The translations under genes were made by a program, and so were the position numbers. Positions 1-51,696 of a stretch of DNA of 51,696 nucleotides are shown in pieces. The notes beneath the pieces were generated by a model. It had not been told where the DNA came from and did not search any database. It saw nothing but the letters and a program-made list of their open reading frames with translations. Position 1 is the first letter of the stretch; the number at the start of each line of letters is the position of its first letter. Location of the stretch: the NCBI GenBank assembly GCA_947625345.1, contig CANQNX010000004.1, positions 1 to 51,696 on the forward strand. Direction: 5' to 3'. The stretch is from Candidatus Gastranaerophilales bacterium (GTDB lineage: Bacteria; Cyanobacteriota; Vampirovibrionia; Gastranaerophilales; Gastranaerophilaceae).

Positions 1-20
1 TCAGAATCTCTTTATAGCAG

Positions 21-41
21 ACCCTGAAATAAATTCAGGGT
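21..41. repeat. Short palindromic element at left edge
   Basis: ACCCTGAA and TTCAGGGT (8-bp arms) flank a 5-nt ATAAA loop. It resembles small dispersed palindromes seen in many bacterial genomes. It has no T-tract, so it is not a good intrinsic terminator. Any gene it belongs to lies beyond the window edge. Confidence 0.5.
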
Positions 42-69
42 GACCTGTTCTTAAACAAATATAAAAAAT

Positions 70-180
70 GTGCATTTTTTGTTAAAACATCGCTTTTAAC
101 AATAAAAGCATCAAAAATAACAAGAGCTGCACAAAAAAATTGCACTTTTTGTTAATTTTTTTGTGCATTTTTTCTAAAAA
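70..180. promoter_or_regulatory. Repeat-rich region upstream of glnA
   Basis: Three similar units read TGCA(C/T)TTTTT followed by GTTAA or CTAAA, starting near 70, 140 and 163. The last two lie within a perfect 13-bp inverted repeat: GCACAAAAAAATT at 129-141 and AATTTTTTTGTGC at 154-166, with a 12-nt loop. No ORF is visible here. The position just upstream of the glnA promoter suggests operator sites, for example for a nitrogen-responsive regulator. That role is inferred. Confidence 0.45.
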
Positions 181-181
181 C

Positions 182-221
182 GTAAAAAAGTACTTGTTAT
201 TTTTCCAAGTAATTATATAAT
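182..221 (+). promoter_or_regulatory. glnA promoter with NtcA-like half sites
   Basis: A sigma-70-type promoter is visible: TTGTTA at 194-199, 16-nt spacer, TATAAT at 216-221. Just upstream is GTA-N6-TAC at 182-193, ending exactly 22 nt before the -10. Cyanobacterial NtcA-activated promoters use GTA-N8-TAC about 22 nt before the -10. The position matches that class but the half-site spacing is 6 rather than 8, so NtcA control is only suggested. Confidence 0.5.
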
Positions 222-262
222 AGATTTATGGTTGCGTTATCTATGAAAAAGAAAGGTAAAAT

Positions 263-1609
263 ATGGCAAAACAAAAGTATAGTGAAGATGATATTAAGAA
301 AATCATCAAAGAAAAAAAGGTAGAGTTTGTTAAGTTACAATTCTGTGATATAAACGGACAAGTGAAAAACTTATCTCTTCCAAGCTCACAAATTGATAAA
401 ATTCTTAACAACGAATGTATGTTAGACGGTTCTTCAATCAAAGGGTTTAGAAACATTGAAACATCAGATATGTATTTTTATCCTGATTTTTCAACATTTA
501 CTCTTTTGCCCTTTCGTGAAGATAAAAATACGGGTACAAATGTTGCAAGAATTATTTGCGACATTCATAACCCCGACGGAACTCCGTTTGAAGGCTGTCC
601 CCGTGCAAATTTAAAACGTGTTATGCAAAAAGCTAAAGACTTGGGCTACGAAATGAATGTAGGACCTGAAGCTGAATTTTTCTTATTCAAACGTGATGAA
701 CAAGGCAGACCTACAACCCAAACACACGACAGGGCAGGATACTATGATGCGGCACCTGACGATATGGGCGAAAATATCAGAAAACAAATTGTCAGAACAA
801 TCAGTTCAATGGGATTTGAAGTCGAAGCAAGTCACCACGAAGTAGCTCAAGGTCAGCATGAAATCGACTTTAAATATGAAGATGCCCTCACTAGCGCTGA
901 TAATATTATTACATTCAGATACGCCGTTAAAGCAATTGCTAATATTAACGGCACCCACGCAACATTTATGCCTAAACCCATTTTCGGTATAAACGGTTCC
1001 GGTATGCACTGTAATTTATCACTGTTCAAAAACGGTAAAAACACTTTCTTTGATGCTAAAAGAGCTCATCAGCTCTCTGAAACAGCTTTATATGCCATTG
1101 GAGGTCTTTTGGAACACGTAAGAAGCTTTACGGCAATTACTAATCCGACAGTAAACAGCTATAAACGTCTTGTACCCGGATATGAAGCTCCCGTATATTT
1201 AGCTTGGTCTTTAGCTAACCGCTCGGCATTAATAAGAGTTCCGGCTAAAAGAGGTAATGCAACAAGAGTTGAATTACGTTCACCTGACCCATCTTGCAAC
1301 CCCTACTTAGCTTTAGCCGTTATACTCGAAGCAATTATTGACGGTGTTCAAAAGAAAACCAAACCGCCGTTAGATATCGATAAAAATATCTTCAAAATGG
1401 ATGACAGAGAACGTAAACGTGCTAAGATTGAAACTCTCCCCGGCAGCTTGTATGATGCATTAATGCTTATGAAAAAAAGTGCTATTGTTAAATCTGCGCT
1501 TGGCGAACACATCTTTAAAGAATTTATGTCATCTAAGTTGATTGAGTGGGACGGATACAGAACCTCAGTATCCCCATATGAATTGAACCTCTATCTTGAG
1601 AGATACTAA
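263..1609 (+). CDS. glnA: Glutamine synthetase, type I (alpha subtype)
   Basis: Makes glutamine from glutamate, ammonia and ATP in the cytoplasm as a dodecamer. At 448 residues it has the short GSI-alpha length. Visible motifs are MLDGSSIKGF (53-62), GPEAEFF (134-140), NGSGMH (244-249), and the NPTVNSYKRLVPGYEAP flap (294-310). The region where GSI-beta enzymes carry the adenylylated tyrosine reads TLPGSLYDA, so adenylylation control is unlikely. By my alignment to the remembered B. subtilis sequence, the feedback-inhibition residue Arg62 corresponds to Asn64 here, with an Arg shifted to 63. The ATG follows a purine-rich GAAAGG site. The gene stands alone between its own promoter and a strong terminator. 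Confidence 0.97.
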   Translation: MAKQKYSEDDIKKIIKEKKVEFVKLQFCDINGQVKNLSLPSSQIDKILNNECMLDGSSIKGFRNIETSDMYFYPDFSTFTLLPFREDKNTGTNVARIICDIHNPDGTPFEGCPRANLKRVMQKAKDLGYEMNVGPEAEFFLFKRDEQGRPTTQTHDRAGYYDAAPDDMGENIRKQIVRTISSMGFEVEASHHEVAQGQHEIDFKYEDALTSADNIITFRYAVKAIANINGTHATFMPKPIFGINGSGMHCNLSLFKNGKNTFFDAKRAHQLSETALYAIGGLLEHVRSFTAITNPTVNSYKRLVPGYEAPVYLAWSLANRSALIRVPAKRGNATRVELRSPDPSCNPYLALAVILEAIIDGVQKKTKPPLDIDKNIFKMDDRERKRAKIETLPGSLYDALMLMKKSAIVKSALGEHIFKEFMSSKLIEWDGYRTSVSPYELNLYLERY

Positions 1610-1639
1610 AAAAACGGGGCATATGCCCCGTTTTTTTTT
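1610..1639. terminator. Bidirectional terminator, glnA / rseP
   Basis: The palindromic stem CGGGGCATATGCCCCG (1615-1630) is preceded by an A-tract and followed by nine T. It starts right after the glnA stop and ends 9 bp before the rseP stop, so it can serve both convergent genes. Confidence 0.93.
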
Positions 1640-1648
1640 CACTAATTT

Positions 1649-3046
1649 CTATATCTTACCGATTACCCAAGAATGAATATCATTATAAATTATTAACACC
1701 ATCAAAGCTATTAACAAATAAAAGAATACGCTACTCAGTTTTTCAATAAATTCTTTATTTACGGGTTTGCCTGTTATCTTTTCTATTAATAAAAATAATA
1801 AGTGTCCGCCGTCTAATGCAGGAATGGGCAATATATTTAATAAAGCTAAATTTAAAGATATCATAGCCGTTAACAACAGCCCCTGAAATAACCCCGAATT
1901 TGCTATTATCTCAGTGCCGATTTTCGTTATCGCTATTATTCCGTTCATCTCACTTACAGGTACTTTCCCCGTAAATAATTTACCCAAAGAGTACATCATT
2001 ATTCCCATAGTATAATTTACATAATCAAAAACCGCAGGTATAAGCTGTTTTATGGTCTTTGTTTCTTTGTAACTCTCTGTATATTTTTGCTCTATACCGA
2101 TTTTACCTTTTCTGTCGGAATATATTTTATTTAATTTGACTTCTTCCCCGTTTCTCTTAACTACAATATATACAGGTTTTTTCGTATCGGATATTGCAGC
2201 TGCTATATCTATTAACAGCGTATCCTCTTTAAGCTGATATTCTTTTGCATAATTTATTTCATCCCTTAAAGCTCTTTGCTTTTCGGATAACTTCGTTTCT
2301 ATCGGTTTATATTTCTCTAACCCGATTAAATTATCAAATGTCAATTTTACTTCTTCTTCATCAGTAAATTCCGGAAACTTAATTATACTACCCTTATTCA
2401 CCTTATCAGAAGCACTCATTTCTTTTAAAAATGGATTTATTTTCTTTAATTCATCTAACTTTTTTTCAATTGTTGCTTGCTTACTATATCCGTCAAACTC
2501 TTTTGATGCTTCAAGATACTTATTTAATGCCATCGGATACGTTATTGCATTTCCGTTTACGGAATATATAATATCACCCTTCTCAATACCCGACTCTTTT
2601 ACAGACTCTACTGCCGTTGGTGCAAACTTCTCAAATGCAATTATATACTTATTTTCAGGTAATTTCTGCCATATTAATCCCGTCAAAAATATTAATAAAT
2701 AAGCGAGTATAACATTAAAAATTACCCCCATTGATATTACAAGAGCTCTTTGACCCACTGTCTTATTCGAATACCTTAACGGAGAATCTTTTGGCAATTC
2801 ACTATCTTCATCATCATCAGGAAATGATACATATCCGCCTAATAAAAAAGCATGTATCATTATTTCTGTTTCTCCTATCTTCTTTTTAAAAAGTACCGGC
2901 CCGACGGGAAGCCCGAATCCAAACTTATCAACTCTTATTCCAACTAACTTTGCGGCAAGAAAATGTCCTAATTCATGCACAAGTATCAACAAACTTATTA
3001 ACAATATCATTATTATTGCACTAAAAAATGTATGTAAAAAAACCAT
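1649..3046 (-). CDS. rseP: Membrane site-2 zinc protease (RseP/RasP family)
   Basis: Intramembrane metalloprotease (M50) that cleaves membrane-anchored anti-sigma factors or signal-peptide remnants. The first membrane helix carries HELGH at 24-28. A PDZ domain begins near residue 145 with a GIEKGDIIYSVNG core. The C-terminal helix holds the third zinc ligand in LPIPALDGGH (Asp412). The 465-residue length exceeds many homologues because of a lysine- and glutamate-rich insertion of about 100 residues within the PDZ region. The start codon is only 34 bp from that of divergent comF. No anti-sigma target is encoded nearby. Confidence 0.93.
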   Translation of the reverse strand: MVFLHTFFSAIIMILLISLLILVHELGHFLAAKLVGIRVDKFGFGLPVGPVLFKKKIGETEIMIHAFLLGGYVSFPDDDEDSELPKDSPLRYSNKTVGQRALVISMGVIFNVILAYLLIFLTGLIWQKLPENKYIIAFEKFAPTAVESVKESGIEKGDIIYSVNGNAITYPMALNKYLEASKEFDGYSKQATIEKKLDELKKINPFLKEMSASDKVNKGSIIKFPEFTDEEEVKLTFDNLIGLEKYKPIETKLSEKQRALRDEINYAKEYQLKEDTLLIDIAAAISDTKKPVYIVVKRNGEEVKLNKIYSDRKGKIGIEQKYTESYKETKTIKQLIPAVFDYVNYTMGIMMYSLGKLFTGKVPVSEMNGIIAITKIGTEIIANSGLFQGLLLTAMISLNLALLNILPIPALDGGHLLFLLIEKITGKPVNKEFIEKLSSVFFYLLIALMVLIIYNDIHSWVIGKI

Positions 3047-3068
3047 TTCAATCTTCTCTTTTATCTAA

Positions 3069-3081
3069 TATAATTATTATA
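3069..3081 (+). promoter_or_regulatory. comF -10 element, possibly leaderless
   Basis: TATAAT at 3069-3074 is followed after 6 nt by the comF ATG at 3081, so transcription should begin at or next to the start codon. No Shine-Dalgarno is visible. A weak -35 (TTTCAA, 3046-3051) lies 17 nt upstream. The opposite strand also reads TATAAT (3076-3081), a candidate rseP -10. The two promoters would overlap. Confidence 0.5.
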
Positions 3082-3755
3082 TGATAAACCTGATTGAAAA
3101 ACTACTTAACTTAATATATACCCGCCCCTGCTATTTTTGCGGTTCAACTAAAGAAGATTCCATCCTTTGCTCTGATTGCCGCAAAAAAATTAACTTCATC
3201 TCAAAAAGAATTAATACAAATATTCTCGGTGTTGATGTATATTCATGCACGGTATATGAAGATATTATTAAAAAACTTATTATTGAACTTAAATACTACA
3301 ATAAGAAAAAACTCTCTTTAATACAAGCCCAAATTATGTTCGATTATATTAAAAATCAAAATTTTAATAAAAATTTCATTATTCTCCCCGTCCCTATCCA
3401 TAAAAACAGACTTAAAGAAAGAAAATATAATCATATGGATTTAACGGCAGACCACCTGTCTAAATTATCAGGATTTAAATCAAATAAAAATTTCATTATA
3501 AGAACTAAAGACACTTTAAAACAGTTTAATTTAAACAAAGAAGAACGTGAAAATAATATTAAAGGCGCTTTTGAGCTTAATAAAAAATTTGCACCCGATA
3601 AAAATTCAAATCTGCTCATTATAGATGACATTATAGCAACAGGTACAACCTTAAAAGAAATTATCATGCTCCTGAAGTCAAACGGTTACAATAATATCAC
3701 GGCTCTTACCTTCTCTACCCCAAATTTAAAATCCGTTACCAATTTCTATAATTAA
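3081..3755 (+). CDS. comF: ComF-family phosphoribosyltransferase-like protein
   Basis: The N terminus has a zinc-binding set of four cysteines (C17, C20, C30, C33). The C terminus has the PRPP-binding motif IDDIIATGTT (181-190) typical of type I phosphoribosyltransferases. ComF proteins (about 220-240 residues) take part in natural transformation in firmicutes and proteobacteria, and here comM is also present 13 kb away. The gene has no clear ribosome-binding site (see the leaderless promoter). Its last 20 bases overlap the 3' end of the convergent DUF721 gene. Confidence 0.88.
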   Translation: MINLIEKLLNLIYTRPCYFCGSTKEDSILCSDCRKKINFISKRINTNILGVDVYSCTVYEDIIKKLIIELKYYNKKKLSLIQAQIMFDYIKNQNFNKNFIILPVPIHKNRLKERKYNHMDLTADHLSKLSGFKSNKNFIIRTKDTLKQFNLNKEERENNIKGAFELNKKFAPDKNSNLLIIDDIIATGTTLKEIIMLLKSNGYNNITALTFSTPNLKSVTNFYN

Positions 3756-4056
3756 ATTTCATACCCGATATTTTTATACCGTATTCTTCTAATTTCTTAT
3801 TCAGCTTCTCCAATATAATATTTTCAGCATTATATAATTCATTAGCAACAATTGAATCAGAACATATTAGCTCCAAAATATTATCAGATGTAATATTTTT
3901 TACACGTGAATACTCGGATATTTTTTCACCCACCGTTTCCGTCCAAAATTTTGAACACAATTCAAGGTTATTCTCTTTTTCGGAATTATAATTGAGTTTT
4001 ATGGAATTTATCACATCTTTTAAAGAATCCATTGAAAAATTATTCATCTTCGCCAT
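3736..4056 (-). CDS. dciA: DUF721 / DciA-like replicative helicase loader
   Basis: This 106-residue protein matches the DUF721 pattern: an N-terminal helix, then FWTETVGEKISEYSRV (about residues 37-52), then a beta-rich half with DNILELICSDSIVANEL. DUF721 includes DciA, the DnaB helicase operator found in bacteria that lack DnaC or DnaI. It starts 20 bp after the dnaA stop on the same strand, so initiator and presumed loader are probably co-transcribed. The protein is short, as expected for the bare KH-like domain. The function is inferred from family and neighbour. Confidence 0.78.
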   Translation of the reverse strand: MAKMNNFSMDSLKDVINSIKLNYNSEKENNLELCSKFWTETVGEKISEYSRVKNITSDNILELICSDSIVANELYNAENIILEKLNKKLEEYGIKISGMKFNYRNW

Positions 4057-4076
4057 AATTAAAATCCCGTTAAATT

Positions 4077-5489
4077 TTAAGCATTAATCCTGTCAGTAAG
4101 CTCTTTTATATCTCTCGACAGATTCATATCACAAGCCATGTCTTTTTTAACCTTTTGGTGAGAATACATAATGGTTGTATGTTTACGATTAAAACACTCG
4201 CCTATATAGGGGAAACTTTCTCCCGTAAGCTCTTTGGCAAGATATATGGCAGCTTGTCTTGCATAGGCTGTTTTAGCTGCCCTGTTTGTACTTTTTATAT
4301 CCTCCACCGAAACATTATAATATTCGCCGACTATATCCAATATGCCTTCTATTGTCACATTTTTTCTTTTTTCACTGTAATTAATTATTTTTTTAACTAT
4401 TTCTACGGTTATAGGCAGTTCATTAATGGATGTATAGGCACTGATTGTATTAAATGCTCCCTCAAGTTCTCTGATATTTTTATTATATATCGTTGAGAGA
4501 AATTCTATTACGTCATTGGGCATTTTAACGTTATTATCACGTGATAATTTTGTCAGAATAGCCATTCTCGTTTCAATATCAGGCACTTGTATATCCGCCA
4601 ACAACCCCATTTGAAACCTCGTTTTTAAACGCTCGGGGGTATTCTCAAATTTATCGGGTGAACGATCAGAGGTAAATACTATCTGTCTTCCGGAATTATG
4701 AAGGCTTTCAAAAGTATTAAACATCTCTTCTTCGGTTCTTGCTTTTCCTTCAATAAGTTGAATATCATCCACCAATAGCACATCTACATTTCTGTATTTA
4801 TCTCTAAATTCATTCATTTTGGCATTATTATTTTTACCTGTTTTGTCTATGCCTTTAGCTATTGAGTTCACCATATCATTGATAAATTCTTCAGCTTTGA
4901 CATATTTTACCTTCAATTTCGGCTTATTAAATAATATATCATGCCCGATTGCCTGCAATAAATGAGTTTTACCGAGTCCTGAACCGCCGTAAATAAATAA
5001 CGGATTATATTGACGCCCCGGTTCTTTTGCCACGGCAACGGCAACCGCATACGCAAACTTATTATTTGCCCCCACGACAAAATTATCAAATTTATACTTC
5101 AAATTTAAATTGCAGGAAGACTGCATCTGTTTGAGTGCATCATACTTTGAAGATATCTTCTTTTCAAGATTCTTTATAAATTCTTTTTCTTCTTCTTTTT
5201 TAAGTTTTTGACGTTCCTTCTCAAGCTGCTTATGTAAATTTTCATCATACATAACCTTAAAATATACTTCTTTTGAACATATCTCAGATAATGCTTTGGA
5301 TATTTCTTTTTGATTTTTTTGAAGTATCTGTACAGCTAAATTTTGTCCCGTTAAAGCACAAAAACAGTTATCATCAAATGAATGAGGAACTAACGGCTTA
5401 ATCCACGTTTCATAAGTGGTTGCCGTTATAGTTTCCTTTAATATATTAAGGACATCGTCCCATATACGCTTAATTAATTCGTCTTCCAT
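4077..5489 (-). CDS. dnaA: Chromosomal replication initiator DnaA
   Basis: AAA+ initiator that binds DnaA boxes and unwinds oriC. Domain I occupies about residues 1-85, and a charged, Lys/Glu-rich linker follows (85-115). The AAA+ core has Walker A GGSGLGKT (168-175) and Walker B VDVLLVDD (235-242). Domain IV carries the DNA-binding signature FNRKHTTIMYSH near 433-444. The length (470) is normal. It lies 14 bp downstream of aspS and 20 bp upstream of dciA. No dnaN, recF or gyrB is adjacent, and I found no cluster of DnaA boxes, so this is not an obvious origin. Confidence 0.97.
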   Translation of the reverse strand: MEDELIKRIWDDVLNILKETITATTYETWIKPLVPHSFDDNCFCALTGQNLAVQILQKNQKEISKALSEICSKEVYFKVMYDENLHKQLEKERQKLKKEEEKEFIKNLEKKISSKYDALKQMQSSCNLNLKYKFDNFVVGANNKFAYAVAVAVAKEPGRQYNPLFIYGGSGLGKTHLLQAIGHDILFNKPKLKVKYVKAEEFINDMVNSIAKGIDKTGKNNNAKMNEFRDKYRNVDVLLVDDIQLIEGKARTEEEMFNTFESLHNSGRQIVFTSDRSPDKFENTPERLKTRFQMGLLADIQVPDIETRMAILTKLSRDNNVKMPNDVIEFLSTIYNKNIRELEGAFNTISAYTSINELPITVEIVKKIINYSEKRKNVTIEGILDIVGEYYNVSVEDIKSTNRAAKTAYARQAAIYLAKELTGESFPYIGECFNRKHTTIMYSHQKVKKDMACDMNLSRDIKELTDRINA

Positions 5490-5503
5490 TTCCTAAATTC
5501 AAT

Positions 5504-7282
5504 TTAGTTAACTTTTGTTCTGAGTCTTAAATGCAATTCTCTTAACTGTTCTTCAGTTGCCATTGCAGGTGCATCCGTCATCAAACATTTAGCTGCAGAG
5601 TTCTTCGGGAATGCTATAACATCTCTTATTGAATTAGTCTTAGCTAAAAGTGCAACAACCCTATCCAAACCTAAAGCTAATCCTGCATGAGGAGGTGTGC
5701 CGTATCTGAAAGCATTTATCATAAATCCGAATTTTTCTTTTGTTTCTTCTTCACTCAACCCGAGAGCTTTGAATACTCGCTCCTGTATTTCTGAAGTATG
5801 TATTCTGACTGAACCTCCACCCAATTCTGTTCCGTTATATACTATATCATAAGCTATTGAACGGCAATTTGCAGGATCGGTTTCCATTTTATCTATATCC
5901 TCTAAATTCGGCATAGTAAACGGATGGTGCACCGATACGTATCTGTTATCTTCCTCGGAATATTCAAACATCGGGAAATCTACTACCCACAATAGCGCAT
6001 GTGCATCAGGATTGATTAATTTTAGTTTTTCTCCAAAGTATAATCTGAATCTGCCCATAACATCATAAGTAACTTTAGGCTTATCCGCTACGAAAAATAT
6101 AACATCACCTGCTTTTGCTCCGGCTCTGTCTTTAATTTGTTGAGCTTGTTCATCGGTTAAGAACTTGAGAACAGGTGATTTCGCACTTCCGTCTTCCATA
6201 TACATTATATTTGCAAGTGCTTTAGCTCCATATGATATTGCAAGTTTTGTTAAATCATCCATCTCTTTTCTTGAATAATGTGCAATATTTGGAATCTTTA
6301 TCGCTCTTACAATTCCGCCTGCTTTTAAGGTATCTTTAATAATCTCAAAGTTAGACTCCATAATGATATCCCCGATATCAAACAATTCAAGTCCGAATCT
6401 TAAATCGGGTCTGTCTGAACCGTATTTATCCATAGCTTCTTTATATGTAATTACGGGTATTTTTTCGGGTGTTTCATAGCCTACAAGCTTAAAGACTTCC
6501 CTTAACAAACCTTCCACCATCTTCATAATGTCTTCTTGCTTTACAAAAGACATCTCTATATCCACCTGAGTGAACTCAGGTTGTCTGTCGGCTCTTAAAT
6601 CTTCATCTCTGAAACATTTTGCTATTTGATAATAACGTTCTATGCCGCCCACCATTAACAATTGCTTAAATATTTGAGGTGACTGAGGAAGAGCATAAAA
6701 CTTACCGGGTTGTATTCTGCTCGGCACCAAATAATCACGTGCACCTTCAGGTGTTGTCTTTATTAATATCGGAGTTTCAACCTCCATAAAGTTTTGACTG
6801 TTTAAATAATCACGAATTGTAGTTACAATCTTATGTCTTAATTTCAAACAATTTAATACTTTTTCCTGTCTTAAATCAAGATATCTGTATTTTAATCTTA
6901 TATCTTCGTTAACATCTTCAGCATTTAACGGGAAAGGCAAAACTTGTGCCGTTGATAATATCTCAATTTTGTTCGGATATACTTCTATTTCACCTGTCGG
7001 AAGCTTATCATTATAAGTTTCTTCAGGTCTGACCGATACTGTTCCAGATGCTTTTATTACATACTCATCTCTTAATTTTTGAAAAATATCGTAAACTTCA
7101 GGATTCTTCTGAGGATCGGATACCAATTGAAATAAACCCGATTTATCTCTTACTTCAACAAAAATTATTCCGCCTAAATCTCTGACGGCAGAAACCCATC
7201 CTGCTATTGTTACTTCTTTTCCTATATCATTCTTTGTTATTTCTCCGCAACCATGCGATTTCATTGATGTCGTTGTTAACAT
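5504..7282 (-). CDS. aspS: Aspartyl-tRNA synthetase
   Basis: Class II synthetase that charges tRNA-Asp. At 592 residues it has the bacterial form: an N-terminal OB-fold (about 1-110), a class II core with the motif 2 region FRDEDLRADRQPEFTQ and motif 3 near GLALGLDR, and an inserted GAD domain. Leu35 in the VRDLGG segment aligns with E. coli Leu30, the residue associated with discriminating enzymes, rather than the His of non-discriminating ones. That inference rests on one residue. AGGAAA precedes the ATG well. It is probably co-transcribed with dnaA. Confidence 0.96.
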   Translation of the reverse strand: MLTTTSMKSHGCGEITKNDIGKEVTIAGWVSAVRDLGGIIFVEVRDKSGLFQLVSDPQKNPEVYDIFQKLRDEYVIKASGTVSVRPEETYNDKLPTGEIEVYPNKIEILSTAQVLPFPLNAEDVNEDIRLKYRYLDLRQEKVLNCLKLRHKIVTTIRDYLNSQNFMEVETPILIKTTPEGARDYLVPSRIQPGKFYALPQSPQIFKQLLMVGGIERYYQIAKCFRDEDLRADRQPEFTQVDIEMSFVKQEDIMKMVEGLLREVFKLVGYETPEKIPVITYKEAMDKYGSDRPDLRFGLELFDIGDIIMESNFEIIKDTLKAGGIVRAIKIPNIAHYSRKEMDDLTKLAISYGAKALANIMYMEDGSAKSPVLKFLTDEQAQQIKDRAGAKAGDVIFFVADKPKVTYDVMGRFRLYFGEKLKLINPDAHALLWVVDFPMFEYSEEDNRYVSVHHPFTMPNLEDIDKMETDPANCRSIAYDIVYNGTELGGGSVRIHTSEIQERVFKALGLSEEETKEKFGFMINAFRYGTPPHAGLALGLDRVVALLAKTNSIRDVIAFPKNSAAKCLMTDAPAMATEEQLRELHLRLRTKVN

Positions 7283-7354
7283 ATTTATTTCCTGCTACTC
7301 ACTATTTTATTATTTACTAATTTATCGTAAAAACAATTATATTTCAAAAAAAAA

Positions 7355-8206
7355 TTATATTTTCCTTTTTTTTATTCTGACACCTTCTACCGCATATACA
7401 TTTTCTATTGCTATAAAGGCTCTGGGGTCAATTTGTTTAGCTATTTCTTTCAGTTTGGTTACCTGTAAACGTGATATTACACAATATACAAGCCTTTTTT
7501 CAAGTCCTGAATATCCGCCTGTTGCATCTATATAAGTCACGCTTACATCCATTTTCTCCATTATTTCTTTTCCGATTTCATTTGAATAATCGGTTATTAC
7601 AAATACTGATTTTGATTCATTTAAGCCTTCAATTACAAAATCCATGGTCTTATATGCTATAAAATAAGTGATTATTGAATACATGGCATGCTGCCAATCA
7701 TATACAAATCCTGCAATTGTGAATATAAACAAATTTATTACCATTATAATTTCGCCAACCGAAAAACTTATTTTCTTAGTCAAATATATTGATAATATCT
7801 CTGTTCCGTCGACTGATGAACCATTTCTTATTATTAATCCTACACCTGCGCCTAATATTAATCCGCCAAACACTGATACCAAAAATAATTCCAAATTTTC
7901 TATGATGCAATGACCGTGAAAACATTTTGATAAAAATGTTACTCCGGAAGCAAATACTATAATTGCCCAAAATGTAGATAAAACAAACCTTATACCTAAT
8001 TTTTTTATTGCAAGTATTATAAAAGGTAAATTTATACAAAAAATAAACAAACCTAACGGCAAACCTGATAATGTGCTTGCAATCATCGAAACACCCGTAA
8101 CACCGCCGTCAATTATATGACTTGGAACCAAAAATGCTTCAATGGCAAATGCATAAATTAATGCACCTAAAGTAATGAAAAAATAATCTTTTATATAACC
8201 GCTCAT
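7355..8206 (-). CDS. YitT-family membrane protein
   Basis: This 283-residue protein has five or six hydrophobic segments in its first two thirds. The YitT pattern is visible: ALIYAFAIEAFLVPSHIIDGG near the N terminus, a GAGVGLIIRNGSSVDGTEI segment mid-protein, and a soluble C-terminal DUF2179 domain (about 200-283). The biochemical role of YitT proteins is not settled. It sits 20 bp after atpC and 72 bp before aspS on the same strand, so it probably belongs to the same transcript. Confidence 0.85.
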   Translation of the reverse strand: MSGYIKDYFFITLGALIYAFAIEAFLVPSHIIDGGVTGVSMIASTLSGLPLGLFIFCINLPFIILAIKKLGIRFVLSTFWAIIVFASGVTFLSKCFHGHCIIENLELFLVSVFGGLILGAGVGLIIRNGSSVDGTEILSIYLTKKISFSVGEIIMVINLFIFTIAGFVYDWQHAMYSIITYFIAYKTMDFVIEGLNESKSVFVITDYSNEIGKEIMEKMDVSVTYIDATGGYSGLEKRLVYCVISRLQVTKLKEIAKQIDPRAFIAIENVYAVEGVRIKKRKI

Positions 8207-8225
8207 CTTATTTGTTTTCTTCTTC

Positions 8226-8630
8226 CTACTTTGAAGCCGCTTTTAATCTCGCCATGGCTCTTGCTAAAGCAGCATTGGCTATTTTTACTTCTCTTTGATT
8301 TTCCGCAGTGTTTAATCTTGCTTCTGCTCTTTCTTTTGCCAATTGAGCCCTCGCAGTATCTATATCATTCCCGTTTTCCGCTACTTCAGTCAATATTATA
8401 GCTTCGTTATTCTTGAATTGAAAAGCTCCGCCGATTATTGAAAATGTATATTCTTTACCGTCTTTTATTGTTTTTGCAACATCAACACTTAAGGTTGACA
8501 TAAATGCTATATGATCGGGCAATACACCGAAGCTTCCGTTTACTCCGCTTGCCGTTATTGAATCTACGTCATCCTCAAAAACTATCTTTTCGGGAGTTAT
8601 TATTTTAAAATGAATTTTCTTATCCGACAT
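8226..8630 (-). CDS. atpC: ATP synthase F1 subunit epsilon
   Basis: A 134-residue protein with the N-terminal beta-sandwich typical of epsilon (KIITPEKIVFEDDVDSI, GSFGVLPDHIAFMSTL) and a C-terminal helical hairpin rich in Ala, Arg and Glu (about 95-134). Epsilon couples the rotor to F1 and can inhibit ATP hydrolysis. It begins 3 bp after the atpD stop. No other F1Fo gene is in the window. Such an isolated beta-epsilon pair is the usual cyanobacterial arrangement. Confidence 0.95.
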   Translation of the reverse strand: MSDKKIHFKIITPEKIVFEDDVDSITASGVNGSFGVLPDHIAFMSTLSVDVAKTIKDGKEYTFSIIGGAFQFKNNEAIILTEVAENGNDIDTARAQLAKERAEARLNTAENQREVKIANAALARAMARLKAASK

Positions 8631-8633
8631 ACC

Positions 8634-10127
<1,494 letters not shown>

Positions 10128-10133
10128 TTTTTA

Positions 10134-10162
10134 ATTATACAATTATAAATTATATTTGTAAA
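10134..10162 (-). promoter_or_regulatory. atpD-atpC promoter
   Basis: On the minus strand TTTACA (10157-10162) and TATAAT (10134-10139) are separated by exactly 17 nt, a near-consensus sigma-70-type promoter. Confidence 0.72.
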
Positions 10163-10169
10163 AAACATT

Positions 10170-10898
10170 TTATTTTTTTATTACAACATACACAGGATTA
10201 TATGTCAGTCTTGCTTTTTTATATGTTTTTATATATTTTTCTTCGTATTCTTTAAGTTTTGCCTTTGTCAGTTTTATTTCTTTTATGGCATTTACACCCG
10301 TGTATTTAATATGTCTTAATATTGCTTTTACATTTTCAAAGTCATATTTAATTATTTCTTTCTCAAATACCTCAATTTGATATTTATTTAAAATTTCTTT
10401 TATTTCATTTATTTGAAAATTTCTGTTTTCTATTTCAAAAATATTTCTTATTTCCTGCAAATTGGCATCGGAAAAAACAGTAAAAGCTAAAATACCTTCG
10501 GGATTTAATGCCGCAACTAATTCTTTAATAACCTCTCCTATATTATTACACCACTGTAATGCAGCATTAGAAATTATCAAATCATATTTTTTTTCAAGCT
10601 TTATTTCCTCTATATCTCCCTGTATAAAATTAATTTCCGGCTCAATTTCAGTTATGTAATTTACGGATTCTTCAACTAAATCATTGGCTATAAAACTTTC
10701 ATATTCAATTTTCTTCTTTATCTCTTTTGTTAAAAGTCCGGTAGCACAACCTATTTCAAATACATTTTTATATTTATTACCGAATTTCAGTACTAAATCC
10801 GTAAGTTTTTCTGCCATGTGTTTTTGTATATAGGCATTTTCATCGTATGTCGCAAAACTCTTTTTAAATCTTTTTTTTACCAGTGATTTATCAATCAT
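10170..10898 (-). CDS. bioC: Malonyl-ACP/CoA O-methyltransferase BioC
   Basis: SAM-dependent methyltransferase that caps malonyl-ACP so fatty-acid synthesis can build the pimeloyl chain of biotin. Motif I is VFEIGCATG (46-54), later followed by DLIISNAALQWC, both characteristic of BioC. At 242 residues it has normal length. Its ATG overlaps the end of bioG by 4 bp, so the two are translationally coupled. It is the last gene of bioF-bioG-bioC. Confidence 0.88.
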   Translation of the reverse strand: MIDKSLVKKRFKKSFATYDENAYIQKHMAEKLTDLVLKFGNKYKNVFEIGCATGLLTKEIKKKIEYESFIANDLVEESVNYITEIEPEINFIQGDIEEIKLEKKYDLIISNAALQWCNNIGEVIKELVAALNPEGILAFTVFSDANLQEIRNIFEIENRNFQINEIKEILNKYQIEVFEKEIIKYDFENVKAILRHIKYTGVNAIKEIKLTKAKLKEYEEKYIKTYKKARLTYNPVYVVIKK

Positions 10899-11521
10899 AT
10901 TAAATCACTCCATTTATCATATAAATCAAATATATAATGCATACCTTCAAGTTCTTCAATCTTTACCTGAGCTTTACTCCAGTAATTCTTCTGATTTTTA
11001 TAAGGTATAATCCTGTCATTTAAAGAAATATATACTTTGTCAAAGTTAAAATAATTTTTTATTTTTATATCTCTTATATTAATTAATTCCTCTTTTAATT
11101 CCGAAGTTCCCCGAGCGCAATAATCAGCCATATTCTTAGTTTGAGAAATTTTTTTCATAAACTTTCCAAGCGATAATTCATTAAAATTATCAACCGTTAA
11201 ATTAAATATTTTTACAGGAATTCCGCACTCATCATCTATCGGTTTTAATGTTCCGTTTATAGCCGTAAATTTATCAAAATTCTTAAAATTATCATAATAA
11301 TAATTACAAACATAAACACCGAATGACCAGGCAATTAATATTTTTTTATCGTAATTACCGAAATCGTAATTTATGTTATTTAATTTTCGATAATCACAAA
11401 ATGTTAAAACGTCATACCCGTCTGTCTTAAGATGTGAAACGACTCTGTCATCCATTCCCCAGCCGTTAAAAAAAACTATCAAATCTTTATTACGGGATTT
11501 ATTCAGCCAATTTTCTTTCAT
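10895..11521 (-). CDS. bioG: Pimeloyl-ACP methyl ester esterase BioG
   Basis: An alpha/beta-hydrolase of the DUF452/BioG type, which removes the methyl ester added by BioC and so does the job of BioH. Visible are the oxyanion region FFNGWGMD (17-24), the nucleophile elbow AWSFG (Ser66) and a C-terminal EGMH with His195. It is 208 residues long, close to the usual BioG size. It starts at the base where bioF ends and overlaps bioC by 4 bp. The setting between bioF and bioC supports the call. Confidence 0.86.
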   Translation of the reverse strand: MKENWLNKSRNKDLIVFFNGWGMDDRVVSHLKTDGYDVLTFCDYRKLNNINYDFGNYDKKILIAWSFGVYVCNYYYDNFKNFDKFTAINGTLKPIDDECGIPVKIFNLTVDNFNELSLGKFMKKISQTKNMADYCARGTSELKEELINIRDIKIKNYFNFDKVYISLNDRIIPYKNQKNYWSKAQVKIEELEGMHYIFDLYDKWSDLI

Positions 11522-12666
11522 TATATTACCTCTTTTACAATATCGGAAACGGTTTTAAATTCTTCAAAGGTAATATCTGAGGTTAATGAAAGTCTTAATC
11601 TTGAAGTATTAACAGGGACTGTAGGCGGTCTTAACGGCAAAATATAAAATCCCCTCTGTTGAAGTTCCTCGGCTACTCTGACTGTTTTATTATTATAACC
11701 GATAATTATCGGTATTATTTGAGATTTACCGTCATCATTTATATATTTATGACACTTGTTTATTAATACTTTAAGTTTTTGAGATTTTTCTTTTATGTTG
11801 TCAATTTTTTCTTTCAACAAATAATCAGACCACATTACATTTACGGAGGGAAGAGCCGTTGAGAATATGAATGAATTTGCTTTATTTATTAAATAATCAA
11901 TTATTGTCGCATTTGAAACACAAAAGGCACCCATTGAACCAATAGATTTCCCCAATGTGGCAGTTATTATATCTACATGTTCTCTTAAATCCTCATAATC
12001 GGAAACACCTGCCAAGTTTTCACCGAATATCCCGAAAGCATGAGCTTCATCTATCATTAATAAAGCATTATATTTTTCTTTTAATTCAATTAATTTACTT
12101 ATATCCGCTATATCACCGTCCATACTAAACACTGATTCCGATATTATAACAGCTTTTTTATACTCACCTCTGTGCTTTTTTAACAGCTCCTCAAGATTTT
12201 CATAGTCTAAATGCTTATAACGATAAAACTTTGCCATTGAAAGCTTCATGCCGTCTATTATACTCGCATGATTTAACTTATCCGAAAATATTACATCATC
12301 TCGATTTACTACAGTTGATACAACACCCAAATTACATTGGTAACCTGTGTTAAAAAGCAAACACGCTTCTTTTTGAAATATCTTAGATAGTGTATTTTCA
12401 AGATTTTTGTACACTCTTGAAGTACCGGTTAACAATCTTGCGGATGCCGATGAAAATATAAATTCTTTTTCGTTTTTATATTTTTCAATAAAATCTTGTA
12501 TCAATTCCCTATCTGTTGATATATTTAAATAATCATTAGACGAAAAATTTATCATACTCCCTTTGGGTGTGTTTATATATTTTCCGTATTTATATTCAAT
12601 ATTTCTAATTTGCCTGAAATTATCTTTTTCTTTCAGTTTATTTATTTCGTCAGTATAAAATTTCAT
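11521..12666 (-). CDS. bioF: 8-amino-7-oxononanoate synthase
   Basis: PLP enzyme joining pimeloyl-ACP and alanine in biotin synthesis. Visible features are LLFNTGYQCN (103-112), the IDEAHAFG cofactor segment (205-212) and the PLP lysine in ATLGKSIGSMG (Lys240). The 381-residue length is normal for BioF and for the related KBL. The bioG and bioC neighbours decide for BioF. It follows the yhaN-like gene by 38 bp with no evident Shine-Dalgarno. bioA, bioD and bioB are not in this window. Confidence 0.9.
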   Translation of the reverse strand: MKFYTDEINKLKEKDNFRQIRNIEYKYGKYINTPKGSMINFSSNDYLNISTDRELIQDFIEKYKNEKEFIFSSASARLLTGTSRVYKNLENTLSKIFQKEACLLFNTGYQCNLGVVSTVVNRDDVIFSDKLNHASIIDGMKLSMAKFYRYKHLDYENLEELLKKHRGEYKKAVIISESVFSMDGDIADISKLIELKEKYNALLMIDEAHAFGIFGENLAGVSDYEDLREHVDIITATLGKSIGSMGAFCVSNATIIDYLINKANSFIFSTALPSVNVMWSDYLLKEKIDNIKEKSQKLKVLINKCHKYINDDGKSQIIPIIIGYNNKTVRVAEELQQRGFYILPLRPPTVPVNTSRLRLSLTSDITFEEFKTVSDIVKEVI

Positions 12667-12704
12667 GGTTATTATTATAATTCAAACAAATTTAAATATA
12701 TAAT

Positions 12705-15398
12705 CTATTGTCGCATTATCAATTCTACGGTATTAACTTTGTCATTTAAATTCAGTTCATATATATATTGTTTAATTAAATCATAATGACATGTAAAAAA
12801 TAAGACCTGATTAGTTTTTGAAAATTCATAAAGACACCTTAGTGCATTTTTTGTTCGTTCAAGGTCAAAATTAACAAACGCATCATCAATAATTAAAGGC
12901 AAATCAGCTCTTCCGTTAGGTTCATTTGTAACTCCGTCTTTTGTATAATTTGAAGCATAACCCAATCTTAAAGCTAGATATAACTGTTCTCTTGTTCCTC
13001 TTGAAAGTTCGTTCCATTTCTTTACTACTTTTCCTGTTTTATCTTCAATTTCCTCCCTGTCTAAATTAATCACTTCATATTTACCGTTTGTTAATATTGA
13101 AAGGAATTTTTGAGCATTAATTAAATCAGGCTGCGTTTTGTCAAAATTCTTTTTCGCTTTTTCACTTAATTTTATGGTCATTTGATATTCAAATAATTTT
13201 TTTACTTTATTCTTAAATTTTTCAAAATAAACATCTCTGCTAATTTTCAGGTTACTTATACCTTCAAATTTTTCAAGATTATTTTTCTTTGTTTTACATT
13301 CAATTAAATAATCCTGTTTAATTTTTAATTCATTATCAGTTTCGTTTATTTTATTATCAATATCAATAATTATTTCCTTAGGATTAAAATCAATATTTTT
13401 ATTCATCAAAGATTCAATTTCCGAACGTTTACCATTTATTTCAAAACAGAGTATATCAATCTGACTTTTAATATCATTATTTTTCCTAAAATATTCTTTT
13501 AAATTTTCAATGGTTTCCTCGATATTTTCGCTAATTTCTATATCCGTTTCATTATTTTTTATATATTCATAAATATCTTTTTTTATATTTTCGTTATTAT
13601 TTTTATATTGTAAATTTTCATTTTCCGAATCACTTTTTTGTTTTAAATACTCTTTTAAAGATTTAACGGCTAAAATAACCTCATGATAGTTTTTCCTGTC
13701 AATATTAAAAGAAGGATTTTCAGCTTCAATAATGGATTTAATATTTTCTTGTATGTTAAAAATTTTTTGATTAAGTTCTTCGATTTTATTTTTTATTGTG
13801 TTTATTTTGTTTTCACCTTCAATAATTTCATACTGTAAAGACTCAATATCTTTTTCCTCTGCTTCAATTTTATTTAATTTATTCAAAATTTCTTGTCTTA
13901 GTGCATCTAATTTCGGAAAAAGATTAAATTTTTCATAATGCTTTATACTTTCATCATAGTCAATAAGCATTGATTTTAATTTCTCCAAAACGGAATTTTT
14001 AAAATTAATTTTTTCCAAATCCTCCTTTGAATATGATTTTATTAAAATTACAAAGGCACATATACTCGCAGCAACAGATGCCCCTCCAATATATAAAAGA
14101 TTATTATTTTTTTGATAAAAACCAAGTATTAAAGCGGATAAGGATATTAATATCATTACAATTAAAACCGCATATATACTTTTACCGATGTAGGGTTTTT
14201 CTTTACCTGATAATTCATTTAAAAGATAGTTATACTGTTTTAACCCCTCATCCGTTTTTTTATAAATTTCTTTCAGTTTAACTTTTTCATCATTATTTAT
14301 TGAATTTTCTTTTAAATATTGAAGTTTAGATTTTATATTAATAAGTTTATCTTCATTTTCGTCATATAACCTGTTTTGATTAATAAGTTCTATATTTAAG
14401 TCCTGTAACTCTTTTAACATGTCTTTAATTTGATTAAAACTTTCATTATTTACTTTAAAATTTTTAATTGAAGCTTCATCAAAACTCACTTGAAATTCGG
14501 AATTTAACTCCCTGATTTTATTTGTTATTTCATTTTGGATATCATCAATTTTTAAATCTAATTTTTTAATATTTTCCGTATTATTTTTGTATTGACCGTA
14601 TTTTTCAATTAAATTTTGATATTCCTCTTTGTTTTCGTAAAGTTTTTGATTAAAGTTGACATTGAGTTTATTTTTTTCCGAGATTTTTATATCCAGTTCA
14701 TCTTTTAATTCATTTATCTTTTTTTGTAATTTATAAGACTCAAGCTCCTTCACTTTATTATTAATCTCTCTTTCAACGGAAGCAATTTCTTGAATTATTT
14801 CGTTATATTCACCTTCTTTTCCTTTAAGCTCCTGAATTTCTTTATCCAAGGTCTTTATTTGAGATATTAAAATATTAGTATCTCCCACAAATTTATTATT
14901 GTCCCCGAATATTTTTTTTGATTTACTTTTTATTTCATCAATTAAATTATTAAAATTATCCCCTGCAGGATCTTTTATAATATTAACCAAGGATATTTTA
15001 TCGTTAGATTTTAAATCGGCGAGGTTGTCAAGATTAATTATAAAACCATAATTTATATACTTTTCATTTAAGTATTTATCTATTATTTTTGAAGTTACAT
15101 TTTCATTATTTTTATCTGAAGTAATTTTCAAATTTTTATTTTTAGCGGATTTTCCGTCATATTCAGCCCTATAGCTGCTTACAATGCCGTCATCATCAAT
15201 TTTAAAATGAAGTCTGCCCTTATATAAATCTTTTTCATTCAAAAAAGAACTTTTAATAAAACTCATTAAAGAGCTTTTACCTGCCTCGTTTTTACCCGAA
15301 ATAACATTAAAGCCGTCCGAAAATTCAAAGGGTTTAGATATGTCTATATCTTTATCCGTTTTATCTATAACTATTTTTTCAATAGACAACTTACCCAT
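12705..15398 (-). CDS. yhaN: YhaN/Rad50-like AAA ATPase with membrane segment in coiled coil
   Basis: SMC/Rad50-type DNA-repair ATPase. Walker A is GKNEAGKSS (35-43). The ABC signature LSRGTREQ is at 798-805 and Walker B LPLIIDDAF at 833-841. The roughly 600 residues between are coiled coil, broken near the middle by two hydrophobic helices (about 407-427 and 434-453). This places the tip of the coil in the membrane, as in firmicute YhaN rather than SbcC. The start overlaps the end of the nuclease gene by 8 bp. The two should form one complex. Confidence 0.86.
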   Translation of the reverse strand: MGKLSIEKIVIDKTDKDIDISKPFEFSDGFNVISGKNEAGKSSLMSFIKSSFLNEKDLYKGRLHFKIDDDGIVSSYRAEYDGKSAKNKNLKITSDKNNENVTSKIIDKYLNEKYINYGFIINLDNLADLKSNDKISLVNIIKDPAGDNFNNLIDEIKSKSKKIFGDNNKFVGDTNILISQIKTLDKEIQELKGKEGEYNEIIQEIASVEREINNKVKELESYKLQKKINELKDELDIKISEKNKLNVNFNQKLYENKEEYQNLIEKYGQYKNNTENIKKLDLKIDDIQNEITNKIRELNSEFQVSFDEASIKNFKVNNESFNQIKDMLKELQDLNIELINQNRLYDENEDKLINIKSKLQYLKENSINNDEKVKLKEIYKKTDEGLKQYNYLLNELSGKEKPYIGKSIYAVLIVMILISLSALILGFYQKNNNLLYIGGASVAASICAFVILIKSYSKEDLEKINFKNSVLEKLKSMLIDYDESIKHYEKFNLFPKLDALRQEILNKLNKIEAEEKDIESLQYEIIEGENKINTIKNKIEELNQKIFNIQENIKSIIEAENPSFNIDRKNYHEVILAVKSLKEYLKQKSDSENENLQYKNNNENIKKDIYEYIKNNETDIEISENIEETIENLKEYFRKNNDIKSQIDILCFEINGKRSEIESLMNKNIDFNPKEIIIDIDNKINETDNELKIKQDYLIECKTKKNNLEKFEGISNLKISRDVYFEKFKNKVKKLFEYQMTIKLSEKAKKNFDKTQPDLINAQKFLSILTNGKYEVINLDREEIEDKTGKVVKKWNELSRGTREQLYLALRLGYASNYTKDGVTNEPNGRADLPLIIDDAFVNFDLERTKNALRCLYEFSKTNQVLFFTCHYDLIKQYIYELNLNDKVNTVELIMRQ

Positions 15399-16674
15399 TT
15401 AAACTGCCCTCAGCATTATAAACATTATTACATATATTAATACAGCTGTCTTTTGAAGCTTTAATAACCTGATTTTTAAACTCTTCATACTCTTCATTTT
15501 TTAAAGAACATAAACTAATTTCTTTTTTTAATTTTTCATATACCTGATTATAAATATTATTCAGTTCATTTTCATCATTAATTACTTTATACAATTCACC
15601 TATAATACCGTCATCTGATTTTAAAATATTTTCTTCCACCCTCGGACTTGAATTATTTTCAATTTTTGAAATTACAATTTTGTTATCAAATTGTAGTTTA
15701 ACTCTTTGAACAACCTCGTTATAAAATTCGTCATTTAATTTGTCATAGAAATCAGACAATCCTTCCAAATTAATTTTGGCGAAAACGAGTTCAATTTTGT
15801 TTGTATCATCATACGAACTTAAAGCATTTAAAATCAAATCAATAGCCTTAATTTCATTGTCACAATCAGATAAATTAATATCAAAACTTTTATATCTGAT
15901 AACATCTAAAGGAATAAATTTATTTTCAACAATACATTTATTTTGAACTCTAACATATCTTATACCATGCTCATCGACTTCTTTGGAGTTTCTGCCCTGA
16001 ATAGTCCCCGGATATATAATATTGTTTTCTATTTCGGAAGGAATATGAATATGTCCTAAAGCCCAATAATCATAATTTAAACCCAATAATTCCGCCTTTG
16101 AACACGGTGCATAAGTATTATTCTTATCAGGATTTAATTCCGTATGCAAAAGTCCTATATTAAATAAACTCTTTTCCTCCTCGGATAAAGGATTAAAATA
16201 ATTTATGGGATTTTCAACGCATTCCCTGTCCTTATAACTGAAACAATGAATGACAGCCTCATTATTGCCTTCCTTATTTTGGAAATAAAAATTACCCGAA
16301 ATTTCGGAATTTAGCCCTATAATTTTTATGTTTGAGTTTTCTCCATAATCATAAATACTTTTATTGTATGAATTTACGGGGTCATGATTTCCGCACACCA
16401 AAAAAACTTTAATATTATTCTCATCAAGTTTATTCAAAGCTTTTTTGAGTATTAATTTTGATTTAAAATCCTGTTCCTTGGAATCAAATGTATCTCCCGA
16501 AATTAAAACAAAATCCACATTTTTTTCAACGGCAATATCAACGGCATTATTAAAAGCTTTTTCAACTGCATTCATACAAATACTTGCCAACTCATCAGAA
16601 TTCGAGACCTCTGACAAATCCGAAAACGGACGTCCTAAATGTATATCTGCAATATGAATAAAAGAAAAACCCAA
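15391..16674 (-). CDS. yhaO: YhaO/Mre11-like metallophosphoesterase (DNA repair nuclease)
   Basis: Calcineurin-fold nuclease of the SbcD/Mre11 type. Metal-binding motifs appear in order: DIHLG (D10, H12), SGDTFD (D61), CGNHD (N96-D98), LLHTELN and the GHIH motif in YWALGHIHIP. Its 427 residues include a C-terminal capping domain of about 170 residues. The 8-bp overlap with the YhaN-like ATPase gene indicates a nuclease-ATPase pair for processing broken DNA ends. It lies 62 bp downstream of comM. Confidence 0.87.
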   Translation of the reverse strand: MGFSFIHIADIHLGRPFSDLSEVSNSDELASICMNAVEKAFNNAVDIAVEKNVDFVLISGDTFDSKEQDFKSKLILKKALNKLDENNIKVFLVCGNHDPVNSYNKSIYDYGENSNIKIIGLNSEISGNFYFQNKEGNNEAVIHCFSYKDRECVENPINYFNPLSEEEKSLFNIGLLHTELNPDKNNTYAPCSKAELLGLNYDYWALGHIHIPSEIENNIIYPGTIQGRNSKEVDEHGIRYVRVQNKCIVENKFIPLDVIRYKSFDINLSDCDNEIKAIDLILNALSSYDDTNKIELVFAKINLEGLSDFYDKLNDEFYNEVVQRVKLQFDNKIVISKIENNSSPRVEENILKSDDGIIGELYKVINDENELNNIYNQVYEKLKKEISLCSLKNEEYEEFKNQVIKASKDSCINICNNVYNAEGSLNG

Positions 16675-16736
16675 AATTTATCCTCGTTTAATCTGATATT
16701 TAATTTTATAATAAATCACTTTAAAGTCAAAATTTT

Positions 16737-18275
16737 TTACATAATACTTCTATACTGGACGGCTTGTGCTATATGCGATACGGATATATTTTCACTTCCG
16801 TCCAAATCCGCAATTGTTCTTGTTAATTTTAAAAGTCGGTCATAAGCTCTTGCTGATAAATTAAAGCGTTTTACAGCCTCTTTCAACAAAGAAGAGCATT
16901 CATTATCAAGAACACAATATTTTTTAATTAATTTTGGTGTTAACTCGGAATTAGTAAATATTCCGAGATTTTTGTATCGTTCAAGCTGAATATTTCTTGC
17001 TTTAATAACTCTTTCTCTTATTTGACAGGAGGATTCAACTGTGCCTGAAGGTTTTTCCATTAATTCATTTAAATTTAATCTCGGTACGTCAATAACAATA
17101 TCAATTCTGTCTAAAAGCGGCCCTGACAGTTTTGAACGATACTGTTTAATCTGAAATTCACTGCAGCTGCATTGTTTTTCACTGTCACCCAAATATCCGC
17201 AAGGGCATGGGTTCATAGCAGCGATTAAAATAAAATCACTCGGAAATTCAAGACGCATTTTAGCTCTTGCTATGACTATTTTACCGTCTTCTAAGGGTTG
17301 TCTTAAAACTTCAAGTACGTTTCTCGGAAATTCAACAAATTCATCAAGAAATAAAACACCTCTGTGCGCTAAGGTGATTTCACCGGGTTTAGGATTTGTT
17401 CCTCCCCCTATAATACCTATCGCTGATGCGGTATGATGAACGCTTCTGAAAGGTCTTTTGGTTATTAAAGGATGAGAGGGATTAACCATTGAACTGATAC
17501 TGTATATTTTAGTAAGTTCAATGGATTCTTCAAATGTCAACGGAGGTAATATTGAAGGAAAACACTTTGCTAACAATGTCTTACCCGACCCCGGAGGTCC
17601 TGACATTAAAAGATTATGAGCTCCGGCAGCAGCAATTTCCATTGCTCTTTTGGCTTTTTGTTGTCCTTTTACATCCTTAAAATCGTATCCCTCGTTTACC
17701 TGTGAATCATTAAAATATTCTTCATTGTTTGTTACGGTAAAATCAAGTTTTTTATGTTCGGGCGAGCTATCATTAAAATGATTGACAACCTCAGATAAGT
17801 TTTTTACACCGATAACATTCAAACCGCTTATAATAGCAGCTTCTTTTGCATTATCATAAGGAACAATCAAAGTTTTTACACCTAATTCAAAAAGCCCCGC
17901 GGCAATCGGTAAAACTCCGCTGACGGCTCTGACTGATCCGTTTAAGGATAATTCACCGATAAAAGCAATATCCTCAAACTCATTTCTTTCAATAATACCG
18001 TTTTTTGAAAGAATTCCGACTGCAATAGGCAAATCATAATAACTTCCGACTTTTTTAATGTCGGCAGGTGCTAAATTAACTACCACTTTTTTATTCGGAA
18101 ACTCATAGCCCGAATTTTTTATAGCGGAACGCACTCTCTCTTTCGCTTCATTTATGGCTAAATCAGGCAGACCAACTATTGAAACGGAGGGCAGTGAATT
18201 ATTTATATCCACTTCTACTAAAACTTTATATACATCAAGACCTATTACACTAGCTGTTAATATCTGTGATATCAC
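16737..18275 (-). CDS. comM: ComM/YifB family AAA+ ATPase (Mg-chelatase-like)
   Basis: A 512-residue protein with an N-terminal ChlI/Lon-like domain (about 20-140), an AAA+ Mg-chelatase core with Walker A GPPGSGKT (226-233) and VLFLDEFVEF, and a C-terminal domain. ComM is a hexameric helicase that helps branch migration during natural transformation in some bacteria. A comF homologue is also present, but no full competence machinery is visible here. The start is GTG at 18275 with GGAAT upstream. Confidence 0.93.
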   Translation of the reverse strand: MISQILTASVIGLDVYKVLVEVDINNSLPSVSIVGLPDLAINEAKERVRSAIKNSGYEFPNKKVVVNLAPADIKKVGSYYDLPIAVGILSKNGIIERNEFEDIAFIGELSLNGSVRAVSGVLPIAAGLFELGVKTLIVPYDNAKEAAIISGLNVIGVKNLSEVVNHFNDSSPEHKKLDFTVTNNEEYFNDSQVNEGYDFKDVKGQQKAKRAMEIAAAGAHNLLMSGPPGSGKTLLAKCFPSILPPLTFEESIELTKIYSISSMVNPSHPLITKRPFRSVHHTASAIGIIGGGTNPKPGEITLAHRGVLFLDEFVEFPRNVLEVLRQPLEDGKIVIARAKMRLEFPSDFILIAAMNPCPCGYLGDSEKQCSCSEFQIKQYRSKLSGPLLDRIDIVIDVPRLNLNELMEKPSGTVESSCQIRERVIKARNIQLERYKNLGIFTNSELTPKLIKKYCVLDNECSSLLKEAVKRFNLSARAYDRLLKLTRTIADLDGSENISVSHIAQAVQYRSIM

Positions 18276-18328
18276 AATTTAATTCCATATACCGAATATT
18301 AAATTCAGTATATCATTAAATAGATATA

Positions 18329-18460
18329 TTACGCTAATTTCTTTTCGGTTTCTTCAATCTTTGTTAAAATCATATCTATTTGATTTTTAAACCATTCGGT
18401 AAACAGCTTTATTTCGTTCTTAAAACTGTATGCACCAGGCCATACCCAATTATAATACAT
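18329..18460 (-). CDS. Small ORF of 43 residues, unknown
   Basis: An ATG at 18460 has a good AAAGG site 7 nt upstream and opens a 43-codon frame. It begins MYYNWVWPGAY, continues with an acidic/basic amphipathic helix, and ends EETEKKLA. The same frame stays open for about 35 codons upstream to an in-frame stop near 18569. That stretch has a coding-like composition but no ATG, GTG or TTG well placed for a start. It may therefore be a real small protein or the 3' remnant of a longer gene. I do not recognise the sequence. It lies 53 bp upstream of comM on the same strand. Confidence 0.5.
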   Translation of the reverse strand: MYYNWVWPGAYSFKNEIKLFTEWFKNQIDMILTKIEETEKKLA

Positions 18461-18580
18461 TTTCAACCTTTCTTCTACTATCCGTACAATAAATTTATCG
18501 GCAAGATTTTTTAAAACTTTAATATTTTTTATTAAGAAATGTAAATTTAAATTATTAAAACAGCATTAAATTTTTTTCAG

Positions 18581-18680
18581 GGACATTAAGTAAAATGTAA
18601 GACTCGAAAGTCTAAAACTGAACAACTATCTACCAAAACTAACCTAGTTAACGCTCTTTTAAAAAAGAGCTTTTTTTTTG
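18581..18680 (+). ncRNA. Candidate small RNA ending in intrinsic terminator
   Basis: No plus-strand gene precedes this stretch, yet it ends in a strong plus-strand terminator. Upstream of that are two small hairpins: AGACT-CGAA-AGTCT (18599-18612) and AACTA-ACC-TAGTT (18637-18649). It could be an independent small RNA or an attenuated leader of the gene at 18761. I found no convincing promoter and no match to a known riboswitch core. Confidence 0.45.
18653..18679 (+). terminator. Intrinsic terminator upstream of the 116-residue gene
   Basis: An 8-bp stem GCTCTTTT/AAAAGAGC (18653-18670) is followed by nine T. The reverse strand has no T-tract, so it acts on plus-strand transcription. Confidence 0.8.
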
Positions 18681-18760
18681 AAATCATATAAATAAATGTG
18701 TTATATATTTAAAAAAAATGGTATTAATATTATGAGAAGTATTGCGAAGGAAGTAATTCT

Positions 18761-19111
18761 ATGGCTGATGACAAAAATCCAATTTTAAATTCACTTGAAC
18801 AATCTTTAATTCAGTATTTATCACAAAAACCCGAAGTAGACAAAAAGGTTGCAGGCGGTTACAGAAGAGTCAGATCGCTGACTATAAGTATTGATGAATC
18901 TAACCCGAATAAACCTCTTTTTGCCGTTCGTATCGGAATGTTTGAATGCGTTTTTGACTGTACTACAGGATTAAAAGAAAAGGGAAGCTGCTACGGCATT
19001 GAAAGATTAATTATTGATTGGTATTCAAGACCAAGTGTTCAAGCGGAAATGAAAAACGTAATTACAACAAGACCAAATATAAAAAAATTACAAACAGAAA
19101 AGGAATCTTAA
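18761..19111 (+). CDS. Conserved-looking protein of unknown function (116 residues)
   Basis: Not recognised. The protein has an N-terminal helix (NSLEQSLIQYLSQKP), then a predicted beta-rich core with RSLTISIDES, FAVRIGMFECVF and two cysteines near CTTGLKEKGSCYG, then a basic C-terminal helix. It has no signal peptide or membrane segment. The start has GAAGGAAG upstream, and the gene ends inside its own terminator. The compact fold and clean expression signals indicate a real gene. It is monocistronic. Confidence 0.75.
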   Translation: MADDKNPILNSLEQSLIQYLSQKPEVDKKVAGGYRRVRSLTISIDESNPNKPLFAVRIGMFECVFDCTTGLKEKGSCYGIERLIIDWYSRPSVQAEMKNVITTRPNIKKLQTEKES

Positions 19112-19128
19112 AAAGATTCCTTTTCTTC
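19097..19128 (+). terminator. Terminator overlapping the stop at 19111
   Basis: An 11-bp stem GAAAAGGAATC/GATTCCTTTTC (19097-19107 and 19115-19125) with a 7-nt loop contains the TAA stop. The T-rich arm is followed by TTC. Confidence 0.75.
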
Positions 19129-19152
19129 TAAGTTTATATTGATAAGACGAAA

Positions 19153-20331
19153 TTAAAATAAATTTTTAAATCTTTCCATAGCTTCAATGGTTTTTTCTCT
19201 GTCTCCAAAGGAAGTTAATCGGAAATATCCTTCACCGTTTTTACCAAAACCTGCCCCCGGAGTACCCACTACTTGAATATTATTCAAAAGGTAATCAAAA
19301 AATTCCCAAGAAGACATATTATTCGGACATTTTAACCAAATATAAGGTGAGTGTTTTCCGCCGGTATACCAAATTCCTTTACTTTCCATAGTGTCTGCAA
19401 TGATTTTCGCATTTTCACTGTAATATTGAATATTTTCTTTAATTTGTTTTTGACCCATTTCCGAAAAAACAGCTTCAGCCGCTTTTTGAACAATATAGGG
19501 AACACCGTTAAACTTTGTGGTTTGACGTCTTAACCATAATTTATTTAGTTCAACTCCCTGTTTTTTCAAAGCTTTCGGAACAACGGTATATCCGCATCTG
19601 GTACCCGTAAAACCTGCCGTTTTTGAGAATGAACAAAATTCTATGGCACAGTTTTTTGCACCCTCAATTTCATATATACTGTTTGGAAGTTCTTCTGATT
19701 TTATAAAGCATTCATATGCGGCATCAAATAAAATTACCGCATCATTTTTATGTGCATAATCCACCCATTTTTTTAGCCCTTCTTTAGTATAAACGGCACC
19801 TGTAGGATTATTGGGCGAGCATATATAAATAATATCACATTTTACATTTTCATCCGGCAATGGTAAAAATCCGTTTGATTCGTTTGCATCCATGTATAAA
19901 ATTTTTCTGCCTGCCATAACATTTGTATCAACATAAACAGGATAAACAGGATCCGGAACTAAGACGGTATTATCCAAACTGAATATATCTAAAATGTTTC
20001 CCAAGTCACTTTTAGCACCGTCAGATACGAAGATTTCATCCGCTTCAAGTGTAACACTTTTTCTCGCATAATATTTTTGTATGGCTTCTCTTAAAAAAGC
20101 ATACCCTTGTTCGGGGCCATAGCCTTTAAATGTTTCTTGTTTACCCATTTCATCAGCCGCATTTTTAATCGCATTAACAACCGCAGGGGCTAATGGAAGT
20201 GTTACATCTCCTATTCCCAATCGGATAACTTTTTTATCGGGATTTTCTTTTACAAATTGAGCTACTTTCTTTGCTATTGTTGAAAATAAGTAGCTGTCTT
20301 CCAAATTTAGATAATTTTTATTTATATTCAT
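19153..20331 (-). CDS. dapL: LL-diaminopimelate aminotransferase
   Basis: PLP aminotransferase converting tetrahydrodipicolinate directly to LL-DAP for lysine and peptidoglycan. This shortcut is typical of cyanobacteria, plants and chlamydiae. The N terminus [17 protein letters not shown] matches the family, as do [13 protein letters not shown], the DAAYE segment and the PLP-lysine region [16 protein letters not shown] longer frame opens at 20367, but I place the start at 20331 because GGAGAGA lies at the right distance and the family begins here, giving 392 residues. A TATAAT (minus strand, 20359-20364) lies just upstream. Confidence 0.93.
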
Positions 20332-20439
20332 ATTCTCTCCAGTAACTTTACAAAAAATATTATACATAAAAAATTTTTTACAGTAATTTGTTAATTTAGT
20401 GTAATTCTTTGAACAAATTCTATCGAAAATTTAAACAAC

Positions 20440-21270
20440 TTACATTTCATTTTTTAATGCGGCAAGTTTTTCCGGAGTATCATTATAAATGTAAGTTTTA
20501 TTTGGTGATTTTGCAATGCCTTCAAGCATTTTTATAACTTTTTCTTTTGTATAAACATTAACGTATGCATTAAACCCCTCATGTCCGCCAATATCAGTTT
20601 CATGTTGAGTTTCACATCCCATTATATTATATAAAGTACCTCTGTCGTACTTTTTAAAACCTATTTGGGTCGGTATTGCTTTAAATTGAGGTATAAAACC
20701 TCTTCTTATACTGTCTTCTGCCGCTGCCTGAATTAATATATTCAATATGTTTTTATATTTTTTATTACCGGTTAGAGTGTATGCATATTCAACAAAATAT
20801 GTTTTATTTTTCTCGTTTTCATATATATCAATATATCCTAATTTTTCTTTATCTTTTCCCTTTTTGTTTATTGAATATACATATGAATCATCATTAAAAG
20901 AAATTTTTTTAATTTCAGCTTTTATTTTTCCTGATTTATCACGTTTCTGTAAATCAACTTCACCTATTTTTTCATCAGAGTTTATTTCTTCATAAAAAGG
21001 TCTGAGTAATTCAAAAGAGAAAGCAATAGGATCACTAAAAAACGCTTTGATATTATTAACGGTAGGATATGGTGATATAATATATATACTTATTTTTAAA
21101 CGATTGTATAAATTTTTAAGTTCATCTTTAAAAGATAGGTTTTGTTTTTTAGAATCTTCACTCAGTATTAACTCGTCAGATTGCAAATTTTCATTGTGTT
21201 TATATTTTGTTGCGCAAAATGACGGATTATAAAAAATATTATAATTGTTATTTATAGAAGAGATATTCAT
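20440..21270 (-). CDS. Unknown protein with F-motif N terminus (276 residues)
   Basis: Not recognised. I place the start at the ATG at 21270; the frame could open earlier only at a TTG at 21294. The N terminus is Asn/Ser-rich and carries NPSFCA at residues 15-20, resembling motifs in other unknown proteins of this window. The C-terminal half has GNKKYKNILNILIQAAAEDSIRRGF and FKKYDRG, loosely like an acetyltransferase fold, but I could not confirm a cofactor motif. It has no signal peptide or membrane helix. The end lies close to dapL on the same strand. Confidence 0.7.
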   Translation of the reverse strand: MNISSINNNYNIFYNPSFCATKYKHNENLQSDELILSEDSKKQNLSFKDELKNLYNRLKISIYIISPYPTVNNIKAFFSDPIAFSFELLRPFYEEINSDEKIGEVDLQKRDKSGKIKAEIKKISFNDDSYVYSINKKGKDKEKLGYIDIYENEKNKTYFVEYAYTLTGNKKYKNILNILIQAAAEDSIRRGFIPQFKAIPTQIGFKKYDRGTLYNIMGCETQHETDIGGHEGFNAYVNVYTKEKVIKMLEGIAKSPNKTYIYNDTPEKLAALKNEM

Positions 21271-21378
21271 ACTGTAAATAATAAATCTAAACAAAAAGAA
21301 AATTGTTAAAAATTTTCAAAATATTTTGGTTATAGTATAATTTTTTTATACATTGTAAATAAAAAAAAGGATAAAATA

Positions 21379-22749
21379 ATGGCAACAAGACAAAGACAAC
21401 AAGAACAAGACCCAATGGTAAGACGAACAAATTTTGATGCCGTTGAGTCAAATTTAACGGATGAACAGGCAAAATTAGAAGCATCCCGCTGTTTAAATTG
21501 TAAAAACCCAAGATGCGTACAAGGATGTCCGGTTAACATTAATATACCTGCATTCATACATGAAATAAAAGAAGGAAATATAGAAAAGGCAGGAGAAGTA
21601 ATCAGAGATTCAAGCTTACTTCCTTCCGTATGCGGAAGAGTATGTCCTCAAGAACGACAATGTGAAGGTAAGTGCGTATTGGGTATTAAATCGGAACCAA
21701 TCGCAATCGGTGCATTAGAACGTTATGTAGGTGATGCAACAAATGTTAAAATAGGTGAAATAAAAGAATCAGGCAAGAAAGTTGCAATTATCGGTTCGGG
21801 ATGCGCAGGAATAACAGCAGCTGCAGACTTAAGAAAAGCAGGTCATGAGGTTGTAGTTTTTGAAGCACTTCATAAATTAGGCGGTGTTTTAAGATACGGT
21901 ATTCCTCCTTTCAGACTTCCCAGAACTTTCCTTGATAAAGAAATTTCTAACCTTAAAAATATGGGAGTTAAATTTGTTACTAACGTTGTTGTCGGTAAAT
22001 CAATAACGGTTAAACAATTAAAAGATGACGGTTTTGATGCTATAGTCATAGGCTCCGGCGCAGGACTTCCTAAAATGATGGGAGTACCCGGAGAAAATTT
22101 AAACGGTGTTTATTCCGCTAACGAATTTTTAACCCGTGTAAATTTAATGCAAGCTAACCTTGAAGAAACACCAACTCCGATTAGAGTCGGTGAAAAAGCT
22201 GCTATCATAGGCGGAGGAAACGTTGCTATGGATGCGGCAAGAGTTGCCGTAAGAATCGGATTTAAAGAAGTTTATATAGTTTATAGACGTACGGAAGCAG
22301 AACTTCCCGCACGTCTTGAAGAAATTCGACATGCAAAAGAAGAAGGAGTAATCTTCAAATTCTTACACGCACCTAAAGAAATATTTAACAAAGAAGGTTA
22401 TGTAGGCGGAATGCAATTTGAAATAATGGAACTTGGAGAACCTGATGAATCAGGCAGAAGAAAACCCGTTCCTACTGGTAAAACTGTTGATTTAGACGTT
22501 GATACAGTTGTTGTTGCACTCGGAACAGGTCCAAATCCTACAATCCAAGCTTCAATGTTAAGAGATAACATGAATCTTGAAACGAATCCGAAAGGATATA
22601 TAGTTATTAATGCTGAAACAGGTGAAACATCTATAGACGGTATTTATGCAGGCGGCGATGTTGCCCCTACCGGTTCATCAACAGCTATTAATGCTATGGG
22701 TGCAGGTAAACGTGCAGCTAAAGCTATTAATGAATTACTATCAAAATAA
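21379..22749 (+). CDS. GltD-like NADPH-dependent glutamate synthase small subunit / NfnB-type flavoprotein
   Basis: A 456-residue FAD/NAD(P)H oxidoreductase. The N-terminal iron-sulfur domain has CLNCKNPRCVQGCP (C38, C41, C46, C50) and a second cysteine group in CGRVCPQERQCEGKC. Two dinucleotide folds follow: IIGSGCAGITAAADL near 135-150 and AIIGGGNVAMDAARVA near 275. These are the hallmarks of the GOGAT beta subunit family. No large GltB subunit or NfnA partner is adjacent, so it could act as a homomultimeric enzyme or with a partner encoded elsewhere. AAGGAT precedes the ATG. Confidence 0.88.
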   Translation: MATRQRQQEQDPMVRRTNFDAVESNLTDEQAKLEASRCLNCKNPRCVQGCPVNINIPAFIHEIKEGNIEKAGEVIRDSSLLPSVCGRVCPQERQCEGKCVLGIKSEPIAIGALERYVGDATNVKIGEIKESGKKVAIIGSGCAGITAAADLRKAGHEVVVFEALHKLGGVLRYGIPPFRLPRTFLDKEISNLKNMGVKFVTNVVVGKSITVKQLKDDGFDAIVIGSGAGLPKMMGVPGENLNGVYSANEFLTRVNLMQANLEETPTPIRVGEKAAIIGGGNVAMDAARVAVRIGFKEVYIVYRRTEAELPARLEEIRHAKEEGVIFKFLHAPKEIFNKEGYVGGMQFEIMELGEPDESGRRKPVPTGKTVDLDVDTVVVALGTGPNPTIQASMLRDNMNLETNPKGYIVINAETGETSIDGIYAGGDVAPTGSSTAINAMGAGKRAAKAINELLSK

Positions 22750-22766
22750 CAAAATTAATGTTGAAA

Positions 22767-22797
22767 AGAAGCCCCGTATACTCAGGGCTTCTTTTTT
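22767..22797. terminator. Bidirectional terminator after the GltD-like gene
   Basis: AGAAGCCC/GGGCTTCT arms (22767-22774 and 22785-22792) with a 10-nt loop are followed by a T run. It lies between two convergent genes. The minus-strand gene stops at 22800. Confidence 0.85.
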
Positions 22798-22799
22798 GT

Positions 22800-23798
22800 T
22801 TATTTATTTTTTATTTCTTTGTAAGAAATATTATTTTTTATAAGAAATATAGCACCTGTTATTGAAACGGTTAAAGTGACTATTGCCTGCTCGACTAAAG
22901 AAACGGCTATGGCAGTTTCTTTACTTATATCATAAATTGCAAAAGCACAAATAACCGCAACCTGATAAGGACCTATAAATATAGAGGTTGAAGGAATCAT
23001 TGAGGCAAGTGCTATAAAACTTATTATAAAAAGTATTACAGACCAATTTACCTCTAAATGAAAACCCAAAATCGTTATATAATAACATAAACACTCAAAA
23101 ATCCATATTCCTAAAACAGAAAGTATAACAAATAAAAGTTTTCTCGGATATTTAAATACTTCAAATCCCGATATAAATGAATTAGAAATGTTATTTATAA
23201 ATTTGATAATATGGGAAAGTACTTTCGAAACAACATTGGGCAAAGATTGAACTTTTTTGTTTAAGAAATCACAAATTACATCTGTTTTATTAAATCTGAA
23301 TATAACAAAAGCCGCAAAAAAACCGCCTGTAAATAAAATTGAAGCAGCCAAAAGTAAATTCAGTGCCAATTCATTTCTGTTAAACAAAAAAATACCTAAA
23401 AATAGTATAAATACAATTATTACACCATCAAAAATACGCTCTAATATTACAGCTCCCAAAATTTTTATTTTATCAACATCATATTTGCTCCCGACATAAT
23501 ATGCCCTGAAAATATCGCCTGCCCTGACAGGAAGAAATATATTCAGCGCCGCACCGGTCAAACATAAGGGAATGAGTTCTTTTAACGGAGGTTTTACGGT
23601 ATTTGATATAAGCAACTTAAAACATAAGCCCCTGAATGACAATGAAATAACTATACTTATTATCAAAAGTAAAACGTATTTAATATCAAAAAGCTTAATT
23701 TCATTTATTAATTTTTCAAAATTAAGATTAAAAAAAATCAATAATAAAAATATTACGGTTATAAAAAATAATACAATTTTTTTAGTATTAAATTTCAA
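22800..23798 (-). CDS. YbhN/AglD-type integral membrane protein (flippase-like)
   Basis: A 332-residue protein with about eight membrane helices belonging to the lysylphosphatidylglycerol synthetase transmembrane / UPF0104 family. The conserved motif FLPVRAGDIFRAYYVG appears near residues 93-108, followed by LERIFDG. Members are implicated in moving lipid-linked or amphipathic molecules. The start is TTG at 23798, supported by GGAGAG seven bases upstream and by its position 2 bp after the stop of the preceding dehydrogenase gene. The pair is probably co-transcribed. Confidence 0.85.
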   Translation of the reverse strand: MKFNTKKIVLFFITVIFLLLIFFNLNFEKLINEIKLFDIKYVLLLIISIVISLSFRGLCFKLLISNTVKPPLKELIPLCLTGAALNIFLPVRAGDIFRAYYVGSKYDVDKIKILGAVILERIFDGVIIVFILFLGIFLFNRNELALNLLLAASILFTGGFFAAFVIFRFNKTDVICDFLNKKVQSLPNVVSKVLSHIIKFINNISNSFISGFEVFKYPRKLLFVILSVLGIWIFECLCYYITILGFHLEVNWSVILFIISFIALASMIPSTSIFIGPYQVAVICAFAIYDISKETAIAVSLVEQAIVTLTVSITGAIFLIKNNISYKEIKNK

Positions 23799-23800
23799 AA

Positions 23801-24763
23801 TTAACTCTCCATAGAAATAAGAATTTTAAGAGTATCTTTTTGTTTATTTGCCCTAAAAGCTTCAATTGCGTCATTTATATTATAAATACCCGATATTAAA
23901 GGGTTAAAATTTACTTTTTTCTGTTCCAAAAATCTCAAAGCGGGTTTAAATTGACCGCATCTTGAACCTAAAACGGTTATTTCATTAACAACAATAGGCG
24001 CAAAATTAAACTCTTTGGAAGAGGCAATTGTACTTTTTAATACTAACGTACCTCTCGGTTTAACTAAAGCAATTGAAGTTTCAAACCCTGATAAAGAACC
24101 TGTTGCCTCTATAACAACATCATAAACCGGTTTAATTTCAACATTGTTGAGCAATTTTGTCTTTACATTTTGATTTTTTGCTATATCCAACTTATTTGAA
24201 TGTTTACCAATTAATTCAACATCCAAACCTGAAGCATTTAAAGACAGGGCGCAAAGCAAACCCAATTTTCCGTCACCTAAGACGGCAACTTTTTCAAAAG
24301 GTTTAATATGCATCTGTTCTAAAATTTCAAGAGCTGCGGCCAAAGGTTCAATAAAAACAGCTTCTTTATCCGAAACACTCTCCGGTATTTCTACAAGATT
24401 TTTAACAGGTAGGGTAACATATTGAGCCATACATCCGTCTTTGTGCCAAATACCCAAAGTTTCTCTATCGGGACAATGTCTTTCAAGCCCCTTAAGGCAG
24501 TATTCACATTTTCCGCATCCTAAGTTTATCTCACCAACAACTCTTTTCCCTATCAAAGACCTGTCAGATGAATTAACATCCTCAACAATGCCGACAAATT
24601 CGTGTCCTAAAATGCCTTTATAGCCCATATATCCTTTTGTTATTTCATAATCGGTATTACATATACCGCATAATAAAACTTTGATAAGTGCCTCATCCTC
24701 TCTCATTTTTGGAAGAGGACATTCTTCAAGTTTCAAAATTTCATCAAAAATTACAGCTTTCAT
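23801..24763 (-). CDS. Zinc-dependent medium-chain alcohol dehydrogenase
   Basis: A 320-residue MDR-family dehydrogenase. Catalytic zinc ligands are Cys35 in CGICNTD and the GHE motif (53-55). The structural zinc site is CGKCEYCLKGLERHC (C83, C86, C89, C97). The NAD(P)-binding loop is VAVLGDGKLGLLCAL, about residues 168-182. The substrate is unknown. It is somewhat shorter than classical ADHs (about 340-350). It is followed 2 bp later by the YbhN-type membrane protein. Confidence 0.87.
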   Translation of the reverse strand: MKAVIFDEILKLEECPLPKMREDEALIKVLLCGICNTDYEITKGYMGYKGILGHEFVGIVEDVNSSDRSLIGKRVVGEINLGCGKCEYCLKGLERHCPDRETLGIWHKDGCMAQYVTLPVKNLVEIPESVSDKEAVFIEPLAAALEILEQMHIKPFEKVAVLGDGKLGLLCALSLNASGLDVELIGKHSNKLDIAKNQNVKTKLLNNVEIKPVYDVVIEATGSLSGFETSIALVKPRGTLVLKSTIASSKEFNFAPIVVNEITVLGSRCGQFKPALRFLEQKKVNFNPLISGIYNINDAIEAFRANKQKDTLKILISMES

Positions 24764-24797
24764 ATAGTTTCTTTCTTAAATATATACAGTAATTATA

Positions 24798-25376
24798 CTA
24801 TATAATTTTTAGCCCTGAAATTTTTATTTTTTTTCTTATTTTCAACTTTTCTTTTATTGATTCAAAATCTTCTTCATAAAACTTTTTTAAATTGAATCCG
24901 TTAATGTCATTTTTAGATTTAAAATAAACACTGTAAGCCTGCTCATATTTCTTTAGTTTAAGCAATAAATCAAATTTTATACCCATCAATTGCGAATATA
25001 ACATATAATCTTCGTTACAGACCATAGAAAGTGCTTTATTGCAGTAGTTCAAAGATTCCTCATGCTGATTTAATACATAAAGACAATTACAAATTCCGGC
25101 ATAAACTTTTACAACGGCAGGAGTTATGTTTAAAAGTTCTTTATACAAAGACAATGACTTTTTATAAAATCCTTTAATAAAACAAATGTCAGCTAAAAGC
25201 ATTATACTTTTATGATGAAAAGGAGTAAGAGCGATTGCTTTTTCTAATTTTGAATAAGCACTTGACAGCTTATTAAAATAATAAAAGTCATCTTCTGCTT
25301 CTCTGAATAATATTTCCGATTTTATATTTATTACTTTATTTTTATTTATATAATACGAATTATTTAAGTTCTGCAT
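24798..25376 (-). CDS. TPR-repeat protein, unknown role
   Basis: A 192-residue helical protein. Repeated TPR-like helix pairs are visible from about residue 37, for example AYSKLEKAIALTPFHHKS, YKKSLSLYKELLNITPAVV and HEESLNYCNKALSM. No signal peptide or membrane helix is seen. It is probably a cytoplasmic protein-interaction scaffold. It lies 34 bp upstream of the dehydrogenase gene on the same strand. Confidence 0.75.
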   Translation of the reverse strand: MQNLNNSYYINKNKVINIKSEILFREAEDDFYYFNKLSSAYSKLEKAIALTPFHHKSIMLLADICFIKGFYKKSLSLYKELLNITPAVVKVYAGICNCLYVLNQHEESLNYCNKALSMVCNEDYMLYSQLMGIKFDLLLKLKKYEQAYSVYFKSKNDINGFNLKKFYEEDFESIKEKLKIRKKIKISGLKII

Positions 25377-25405
25377 AATTTCTACCTATAAAATAATAAT
25401 TTTTA

Positions 25406-25569
25406 TAGGTATGACAGGGCTACACTCATATAACAATTAAAATCAATCAAAATCATGGAAAGCATGACAGAGCATGACTTTCGAGAAATAAAATTCAAAT
25501 TAACATTTTGTTACATAAATATTATTGAAAAAGCAATATTCATGGAAAGCATGACGGTACATGTCTTTT
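25406..25569. repeat. Repeated hairpin elements between divergent genes
   Basis: TCATGGAAAGCATGAC occurs exactly at 25454-25469 and 25540-25555, 86 bp apart. Similarity continues for about 14 more bases, ending CATGACTTT or CATGTCTTT. Each copy contains the hairpin TCATG-GAAAG-CATGA. A degenerate third copy (TATGACAGGGC) starts near 25409. The elements occupy the divergent region between the TPR gene and the omega-like gene. Operator sites or structured RNA are both possible. Confidence 0.65.
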
Positions 25570-25602
25570 AACCGAATTACAAAAGTTAACATACTTACCG
25601 TA

Positions 25603-25631
25603 TTGATATTAAAAAATGTGCATAGTATTAT
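25603..25631 (+). promoter_or_regulatory. Promoter of omega-like gene
   Basis: TTGATA (25603-25608), 17-nt spacer, TATTAT (25626-25631). The ribosome-binding site GGAGGG follows just before the ATG at 25658. It is one of the strongest Shine-Dalgarno sequences in the window. Confidence 0.6.
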
Positions 25632-25657
25632 TTATTTAAAAGCTACCGGAGGGAAAA

Positions 25658-25900
25658 ATGAATCAAATTATAAAAATAGCCTGGGACTTAAACGAAAATA
25701 CGGAAAACAGATATCAATTAGTTTATGAAATAGCAGAACTTGCTAAAAAATTAGTTGATGAAAATCAATTAAAAAGGGTAAAAGAAGAATACAGTTTTGA
25801 TGAAGCACCATTTGATAATTCAATTAAGAAAGAAAATCCCGTTGAACATGCAATTATGGTTAAAGCATCAGAATGTGATGATTCAGGTTTAGTAGGCTAA
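25658..25900 (+). CDS. rpoZ: Probable RNA polymerase omega subunit
   Basis: An 80-residue acidic protein. NRYQLVYEIAELAKKLVDE (residues 17-35) resembles the omega motif NR(F/Y)xLVxxAaxRAxxL, and NPVEHAIMVKA near 60-70 resembles the second conserved omega segment. Omega stabilises the beta-prime subunit. The similarity is partial, so it may instead be an unrelated small protein. It is monocistronic with a strong promoter, a strong ribosome-binding site and its own terminator, and rpsT converges on it. Confidence 0.58.
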   Translation: MNQIIKIAWDLNENTENRYQLVYEIAELAKKLVDENQLKRVKEEYSFDEAPFDNSIKKENPVEHAIMVKASECDDSGLVG

Positions 25901-25917
25901 ATTAAATTTTTATTATA

Positions 25918-25950
25918 AAAAAAGCTCCTCAATGTCAGGAGCTTTTTTTT
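25918..25950. terminator. Bidirectional terminator, omega-like / rpsT
   Basis: AAAGCTCCT/AGGAGCTTT arms (25921-25929 and 25937-25945) with a 7-nt loop are flanked by A and T tracts. It separates two convergent genes. Confidence 0.9.
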
Positions 25951-25967
25951 GGTAAAAAACAAAATAA

Positions 25968-26240
25968 TTAAGCCATCAATTTATTAACTGCTTTAGTTAA
26001 TCTTGATTTTTTTCTTGAAGCAGTATTTTTATGTAAAATACCTTTTGAAACAGCTTTATCACAAAGTTGGTATGCTTGTGAAATAGCTTTGTTTATTGCT
26101 TCTTTGTCTTGTTCTTTTGCTTTAGCTAAAACAACAACCTTTTTAACTGCAGTTTTAATAGCTGATTTAAAAGCTACATTTCTTTCATAATTTCTTTCTG
26201 CTGTTAAGATTCTTTTTTTAGCCGATTTAATATTTGCCAT
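25968..26240 (-). CDS. rpsT: 30S ribosomal protein S20
   Basis: A 90-residue, strongly basic helical protein beginning [11 protein letters not shown], with [19 protein letters not shown] and a C-terminal [12 protein letters not shown], the standard S20 pattern. S20 binds 16S rRNA early in 30S assembly. It is monocistronic with its own promoter and a leader of about 60 nt. AAAGGGAAA lies at a good distance before the ATG. Confidence 0.97.
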
Positions 26241-26308
26241 AATTTTCCCTTTCTAACGCATAATTGTTTAATGACTACAATCTGCTTAGAGGATTAGTGA
26301 GTAAGTAT

Positions 26309-26336
26309 ATTATATAATCAAAAAAAATAAAGTAAA
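26309..26336 (-). promoter_or_regulatory. rpsT promoter
   Basis: On the minus strand TTTACT (26331-26336) and TATAAT (26309-26314) are separated by 16 nt. Confidence 0.6.
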
Positions 26337-26437
26337 CAGATAATTTAATAATATTAAAATTTAAAAATATAGTAGCAAAAAAAGTTTACCTCTGTTTTTA
26401 AACAATAGCGGAAGCCGAAAAAAGATAATATTATCAA

Positions 26438-27994
26438 ATGAAAATAAATCAACTTCAATCATATACGGAACCAAATAAAACAATAAGCAGCAAAGGCGCA
26501 AGGGAAGTCGTCAGAACCCTTGCAAATTCTGATTCTTTGGCAGCCACTATTTTACTTGAATCTTTTGTAACGGGCGGACGTTCTATCAACGCATATAAGA
26601 GAGGGGGATTTTATGAAACCCGTGAAAGATTCACGGATGATGTTGTTTCTGCATTTTTCTGGATGAAAGGTGTTGATATTTTTAATAAATTAGGCGATAA
26701 ATTCGGGAAAAAAGTTTTAAAACTACCTGTCGTTGATTTTGACTGCGGTAAAGATGCTTTGAGAAGCCCCATTGAAAATTTAGTTTCAGACCTGAATAAA
26801 ACTCAAAATCCGGAAACTGCAAAAAAACTTTATAATAAGCTCGCTTTATTTAAATTTTCAAAAATAATACTCTCAAGTATTTTAGCAATAGGATTTGTAG
26901 GCTTCTGCCTGCCTAAAATTAACCAGTTCATCACAAAATATTTAATGAAAAATAAAAAAACAAATAATAAAAACGAACAAAACAATACAACATCAAAACC
27001 AATATCTATTAATGAATTTTCGGATATGATAAATAAAAAGAATAACAAAGATATTGGCTTTAAAGGATTATCGGCTGCTTCGATTACGAAATTAGCCCAT
27101 AATCTTGAGACTAACAAAATATGTAAGATGTTAACCTGTGATACCGGTATTCTTACGGGAAGAATTACAACCGCAAGAAATAAAGACGAGGGAATGGAAT
27201 ATCTTTTTAGAGATACAGCCTCATCTTTCTTCTACTATGCATCTACTCCTTTAATATATAAAGGGCTTCAAAAAATTACGGGCAGCTGCAATTCAACCAC
27301 TATTGACCCTGTTGCTTCAAGACAAATACATGAAAAAATTATTGAACAATTGAAATCTCAAAATATTCAATCTATTGAAGCTAAAGAATTTTTAAACAAA
27401 ACAATAGGCGTTATTGACGACAAAGCTAAAGCATTATTGGAAAAACTTCCGTTTAATTCGGATGTAATTTCATTAGACGAACTTAAAAAGTATATTAAAG
27501 ATGAAAATATCCTTTCTAAAGCATCAGAAATGGCGAAATTACAACCTGCAACATCTGCAATGGGGCAAATTTTAACTAAGCAGCAAGTTAAAGATGTATT
27601 TACCGATTCTGCTATTACATCGCCACAATTTATGCAATCGATATTTAAAGAAAAATTTAAAGGAGATTTAACTAATCCGTATAAATTTATTCCCATGAAA
27701 AAGATTACTTCTTTCAGAGATAATATTGATAAATACATTCAAAGTATCGCAGATGAAGCGGTAAAAAATAATAACGGTAAAATTGACATTAATTTCTTAG
27801 ATAAATTAAGTAAAAAGAATTTCATAAAATCAGTCGGATTCAGATTTTTTGCCTTAGGTGTTTCTGCTTTTGCTTTGGGTTTTGCAATACCAAAAATTCA
27901 ATATGCAATTACGAAAAAGAGAACCGGTAAAAATGAAGCACCCGGATTAAGAGAATACAATAATAATAATGAAACAAAAAAATCCGAGAGTTAA
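26438..27994 (+). CDS. Internally duplicated membrane protein, unknown function
   Basis: Not recognised. The 518 residues hold two related units. Unit 1 (about 16-170) has SKGAREVV, a GGR (46-48), RERFTDDVVSAFF (62-74) and a membrane helix ending CLPKINQFITK (157-167). Unit 2 (about 206-494) has FKGLSAAS, TGR (240-242), EYLFRDTASSFF (254-265) and a membrane helix ending AIPKIQYAITK (483-493). Unit 2 carries an extra 190-residue helical insert before its membrane helix. The region between units is Asn/Lys-rich. No signal peptide is visible. The start has no clear Shine-Dalgarno and is preceded by the dyad GATAATATTATC (26424-26435). It is monocistronic. Confidence 0.75.
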   Translation: MKINQLQSYTEPNKTISSKGAREVVRTLANSDSLAATILLESFVTGGRSINAYKRGGFYETRERFTDDVVSAFFWMKGVDIFNKLGDKFGKKVLKLPVVDFDCGKDALRSPIENLVSDLNKTQNPETAKKLYNKLALFKFSKIILSSILAIGFVGFCLPKINQFITKYLMKNKKTNNKNEQNNTTSKPISINEFSDMINKKNNKDIGFKGLSAASITKLAHNLETNKICKMLTCDTGILTGRITTARNKDEGMEYLFRDTASSFFYYASTPLIYKGLQKITGSCNSTTIDPVASRQIHEKIIEQLKSQNIQSIEAKEFLNKTIGVIDDKAKALLEKLPFNSDVISLDELKKYIKDENILSKASEMAKLQPATSAMGQILTKQQVKDVFTDSAITSPQFMQSIFKEKFKGDLTNPYKFIPMKKITSFRDNIDKYIQSIADEAVKNNNGKIDINFLDKLSKKNFIKSVGFRFFALGVSAFALGFAIPKIQYAITKKRTGKNEAPGLREYNNNNETKKSES

Positions 27995-28041
27995 ATGTTA
28001 ATTTTTGTTAACATCTAATCTTCAGTCATATCAAGGTTTTG

Positions 28042-28077
28042 TAAAGTTATATATACTTTATATGCAATTTTTATAAT
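28042..28077 (+). promoter_or_regulatory. Promoter and operator-like dyad of RHH gene
   Basis: A perfect dyad TAAAGT-N7-ACTTTA (28042-28060) covers the -35 position relative to TATAAT at 28072-28077. Ribbon-helix-helix proteins commonly repress their own promoter through such sites. Autoregulation is therefore a reasonable inference. Confidence 0.5.
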
Positions 28078-28131
28078 AGAAATGTTTTTATATATGTAAG
28101 AGAAGATTACATAATAAAAGAGGAAAAATAT

Positions 28132-28320
28132 ATGGCAAGAGTTTTAATTTCAATGCCCGAAGAATTCTTATCAAGAATTGATGAAGTTGCCGAAGGGGAA
28201 AACAGAACACGCAGCGAACTTATTCGTGAAGCACTGAGAACTTATATTCACAAACAAAAAGTTAAAGAAAATGCATTAGCAATTAAAAATGCAAACTTAT
28301 TAGAAACATTATTGGATTAA
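28132..28320 (+). CDS. Ribbon-helix-helix (CopG/Arc type) DNA-binding protein
   Basis: A 62-residue protein. Residues 2-8 (ARVLISM) form the predicted DNA-contacting beta strand, followed by two helices with the typical NRTRSELIREALRTYI. These proteins bind DNA as dimers and often act as antitoxins or repressors. No toxin gene is adjacent: a terminator and alaS follow. It may therefore be an orphan regulator. GAGGAAA precedes the ATG. Confidence 0.85.
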   Translation: MARVLISMPEEFLSRIDEVAEGENRTRSELIREALRTYIHKQKVKENALAIKNANLLETLLD

Positions 28321-28356
28321 AAAAGAGCAATCATAGCTAGGGATTAGGATTTGGGA

Positions 28357-28387
28357 AAAATGCTTACTTTATGTAAGCATTTTTTTG
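28357..28387 (+). terminator. Terminator after RHH gene
   Basis: AAAATGCTTAC/GTAAGCATTTT arms (28357-28367 and 28373-28383) with a 5-nt loop run into a T7 tract. It isolates alaS from upstream transcription. Confidence 0.9.
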
Positions 28388-28448
28388 TAATATTCGTTTT
28401 TACTTTTTGTTGTAAAATATAACTATATGAGTAAAAAAGGAATAAAAA

Positions 28449-31067
28449 ATGACAACCCCCCTAACAGGTAATGAAATAAGAAAAGCATTTATAGAATTTT
28501 TCAGAGATAAACATAATTCAACGGAAGTTGCGAGCTCGAGTTTAGTACCCGACAATCCTACGGTACTCTTGACTACAGCAGGTATGCTTCAATTCCTTCC
28601 GTATTATTTGGGCTTGGAAAAACCGCCATATAATCCGCCCCGTGCAGTATCATGCCAGAAATGCGCAAGAGCCGGCGGTAAAGATTCCGATATTGAAAAC
28701 GTGGGAAGAACTCCGAGACATCATACTTTTTTTGAAATGCTCGGTAATTTTGCTTTCGGTGACTATTATAAAAAAGAAGTAATTCCATGGGCATGGGATT
28801 TTGTAACTAATTATTTAAAGCTTGATCCTAAAAGACTGTGGGTTACAATTTATGAAACAGATGATGAAGCATACGAAATATGGACAAAAGATGTCGGAAT
28901 ATCCCCTGAAAGAGTTATAAGGAAGGGTAAGAAAGATAATTTTTGGGGCCCCCCGGGGGCTACAGGCTCATGCGGACCTTGCAGCGAAATACACTATGAC
29001 TTGGGTGAACATCTAAAATGCAGTGATAATTGCTCTATTGCTACATGTGAATGTGACAGATGGGTTGAAATTTGGAATTTGGTATTTACCGAACTGTTTC
29101 AAGATGAAGAGGGTAATTTTTCTCCGCTTGAAAAGAAAAACGTTGATACCGGCATGGGTTTAGAGCGTATCACAATGGTTGTACAAGGCAAAGAATCAAC
29201 ATTTGAGACAGACCTTTTATACCCCATATTACAAAAAGTGTCAGATATGTCAAAAGTACCTTATAAGCAGGATAACAAAACAGACATATCGCTCCGCATA
29301 ATAACCGACCACGCAAGATGTGTTTCATTCATGATAAATGACGGTGTCATGCCGGGTAATGAAGGAAGAAGCTATGTTTTAAGAATGATTCTAAGACGTG
29401 CCTTAAGACACGGTAAACTTTTAGGACTCGAACTTCCTTTTATGTCCGAAATTGTTGATACGGTTATAAATCAATATAAAGAAGTATATCCTGATTTGGA
29501 AAAAAATAAAGATAAAATCAAATCCGTTATAAAGACCGAAGAAGAAAGATTTAAAATAACTTTGGACAGAGGATATAAACTTTTGGAAGAATTAATGCAA
29601 AATTCTAAAGTTATAGACGGAGAAAACGCTTTTAAATTATATGATACATTCGGATTTCCTTTGGAATTGACAATTGAAATTGCGGCAGAAAAAGGTGTAA
29701 GTGTTGATACTGAAGGCTATAAAGATGAAATGAAGAAACAAAAAGAAAAAGCAAAAGCCGCAGCCCATAAAATCAGTTTAACCGATGACCTTGTTTATGT
29801 TGATGTTGAAAATAAATTCGGTTCTACTGAATTTTTAGGATACACACAGACAGTAGCCGATGCAAAAATTATTTCTATAATAGAAGCAGGTGATTTTGTT
29901 GACATTATGTTAGATAAAACCCCGTTTTACGCAGAATCCGGCGGTCAAATAGGAGATACGGGAATAATTGAAAATAATCACTTTAAAGCTGAAGTTTTAA
30001 ATACATTTAAAGTTAATAAATTGTTCGTCCACAGAGTACAAATTGTGGAAGGAGAACCGAAAACAGGTGATATTGTTAAAGCGAAAATTGATGAAGAAAG
30101 AAGAAAAGATATAGCAATTCATCACTCTAACGCTCATTTAATACAAGCGGCATTAAGAAAAGTATTGGGTGAAGAAGTTCATCAGGCAGGTTCTTTTGTT
30201 GAAGAGAACAGAACACGTTTTGACTTTACATTCCCGAGAGCTTTAACTCACGAAGAAATATCAGAAGTTGAAAATATTGTTAACAAATGGATTTCAGACG
30301 ATATTGAACAAAATACTCAAATAATGAATATAGAAATGGCAAAAAAATCGGGTGCTATGGCATTATTCGGAGAAAAATACGATGATGAAGTAAGAGTAGT
30401 AAGTTTTGGCAACATATCTAAAGAACTTTGCGGCGGAACTCACTGTTCATCAACAGGGAAAATAAGACTTACAAAAATAATTTCCGAAACGGCAGTATCC
30501 GCAGGAACAAGAAGAATTGAAGCAGTATGTGCCGACAGCGCTTTGAAATTATTAACCCGTAAAGCTCAAATCGTTGATAAAATGGCAAATTCTTTTAAAG
30601 TACCCGTTGAAGAATTGGGTGAAAGAATAATGAAACTCGCAGTTGATAATAAAAATTATCAGCTTGAAATAGAAAATTTAAAAGCCGAACAGGCTAAAAC
30701 AAAATTCAAGTCATTCATTTCAAAAGCACAAGATATTTCAGGCGGTAAATTGTTTATATCGGAAACAGAGGCTTTTCCTTCAAATATCTTACGCTTAGGT
30801 TCCGAAATACTTTCTTCAAGATTAGGAGAATCAATTATAGTACTTGCTTCGGTTGATGAAGATAAAATAACATTTATTGTAAAAGTATCTGACAGTTATA
30901 CAAAAAAAGGTATAAATGCCGGTCAAATAGTTTCTAAACTATCTCAGGCAACCGGAGGAAAAGGAGGCGGACGTCCGAATTTTGCACAAGGTGCAGGTAA
31001 AGATAAATCAAACCTTACAAAAATCCTAAGTGAAATTGAAAAAGAAATAAAAGAAGCTATCTTATAA
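28449..31067 (+). CDS. alaS: Alanyl-tRNA synthetase
   Basis: Class II synthetase for alanine, 872 residues. The aminoacylation core has HHTFFEMLGNFAFGDYYK and PGATGSCGPCSEIHYD. The editing domain contains the zinc-site residues H...H (IAIHHSNAHL) and CGGTHCSSTG. The C-terminal domain ends with the glycine-rich GGKGGGRPNFAQGAG. It is complete and of normal length. No T-box leader is visible upstream; a terminator separates it from the RHH gene. Confidence 0.98.
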   Translation: MTTPLTGNEIRKAFIEFFRDKHNSTEVASSSLVPDNPTVLLTTAGMLQFLPYYLGLEKPPYNPPRAVSCQKCARAGGKDSDIENVGRTPRHHTFFEMLGNFAFGDYYKKEVIPWAWDFVTNYLKLDPKRLWVTIYETDDEAYEIWTKDVGISPERVIRKGKKDNFWGPPGATGSCGPCSEIHYDLGEHLKCSDNCSIATCECDRWVEIWNLVFTELFQDEEGNFSPLEKKNVDTGMGLERITMVVQGKESTFETDLLYPILQKVSDMSKVPYKQDNKTDISLRIITDHARCVSFMINDGVMPGNEGRSYVLRMILRRALRHGKLLGLELPFMSEIVDTVINQYKEVYPDLEKNKDKIKSVIKTEEERFKITLDRGYKLLEELMQNSKVIDGENAFKLYDTFGFPLELTIEIAAEKGVSVDTEGYKDEMKKQKEKAKAAAHKISLTDDLVYVDVENKFGSTEFLGYTQTVADAKIISIIEAGDFVDIMLDKTPFYAESGGQIGDTGIIENNHFKAEVLNTFKVNKLFVHRVQIVEGEPKTGDIVKAKIDEERRKDIAIHHSNAHLIQAALRKVLGEEVHQAGSFVEENRTRFDFTFPRALTHEEISEVENIVNKWISDDIEQNTQIMNIEMAKKSGAMALFGEKYDDEVRVVSFGNISKELCGGTHCSSTGKIRLTKIISETAVSAGTRRIEAVCADSALKLLTRKAQIVDKMANSFKVPVEELGERIMKLAVDNKNYQLEIENLKAEQAKTKFKSFISKAQDISGGKLFISETEAFPSNILRLGSEILSSRLGESIIVLASVDEDKITFIVKVSDSYTKKGINAGQIVSKLSQATGGKGGGRPNFAQGAGKDKSNLTKILSEIEKEIKEAIL

Positions 31068-31080
31068 AAGATAGCTTCTT
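31051..31080. terminator. Hairpin at alaS end
   Basis: A perfect 13-bp stem AAGAAGCTATCTT/AAGATAGCTTCTT (31051-31063 and 31068-31080) with a 4-nt loop spans the alaS stop. The following T-run is poor, but stability and position suit a bidirectional terminator with the convergent 78-residue gene. Confidence 0.7.
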
Positions 31081-31092
31081 ACTACACCTTAG

Positions 31093-31329
31093 TTATGCTT
31101 CAATAAACAATCTTCTTCCGACAATATTGGGTTTCCCGTTATAATATCCGGCGAAATATCCGCCTTTAACCGGTCTGTTGACGGCATAAGTCCTTGATGA
31201 TATCGTATTAGGCTGCATAAACGGATTTTCAAACGGGTTATACCCTTCAGATGATTTTACCGTCTGCACTGAAGTTGATGCAGGAGCATAAAATACACGG
31301 GCTACCATATTTTTTAAACTGTTTATCAT
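31093..31329 (-). CDS. Small protein of unknown function (78 residues)
   Basis: Not recognised. It begins MINSLKNMVARVFYAPA. The second half is Gly/Tyr-rich (RPVKGGYFAGYYNGKPNIVG) and ends RRLFIEA. Low charge and many aromatic and glycine residues suggest a structured or surface-associated small protein. No signal peptide is clear. AAAGGGAA lies before the ATG. It is monocistronic. Confidence 0.65.
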   Translation of the reverse strand: MINSLKNMVARVFYAPASTSVQTVKSSEGYNPFENPFMQPNTISSRTYAVNRPVKGGYFAGYYNGKPNIVGRRLFIEA

Positions 31330-31815
31330 ACATTATTCCCTTTTTACATACACATAATCATGTATAATAATAAAATTATAAATGTCATTATTTTTTTTTA
31401 AACCATACTAATGTATGAATTGACAAAATAAATGGCGCATCTTGCGCCAAGTTTGATTTTCCCAATCTCTCCTCACCTATATAGCCTTATAGACTAAATT
31501 TTATACAGGGTTGATTCTTAAAAACCGAGAGTTAAAAATTTCACTCTCATTCTTTTATTATTAAATCATTAATATTATTTGTTGTATAGTTTAATTCTTA
31601 AAAAAAAATTTATAAAACGTACATAATACACTCAACATTCAACAATAGTAATGTATTTGTTGACTATAATCTCTTGTTACAAATCTTAATAATTTCATTT
31701 CATCTTTATATCAACCATATTGTATTATTCAAAATAAAATGATATTATTAAGCTAACTTAATACTTAACTTTAAACCTGTTAAGGAATTGTAGTTAGACG
31801 GTTTGAAAGAATAAT
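31330..31815. other. 486-bp intergenic region with hairpins and paired dyads
   Basis: I see no gene. It holds two similar elements in which TAATGTAT is followed by TTGAC: 31404-31424 (dyad CATAC-TAAT-GTATG) and 31643-31664 (imperfect dyad with TATTTGTTG). Between them are a GC-rich hairpin GGCGCA-TCT-TGCGCC (31434-31448) and a hairpin GAGAGT/ACTCTC near 31526-31547. On the minus strand the GC-rich hairpin is followed by ATTTATTTT, a weak terminator-like tail, so a minus-strand RNA of about 120-150 nt is possible. GH57 promoter signals probably lie in the right part. Confidence 0.4.
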
Positions 31816-34065
31816 ATGCAAAAAGAGTTATCAGTAGCATTTGTATGGCACTTCCACCAACCGAATTACCAAGCACAACCCGGAGGTATAAGGCTTATGC
31901 CCTGGGCAAGGTTACATGCCATAAAAGATTATCTTGATATGTTGCTGATTTTGGATAAATTCCCCAATATAAAACTTAATTTCAGTATTGTTCCGGCTCT
32001 AATTGATACAATAATTGATTACGGTACAAATGAAGGTCATGATATACATTCCAAATTAACGATTACACCCGTAAAAGAGTTAACCGATGATGACAAATTG
32101 TATATTTTAAATTATTTTTTTGATGCAAATTACGAAAATTTAATATCTAAAAATCCGAGATTTAATGAATTATATATAAAAAGATATTCAAAAAGCGAAA
32201 TAAGTATAAATGATTTTAGCGATCAAGATTATGAAGACATATTGTTTTTATTTAATTTTGTATGGTTTGACCCTATTTGGAAGGATGTTTATCCCCAATT
32301 AAAAAAATTTGAGAAAAAAGGTAAAAATTACAATTTAAAAGACAGAGAAGCTTTAATTAATTTAAACAGGGAAATAATAAAACAGATAATTCCCACATTT
32401 AAAAAATATCAGGATGCAGGCAGAATTGAAATAATTACGAGCCCTTATAATCATCCGATATTACCTATTTTAATAAATGCTAATGATTTAAAGATTCCGA
32501 CATTAAAGAATTCTCTTCCGGAATGCAGAATAGCATTAACAGTTGATGCAAAAGAACAAATCAAATTAGCATTAGACAGAATTGAAGAAATATTTGGCAA
32601 AAGACCAAAAGGAATATGGCCCAGTGAACATTGTATAAGTCAAAAAACACTTGATGTTTTGGCAAATATGGGAGTAGAATGGGCAATTACGGATGAAAGT
32701 GTTTTATCTAATTCCATTAAAAAAGAGTTTATAAGAGATTTTAGAGGATGTTATGAAGACCCTTATGATGTATGCTCTTTGTACTTATATAAAACAAAGA
32801 GAGAAAAAGAAATCAATATAATTTTCAGAGATTCTGTAATTCCAAACTTAATTAACTTTGAATATTCTCATCATGACAGTAAATTATGCGCCAATGATCT
32901 TTTTGACAAAATAAAAACAGTACATGACAAATTAAAATATGCACCGGATAAAAAGCATTTGTTTACGATAGCAATGGATGGCGAAAACTGTTGGGATTCT
33001 TATCCGAGTGACGGTGCAATTTTTCTGGAAAGGCTTTATTCGCTTATAAATGATGACAAATCGCTTAAAACGGTATTAATTAGTGATTATGTCAAAGAAA
33101 ACAAAGCGACAGAAAAGCCTTTAAAGAAAGTAGCATCAGGTTCATGGGTAAATCAGGAATTTCAATTGTGGGTAGCAGAACCTACAAAAAACCTTGCATG
33201 GAGTTATTTGGTTCAAACGAGAAATGATTTAAAAGCCGCTGAAAAATCAGGGAGATTAACAAAAGAGCAAATAAAAATTGCGAAAAACGAACTATATATT
33301 GCAGAAGGTTCAGACTGGTTCTGGTGGTACGGAGAACCAAACAATTCAGGGCAAGACCACATTTTTGATTTTTTATTCAGAGAACATCTTAAAAATATTT
33401 ATAATATACTTGAAAAACCGATTCCGAGTTATCTTGAAATGCCTTTAATTTCTTTTATAGGAAAACCTTTGAGAAATCCTAAAAGAGAAATTACACCGAA
33501 TATGAACGGTATGGTCAAAGATAATGACGAATGGTTATCTGCAGGTTGTATTGATATTCCTGACGGCCCTAACATTCAGGAAAATAAAATATTTAATCGC
33601 ATTTATTTTGGTTCCGATAAAGATAATTTATATATAAGATGCGATATTAACAAGTATATTTTAGAGAGCAAAGACAGTTTTAAAGAATATTTTTCAATTT
33701 ATATTTATATCAAAGCATATAACAGTTCAGCTGAAATAACTTCTCCGTCAAGGACTACGAATAAAACTGACAGTTTGCTGCCGGTTTTACTTGATGGCTA
33801 TACTCATGAAGTAAAAATAGCTTTAACAAGCAACAGAAAATATCCTCTTCAGTATTCTTTAGCTGTTAAAGACGGTTTATGGGAGTTAAAATGGAGCCAT
33901 CACATAAAATATGTTCATAAAGAAATCTTAGAAATAAGCATACCATATGAAGATTTAGGCATTGACCACGGCGAAAGTTTTGATTTCTTCTTTATTACAG
34001 GATGCAGCGGAGTTACTGAAGATATTTATCCTAAAGACATACCTTTAGTTTTATCAAGGCCTTAA
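31816..34065 (+). CDS. Glycoside hydrolase family 57 (alpha-glucan-active)
   Basis: A 749-residue GH57 protein. The N-terminal motif HFHQP is at 12-16. The region containing the catalytic nucleophile is WPSEH (Glu271) and the acid/base region is AMDGENCWD (Asp388). Domains after residue about 560 form a beta-rich C-terminal module of the type found in long GH57 amylase/branching-type proteins. There is no signal peptide, so it should act on internal glycogen-like glucan. The exact reaction cannot be read from sequence. It is monocistronic. Confidence 0.9.
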   Translation: MQKELSVAFVWHFHQPNYQAQPGGIRLMPWARLHAIKDYLDMLLILDKFPNIKLNFSIVPALIDTIIDYGTNEGHDIHSKLTITPVKELTDDDKLYILNYFFDANYENLISKNPRFNELYIKRYSKSEISINDFSDQDYEDILFLFNFVWFDPIWKDVYPQLKKFEKKGKNYNLKDREALINLNREIIKQIIPTFKKYQDAGRIEIITSPYNHPILPILINANDLKIPTLKNSLPECRIALTVDAKEQIKLALDRIEEIFGKRPKGIWPSEHCISQKTLDVLANMGVEWAITDESVLSNSIKKEFIRDFRGCYEDPYDVCSLYLYKTKREKEINIIFRDSVIPNLINFEYSHHDSKLCANDLFDKIKTVHDKLKYAPDKKHLFTIAMDGENCWDSYPSDGAIFLERLYSLINDDKSLKTVLISDYVKENKATEKPLKKVASGSWVNQEFQLWVAEPTKNLAWSYLVQTRNDLKAAEKSGRLTKEQIKIAKNELYIAEGSDWFWWYGEPNNSGQDHIFDFLFREHLKNIYNILEKPIPSYLEMPLISFIGKPLRNPKREITPNMNGMVKDNDEWLSAGCIDIPDGPNIQENKIFNRIYFGSDKDNLYIRCDINKYILESKDSFKEYFSIYIYIKAYNSSAEITSPSRTTNKTDSLLPVLLDGYTHEVKIALTSNRKYPLQYSLAVKDGLWELKWSHHIKYVHKEILEISIPYEDLGIDHGESFDFFFITGCSGVTEDIYPKDIPLVLSRP

Positions 34066-34067
34066 AT

Positions 34068-34094
34068 AAAAAAAACCCTTCTTTTAAAGAAGGG
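34068..34094 (-). terminator. Minus-strand terminator without a known gene
   Basis: An 8-bp stem CCCTTCTT/AAGAAGGG (34076-34094) is followed on the minus strand by eight T. The plus strand has no T-run after it. No minus-strand gene ends here, so it implies a minus-strand transcript from within 34095-34283. Confidence 0.7.
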
Positions 34095-34283
34095 GATGAG
34101 CACTAAGAATAAGCAATCAGAAGAGTTGAGGATTTACTTATATATAATAGAAGAATTTCTGTTTCGATTCATTCTACTTAGTAACTATATTTAGTAGTTA
34201 TACTTTTGTTTAAAAAAGCTTACATCTTATTTGTATTGTTATTTTAAATAATGTAAAATAATTTACTATGGGGAAGGGAAGTT
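34095..34283 (-). ncRNA. Possible minus-strand small RNA
   Basis: This intergenic stretch has no ORF. It ends (on the minus strand) in the terminator above. A possible promoter is TTAAAC (34208-34213), 18-nt spacer, TATAGT (34184-34189), giving a transcript of roughly 110 nt. The case rests on the terminator; the promoter is weak. Confidence 0.35.
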
Positions 34284-34859
34284 ATGTATAAAGAGGAAGA
34301 ATTAAATAAATTAAAAAAAGAGTGTGTTAACTGTAAAAAATGCACATTATCCGAGAAAAGGAATAATATTGTTTTTTCTGACGGAAATGAGAATGCAAAA
34401 ATATTGCTTATAGGTGAAGCTCCGGGGGCGGAAGAAGATTTATCTGGAATTCCTTTCGTTGGAAGGGCAGGGAAATTATTAACTAAATTAATTGAAGAAT
34501 GCGGGTTTTCGAGAAAAAATGATTTCTATATTTGCAATACCGTAAAATGCAGACCGCCTGAAAACAGAATTCCCACTGATGAAGAAAAGAAATTGTGTGA
34601 AAACTATCTTTTGTCTCAAATTAAAATTGTTAACCCAAAAGTTATCGTTCTTTGCGGAGCTACAAGTGCAAAATCCTTTTTAGGCAATAAAATTAAGATA
34701 TCTCAAATAAGAGGTAACTGGTATAAACTTTTTGATAATATTGATACCACGGTTATTTTTCATCCGTCATATCTTTTGAGAAACCACAGTGAAGAAGAAG
34801 GTTCTCCAAGATGGCTGACAAAACAAGATTTAATGAAAATCAAAGATTTTATATCTTAA
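34284..34859 (+). CDS. Family 4 uracil-DNA glycosylase (iron-sulfur)
   Basis: A 191-residue UDG. The catalytic segment is GEAPGAEEDLSGIPFVGRAG (about 51-70), the later motif HPSYLLRN. Cysteines for a 4Fe-4S cluster are the C17/C20 pair near the N terminus, the Cys of KCRPPENR and the Cys of KKLCENYL. It removes uracil from DNA to start base-excision repair. GGGAAGGGAAG lies upstream of the ATG. It is monocistronic. Confidence 0.92.
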   Translation: MYKEEELNKLKKECVNCKKCTLSEKRNNIVFSDGNENAKILLIGEAPGAEEDLSGIPFVGRAGKLLTKLIEECGFSRKNDFYICNTVKCRPPENRIPTDEEKKLCENYLLSQIKIVNPKVIVLCGATSAKSFLGNKIKISQIRGNWYKLFDNIDTTVIFHPSYLLRNHSEEEGSPRWLTKQDLMKIKDFIS

Positions 34860-34954
34860 TTCATACTTGTTTTTAGGTTAAATATTTTAACATAGTATAC
34901 CCTTTAGTTTTATTTTGGTAGAATAAATATGAGATATAGTATAGAGAGTTTAAG

Positions 34955-37660
34955 ATGGACGCTGAAAATTATAAAGAAATTTTAGATGAAGTTTGTGAAA
35001 AATTAAAAGCATTAAACAACAATGAAGGAGCTGATTTGTCGGAATTAAAAAATTCCGTTGAAGCTATTGAAAATTTAATAACCGACACTCAGGCAAAATT
35101 AAATTTTCAGGAAATAAAAGATAAATTAATTAAAATTTCCGATAACATTGACAATTGTAATGAAGCTTTTATCAAAAATTTATATAACGACATTAACGAT
35201 TTAAAATCTTCATTTAATAACATTGGTACTCATCTTGAAAATATACAAAATAATCAAAATTTAGCTCTTACAAGAGCGGAATTTGAAGAATATCAAAAGC
35301 ATCAAATTGATTCTTCACTGCAAAATTACGATACTATATCTAAAGAACTTTCTGAAATAAAAGAAAAATCAGGCTCTGCTTCAATTGAAAATTTAGGCGG
35401 TTTAGAGGCTGAGCTTAAAGAATTACATTCTAAACTCTTATCATATTTAGAGCAATTTTCTCAAGGACTAAAAAATCTTCCTAATATTGAAGAAATAAAA
35501 AATATTCTTAACAACATTAACAATGTACAAAATAAAAATATTTCAGAAACCGATAATATACTTAAAGACATTCAAACAGGCTTAACAAACTTTCAAGAGG
35601 ATATCAGAAACAGTGATTTTGCAAATCAAATTTCTAAAATCAGCGCTATTTATGACAGCATGAATATTATTCAAGCTTGGATTGAAAAAGCAGGTTATAT
35701 TAATAAATCGATAGAAAGTTTGTACTCAAAATTAGGTGAAGACATCAACTTCAATGATATTTCTTCAAAAGTGGATACCATTCACAAAAATATTTCAGAT
35801 ATTAATAGCTTAACGGGTAAAATTGACAATATTAATTCATTAATAGGTGAATCAGGAGAAAATATAAATAAAAATCTAAAAGGCATTTTAGAAAAATTAG
35901 GTAATGATGCTGATTTTGACGATTTATCCGAAAAAATTGACATAGTTTATGATAATATCACAGCTCTTAATTCTTGGGCGGTGAAAATTGATAATATTGA
36001 AAAAAAATTATCAGGTCTTGATAATTTATATGAAAATTTTCAAAATATACCCGAATTTAAAGAAAAAACAGAGGCAATTCACTATGGCATTTCTGCTCTG
36101 ACTTCTAAACTTGAAAGTCTTAATGATGATTTTCAGTCTTTTGCCGATATTAAAAAGTTAATTTCTTCTCTGTCTGAGGATGTTGACATAACTGAAATTG
36201 AAAATAAAATTGATATAATTTATGAAAATATATCTTCTCTTAATACATGGGCTGGTAAAATTGATAATATCTCAAATAAATTAGATATTTTAGATGATAC
36301 CGATACCAATTCCTTAATAGCACGGGTCAATGATATTCATAACATTGTTCATAATATCAATTCCTCAATTAACTCTGATAATTTTATATCTTTAGATGCT
36401 AAATTAGATAATATTTATCAAAAAATAAGTGTTTTAGATGATTTTGATACGGATACTTTATTTTCTCAGATTGATTTAATTTATGAAAATATAATGTTCC
36501 TCAATAATTTTGCAAAAAAAATTGATAATATTAATGAAAAAATTGATAACATTAATGTGAAATTTGACAGTATAAACAGCCAAATTGAAACCTTAGATAA
36601 TAAATCAAAAGACAAAGACAATAAAATTATTTCTAAAGTTGAAACAATCAATACTGATTTAATCAAAACAGGAGAAATATTAAATACATCATTACTTGAT
36701 TTAGAAGCCGATTTCAATAAATTACAAAAGTTTTTGGATGAAAATACAAAGATAACATCGAGTGATATTTTTTCATTAAAAAAATACTTTAAAGAACTTA
36801 CCGAAGATATTTCAAGTATAAGTATCAGAACTAATAAATTAATCTTGGGCGCAGATGATGCAAACAAGGAATTTAAAAATTATCTTGAAATATTTAAAAC
36901 TACAATTGATAATTTTAATAATCAAAAACAAGACCAAGATACCGAATTAAAATTTGCGATTTTAGGCGAAAAACTCAACAGTTTAAATTTATTAATGCAA
37001 AATTCGGTTAAAGCAAATAAAAATTTAAATAATGCTTTTGCATATTTAGCGGAATGGATTGATGCATCAGGTAATGTGTTAAATTCTCTGCAAACAGATA
37101 TAACCTCTATCAAATCTCAGGCTGAAGCAGCAAACTCGGAAGAAATAATATCCTTAAAAAATGATATTTCAGACGTAACTAAAAAAATTGACAGTTTAGT
37201 TTCAAATCTGTCAGCTGTTAACGATATTGAAGAGACATCAGATATAAAAAGTTTAATATCAGGCATAAGTGTTCAATTAAATACGTCTTTATCTCCAAAT
37301 ATAGACTTACTTAATGAAAAAATTGATAAAATAACGGAAGATAATAACAGCAGGTTGAAAGAATTTGAAGATTTTATAAATAAAAAGTTTGAAATCCAAA
37401 ATAAACAAATAAAAATTTTATCAGATAACATTGAAAATCTGAATAAGAAATTTGATACTTTAATCAATGTATTTGCCGAAGATAATAAAGAGTATGATAT
37501 GAAAGATATGCTAAGTTATTTAGTATCTGAAATATCCTCTGTAAGTGAAATTGTTAAAAACAGGAAAAATGATGACGAAATTATAAAAAAATTAGAAGAA
37601 AAAGTATCAAGTTTTGATAAAAATATTAACAAGATTGTATCATACATAGAAGAAGACTAA
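34955..37660 (+). CDS. Large repetitive coiled-coil protein (901 residues)
   Basis: Not recognised. It is almost entirely Lys/Asn/Asp/Glu/Ile-rich coiled coil without a signal peptide, membrane helix or enzymatic motif. A degenerate unit, I(D)xIYxNIxxLNxWAxKIDNIxxKL, recurs about eight times between residues 227 and 530: starts near 227, 271, 326, 371, 417, 457, 482 and 504. The clearest copies are at 326-351 and 417-443. The design resembles a cytoskeletal or scaffold filament protein. Its stop overlaps by 4 bp the stop of the convergent 921-residue gene. Confidence 0.78.
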   Translation: MDAENYKEILDEVCEKLKALNNNEGADLSELKNSVEAIENLITDTQAKLNFQEIKDKLIKISDNIDNCNEAFIKNLYNDINDLKSSFNNIGTHLENIQNNQNLALTRAEFEEYQKHQIDSSLQNYDTISKELSEIKEKSGSASIENLGGLEAELKELHSKLLSYLEQFSQGLKNLPNIEEIKNILNNINNVQNKNISETDNILKDIQTGLTNFQEDIRNSDFANQISKISAIYDSMNIIQAWIEKAGYINKSIESLYSKLGEDINFNDISSKVDTIHKNISDINSLTGKIDNINSLIGESGENINKNLKGILEKLGNDADFDDLSEKIDIVYDNITALNSWAVKIDNIEKKLSGLDNLYENFQNIPEFKEKTEAIHYGISALTSKLESLNDDFQSFADIKKLISSLSEDVDITEIENKIDIIYENISSLNTWAGKIDNISNKLDILDDTDTNSLIARVNDIHNIVHNINSSINSDNFISLDAKLDNIYQKISVLDDFDTDTLFSQIDLIYENIMFLNNFAKKIDNINEKIDNINVKFDSINSQIETLDNKSKDKDNKIISKVETINTDLIKTGEILNTSLLDLEADFNKLQKFLDENTKITSSDIFSLKKYFKELTEDISSISIRTNKLILGADDANKEFKNYLEIFKTTIDNFNNQKQDQDTELKFAILGEKLNSLNLLMQNSVKANKNLNNAFAYLAEWIDASGNVLNSLQTDITSIKSQAEAANSEEIISLKNDISDVTKKIDSLVSNLSAVNDIEETSDIKSLISGISVQLNTSLSPNIDLLNEKIDKITEDNNSRLKEFEDFINKKFEIQNKQIKILSDNIENLNKKFDTLINVFAEDNKEYDMKDMLSYLVSEISSVSEIVKNRKNDDEIIKKLEEKVSSFDKNINKIVSYIEED

Positions 37661-40422
37661 ACTGCATTTATATTCACTATGGTAGAAATACTTCCGTTTT
37701 TCTTAATCATAGTTTTAATTTTGCCGTTATCATATTCAAAAAACAGTACTTGAGTATCATTTTCACCCTCTCGCATATATACGGGGAGTTGTGTATATAA
37801 TGTTTTTAATACATTCTTTAACATTTCAACCGTTTGCGGCTTATATAAATCGTCAATTCTGCCGTTTGATAATGCAAATCTGTCTATTATTCTTAGAACG
37901 GCATGGAAAGACAAATTAGGGAATTCTTCACCGTTATCAAAACAGTCACGCCACTCTTTTGAGTTAATAAAATCTATAAATTTATCGGGTATAGCTTTAT
38001 TAATGGCATCAATATACTCCGCATAACTGCCATTAGAGGACAAATCCAAATCTTTTTTTCTCAATTTCAAAGCTTTTTCAATATTACTATACTCATGTTC
38101 ATCCTCGTATTGCCTGTATATGATTTCTTGTGCCACCATATTTTTTGAATATATTCTCGGTTCTTTACACATTGAATTTTTGAGAGTATATATAAAATTT
38201 TTTCCTTCCGGCGCTCTTAAAAATTTATTTAAGGCAATATAAAAATCTGTATCACTCATTTTTTGAACATTTTTTATTTCATTCATATCCAAATTTTTAA
38301 TTTTACTATTGGTTATTTTAAAACCAAAGCCCATTTTTTCCATTCTGTTTTCAAATTCTGAAAGTGAATTTACATAATTATCAAAATTCATATCTTGAGG
38401 GGAAGACTTTATATGAGATACCAAGTTTTTATCAAAATATTTTTCTTTACCTTGGTGTTTTTTAAGAAAATCACGCCATTTTGATAAAGATTTTATTTTC
38501 CTATCCGCAATTATTTCAACAACTTCACTGAGTTTTTCTTCATTGTCAAAACTGCTTATAAACTGGCTTAATGATGATTTTGACATCTTTAAAAAGCCCG
38601 TTTTATTCAAATTTTTTATTCTTCTTACAGTCAACTCTTCATTATTTTCATCATACAATTTTGACAAAATTACACGGCAATTTTCTATGTGTTGATTTTC
38701 CTCGGGTGAATTATCAAATTTTATATTAGCCTTATGAATAAATTTAAAAAGTAAATCTTTTTGAGGGAAAAATTGTTTTAAACCATTTATTTTAGAAATT
38801 TTATAAGAATATTCATCCGAGTTTTTTATATTAAAATCAACAATGTTACTAAGAATTTCACTTATATTATGTTCAGAGTTTATTATCTGATTTTTATACT
38901 CTTTAAATATATCAATAGGATTTTTATCAGATAAATATCCCGTTTCATCTTTTTCAATGAAATCTTTTATACCTTCACGATATTTTTCAAATAAAGCTTT
39001 TTCACTTTGTAATAACTTTTCTACGGTTGTATGTTTTTGCTTGGCGATTTCAAAAAGGTTTTGAGAATCTGAGTATCTGAATAAATCTGCAAAATTTCTC
39101 AATTCTTCTGCCGTAATATTCTTTTTATTATTGTTAGTAGCTCGGTTATAGAATTGAAGCAAAGACTCCTGATTTTTAATATTAAATCTGTTAATAATAT
39201 TTATCAGACATTCAACATCTTCCGTTCCTTTTGTTTCCTTGTCATAAAGAGCATTTACGGAATCTTTAAATTTTAAATAGAAATCTGTTGTTTTTTGATT
39301 GTTATTATCAAACAATATTTCTAAATCTTCCGTTGCAACATCTTTGTTTTCCACACAAGTATTAATATCAATATCCGAAATAATATAATTACTTGCCAAC
39401 ATATTTAATTCAGAAGGTGAAATATTATTGACACGCAAATAATTATAAAATTTTATTTTATCCTCAACACTGTTAAACCCGTTAAATTGTTCTTCGAATT
39501 TTTTCATAACAGACATTTTTATCTGATTACTTTCCGAAATGATTTTAACCGTTTCCTTTATGTCATTTTTGCTTTCATCATTTTGATGCATATATAGATA
39601 GTCAAAAACATCATTATTATTTTTATAAATATATTCAGGACTTTTCTTACCTTTTGCATTTTCCAAAGGTAATAATTCGGAAATGAAATTTAATCTGTCT
39701 TCATAAGTTTTATCAAGATAATTAATTAAATTAAATTTATCCTCCATTGTTTCAAAATCATTGAAATCAGATTTTAAATGAGCGAATTTTTTATCAAAAT
39801 CGTTAAAATTATTCAGACCTAACTTTGAAAAGACATCACAGTATTCATTTAATATATTATAATCAGGTTCTTTTTCTGACTTTTCCAACTGATAAATATA
39901 TAAAAGTGCTTGAGGATATTTAGCTAAATTACCTTTTGAATTTAAATATCCGTATATTTCAAGTTCCTGAATAGAGTTATCTTTAAATACTTTTTTTACA
40001 TCCGGATTTTTAAAACTGTATTTAATAAAATTCTCAAGTCCCATAACATTTTTAATACCGGAATGCTTTAATAAATTTTCAAGGTAACCTCTATAACTAT
40101 CATTTTTTGTAAAAATCACATCATTAAATTTTTCAATTTTATAATTTCTTAATTTCTTCATTGAAGACATTATTTGATTATCAGAAACATAAGTTAAATA
40201 ATCATTAACAAAGCCTTCTCTTAGCATATCATTAGATACTTTGACAATATCATAGAACAGCTCTCCGTAATTTATTTTTTCTCCGAATGAAACATTATTT
40301 TTTTCAAAAGTATCATAACTTACCCCGTTTTTTAAACCGCCACAAGAGTCTAAAGGGTGAGTTATATGTTTTAAACTTTTTAAATTATATGAATGTATAG
40401 AGTCGACTTTTGATATTAACAT
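37657..40422 (-). CDS. Large helical protein, unknown, possible toxin-like C terminus (921 residues)
   Basis: Not recognised as a whole. The N terminus has NNVSFGEKI (42-50), a motif resembling those of other unknowns here. Residues about 60-830 are mostly predicted helix, rich in Lys, Asn and Asp, with no signal peptide or membrane span. The last 85 residues contain LSFHAVLRIIDRF (837-849) and then a beta-rich tail. That layout recalls small RelE-fold domains (HAxxRxxxR, as in DUF4258/BrnT), often found at the ends of polymorphic toxins. The resemblance is weak and catalytic residues are unverified. Confidence 0.72.
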   Translation of the reverse strand: MLISKVDSIHSYNLKSLKHITHPLDSCGGLKNGVSYDTFEKNNVSFGEKINYGELFYDIVKVSNDMLREGFVNDYLTYVSDNQIMSSMKKLRNYKIEKFNDVIFTKNDSYRGYLENLLKHSGIKNVMGLENFIKYSFKNPDVKKVFKDNSIQELEIYGYLNSKGNLAKYPQALLYIYQLEKSEKEPDYNILNEYCDVFSKLGLNNFNDFDKKFAHLKSDFNDFETMEDKFNLINYLDKTYEDRLNFISELLPLENAKGKKSPEYIYKNNNDVFDYLYMHQNDESKNDIKETVKIISESNQIKMSVMKKFEEQFNGFNSVEDKIKFYNYLRVNNISPSELNMLASNYIISDIDINTCVENKDVATEDLEILFDNNNQKTTDFYLKFKDSVNALYDKETKGTEDVECLINIINRFNIKNQESLLQFYNRATNNNKKNITAEELRNFADLFRYSDSQNLFEIAKQKHTTVEKLLQSEKALFEKYREGIKDFIEKDETGYLSDKNPIDIFKEYKNQIINSEHNISEILSNIVDFNIKNSDEYSYKISKINGLKQFFPQKDLLFKFIHKANIKFDNSPEENQHIENCRVILSKLYDENNEELTVRRIKNLNKTGFLKMSKSSLSQFISSFDNEEKLSEVVEIIADRKIKSLSKWRDFLKKHQGKEKYFDKNLVSHIKSSPQDMNFDNYVNSLSEFENRMEKMGFGFKITNSKIKNLDMNEIKNVQKMSDTDFYIALNKFLRAPEGKNFIYTLKNSMCKEPRIYSKNMVAQEIIYRQYEDEHEYSNIEKALKLRKKDLDLSSNGSYAEYIDAINKAIPDKFIDFINSKEWRDCFDNGEEFPNLSFHAVLRIIDRFALSNGRIDDLYKPQTVEMLKNVLKTLYTQLPVYMREGENDTQVLFFEYDNGKIKTMIKKNGSISTIVNINAV

Positions 40423-40489
40423 TATTTGAACCTGAGATTACTCATGATAAAAATCATAAACAATTTTTTTGCTTAAAATATAATAATAT

Positions 40490-41380
40490 TTAGAAGTTTT
40501 TAATTTTTCTTAAAATACCGTCATTTTCTTTGAGCATTTGCAGAGCATCATTATATGAAATGTTATATTTTATTTGCACAATAGCTTCCTTAACTTTAAA
40601 ATTATTAGCTTCGAGCACATTTTTTGCTTCATCATAATTACAGCCTGCAATTTCGGAGACTATTCTTACTGCTCTGTCTCTAAGTTTTGTATTTGTAGGT
40701 TTAACATCCACCATAAAATTTTTATAAACTTTGCCTATTTTAACCATTGATGCGGTTGTGAGCATATTTAATACCATTTTCTGAGCTGTTCCCGCTTTCA
40801 TTCTAGTTGAACCGGTAATAACTTCCGCACCTGTTTCTATACAAATCGGAATATCCGCAGTTTTATATATAATGCCTTCTTTATTGCAGGTCAGAGCTAT
40901 TGTTTTAGCATTCTTTTCTTTTGCTAATCTTATTATTTCAACCGGATAATTAGCATTACCGCTTGCAGATATTGAAACAATCGTATCATTTGAATTAATA
41001 TTTAATTTTTTAAAATCAGCCTGAGCGCACTCAACTGAATCTTCAGCACCTTCAATTGCATTTCTTAAGGCACTGTCACCGCCTGCTATTATACCCATAA
41101 CCATTTCGGGGTTTGTATTAAATGTAGGAGGACATTCTGATGCATCCAATACCCCTAATCTTCCGCTGGTACCTGCTCCAAAATATATTAATCTTCCTCC
41201 CTTTTGAAAATTATTTACTATAACATCCACAGCCTTTGATATATCCTCTAAATTTTCGGATATCTTTTCGGCAACTTTCATATCTTCATTATTAATCATC
41301 CTTATTATGTCAACTGTAGATGATAAATCTATATTAACCGTCGCAGGATTTGTTTTTTCGGTTATTATTACACCTTTCAT
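40490..41380 (-). CDS. murQ: N-acetylmuramic acid 6-phosphate etherase
   Basis: Cleaves the lactyl ether of MurNAc-6-phosphate during cell-wall recycling. The sugar-binding SIS motif GAGTSGRLG (68-76) is followed by LDASECPPTF with catalytic Glu82, and a second motif GSTRMKAGTAQK appears later. The length of 296 is normal. The start overlaps the end of ispE by 4 bp, in an rsmA-ispE-murQ run. No MurNAc transporter or kinase is nearby. Confidence 0.95.
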   Translation of the reverse strand: MKGVIITEKTNPATVNIDLSSTVDIIRMINNEDMKVAEKISENLEDISKAVDVIVNNFQKGGRLIYFGAGTSGRLGVLDASECPPTFNTNPEMVMGIIAGGDSALRNAIEGAEDSVECAQADFKKLNINSNDTIVSISASGNANYPVEIIRLAKEKNAKTIALTCNKEGIIYKTADIPICIETGAEVITGSTRMKAGTAQKMVLNMLTTASMVKIGKVYKNFMVDVKPTNTKLRDRAVRIVSEIAGCNYDEAKNVLEANNFKVKEAIVQIKYNISYNDALQMLKENDGILRKIKNF

Positions 41381-42225
41381 ACTTCTAAAACTCCCGTTTT
41401 AATTGTTGTTAATTTTTCAAATATAACATAATCGCTTTTGTCATCCCACTCAATATAGGGATTTAATACAAAGAAAGCAGAACCGCTTCCTGACATCAAG
41501 CTCCCTTTCACTTTGTTTTTTATCTCCGATAACTCTTTATGAAAAGGGAATAAAGCCTTTTCCAAGCTGTTATATAAAAGTGTTTTATCAAATTTACCTT
41601 TTTGTAATAATTTAACCAATTTTGAAGTATTATCAGGATTTGATTTATCTTTTAACTTTGAAAAATTAGTATAAGCTTCTTTTGCACTTATTCCTATATT
41701 TTTAGGTTTAATAAGCGCTAAACTCTGTTCATAAACAGGTAATTCACGAATAACCTCACCTCTTTGAGTACATAAACAACAACCGCCTTTTAAGCAAAAA
41801 TTAATGTCCGAGCCCAATTTCGAACATAAATTATTTACTTCATCGTTATTCAATACGTTGTCGTACAATTTGTTTAACGCATATATTGTCCCTGCGGCAT
41901 CACTGCTTCCGCCTGCCAACCCTGCGGCAACAGGTATATTCTTTTCGATATTAACCGTTAATTTTAAATTTTTTTTGTTGATTTTTTCAAAAAATATTAC
42001 GGCGGCTTTATATATTAAATTAGATTCATTATAAGGAATTTCATTTGAATCTCCGTATAATTCAATTTTAAAATCTTTACTTTCTTCAATTGTAAAAGTG
42101 AGGAAGTCATACAAACTAATTGCCTGCATAATTGATTGGATATTATGAAATCCGTCCTCTCGTTTGTTTAAAACTTCAAGAGTTAAATTAATTTTAGCGG
42201 GAGTTTTTACCTTTATTGTTTTCAT
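41377..42225 (-). CDS. ispE: 4-diphosphocytidyl-2-C-methyl-D-erythritol kinase
   Basis: GHMP kinase of the MEP isoprenoid pathway. Lys11 in the N-terminal AKINLTL and the ATP-binding GLAGGSSDAA (102-111) are visible, as is the C-terminal MSGSGSAFF. At 282 residues it is typical. It overlaps rsmA and murQ by 4 bp each, so all three are translated together. Confidence 0.95.
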   Translation of the reverse strand: MKTIKVKTPAKINLTLEVLNKREDGFHNIQSIMQAISLYDFLTFTIEESKDFKIELYGDSNEIPYNESNLIYKAAVIFFEKINKKNLKLTVNIEKNIPVAAGLAGGSSDAAGTIYALNKLYDNVLNNDEVNNLCSKLGSDINFCLKGGCCLCTQRGEVIRELPVYEQSLALIKPKNIGISAKEAYTNFSKLKDKSNPDNTSKLVKLLQKGKFDKTLLYNSLEKALFPFHKELSEIKNKVKGSLMSGSGSAFFVLNPYIEWDDKSDYVIFEKLTTIKTGVLEV

Positions 42226-43058
42226 AAATTTTCCTTTAAAATTTCTGATAATTCACCCATCTTAGAAATTGAAAGAGATTCACCTCTGATATTTTCATCA
42301 AGATTCAATTGTGAAAGGGTTTTTTCCACGCTGTTTCTGTCAAAACCGGCATTCATTAAAGAATTTTTAATGTTTTTCCTTCTTGTTTGGAAACAGCCTT
42401 TAACAACTTTTCTAAAAAATGAATAATTATTTAATTTCAACAACGGTTGTTCTCTTACGGTCAACTTAACAATTGCGGAATCCACTTTTGGTGCGGGAAA
42501 AAACGAACGGGCACTGACCTTTTTTATAAACTCTGCCTCTGCCCAAAATTGTGCCAATATTGATAACGGGCCGAATTCTTTTGAAGGTGAACTCTCGTTT
42601 GCAATTATTCTTTTTGCCACTTCATATTGAACCATCAATACAATTTGCACTATACTTTGACGATTCTTATTGCATAAATCATCAATTTCACCCAAAAGAT
42701 GAGCAAGTATGGGAGAAGTTATATAATAAGGAATATTAGCAACAATTTTCAAATTTTTCCCGAATTGAGATAAATCTGTTTTTAAAATATCCTGATGAAT
42801 TATTTTAAGATTATCCGCCTCTATTTTACTAAGCTCATTAACCATATCTTCATCAAGCTCAATTGCATAGACTTCTTTTGCAAGATTTATCAATTTTTCC
42901 GTTACAAAACCCAAACCTGCACCTATTTCAACAACAATATCATCTTTTGTAATATCGGATACATCTAAAATAGTTTGGATACAACCTTCATCAATCAGGA
43001 AATTTTGTCCCAATCTTTTTTTAGCTCTGTACTTTTTCGCTCTTTCATAATAGTTCAT
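42222..43058 (-). CDS. rsmA: 16S rRNA dimethyladenosine transferase
   Basis: SAM-dependent enzyme (KsgA) that dimethylates two adjacent adenines near the 3' end of 16S rRNA. The first motif is QNFL (18-21), followed by VEIGAGLGFVT (43-53) and the catalytic NIPYY (108-112). At 278 residues it is normal. It is the first gene of the leftward run and lies 39 bp from divergent ogt. Confidence 0.96.
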   Translation of the reverse strand: MNYYERAKKYRAKKRLGQNFLIDEGCIQTILDVSDITKDDIVVEIGAGLGFVTEKLINLAKEVYAIELDEDMVNELSKIEADNLKIIHQDILKTDLSQFGKNLKIVANIPYYITSPILAHLLGEIDDLCNKNRQSIVQIVLMVQYEVAKRIIANESSPSKEFGPLSILAQFWAEAEFIKKVSARSFFPAPKVDSAIVKLTVREQPLLKLNNYSFFRKVVKGCFQTRRKNIKNSLMNAGFDRNSVEKTLSQLNLDENIRGESLSISKMGELSEILKENL

Positions 43059-43097
43059 AACTTTTATAATACTACAAAATATGCTATTTTATAATTA

Positions 43098-43571
43098 ATG
43101 AAATGTTATAAATATACTTCAAAAATCGGTAATCTGTATATAAGTGCCGATGATAATTACCTTTATTCAATTTCATGTTGTCAAACAAAAGAGACGGGAA
43201 CAAATTACATTATAAAAGAAACCGTAAAACAACTTGATGAATACTTTGCCCTAAAAAGGAAAGTTTTTGATATACCTTTAAATATAAAGGGAACGAATTT
43301 TCAGAAACAAGTATGGAAAGAGCTTTTAAAAATTCCATACGGTGAAATCAGGACTTATAAAGATATTGCAACATCATTAGGAAATCCTAATTCTTCAAGA
43401 GCTGTCGGAAATGCAAATAACAAAAATCCGATAATAATAGTAATTCCCTGCCACAGGGTAATAGGAAGAAACGGAAACCTAAGGGGATACGCACCGGGGG
43501 TGGATAAAAAAGAAATTTTACTAAAATTGGAAAAAGCATTTAATCTAGTGTCATACTGTTCAACAGACTAA
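43098..43571 (+). CDS. ogt: Methylated-DNA-protein-cysteine methyltransferase
   Basis: Suicide DNA-repair protein taking alkyl groups from O6-alkylguanine onto Cys118 in the IPCHRVIG motif. The upstream helix-turn-helix region, IPYGEIRTYKDIA, and the NANNKNP segment fit. At 157 residues it has the normal bacterial length. It is divergent from rsmA. Confidence 0.94.
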   Translation: MKCYKYTSKIGNLYISADDNYLYSISCCQTKETGTNYIIKETVKQLDEYFALKRKVFDIPLNIKGTNFQKQVWKELLKIPYGEIRTYKDIATSLGNPNSSRAVGNANNKNPIIIVIPCHRVIGRNGNLRGYAPGVDKKEILLKLEKAFNLVSYCSTD

Positions 43572-43659
43572 CTTTACAATTTGAATAGTTAAAATTAGGC
43601 AAATTTAGACTTTTATGTTATATTTGAAATGTGAATGAATCATAGAGAAGGAAAAATAA

Positions 43660-44217
43660 ATGATATCAGTAAACGATTTAAAAACAGGCTTAACACTTGA
43701 AATTGACGGCGGTCTATGGAATGTTGTCGAATTTATGCACGTAAAACCCGGAAAAGGCGCCGCATTTGTAAGAACAAAATTAAAGAATGCGGAAACAGGA
43801 AACGTTGTTGAAAAGACATTCAGAGCCGGTGAAAAAGTTGCTAAAGCTACATTAGATAAAAGAGATATGCAATATCTTTATAAAGAAGGTAACGATTATG
43901 TAATGATGGATTTGGAAACTTATGAACAAATATCGGTTGCAGCTGATAAAATAGGGGACGGAGTTAAATATTTAAAAGAAAATATGAATGTTGCAATATT
44001 ACTCCACGGTTCAAATATAATAGGTATTGATATTCCTAACTTCGTTGAATTGGAAGTTGTAGATACACCGCCAGCAGAAAAGGGTAATACGGCTCAAGGC
44101 GGTACAAAACCTGCTACTCTTGAAACAGGTGCAGTTGTTAACGTTCCTTTCTTCGTTACCGTAGGAACTATTATCAGGGTTGATACGAGAACAAACGAAT
44201 ATTTAGACAGAGTCTAA
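43660..44217 (+). CDS. efp: Translation elongation factor P
   Basis: Relieves ribosome stalling at proline stretches. At 185 residues it has the three-barrel layout, with the modified-loop residue Lys32 in KPGKGAAF. A Lys here points to lysine-type rather than Arg-rhamnosyl modification. GAGAAGGAAA precedes the ATG. It is 11 bp upstream of accB, an arrangement common in cyanobacteria. Confidence 0.97.
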
Positions 44218-44228
44218 GGATTATAAAT

Positions 44229-44696
44229 ATGAAATTTGAAATCGAATACTTAGAAAAATTAGCTAACTTAGTTTATGAAAAAGACCTTTCAGAAATTACA
44301 ATAAAAGATGAAAAAAAGTCAGTATCATTTAAACGTGAAAAACTTTCAGCAGCTGTTAATACAGCTCAAAATTACATGCCTGCAACAATAACTTCTCAAG
44401 TTATAGCACCGGTGCAGCAAAAGAAAGAAACCGTTAATAATAAAGCTCAATCCGAGCACAAGGGTAAACCAATTACATCACCTATGGTAGGCACTTTTTA
44501 TTCATCTCCGTCACCTGATGATGAACCTTTTGTTAAAGTCGGCGACAGTATTGCAACAGGACAGGTTGTTTGTATAATTGAAGCAATGAAGTTAATGAAT
44601 GAAATAGAAGCGGAAGCATCAGGCAAAATAACCGAAATATGTGTTAAAAACGGCGACAGTGTTGAATTTGGTCAAGTTTTGATGTATGTAGAATAA
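44229..44696 (+). CDS. accB: Acetyl-CoA carboxylase biotin carboxyl carrier protein
   Basis: A 155-residue carrier. The biotinyl domain (about 78-155) has [14 protein letters not shown], with the biotinylated Lys121. The N-terminal part is a charged region with a Thr/Ser/Gln-rich linker. It links to the biotin genes upstream in the window. It is co-transcribed with efp. Confidence 0.96.
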
Positions 44697-44714
44697 TAAA
44701 AAATATAATAAAAT

Positions 44715-44747
44715 AAAAAGACCTCAAAAATGAGGTCTTTTTATTTT
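44715..44747. terminator. Bidirectional terminator, accB / ftsZ
   Basis: A 12-bp stem AAAAAGACCTCA/TGAGGTCTTTTT (44715-44742) with a 4-nt A loop and flanking A/T tracts lies between the accB and ftsZ stops. Confidence 0.93.
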
Positions 44748-44767
44748 TACAGATACATCCTCAGAAT

Positions 44768-45934
44768 TTACTTTTTCAAGAATTCAGGAATATCTAAAAT
44801 ATTATTAGCGAATTCAGCTGCTGCCTTTGACAGTTTTTGACTTTGTGCCGGATTAGCAGAGGTACCGAATAAATCCATTGCACCTAAGGTTTTTTCTTGT
44901 TCTTGTTGATTGAATTTTTCTATTTCTGTTTTCTTTAATTCAAAACCTGTTGCAATAACGGTAATTTGAATTTCACCTTGGATTTTATCATCAATAACAG
45001 CACCGAAATGAACCGTAGCGTCTTCCGATACCGCATCATGAATAACTTGAGCCGCATCCGTAACTTCATATAAAGTCATATCAGGGCCGCCGGTTACATT
45101 CATAATGATACCCGAAGCACCGTTTATGGAGGTTTCTAACAGAGGAGAATTAATAGCCGATTTAGCAGCTTCTAATGCTCTGCCTTCGCCTGTGCCTCTG
45201 CCTATACCCATTAAAGCTGAACCTGATGATTCCATTACACTTCTTACATCGGCAAAATCAACGTTAATCATACCTGCTACGGTGATTATATCAGAAATAC
45301 CTTGAACACCTCTTAAGAGAACTTCATCAACAACTTGGAATGCTTCTCTCATAGTTGTTCTTCTGTCAACAACTTCGAGCAGTTTATCGTTAGGAATAAC
45401 AATTAACGCATCAACGGTTTCTTTTAATTTTTCAAGTCCCTGAATAGCTTGATTCATTCTCTTTTTACCTTCAAAGCTAAAAGGTTTTGTAACAACACCG
45501 ATTGTCAAAGCGCCTAATTCTTTAGCTATTCTTGCGACAACGGGAGCTGCACCGGTACCGGTTCCGCCGCCCATACCTGCGGTAACGAAAACCATATCAG
45601 CTTTACCGATTGCGTTAACAATTTCATCTCTTGTTTCTTCTGCTGATTTTTCACCTTTTTCAGGGTTTCCGCCTGCGCCTAAACCGTTTGTAAGTTTACT
45701 TCCGATTCTTATTTTATTTTCAGCCAATGATTGTTCAAGTACTTGAACATCAGTATTCATTGCCCAAAATTCAACACCTGCCAAGCCTGCTTTAATCATA
45801 CGATTTACGGCATTTCCGCCGCCGCCGCCAACACCGATTACTTTAATATCTGCCGGTGTACCGCCTGTTTGTGCTGTGTTTGAACTGTTATTATTTTCTT
45901 TTTTACCAAAAATGTCCGGAACAAAATTTTCCAC
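44768..45934 (-). CDS. ftsZ: Cell division protein FtsZ
   Basis: Tubulin-like GTPase forming the division ring. The GTP-binding signature GGGTGTG is at 122-128, and [15 protein letters not shown] and DFADVR are visible. The C-terminal tail ends DIPEFLKK, the usual FtsA/ZipA-binding peptide. The start is GTG at 45934 with GAGGG eight bases upstream. At 388 residues the length is normal. It is monocistronic and not in a mur/fts cluster. Confidence 0.97.
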
Positions 45935-46078
45935 TTATTCGCCCTCTTTTTTTTCTATTACTTTTATTAATCCCTAATTTACATGCAACTGAATGTAAAT
46001 ATCTAATACCATAGTATTGTAAATTAAATAATTAGTAAAGAAAAAAAACTTTAAATATTAATTTATGTTTATGTTTTT

Positions 46079-46615
46079 TTACATATTTTTATTTGCTTTG
46101 ACAATTATTTGTTGAGCTTCCGTAAGGTTTTTAGCAAATTCGTTATAAATTGATGTATCTTCTCCGTACGGAACTTGTGTATTTAATATTTCATCAACAT
46201 TTTTGTTAATATTGTTAAGGGTTTTTACCGTTTCTTTTATATTTTCTTTTTTTTGTTTCAAAAAACAATAATTTATAAGAGGAATTGAGTTTAAAATTTT
46301 TTTAAATTTCTTTTTAAAATTTGAAAATCTTTTGGAATCATCTGTTATAAAAAAGTTTGTATTATCCTTTTCTTTTTCTGAAATTTCGGCATCATCTGGC
46401 AAATAATCGGTATCATAAGTATATAATCTTTTTATTTTACCGTGTTTTTTCTGAGATTTTTTTATGGGTTTTGTAATTTTATCGGAATTAAATTCGGAAA
46501 CGATTACATTTTCTTTATATGCACGATTATCCGCATCTATTGCGGTATTTATCGTATTGCCGGTATTCTTTGTATAAAAGCTTACGGGCTGATTTATACT
46601 TCCGGATATTTCCAT
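46079..46615 (-). CDS. Unknown protein with F-motif N terminus (178 residues)
   Basis: Not recognised. The N-terminal MEISGSINQPVSFYTKN (VSF at 10-12) resembles other unknown proteins here. The middle is basic (KKSQKKHGKIKR), followed by an acidic patch and a predicted helical C-terminal half from about residue 95. Residues 109-117 (IPLINYCFL) are mildly hydrophobic but too short for a sure membrane helix. It has no signal peptide and is monocistronic. Confidence 0.65.
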   Translation of the reverse strand: MEISGSINQPVSFYTKNTGNTINTAIDADNRAYKENVIVSEFNSDKITKPIKKSQKKHGKIKRLYTYDTDYLPDDAEISEKEKDNTNFFITDDSKRFSNFKKKFKKILNSIPLINYCFLKQKKENIKETVKTLNNINKNVDEILNTQVPYGEDTSIYNEFAKNLTEAQQIIVKANKNM

Positions 46616-46768
46616 TTATAATTCCCCTTATTATAATTATATTTGTTAACGGTTTTTTTTTACCGTTCAAATATATGAAATTTAAGCCAAGATAAAAAAT
46701 TAATTGTAAAATAAAATTAAAGTATTTTATTATTTTGTCGACATGAAGTATAAAAAAAGGTAAACATA

Positions 46769-47083
46769 ATGGAAATACTTGAGGATATTGATTTAAAAAA
46801 AGTAGGACTTGAATTAATGTTTCTCACTCCCGAAAAATGTTTGAGGGAGGAAGGTATTTCTGCAGTAGAATTATCTAAAGCACTTGATATGCCGCTTGAA
46901 ACCGTTAAGAAAAAATTGAAAATTCTTTTGGATAAAGAAATTATAAGGGTATACGGCATTAATCCGAAATTGTGGAAGTTTGACGAATTTAAATTTCAAA
47001 AAATGGACGAAGATGATGATGTATACAGACTTTTATGTAATTTTGACGATGTCGATTTTGACAGGTATTTTTCATATAATTAA
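46769..47083 (+). CDS. Small winged-helix-like protein
   Basis: A 104-residue protein with a helix-turn-helix near residues 30-60 (ISAVELSKALDMPLETVKKKLKILLDKEII) followed by a wing-like RVYGINPKLW. The C terminus is acidic and aromatic (DEDDD, FDDVDFDRYFSY). It is probably a DNA-binding regulator, with a tail of unknown role. Its final codons include the -10 of the structured RNA that follows. Confidence 0.7.
   Translation: MEILEDIDLKKVGLELMFLTPEKCLREEGISAVELSKALDMPLETVKKKLKILLDKEIIRVYGINPKLWKFDEFKFQKMDEDDDVYRLLCNFDDVDFDRYFSYN
47075..47080 (+). promoter_or_regulatory. -10 element of structured RNA
   Basis: TATAAT at 47075-47080 lies inside the last codons of the winged-helix gene. It is placed 5-7 nt before the proposed RNA 5' end (47085). 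A convincing -35 at 17 nt is absent; a TTGACA (47058-47063) sits only 11 nt upstream. Confidence 0.5.
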
Positions 47084-47084
47084 T

Positions 47085-47251
47085 GCCCTATACAAGTACG
47101 ATTTTGTTACCTGTGAAAGCTCCACAGGTGGGTAAGCGCCTTAACAAATCCGTTTCCTGCTGCAAGGCAGGTCTACTGCATTGTTATTAGAGTCAACTTT
47201 CCCTATTAATCAAGATGTAGGAACAAAATAAATACCCGTATAGAGCTTTTT
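47085..47251 (+). ncRNA. Strongly structured RNA, class unknown
   Basis: Nested pairing is visible by eye. P1 GCCCTATAC (47085-47093) pairs with GTATAGAGC (47238-47246), 8 of 9 pairs. P2 ATTTTGTT (47101-47108) pairs with AACAAAAT (47222-47229). P3 ACCTGTG/CACAGGT is a hairpin (47109-47129). P4 GGG-T-AAG (47130-47136) pairs with CTT-T-CCC (47197-47203). P5 TAACAA/TTGTTA (47142-47147, 47181-47186). P6 CCTGC/GCAGG (47156-47171). P1 runs into TTTTT (47247-47251). It does not look like tmRNA, SRP or RNase P RNA. The closing stem and size recall 6S RNA, but the P3 branch does not fit simply. It could also be a leader of the gene at 47324. Confidence 0.68.
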
Positions 47252-47323
47252 AATTATAACACTTATTTTATTAATTTTCATTACTCTTATTATATTTTTT
47301 CACTTATCTGATATAATTTTCCT

Positions 47324-48271
47324 ATGAAGAATTTATTTAAAGATTGTCTGTTAATATTATTTGTGTTTGTCGTAATGTTTTTTGTTACCGACCAGCCTTC
47401 TTTTTCACGAAATTTAAAATTCGTACAGCTTTCTGATATACATTATTCTTTAGTTCAAGACGATTCTTCGGGATATAAATTTCTGTCAAAAACCAAACCT
47501 TTATTGAAAGATGCAATATGTCAAATTAATGATATGAAAAAAATAAACTTTGTAATTATTACGGGTGACGGTATTGACAAAGCTAATAAAGAATCTTTGT
47601 ATAAGCTCACAAATGAATTAAATACTTTGAAATATCCTTGGTATTTTGCTTTAGGAAATCACGATACCACAACAAGCGGATATCTTACAAAATCTAATTT
47701 TGTAAAAATACTAAAAGAAACAAATCATGACTATACTTTTGATTCAACCTATTATACATTTAAACCCAAAGCGGGTTTCAGAGTTATAGTTTTAGACGGT
47801 GCAAAAAATAAAGGTATTTCATCTCACGGAATATTACCCGAGGAAGAATTAATCTGGCTTGACGACATTCTTAATAAATCTAAAAATGACGTTGTATTGA
47901 TATATATTCATTTTCCTCTGATTACACCATACGAAGATAAAAAACACGACATATTGAATGCAAAAGAGTTTAAAAATATTTTATCCAAGTATAATATGCC
48001 CATTGCAATATTTTCAGGTCATTATCATGCAACAAAAATAACAAAAAGAGGAAATATTCTTCATGTTTCAACTCCTGCTCTTTCTCAGTATCCTAATGCT
48101 TTCAGAGTCGTTGAAATTGAAACCAAAAGAAAACAAGTTATATTCAAAATTGAATTTATTGAAACGAGATTAAAAGATATTCAGAAAAAATCAAAAATTG
48201 TAATGCTCGGCGGTGCAAAATTTTACGGAAAACCTGCGGACAGAAATGCTGTTATAATTATTGATAAGTAA
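47324..48271 (+). CDS. Exported metallophosphoesterase
   Basis: A 315-residue calcineurin-fold phosphoesterase. The N-terminal hydrophobic stretch (about 8-22) is a signal peptide or anchor. Metal motifs follow: SDIH (D38, H40), ITGDG (D82), LGNHD (N112-D114), YIHFPL and GHYHAT. The second motif is GDG rather than the more usual GDN/GDL. The substrate is unknown. It is the first of three rightward genes and lies 73 bp after the structured RNA. Confidence 0.85.
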   Translation: MKNLFKDCLLILFVFVVMFFVTDQPSFSRNLKFVQLSDIHYSLVQDDSSGYKFLSKTKPLLKDAICQINDMKKINFVIITGDGIDKANKESLYKLTNELNTLKYPWYFALGNHDTTTSGYLTKSNFVKILKETNHDYTFDSTYYTFKPKAGFRVIVLDGAKNKGISSHGILPEEELIWLDDILNKSKNDVVLIYIHFPLITPYEDKKHDILNAKEFKNILSKYNMPIAIFSGHYHATKITKRGNILHVSTPALSQYPNAFRVVEIETKRKQVIFKIEFIETRLKDIQKKSKIVMLGGAKFYGKPADRNAVIIIDK

Positions 48272-48284
48272 CAATGAGGAACTA

Positions 48285-49232
48285 ATGGAGAAAAATAATC
48301 ATTATATTAAAGTAAAATTTTGGGGTATAAGAGGGTCATACCCTGTTTTAAATAAAGATTTTTTAAACTATGGCGGAAATACTTCCTGTATTGAAGTTAT
48401 TGCCGGTAATCACAGAATTATTCTTGATGCAGGAACAGGCATTATTCCTTTAGGTGATAAAATTGTCAGAGAACATATTTCTTCAGCAGATAACTTAAAA
48501 GACAGAAAACCTATTGAACTTACACTGTTATTAAGTCATATTCATCAGGATCATATTCAGGGATTAAACTTTTTTAAACCGGCTAATATTCTTTCCACAA
48601 AGCTTAACCTCTTTGGATATAGCGGTTATAATGAATCCTTAGAAAAAATACTCTCTGAAATAGTTTACGGAAAATCGTTTCCCATAAAGCTGTATGATAT
48701 CACATCCGATTACAACATAAACGATATAACGGAATCCGAGGTAATAATATTAAAGGACGGAAATAATAAACCAATTGTTGAAAAAAATATGAATATTGAG
48801 TTAGTCAATACCTCAGAAAATAATAATGTATATATATCTGTACTAAAAACCAACTCACATCCTAATTTTGGTGTTTTATGTTTTAAAATATCATATAAGG
48901 GAAAATCTATAGTATATGCAACAGACACGGAATGTTATGTCGGAGGTTCAAAACGGCTTGAATTATTTGCAAAAGATACGGATTTGTTAATACATGACAG
49001 CCAATATACAACAGAAGATTATCTTTCTAATATTTCACCAAAACAAGGTCACGGTCATTCCACATTTGACATGGCAATGAACACGGCTCAAGCCTGCAAT
49101 GCCAAAAAATTGGCAATGTTTCATTTTGACCCGTCATACTCGGATGATAAATTGACTTTTATTGAAAATATCTTAAATAAAAAAAATAAAAATTATATTC
49201 TCGCAAAAGAAGGTATGGAAATTTGTATTTAA
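48285..49232 (+). CDS. Metallo-beta-lactamase-fold hydrolase (PhnP-like)
   Basis: A 315-residue MBL-fold protein of the phosphoribosyl cyclic phosphodiesterase (COG1235) type. It has FWGIRGSYPV (12-21), YGGNTSC (29-35) and the metal motif SHIHQDH (84-90), then a later ATDTE and HGHST. I place the start at 48285, where GAGGA lies upstream; the frame opens earlier at a TTG at 48261. The upstream gene ends 13 bp before this ATG, so they share a transcript. Confidence 0.86.
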   Translation: MEKNNHYIKVKFWGIRGSYPVLNKDFLNYGGNTSCIEVIAGNHRIILDAGTGIIPLGDKIVREHISSADNLKDRKPIELTLLLSHIHQDHIQGLNFFKPANILSTKLNLFGYSGYNESLEKILSEIVYGKSFPIKLYDITSDYNINDITESEVIILKDGNNKPIVEKNMNIELVNTSENNNVYISVLKTNSHPNFGVLCFKISYKGKSIVYATDTECYVGGSKRLELFAKDTDLLIHDSQYTTEDYLSNISPKQGHGHSTFDMAMNTAQACNAKKLAMFHFDPSYSDDKLTFIENILNKKNKNYILAKEGMEICI

Positions 49233-49777
49233 AAAAATTTATTATTATATTTTTGATATTTTTTATGACACAAAACTTTTCTGTTGCCGATGAAGTCATA
49301 AAAGCCCAAAATAATGCATACAGACATAATAATAAAGGACTTTTGTACTTGCAGGATAATTATTATTACGGAGCTATAAAAGAATTTCAAATAGCAATAG
49401 ACCTGAATCCCAATACACAAGCGAGCGCCGCTTATTATGTTAATTTAGCAAAAACTTATGAAATAATAGGATATGACAATTTAGCTCAGCCTAATTATGA
49501 GAAAGCCGTTAGTCTTAATGTTATGTGTTTTGAATATTATCTAAAATTAGCTGAAAATTATAAAAAATTAGGAATTATTGATAAAAAACTTAAAGAACTT
49601 CAAACAAAAAAATATTCTCCTTTAAATGATATTTTAATAGGACTTTTATATATTCAAAACGGTTATGTTACTACAGGAATAACGGTTTTAGATGATTTTT
49701 GCAACAAAGAACCCGATTTATTAGTAACTTCGGGTGTGAGAAATTATATTGATAATTTAGTTAAAGAAAAATTATAA
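49223..49777 (+). CDS. Exported TPR protein
   Basis: A 184-residue protein with a signal peptide (LKKFIIIFLIFFMTQNFSVA, about residues 3-22). It is followed by three TPR-like helix pairs (YYGAIKEFQIAIDLNPNT near 48, then LAKTYEIIGYDNLAQPNYEKAV). The start is TTG at 49223, with AGAAGG upstream. The nearest ATG would remove the signal peptide. The start overlaps the hydrolase gene end by 10 bp, giving coupling. It probably scaffolds an envelope complex. Confidence 0.78.
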   Translation: MYLKKFIIIFLIFFMTQNFSVADEVIKAQNNAYRHNNKGLLYLQDNYYYGAIKEFQIAIDLNPNTQASAAYYVNLAKTYEIIGYDNLAQPNYEKAVSLNVMCFEYYLKLAENYKKLGIIDKKLKELQTKKYSPLNDILIGLLYIQNGYVTTGITVLDDFCNKEPDLLVTSGVRNYIDNLVKEKL

Positions 49778-50409
49778 TATTTTTTTCCGTGACAGTCGGA
49801 ACCGCCCGTTTGGATTAAGTTTAATTTTTTTGCAATTTTTAAAACGGTTTTTCTGCTGTGGAATTTTATAATACTTCTCCATCTTTTGTAAGGATAATAA
49901 ACTTCCAGTCCGTCCAAGCCGATTTCCTTTAGATTTAATATAAAATTTTCCAAATTTATTACCCAATAGCAGGCAGGATGAGCAAGAATTGCAAGTCCGT
50001 TTGCGCAATGGATTATGTCTATAACTTTTTTAGCATCTCTCAGACGAAACAATCTTGTTATTTTACATTTTTTACCCTTAATGTCATCAGAGAGTATTGA
50101 TTTTAATTCATCATTTTCTAAATCAATCCCATAAGCCAAAATATGAATGTAGATTCCTTTATAAACACAATCAAATTCGGCACCCGGAATTATAATATCG
50201 TCCTTCGGACATATTTTTTCATATGCATCTATGGCATTATGGTCTGAAATACAAATATACTTCATATTTAATTTTTTTGCGGAGTTATAAATTTCGTCAG
50301 GCTTCATTTTGCCGTCAGAAACATCAGAGTGAATATGTAAATCCACATTTTTACAGTAATCCTCTTCTTTAAATGACAATAATAATTTTTTTAATTCTTC
50401 CATACTCAT
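49744..50409 (-). CDS. PHP-domain metal-dependent phosphoesterase
   Basis: A 221-residue PHP protein. The first motif is DLHIHSDVSDG (23-33), the second ISDHNAID, and a later GGSDCHGKK. These bind two or three metals in phosphoesterases related to the polymerase PHP domain and RNase AM (YciV). Residue lengths fit a stand-alone domain. Its last 34 bases overlap the end of the convergent TPR gene. The substrate is unknown. Confidence 0.85.
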   Translation of the reverse strand: MSMEELKKLLLSFKEEDYCKNVDLHIHSDVSDGKMKPDEIYNSAKKLNMKYICISDHNAIDAYEKICPKDDIIIPGAEFDCVYKGIYIHILAYGIDLENDELKSILSDDIKGKKCKITRLFRLRDAKKVIDIIHCANGLAILAHPACYWVINLENFILNLKEIGLDGLEVYYPYKRWRSIIKFHSRKTVLKIAKKLNLIQTGGSDCHGKKYYNFSLTKLSI

Positions 50410-50477
50410 ACAAAGCTTAACTCATTTCATCTAATATGATATTATAAAATTATTAGAAACTGAAATAAAGAGGGAAT

Positions 50478-51425
50478 ATGACAAAAAGAAAAAATAACAA
50501 TTTCATTGAAGTATTCAAAATATTTTTTTCAAGTATAAAAACATATTTTATGTATTTGGATCAATGTTCAAAATATTTAGCATACCCGATATTCGGTCAA
50601 TTAATAAGTATTTATCTGTTATTTGCCATAACCTATTATTTTAATAAAAACGTAGACCATATCAGGGCTCTTTATCCGTTATTACAAGATGATAATACAT
50701 TACTGATAAGCTTTTTTGTAGTATTAACACCATTATTTTATATTTTAATACAAACCGTATACAGATATATTATTGCATTTGAATCATTAAACATATTATT
50801 TAGCACTGTTTCACACTTTAAGAAAAATAAAAAAGTTGATTTTGCACTTAATGACAGGGCTGTAGAAAGAAGATTATTCGGTTATATACTGCTTATGCTG
50901 ATAGTCACATTTTTATTAATTACCCCGCCGTTAGTTTTATTTGCACCCATAACATGGATATTTTTATGTTTAACATTTCAGGTTCACACATTAGAAAACA
51001 ATACTTCACCGTTTGATGCCGTTTCAAGGAGTGTTAAACTCGTTAAAAATAATATTATTCCGACAATTATAATGATAATATTGTGTTACGTAACAACATA
51101 TTGGTTTTTAACCGAATTAGCCATATGGGCATTGGATAAAATTTCGGTTACTCACTTTTTTATCAACCTGTTTATACCCTTTATAGAGCTTTTGCCGATA
51201 AATGAATATAACGCAATATTACAGGGAATATATACAATTGATTCGGTCACAATTGCAAAAGGAATTGTAGAAGGCAGCATCAGCTTTATTATAATCGGAT
51301 TTACTCTGCCCTTCAGATGTTGTTGTTTTACAAACCTATACAGATTATATGATTCGGAACAAATTAAAGAATATTCAAAAGAATCCGATGAAATAATTAA
51401 AAGGGCAACCGGTAAAAAAAGATAA
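50478..51425 (+). CDS. Polytopic membrane protein, unknown
   Basis: A 315-residue protein with about six hydrophobic segments, roughly at 35-55, 72-98, 130-150, 153-167, 194-213 and 268-288. A soluble segment, HTLENNTSPFDAVSRSVKLVKNN, sits between helices near 168-190 and resembles the SxxxS(W/V)KLxK region of YciC/glycerophosphodiesterase-type membrane families. I cannot assign a function. GAGGG lies upstream of the ATG. It is 2 bp before the zinc-ribbon gene. Confidence 0.72.
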   Translation: MTKRKNNNFIEVFKIFFSSIKTYFMYLDQCSKYLAYPIFGQLISIYLLFAITYYFNKNVDHIRALYPLLQDDNTLLISFFVVLTPLFYILIQTVYRYIIAFESLNILFSTVSHFKKNKKVDFALNDRAVERRLFGYILLMLIVTFLLITPPLVLFAPITWIFLCLTFQVHTLENNTSPFDAVSRSVKLVKNNIIPTIIMIILCYVTTYWFLTELAIWALDKISVTHFFINLFIPFIELLPINEYNAILQGIYTIDSVTIAKGIVEGSISFIIIGFTLPFRCCCFTNLYRLYDSEQIKEYSKESDEIIKRATGKKR

Positions 51426-51427
51426 TT

Positions 51428-51643
51428 ATGTTCAAGTGTAAAAAATGTCATTCAAAAGATAAATTTGAAGTTATGTTCAACCCTGAATATAAAGGGCCGA
51501 AAAATTTCAATATTGAATACACAAAGAATAATGATATTCAAATAAGTGTGGACGGATATACATTTATACCCGATTTAAATTTTATGAACAGGCATGCCGT
51601 ATGCAGATACTGCGGAAATATAAATTGCTGGGATTACGAGTAA
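51428..51643 (+). CDS. Small zinc-ribbon protein
   Basis: A 71-residue protein with a CxxC pair at C4/C7 and a second at C59/C62 (CRYC), a zinc ribbon with a long insert between the knuckles. A further Cys67 is near the C terminus. It is probably a metal-binding adapter. It follows the membrane protein gene by 2 bp and should be co-transcribed. Confidence 0.68.
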   Translation: MFKCKKCHSKDKFEVMFNPEYKGPKNFNIEYTKNNDIQISVDGYTFIPDLNFMNRHAVCRYCGNINCWDYE

Positions 51644-51645
51644 TT

Positions 51646-51689
51646 TTGTTGCAATTGCAACAAATAATATAAACCTGCAAAGCAGGCTT
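51646..51689. repeat. Palindrome and hairpin at right edge
   Basis: A perfect 18-bp palindrome, TTGTTGCAATTGCAACAA (51646-51663), lies just after the zinc-ribbon stop. Next is a hairpin CCTGC-AAA-GCAGG (51674-51686). On the minus strand the hairpin is followed by TTTATATT, so it may end a transcript entering from beyond the window. Confidence 0.55.
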
Positions 51690-51696
51690 AAAACTT

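What the first reader, a model, noticed from the sequence alone, without database searches (positions are those of the whole stretch)
47085..47251. Highly structured intergenic RNA of unknown class
Six helices, two of them long-range, can be drawn by hand in 167 nt. A TATAAT sits at the right distance before the 5' end, and the closing helix runs directly into TTTTT. The three-way layout does not simply match tmRNA, SRP, RNase P or a riboswitch core I know; 6S RNA is the closest in size. It could be a divergent 6S RNA, a new small RNA class, or a leader controlling the phosphoesterase operon.
Basis: partly seen in the sequence, partly recalled or inferred. Interest (0 to 1): 0.68.

Follow-up and report, generated by a model that had tools for sequence, protein, structure and literature searches.

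The report
6S RNA, on the opposite strand
The structured stretch is a gene for 6S RNA, a widespread bacterial RNA that blocks RNA polymerase by imitating an open promoter; it is read from the strand opposite to the one proposed, and it is ordinary apart from being a rather divergent copy in a gut relative of the cyanobacteria.

Summary
The structured RNA is real and is a 6S RNA (Rfam RF00013), but it is encoded on the MINUS strand, 47251 down to about 47079. Rfam scores it 50.5 bits against a cut-off of 46.4, full length, with nothing credible on the + strand. The genome is a Candidatus Gastranaerophilales (non-photosynthetic sister lineage of cyanobacteria) and holds one copy. Across 43 homologues 96.5% of pair cells are standard and 28 of 47 pairs show compensatory change on both sides. 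Four signs fix the strand: 213 G-U against 9 A-C cells; better folding of the minus strand in 43 of 43; an exact TATAAT before the minus-strand 5' end in 34 of 49 loci against 5 of 49 on the other side; a T-run at the minus-strand 3' end in 38 of 49 against 19. The + strand TATAAT is the Tyr-Asn codons ending the neighbouring gene; the TTTTT is the complement of the RNA's 5' AAAAA. A phosphoesterase leader is excluded: wrong strand, and that gene adjoins the RNA in only 3 of 49 loci. Likely function, inferred from homology: reversible inhibition of housekeeping RNA polymerase, relieved by pRNA synthesis. Ordinary; a new member of a known kind.

The parts
47079..47251 (-). 6S RNA gene (5' end near 47251, 3' end near 47079-47085)
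   Evidence: RF00013, 50.5 bits, model 1-187; lineage model R1 185.7 bits, though the window sequence is one of the 43 it was built from
47253..47281 (-). Promoter of the 6S gene: -35-like ATGAAA (47281-47276), 17-base spacer, extended -10 TGnTATAAT (47261-47253)
   Evidence: exact TATAAT at this side in 34 of 49 loci, TG extension in 30
47222..47229 (-). 5' strand of helix P2 (AUUUUGUU), part of the putative pRNA template; pairs with 47101-47108
   Evidence: invariant or compensated in 43 of 43
47101..47108 (-). 3' strand of helix P2 (AACAAAAU)
47204..47221 (-). 5' side of the central bubble (UCCUACAUCUUGAUUAAU region); predicted pRNA start opposite C at 47217
   Evidence: C35 invariant in 43 of 43; start site itself is inferred
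47131..47203 (-). Apical (internal) arm, where other 6S RNAs carry the -35-like contact
   Evidence: helices 3-7, 11 or more pairs with two-sided change
47109..47129 (-). Hairpin in the 3' side of the central bubble (ACCUGUG...CACAGGU)
   Evidence: helix 8, 3 of 5 counted pairs with two-sided change
46769..47083 (+). Convergent neighbour: 104-aa winged-helix-like ORF; source of the + strand TATAAT. Not part of the 6S gene
   Evidence: HTH_20 23.0 bits, below its cut-off of 27
47324..48271 (+). Divergent neighbour: calcineurin-like phosphoesterase gene. Not controlled by this RNA as a leader
   Evidence: Pfam PF00149, E 9.2e-18; adjacent in 3 of 49 loci only

Best explanation
It is the 6S RNA gene of a Gastranaerophilales bacterium, transcribed from the minus strand from its own extended -10 promoter. 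Shown here: family match, conserved rod with a central bubble, conserved orientation and promoter. Inferred from established 6S biology: the RNA imitates an open promoter, binds the housekeeping sigma-RNA polymerase holoenzyme when nutrients are scarce, and is released when the polymerase uses the 5' side of the bubble as template for a short pRNA (predicted 5'-GUAGGAACAAAAU, from C at 47217).
For: Single full-length Rfam match above the curated cut-off. Found in 49 of 58 relatives and 254 of 292 genomes of the phylum. 28 of 47 pairs with two-sided change, covariation score 0.461 against 0.208 shuffled and at most 0.086 slid. Strand: 213 G-U against 9 A-C cells, 43 of 43 fold better, conserved promoter and T-run. 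Reciprocal match of the lineage model to cyanobacterial 6S RNAs, up to 51 bits, E 7.6e-12. UUUUGnUCCUACA motif shared with cyanobacterial 6S. Sigma-70 region 1.2 proteins in the genome. Mechanism from PMC8876501 and PMC5721685.
Against: The Rfam score is only 4 bits above the cut-off and some relatives fall below it. No expression, binding or pRNA data for this lineage. A central-bubble collapse helix after pRNA binding is predicted in only 6 of 43, although it is not a general requirement of 6S RNA.
Confidence: 0.96

Rival explanations
1. A + strand small RNA of a new class, with promoter TATAAT at 47075-47080 and terminator TTTTT at 47247-47251.
For: The + strand also folds better than shuffles (z -3.5), as expected of the complement of a structured RNA.
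Against: No family match on that strand; G-U/A-C balance 213 to 9 for the other strand; exact TATAAT on that side in 5 of 49 loci only; the window's TATAAT is coding sequence.
Confidence: 0.01
2. A cis-acting leader or riboswitch of the phosphoesterase gene.
For: It lies 73 bases before the start codon of that gene in the window.
Against: Transcribed away from the gene; the phosphoesterase is adjacent in only 3 of 49 loci while the RNA is conserved with many different neighbours.
Confidence: 0.01
3. A 6S-related RNA that has changed function, for example an Ms1-like RNA that binds core polymerase rather than the sigma holoenzyme.
For: Divergent from the Rfam consensus (50.5 bits against 90-116 in many cyanobacteria); sequence alone cannot show the partner. 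Ms1 binds core polymerase (abstract of PMC9130861, listed).
Against: The bubble and P2/pRNA template region are the most conserved parts and are shared with cyanobacterial 6S RNA.
Confidence: 0.03

Closest known systems
6S / SsrS RNA, Rfam RF00013, above all the cyanobacterial form (ssaA)
   Same: Full-length model match on the minus strand, closing stem, central bubble, apical arm, 3'-bubble hairpin, shared UUUUG(A/U)UCCUACA-type template region, about 173 nt, single copy.
   Different: Lower score (50.5 bits, many cyanobacteria 90-116), A+U richer; neighbours vary, and in most of the same genus the upstream ORF is one shared protein family.
Bacillus subtilis 6S-1 RNA
   Same: A stable hairpin on the 3' side of the bubble in the free RNA and a pRNA predicted to start with G (PMC8876501).
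   Different: The collapse helix described for 6S-1 is predicted here in only 6 of 43 homologues.
Ms1 RNA of Actinobacteria
   Same: Structurally related to 6S RNA according to PMC9130861 (abstract seen).
   Different: No Ms1 match in any Rfam scan of this region; Ms1 binds core polymerase, not tested here.

Membership tests
6S RNA (RF00013) | Covariance-model score at or above the curated cut-off, full length | tested here: met
   50.5 bits against 46.4, positions 1-187
6S RNA (RF00013) | Rod with closing stem, central bubble and apical arm, supported by covariation | tested here: met
6S RNA (RF00013) | Independent gene with its own promoter, conserved in the lineage | tested here: met
6S RNA (RF00013) | Homology to undoubted 6S RNAs of a related group | tested here: met
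   lineage model R1 matches cyanobacterial loci, E down to 7.6e-12
6S RNA (RF00013) | Binding to the housekeeping sigma holoenzyme | not testable with these tools
   sigma-70 type proteins are encoded in the genome, nothing more
6S RNA (RF00013) | Template for pRNA synthesis and release | not testable with these tools
   start base C35 invariant in 43 of 43; pRNA itself not shown
Cis-regulatory leader of the phosphoesterase gene | Same strand as, and conserved next to, the gene it controls | tested here: not met
   opposite strand; adjacent in 3 of 49 loci

The most novel reading that the evidence does not exclude
A 6S RNA that has diverged in function in gut Gastranaerophilales, for instance in which polymerase form it binds, or in a release step that does not use a collapse helix.
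Probability: 0.04. Interest if true: 0.4.

Novelty: new member of a known kind. Interest (0 to 1): 0.12.

Why it matters
It shows that the non-photosynthetic gut sisters of cyanobacteria keep the global RNA regulator of RNA polymerase in genomes of about 2 Mb, and that the Rfam model runs close to its limit there: most genomes scored as lacking 6S RNA do have it when a lineage-specific model is used (20 of 29). That is useful for annotation but not surprising. No paper in the open library searched mentions 6S RNA together with Gastranaerophilales or Melainabacteria; subscription papers and Rfam's own member lists were not checked.

Tried and rejected
The + strand reading (no family match, no conserved promoter, wrong G-U/A-C balance). 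The phosphoesterase leader (strand and context). A central-bubble collapse helix after simulated pRNA binding (6 of 43). Real absence from some genera: mostly a limit of the Rfam model, since the lineage model finds it in 20 of 29 genomes that the Rfam search had missed; the other nine are not resolved, and three of them (G139, G183, G297) are about 99% complete. Other Rfam matches at E about 0.5 (AaHKsRNA20, snoZ159) are far below their cut-offs and taken as chance. The intrinsic-terminator scan found none on either strand in this region.

Full report
What was claimed.

Is the structure real? Yes. The + strand folds at -46.2 kcal/mol, z -3.5, but its complement folds better, -54.4 kcal/mol, z -5.04. 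A scan of the whole window against all Rfam families gives exactly one match at the curated threshold: RF00013, 6S/SsrS RNA, 47251 to 47079 on the minus strand, 50.5 bits against 46.4, model positions 1-187. With relaxed filters on the small region the 6S match on the minus strand is again the only credible one.

Host and distribution. The nearest named relatives of the flanking phosphoesterase come from Candidatus Gastranaerophilales MAGs. The own genome has one 6S copy. Of 58 genomes (the own one and its relatives), 49 have a match at E <= 0.001 and 40 are above the cut-off; of 292 genomes of the phylum, 254 have a match. A covariance model built from 43 homologues finds the RNA in 20 of 29 genomes that the Rfam search had missed; some of these matches are partial. 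The same model matches cyanobacterial-type 6S loci at up to 51 bits, E 7.6e-12, so the homology is reciprocal.

Covariation. On a sequence-only alignment of 43 distinct homologues, RNAalifold predicts a closing stem, a central bubble, an apical arm and a hairpin on the 3' side of the bubble. Of 47 pairs, 28 have two-sided compensatory changes; 96.5% of cells pair, against 82.5% in shuffles and 39-47% when partners are slid; covariation score 0.461 against 0.208 and at most 0.086. The alignment's consensus energy with RIBOSUM scoring is -94.6 on the minus strand and -76.5 on the + strand, against about -26 and -24 in column-shuffled alignments.

Which strand? Four signs say minus. (1) In the consensus pairs there are 213 G-U cells and 9 A-C cells; A-C here would be G-U on the other strand. 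This structure was predicted on the minus strand, which favours it somewhat, but the gap is very large. (2) The minus strand folds better in 43 of 43 homologues. (3) In the roughly 25 bases before the 5' end an exact TATAAT is found in 34 of 49 loci, and a TG one base before the best hexamer in 30; before the 5' end of the opposite strand an exact TATAAT is found in 5. In the window it is ATGAAA, 17 bases, TATAAT with the TG extension. (4) A run of four or more T at the 3' end is seen in 38 of 49 loci on the minus strand and 19 on the other. In the window itself the minus-strand 3' end is only weakly T-rich (GGGCATTAAT) and no terminator was found, so the exact 3' end is uncertain. The + strand TATAAT is TAT AAT before the TAA stop of the ORF 46769-47083, whose ...YFSYN end is kept in the homologues next to other 6S genes.

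Context. The phosphoesterase lies beside the RNA in only 3 of 49 loci. In 24 loci the upstream ORFs are relatives of one another, with an RNNYGG motif that looks to me like S41 peptidases (not tested), reading towards the RNA. In 8 loci of other families a set of related ORFs follows that looks TsaE-like (not tested). The RNA is an independent gene, not a leader.

How it works. 6S RNA imitates an open promoter, binds the housekeeping holoenzyme and is released by synthesis of a pRNA on the 5' side of the bubble (PMC8876501). A cyanobacterial homologue was reported to bind E. coli polymerase, inhibit transcription and template pRNA, and to promote SigA recruitment during recovery from nitrogen starvation (PMC5721685). 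In the present RNA the most conserved stretch is UUUUGnUCCUACA, the P2 5' strand and the start of the 5' bubble; a cyanobacterial-type 6S has UUUUUUGAUCUACA. C35 (window 47217) is invariant in 43 of 43, and I predict the pRNA 5'-GUAGGAACAAAAU. The 3'-bubble hairpin resembles that of B. subtilis 6S-1, but a collapse helix after pRNA binding is predicted in only 6 of 43. Four sigma-70 region 1.2 matches are encoded in the genome. Shown: identity, strand, conservation, structure. Inferred: expression, polymerase binding, pRNA.

Verdict. A known kind of RNA, new only as an individual, divergent member.

Noticed in passing
L044 (G020:C30:11772-11945) and L049 (G020:C2:60292-60465): One relative of the same genus carries two full-length, clearly different 6S RNA genes (179.1 and 177.6 bits with the lineage model), as B. 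subtilis does with 6S-1 and 6S-2; one lies close to a contig end, so contamination of the MAG (3%) is possible.
   Followed up: partly
window 46769-47083: A 104-aa winged-helix-like ORF (HTH_20 23.0 bits, below cut-off) with a strictly kept ...CNFDDVDF(D/E)RYFSYN C-terminus adjoins or lies near the 6S gene in at least 7 loci of the genus, convergent with it; function unknown.
   Followed up: partly
window 47313-47324: A TATAAT ends only about six bases before the ATG of the phosphoesterase gene, which would suggest a leaderless or nearly leaderless transcript from that start.
   Followed up: no
G139, G183, G297 (relatives): Three genomes about 99% complete gave no 6S RNA with either model; only 86 candidates were scored per genome, so absence is not established.
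   Followed up: no
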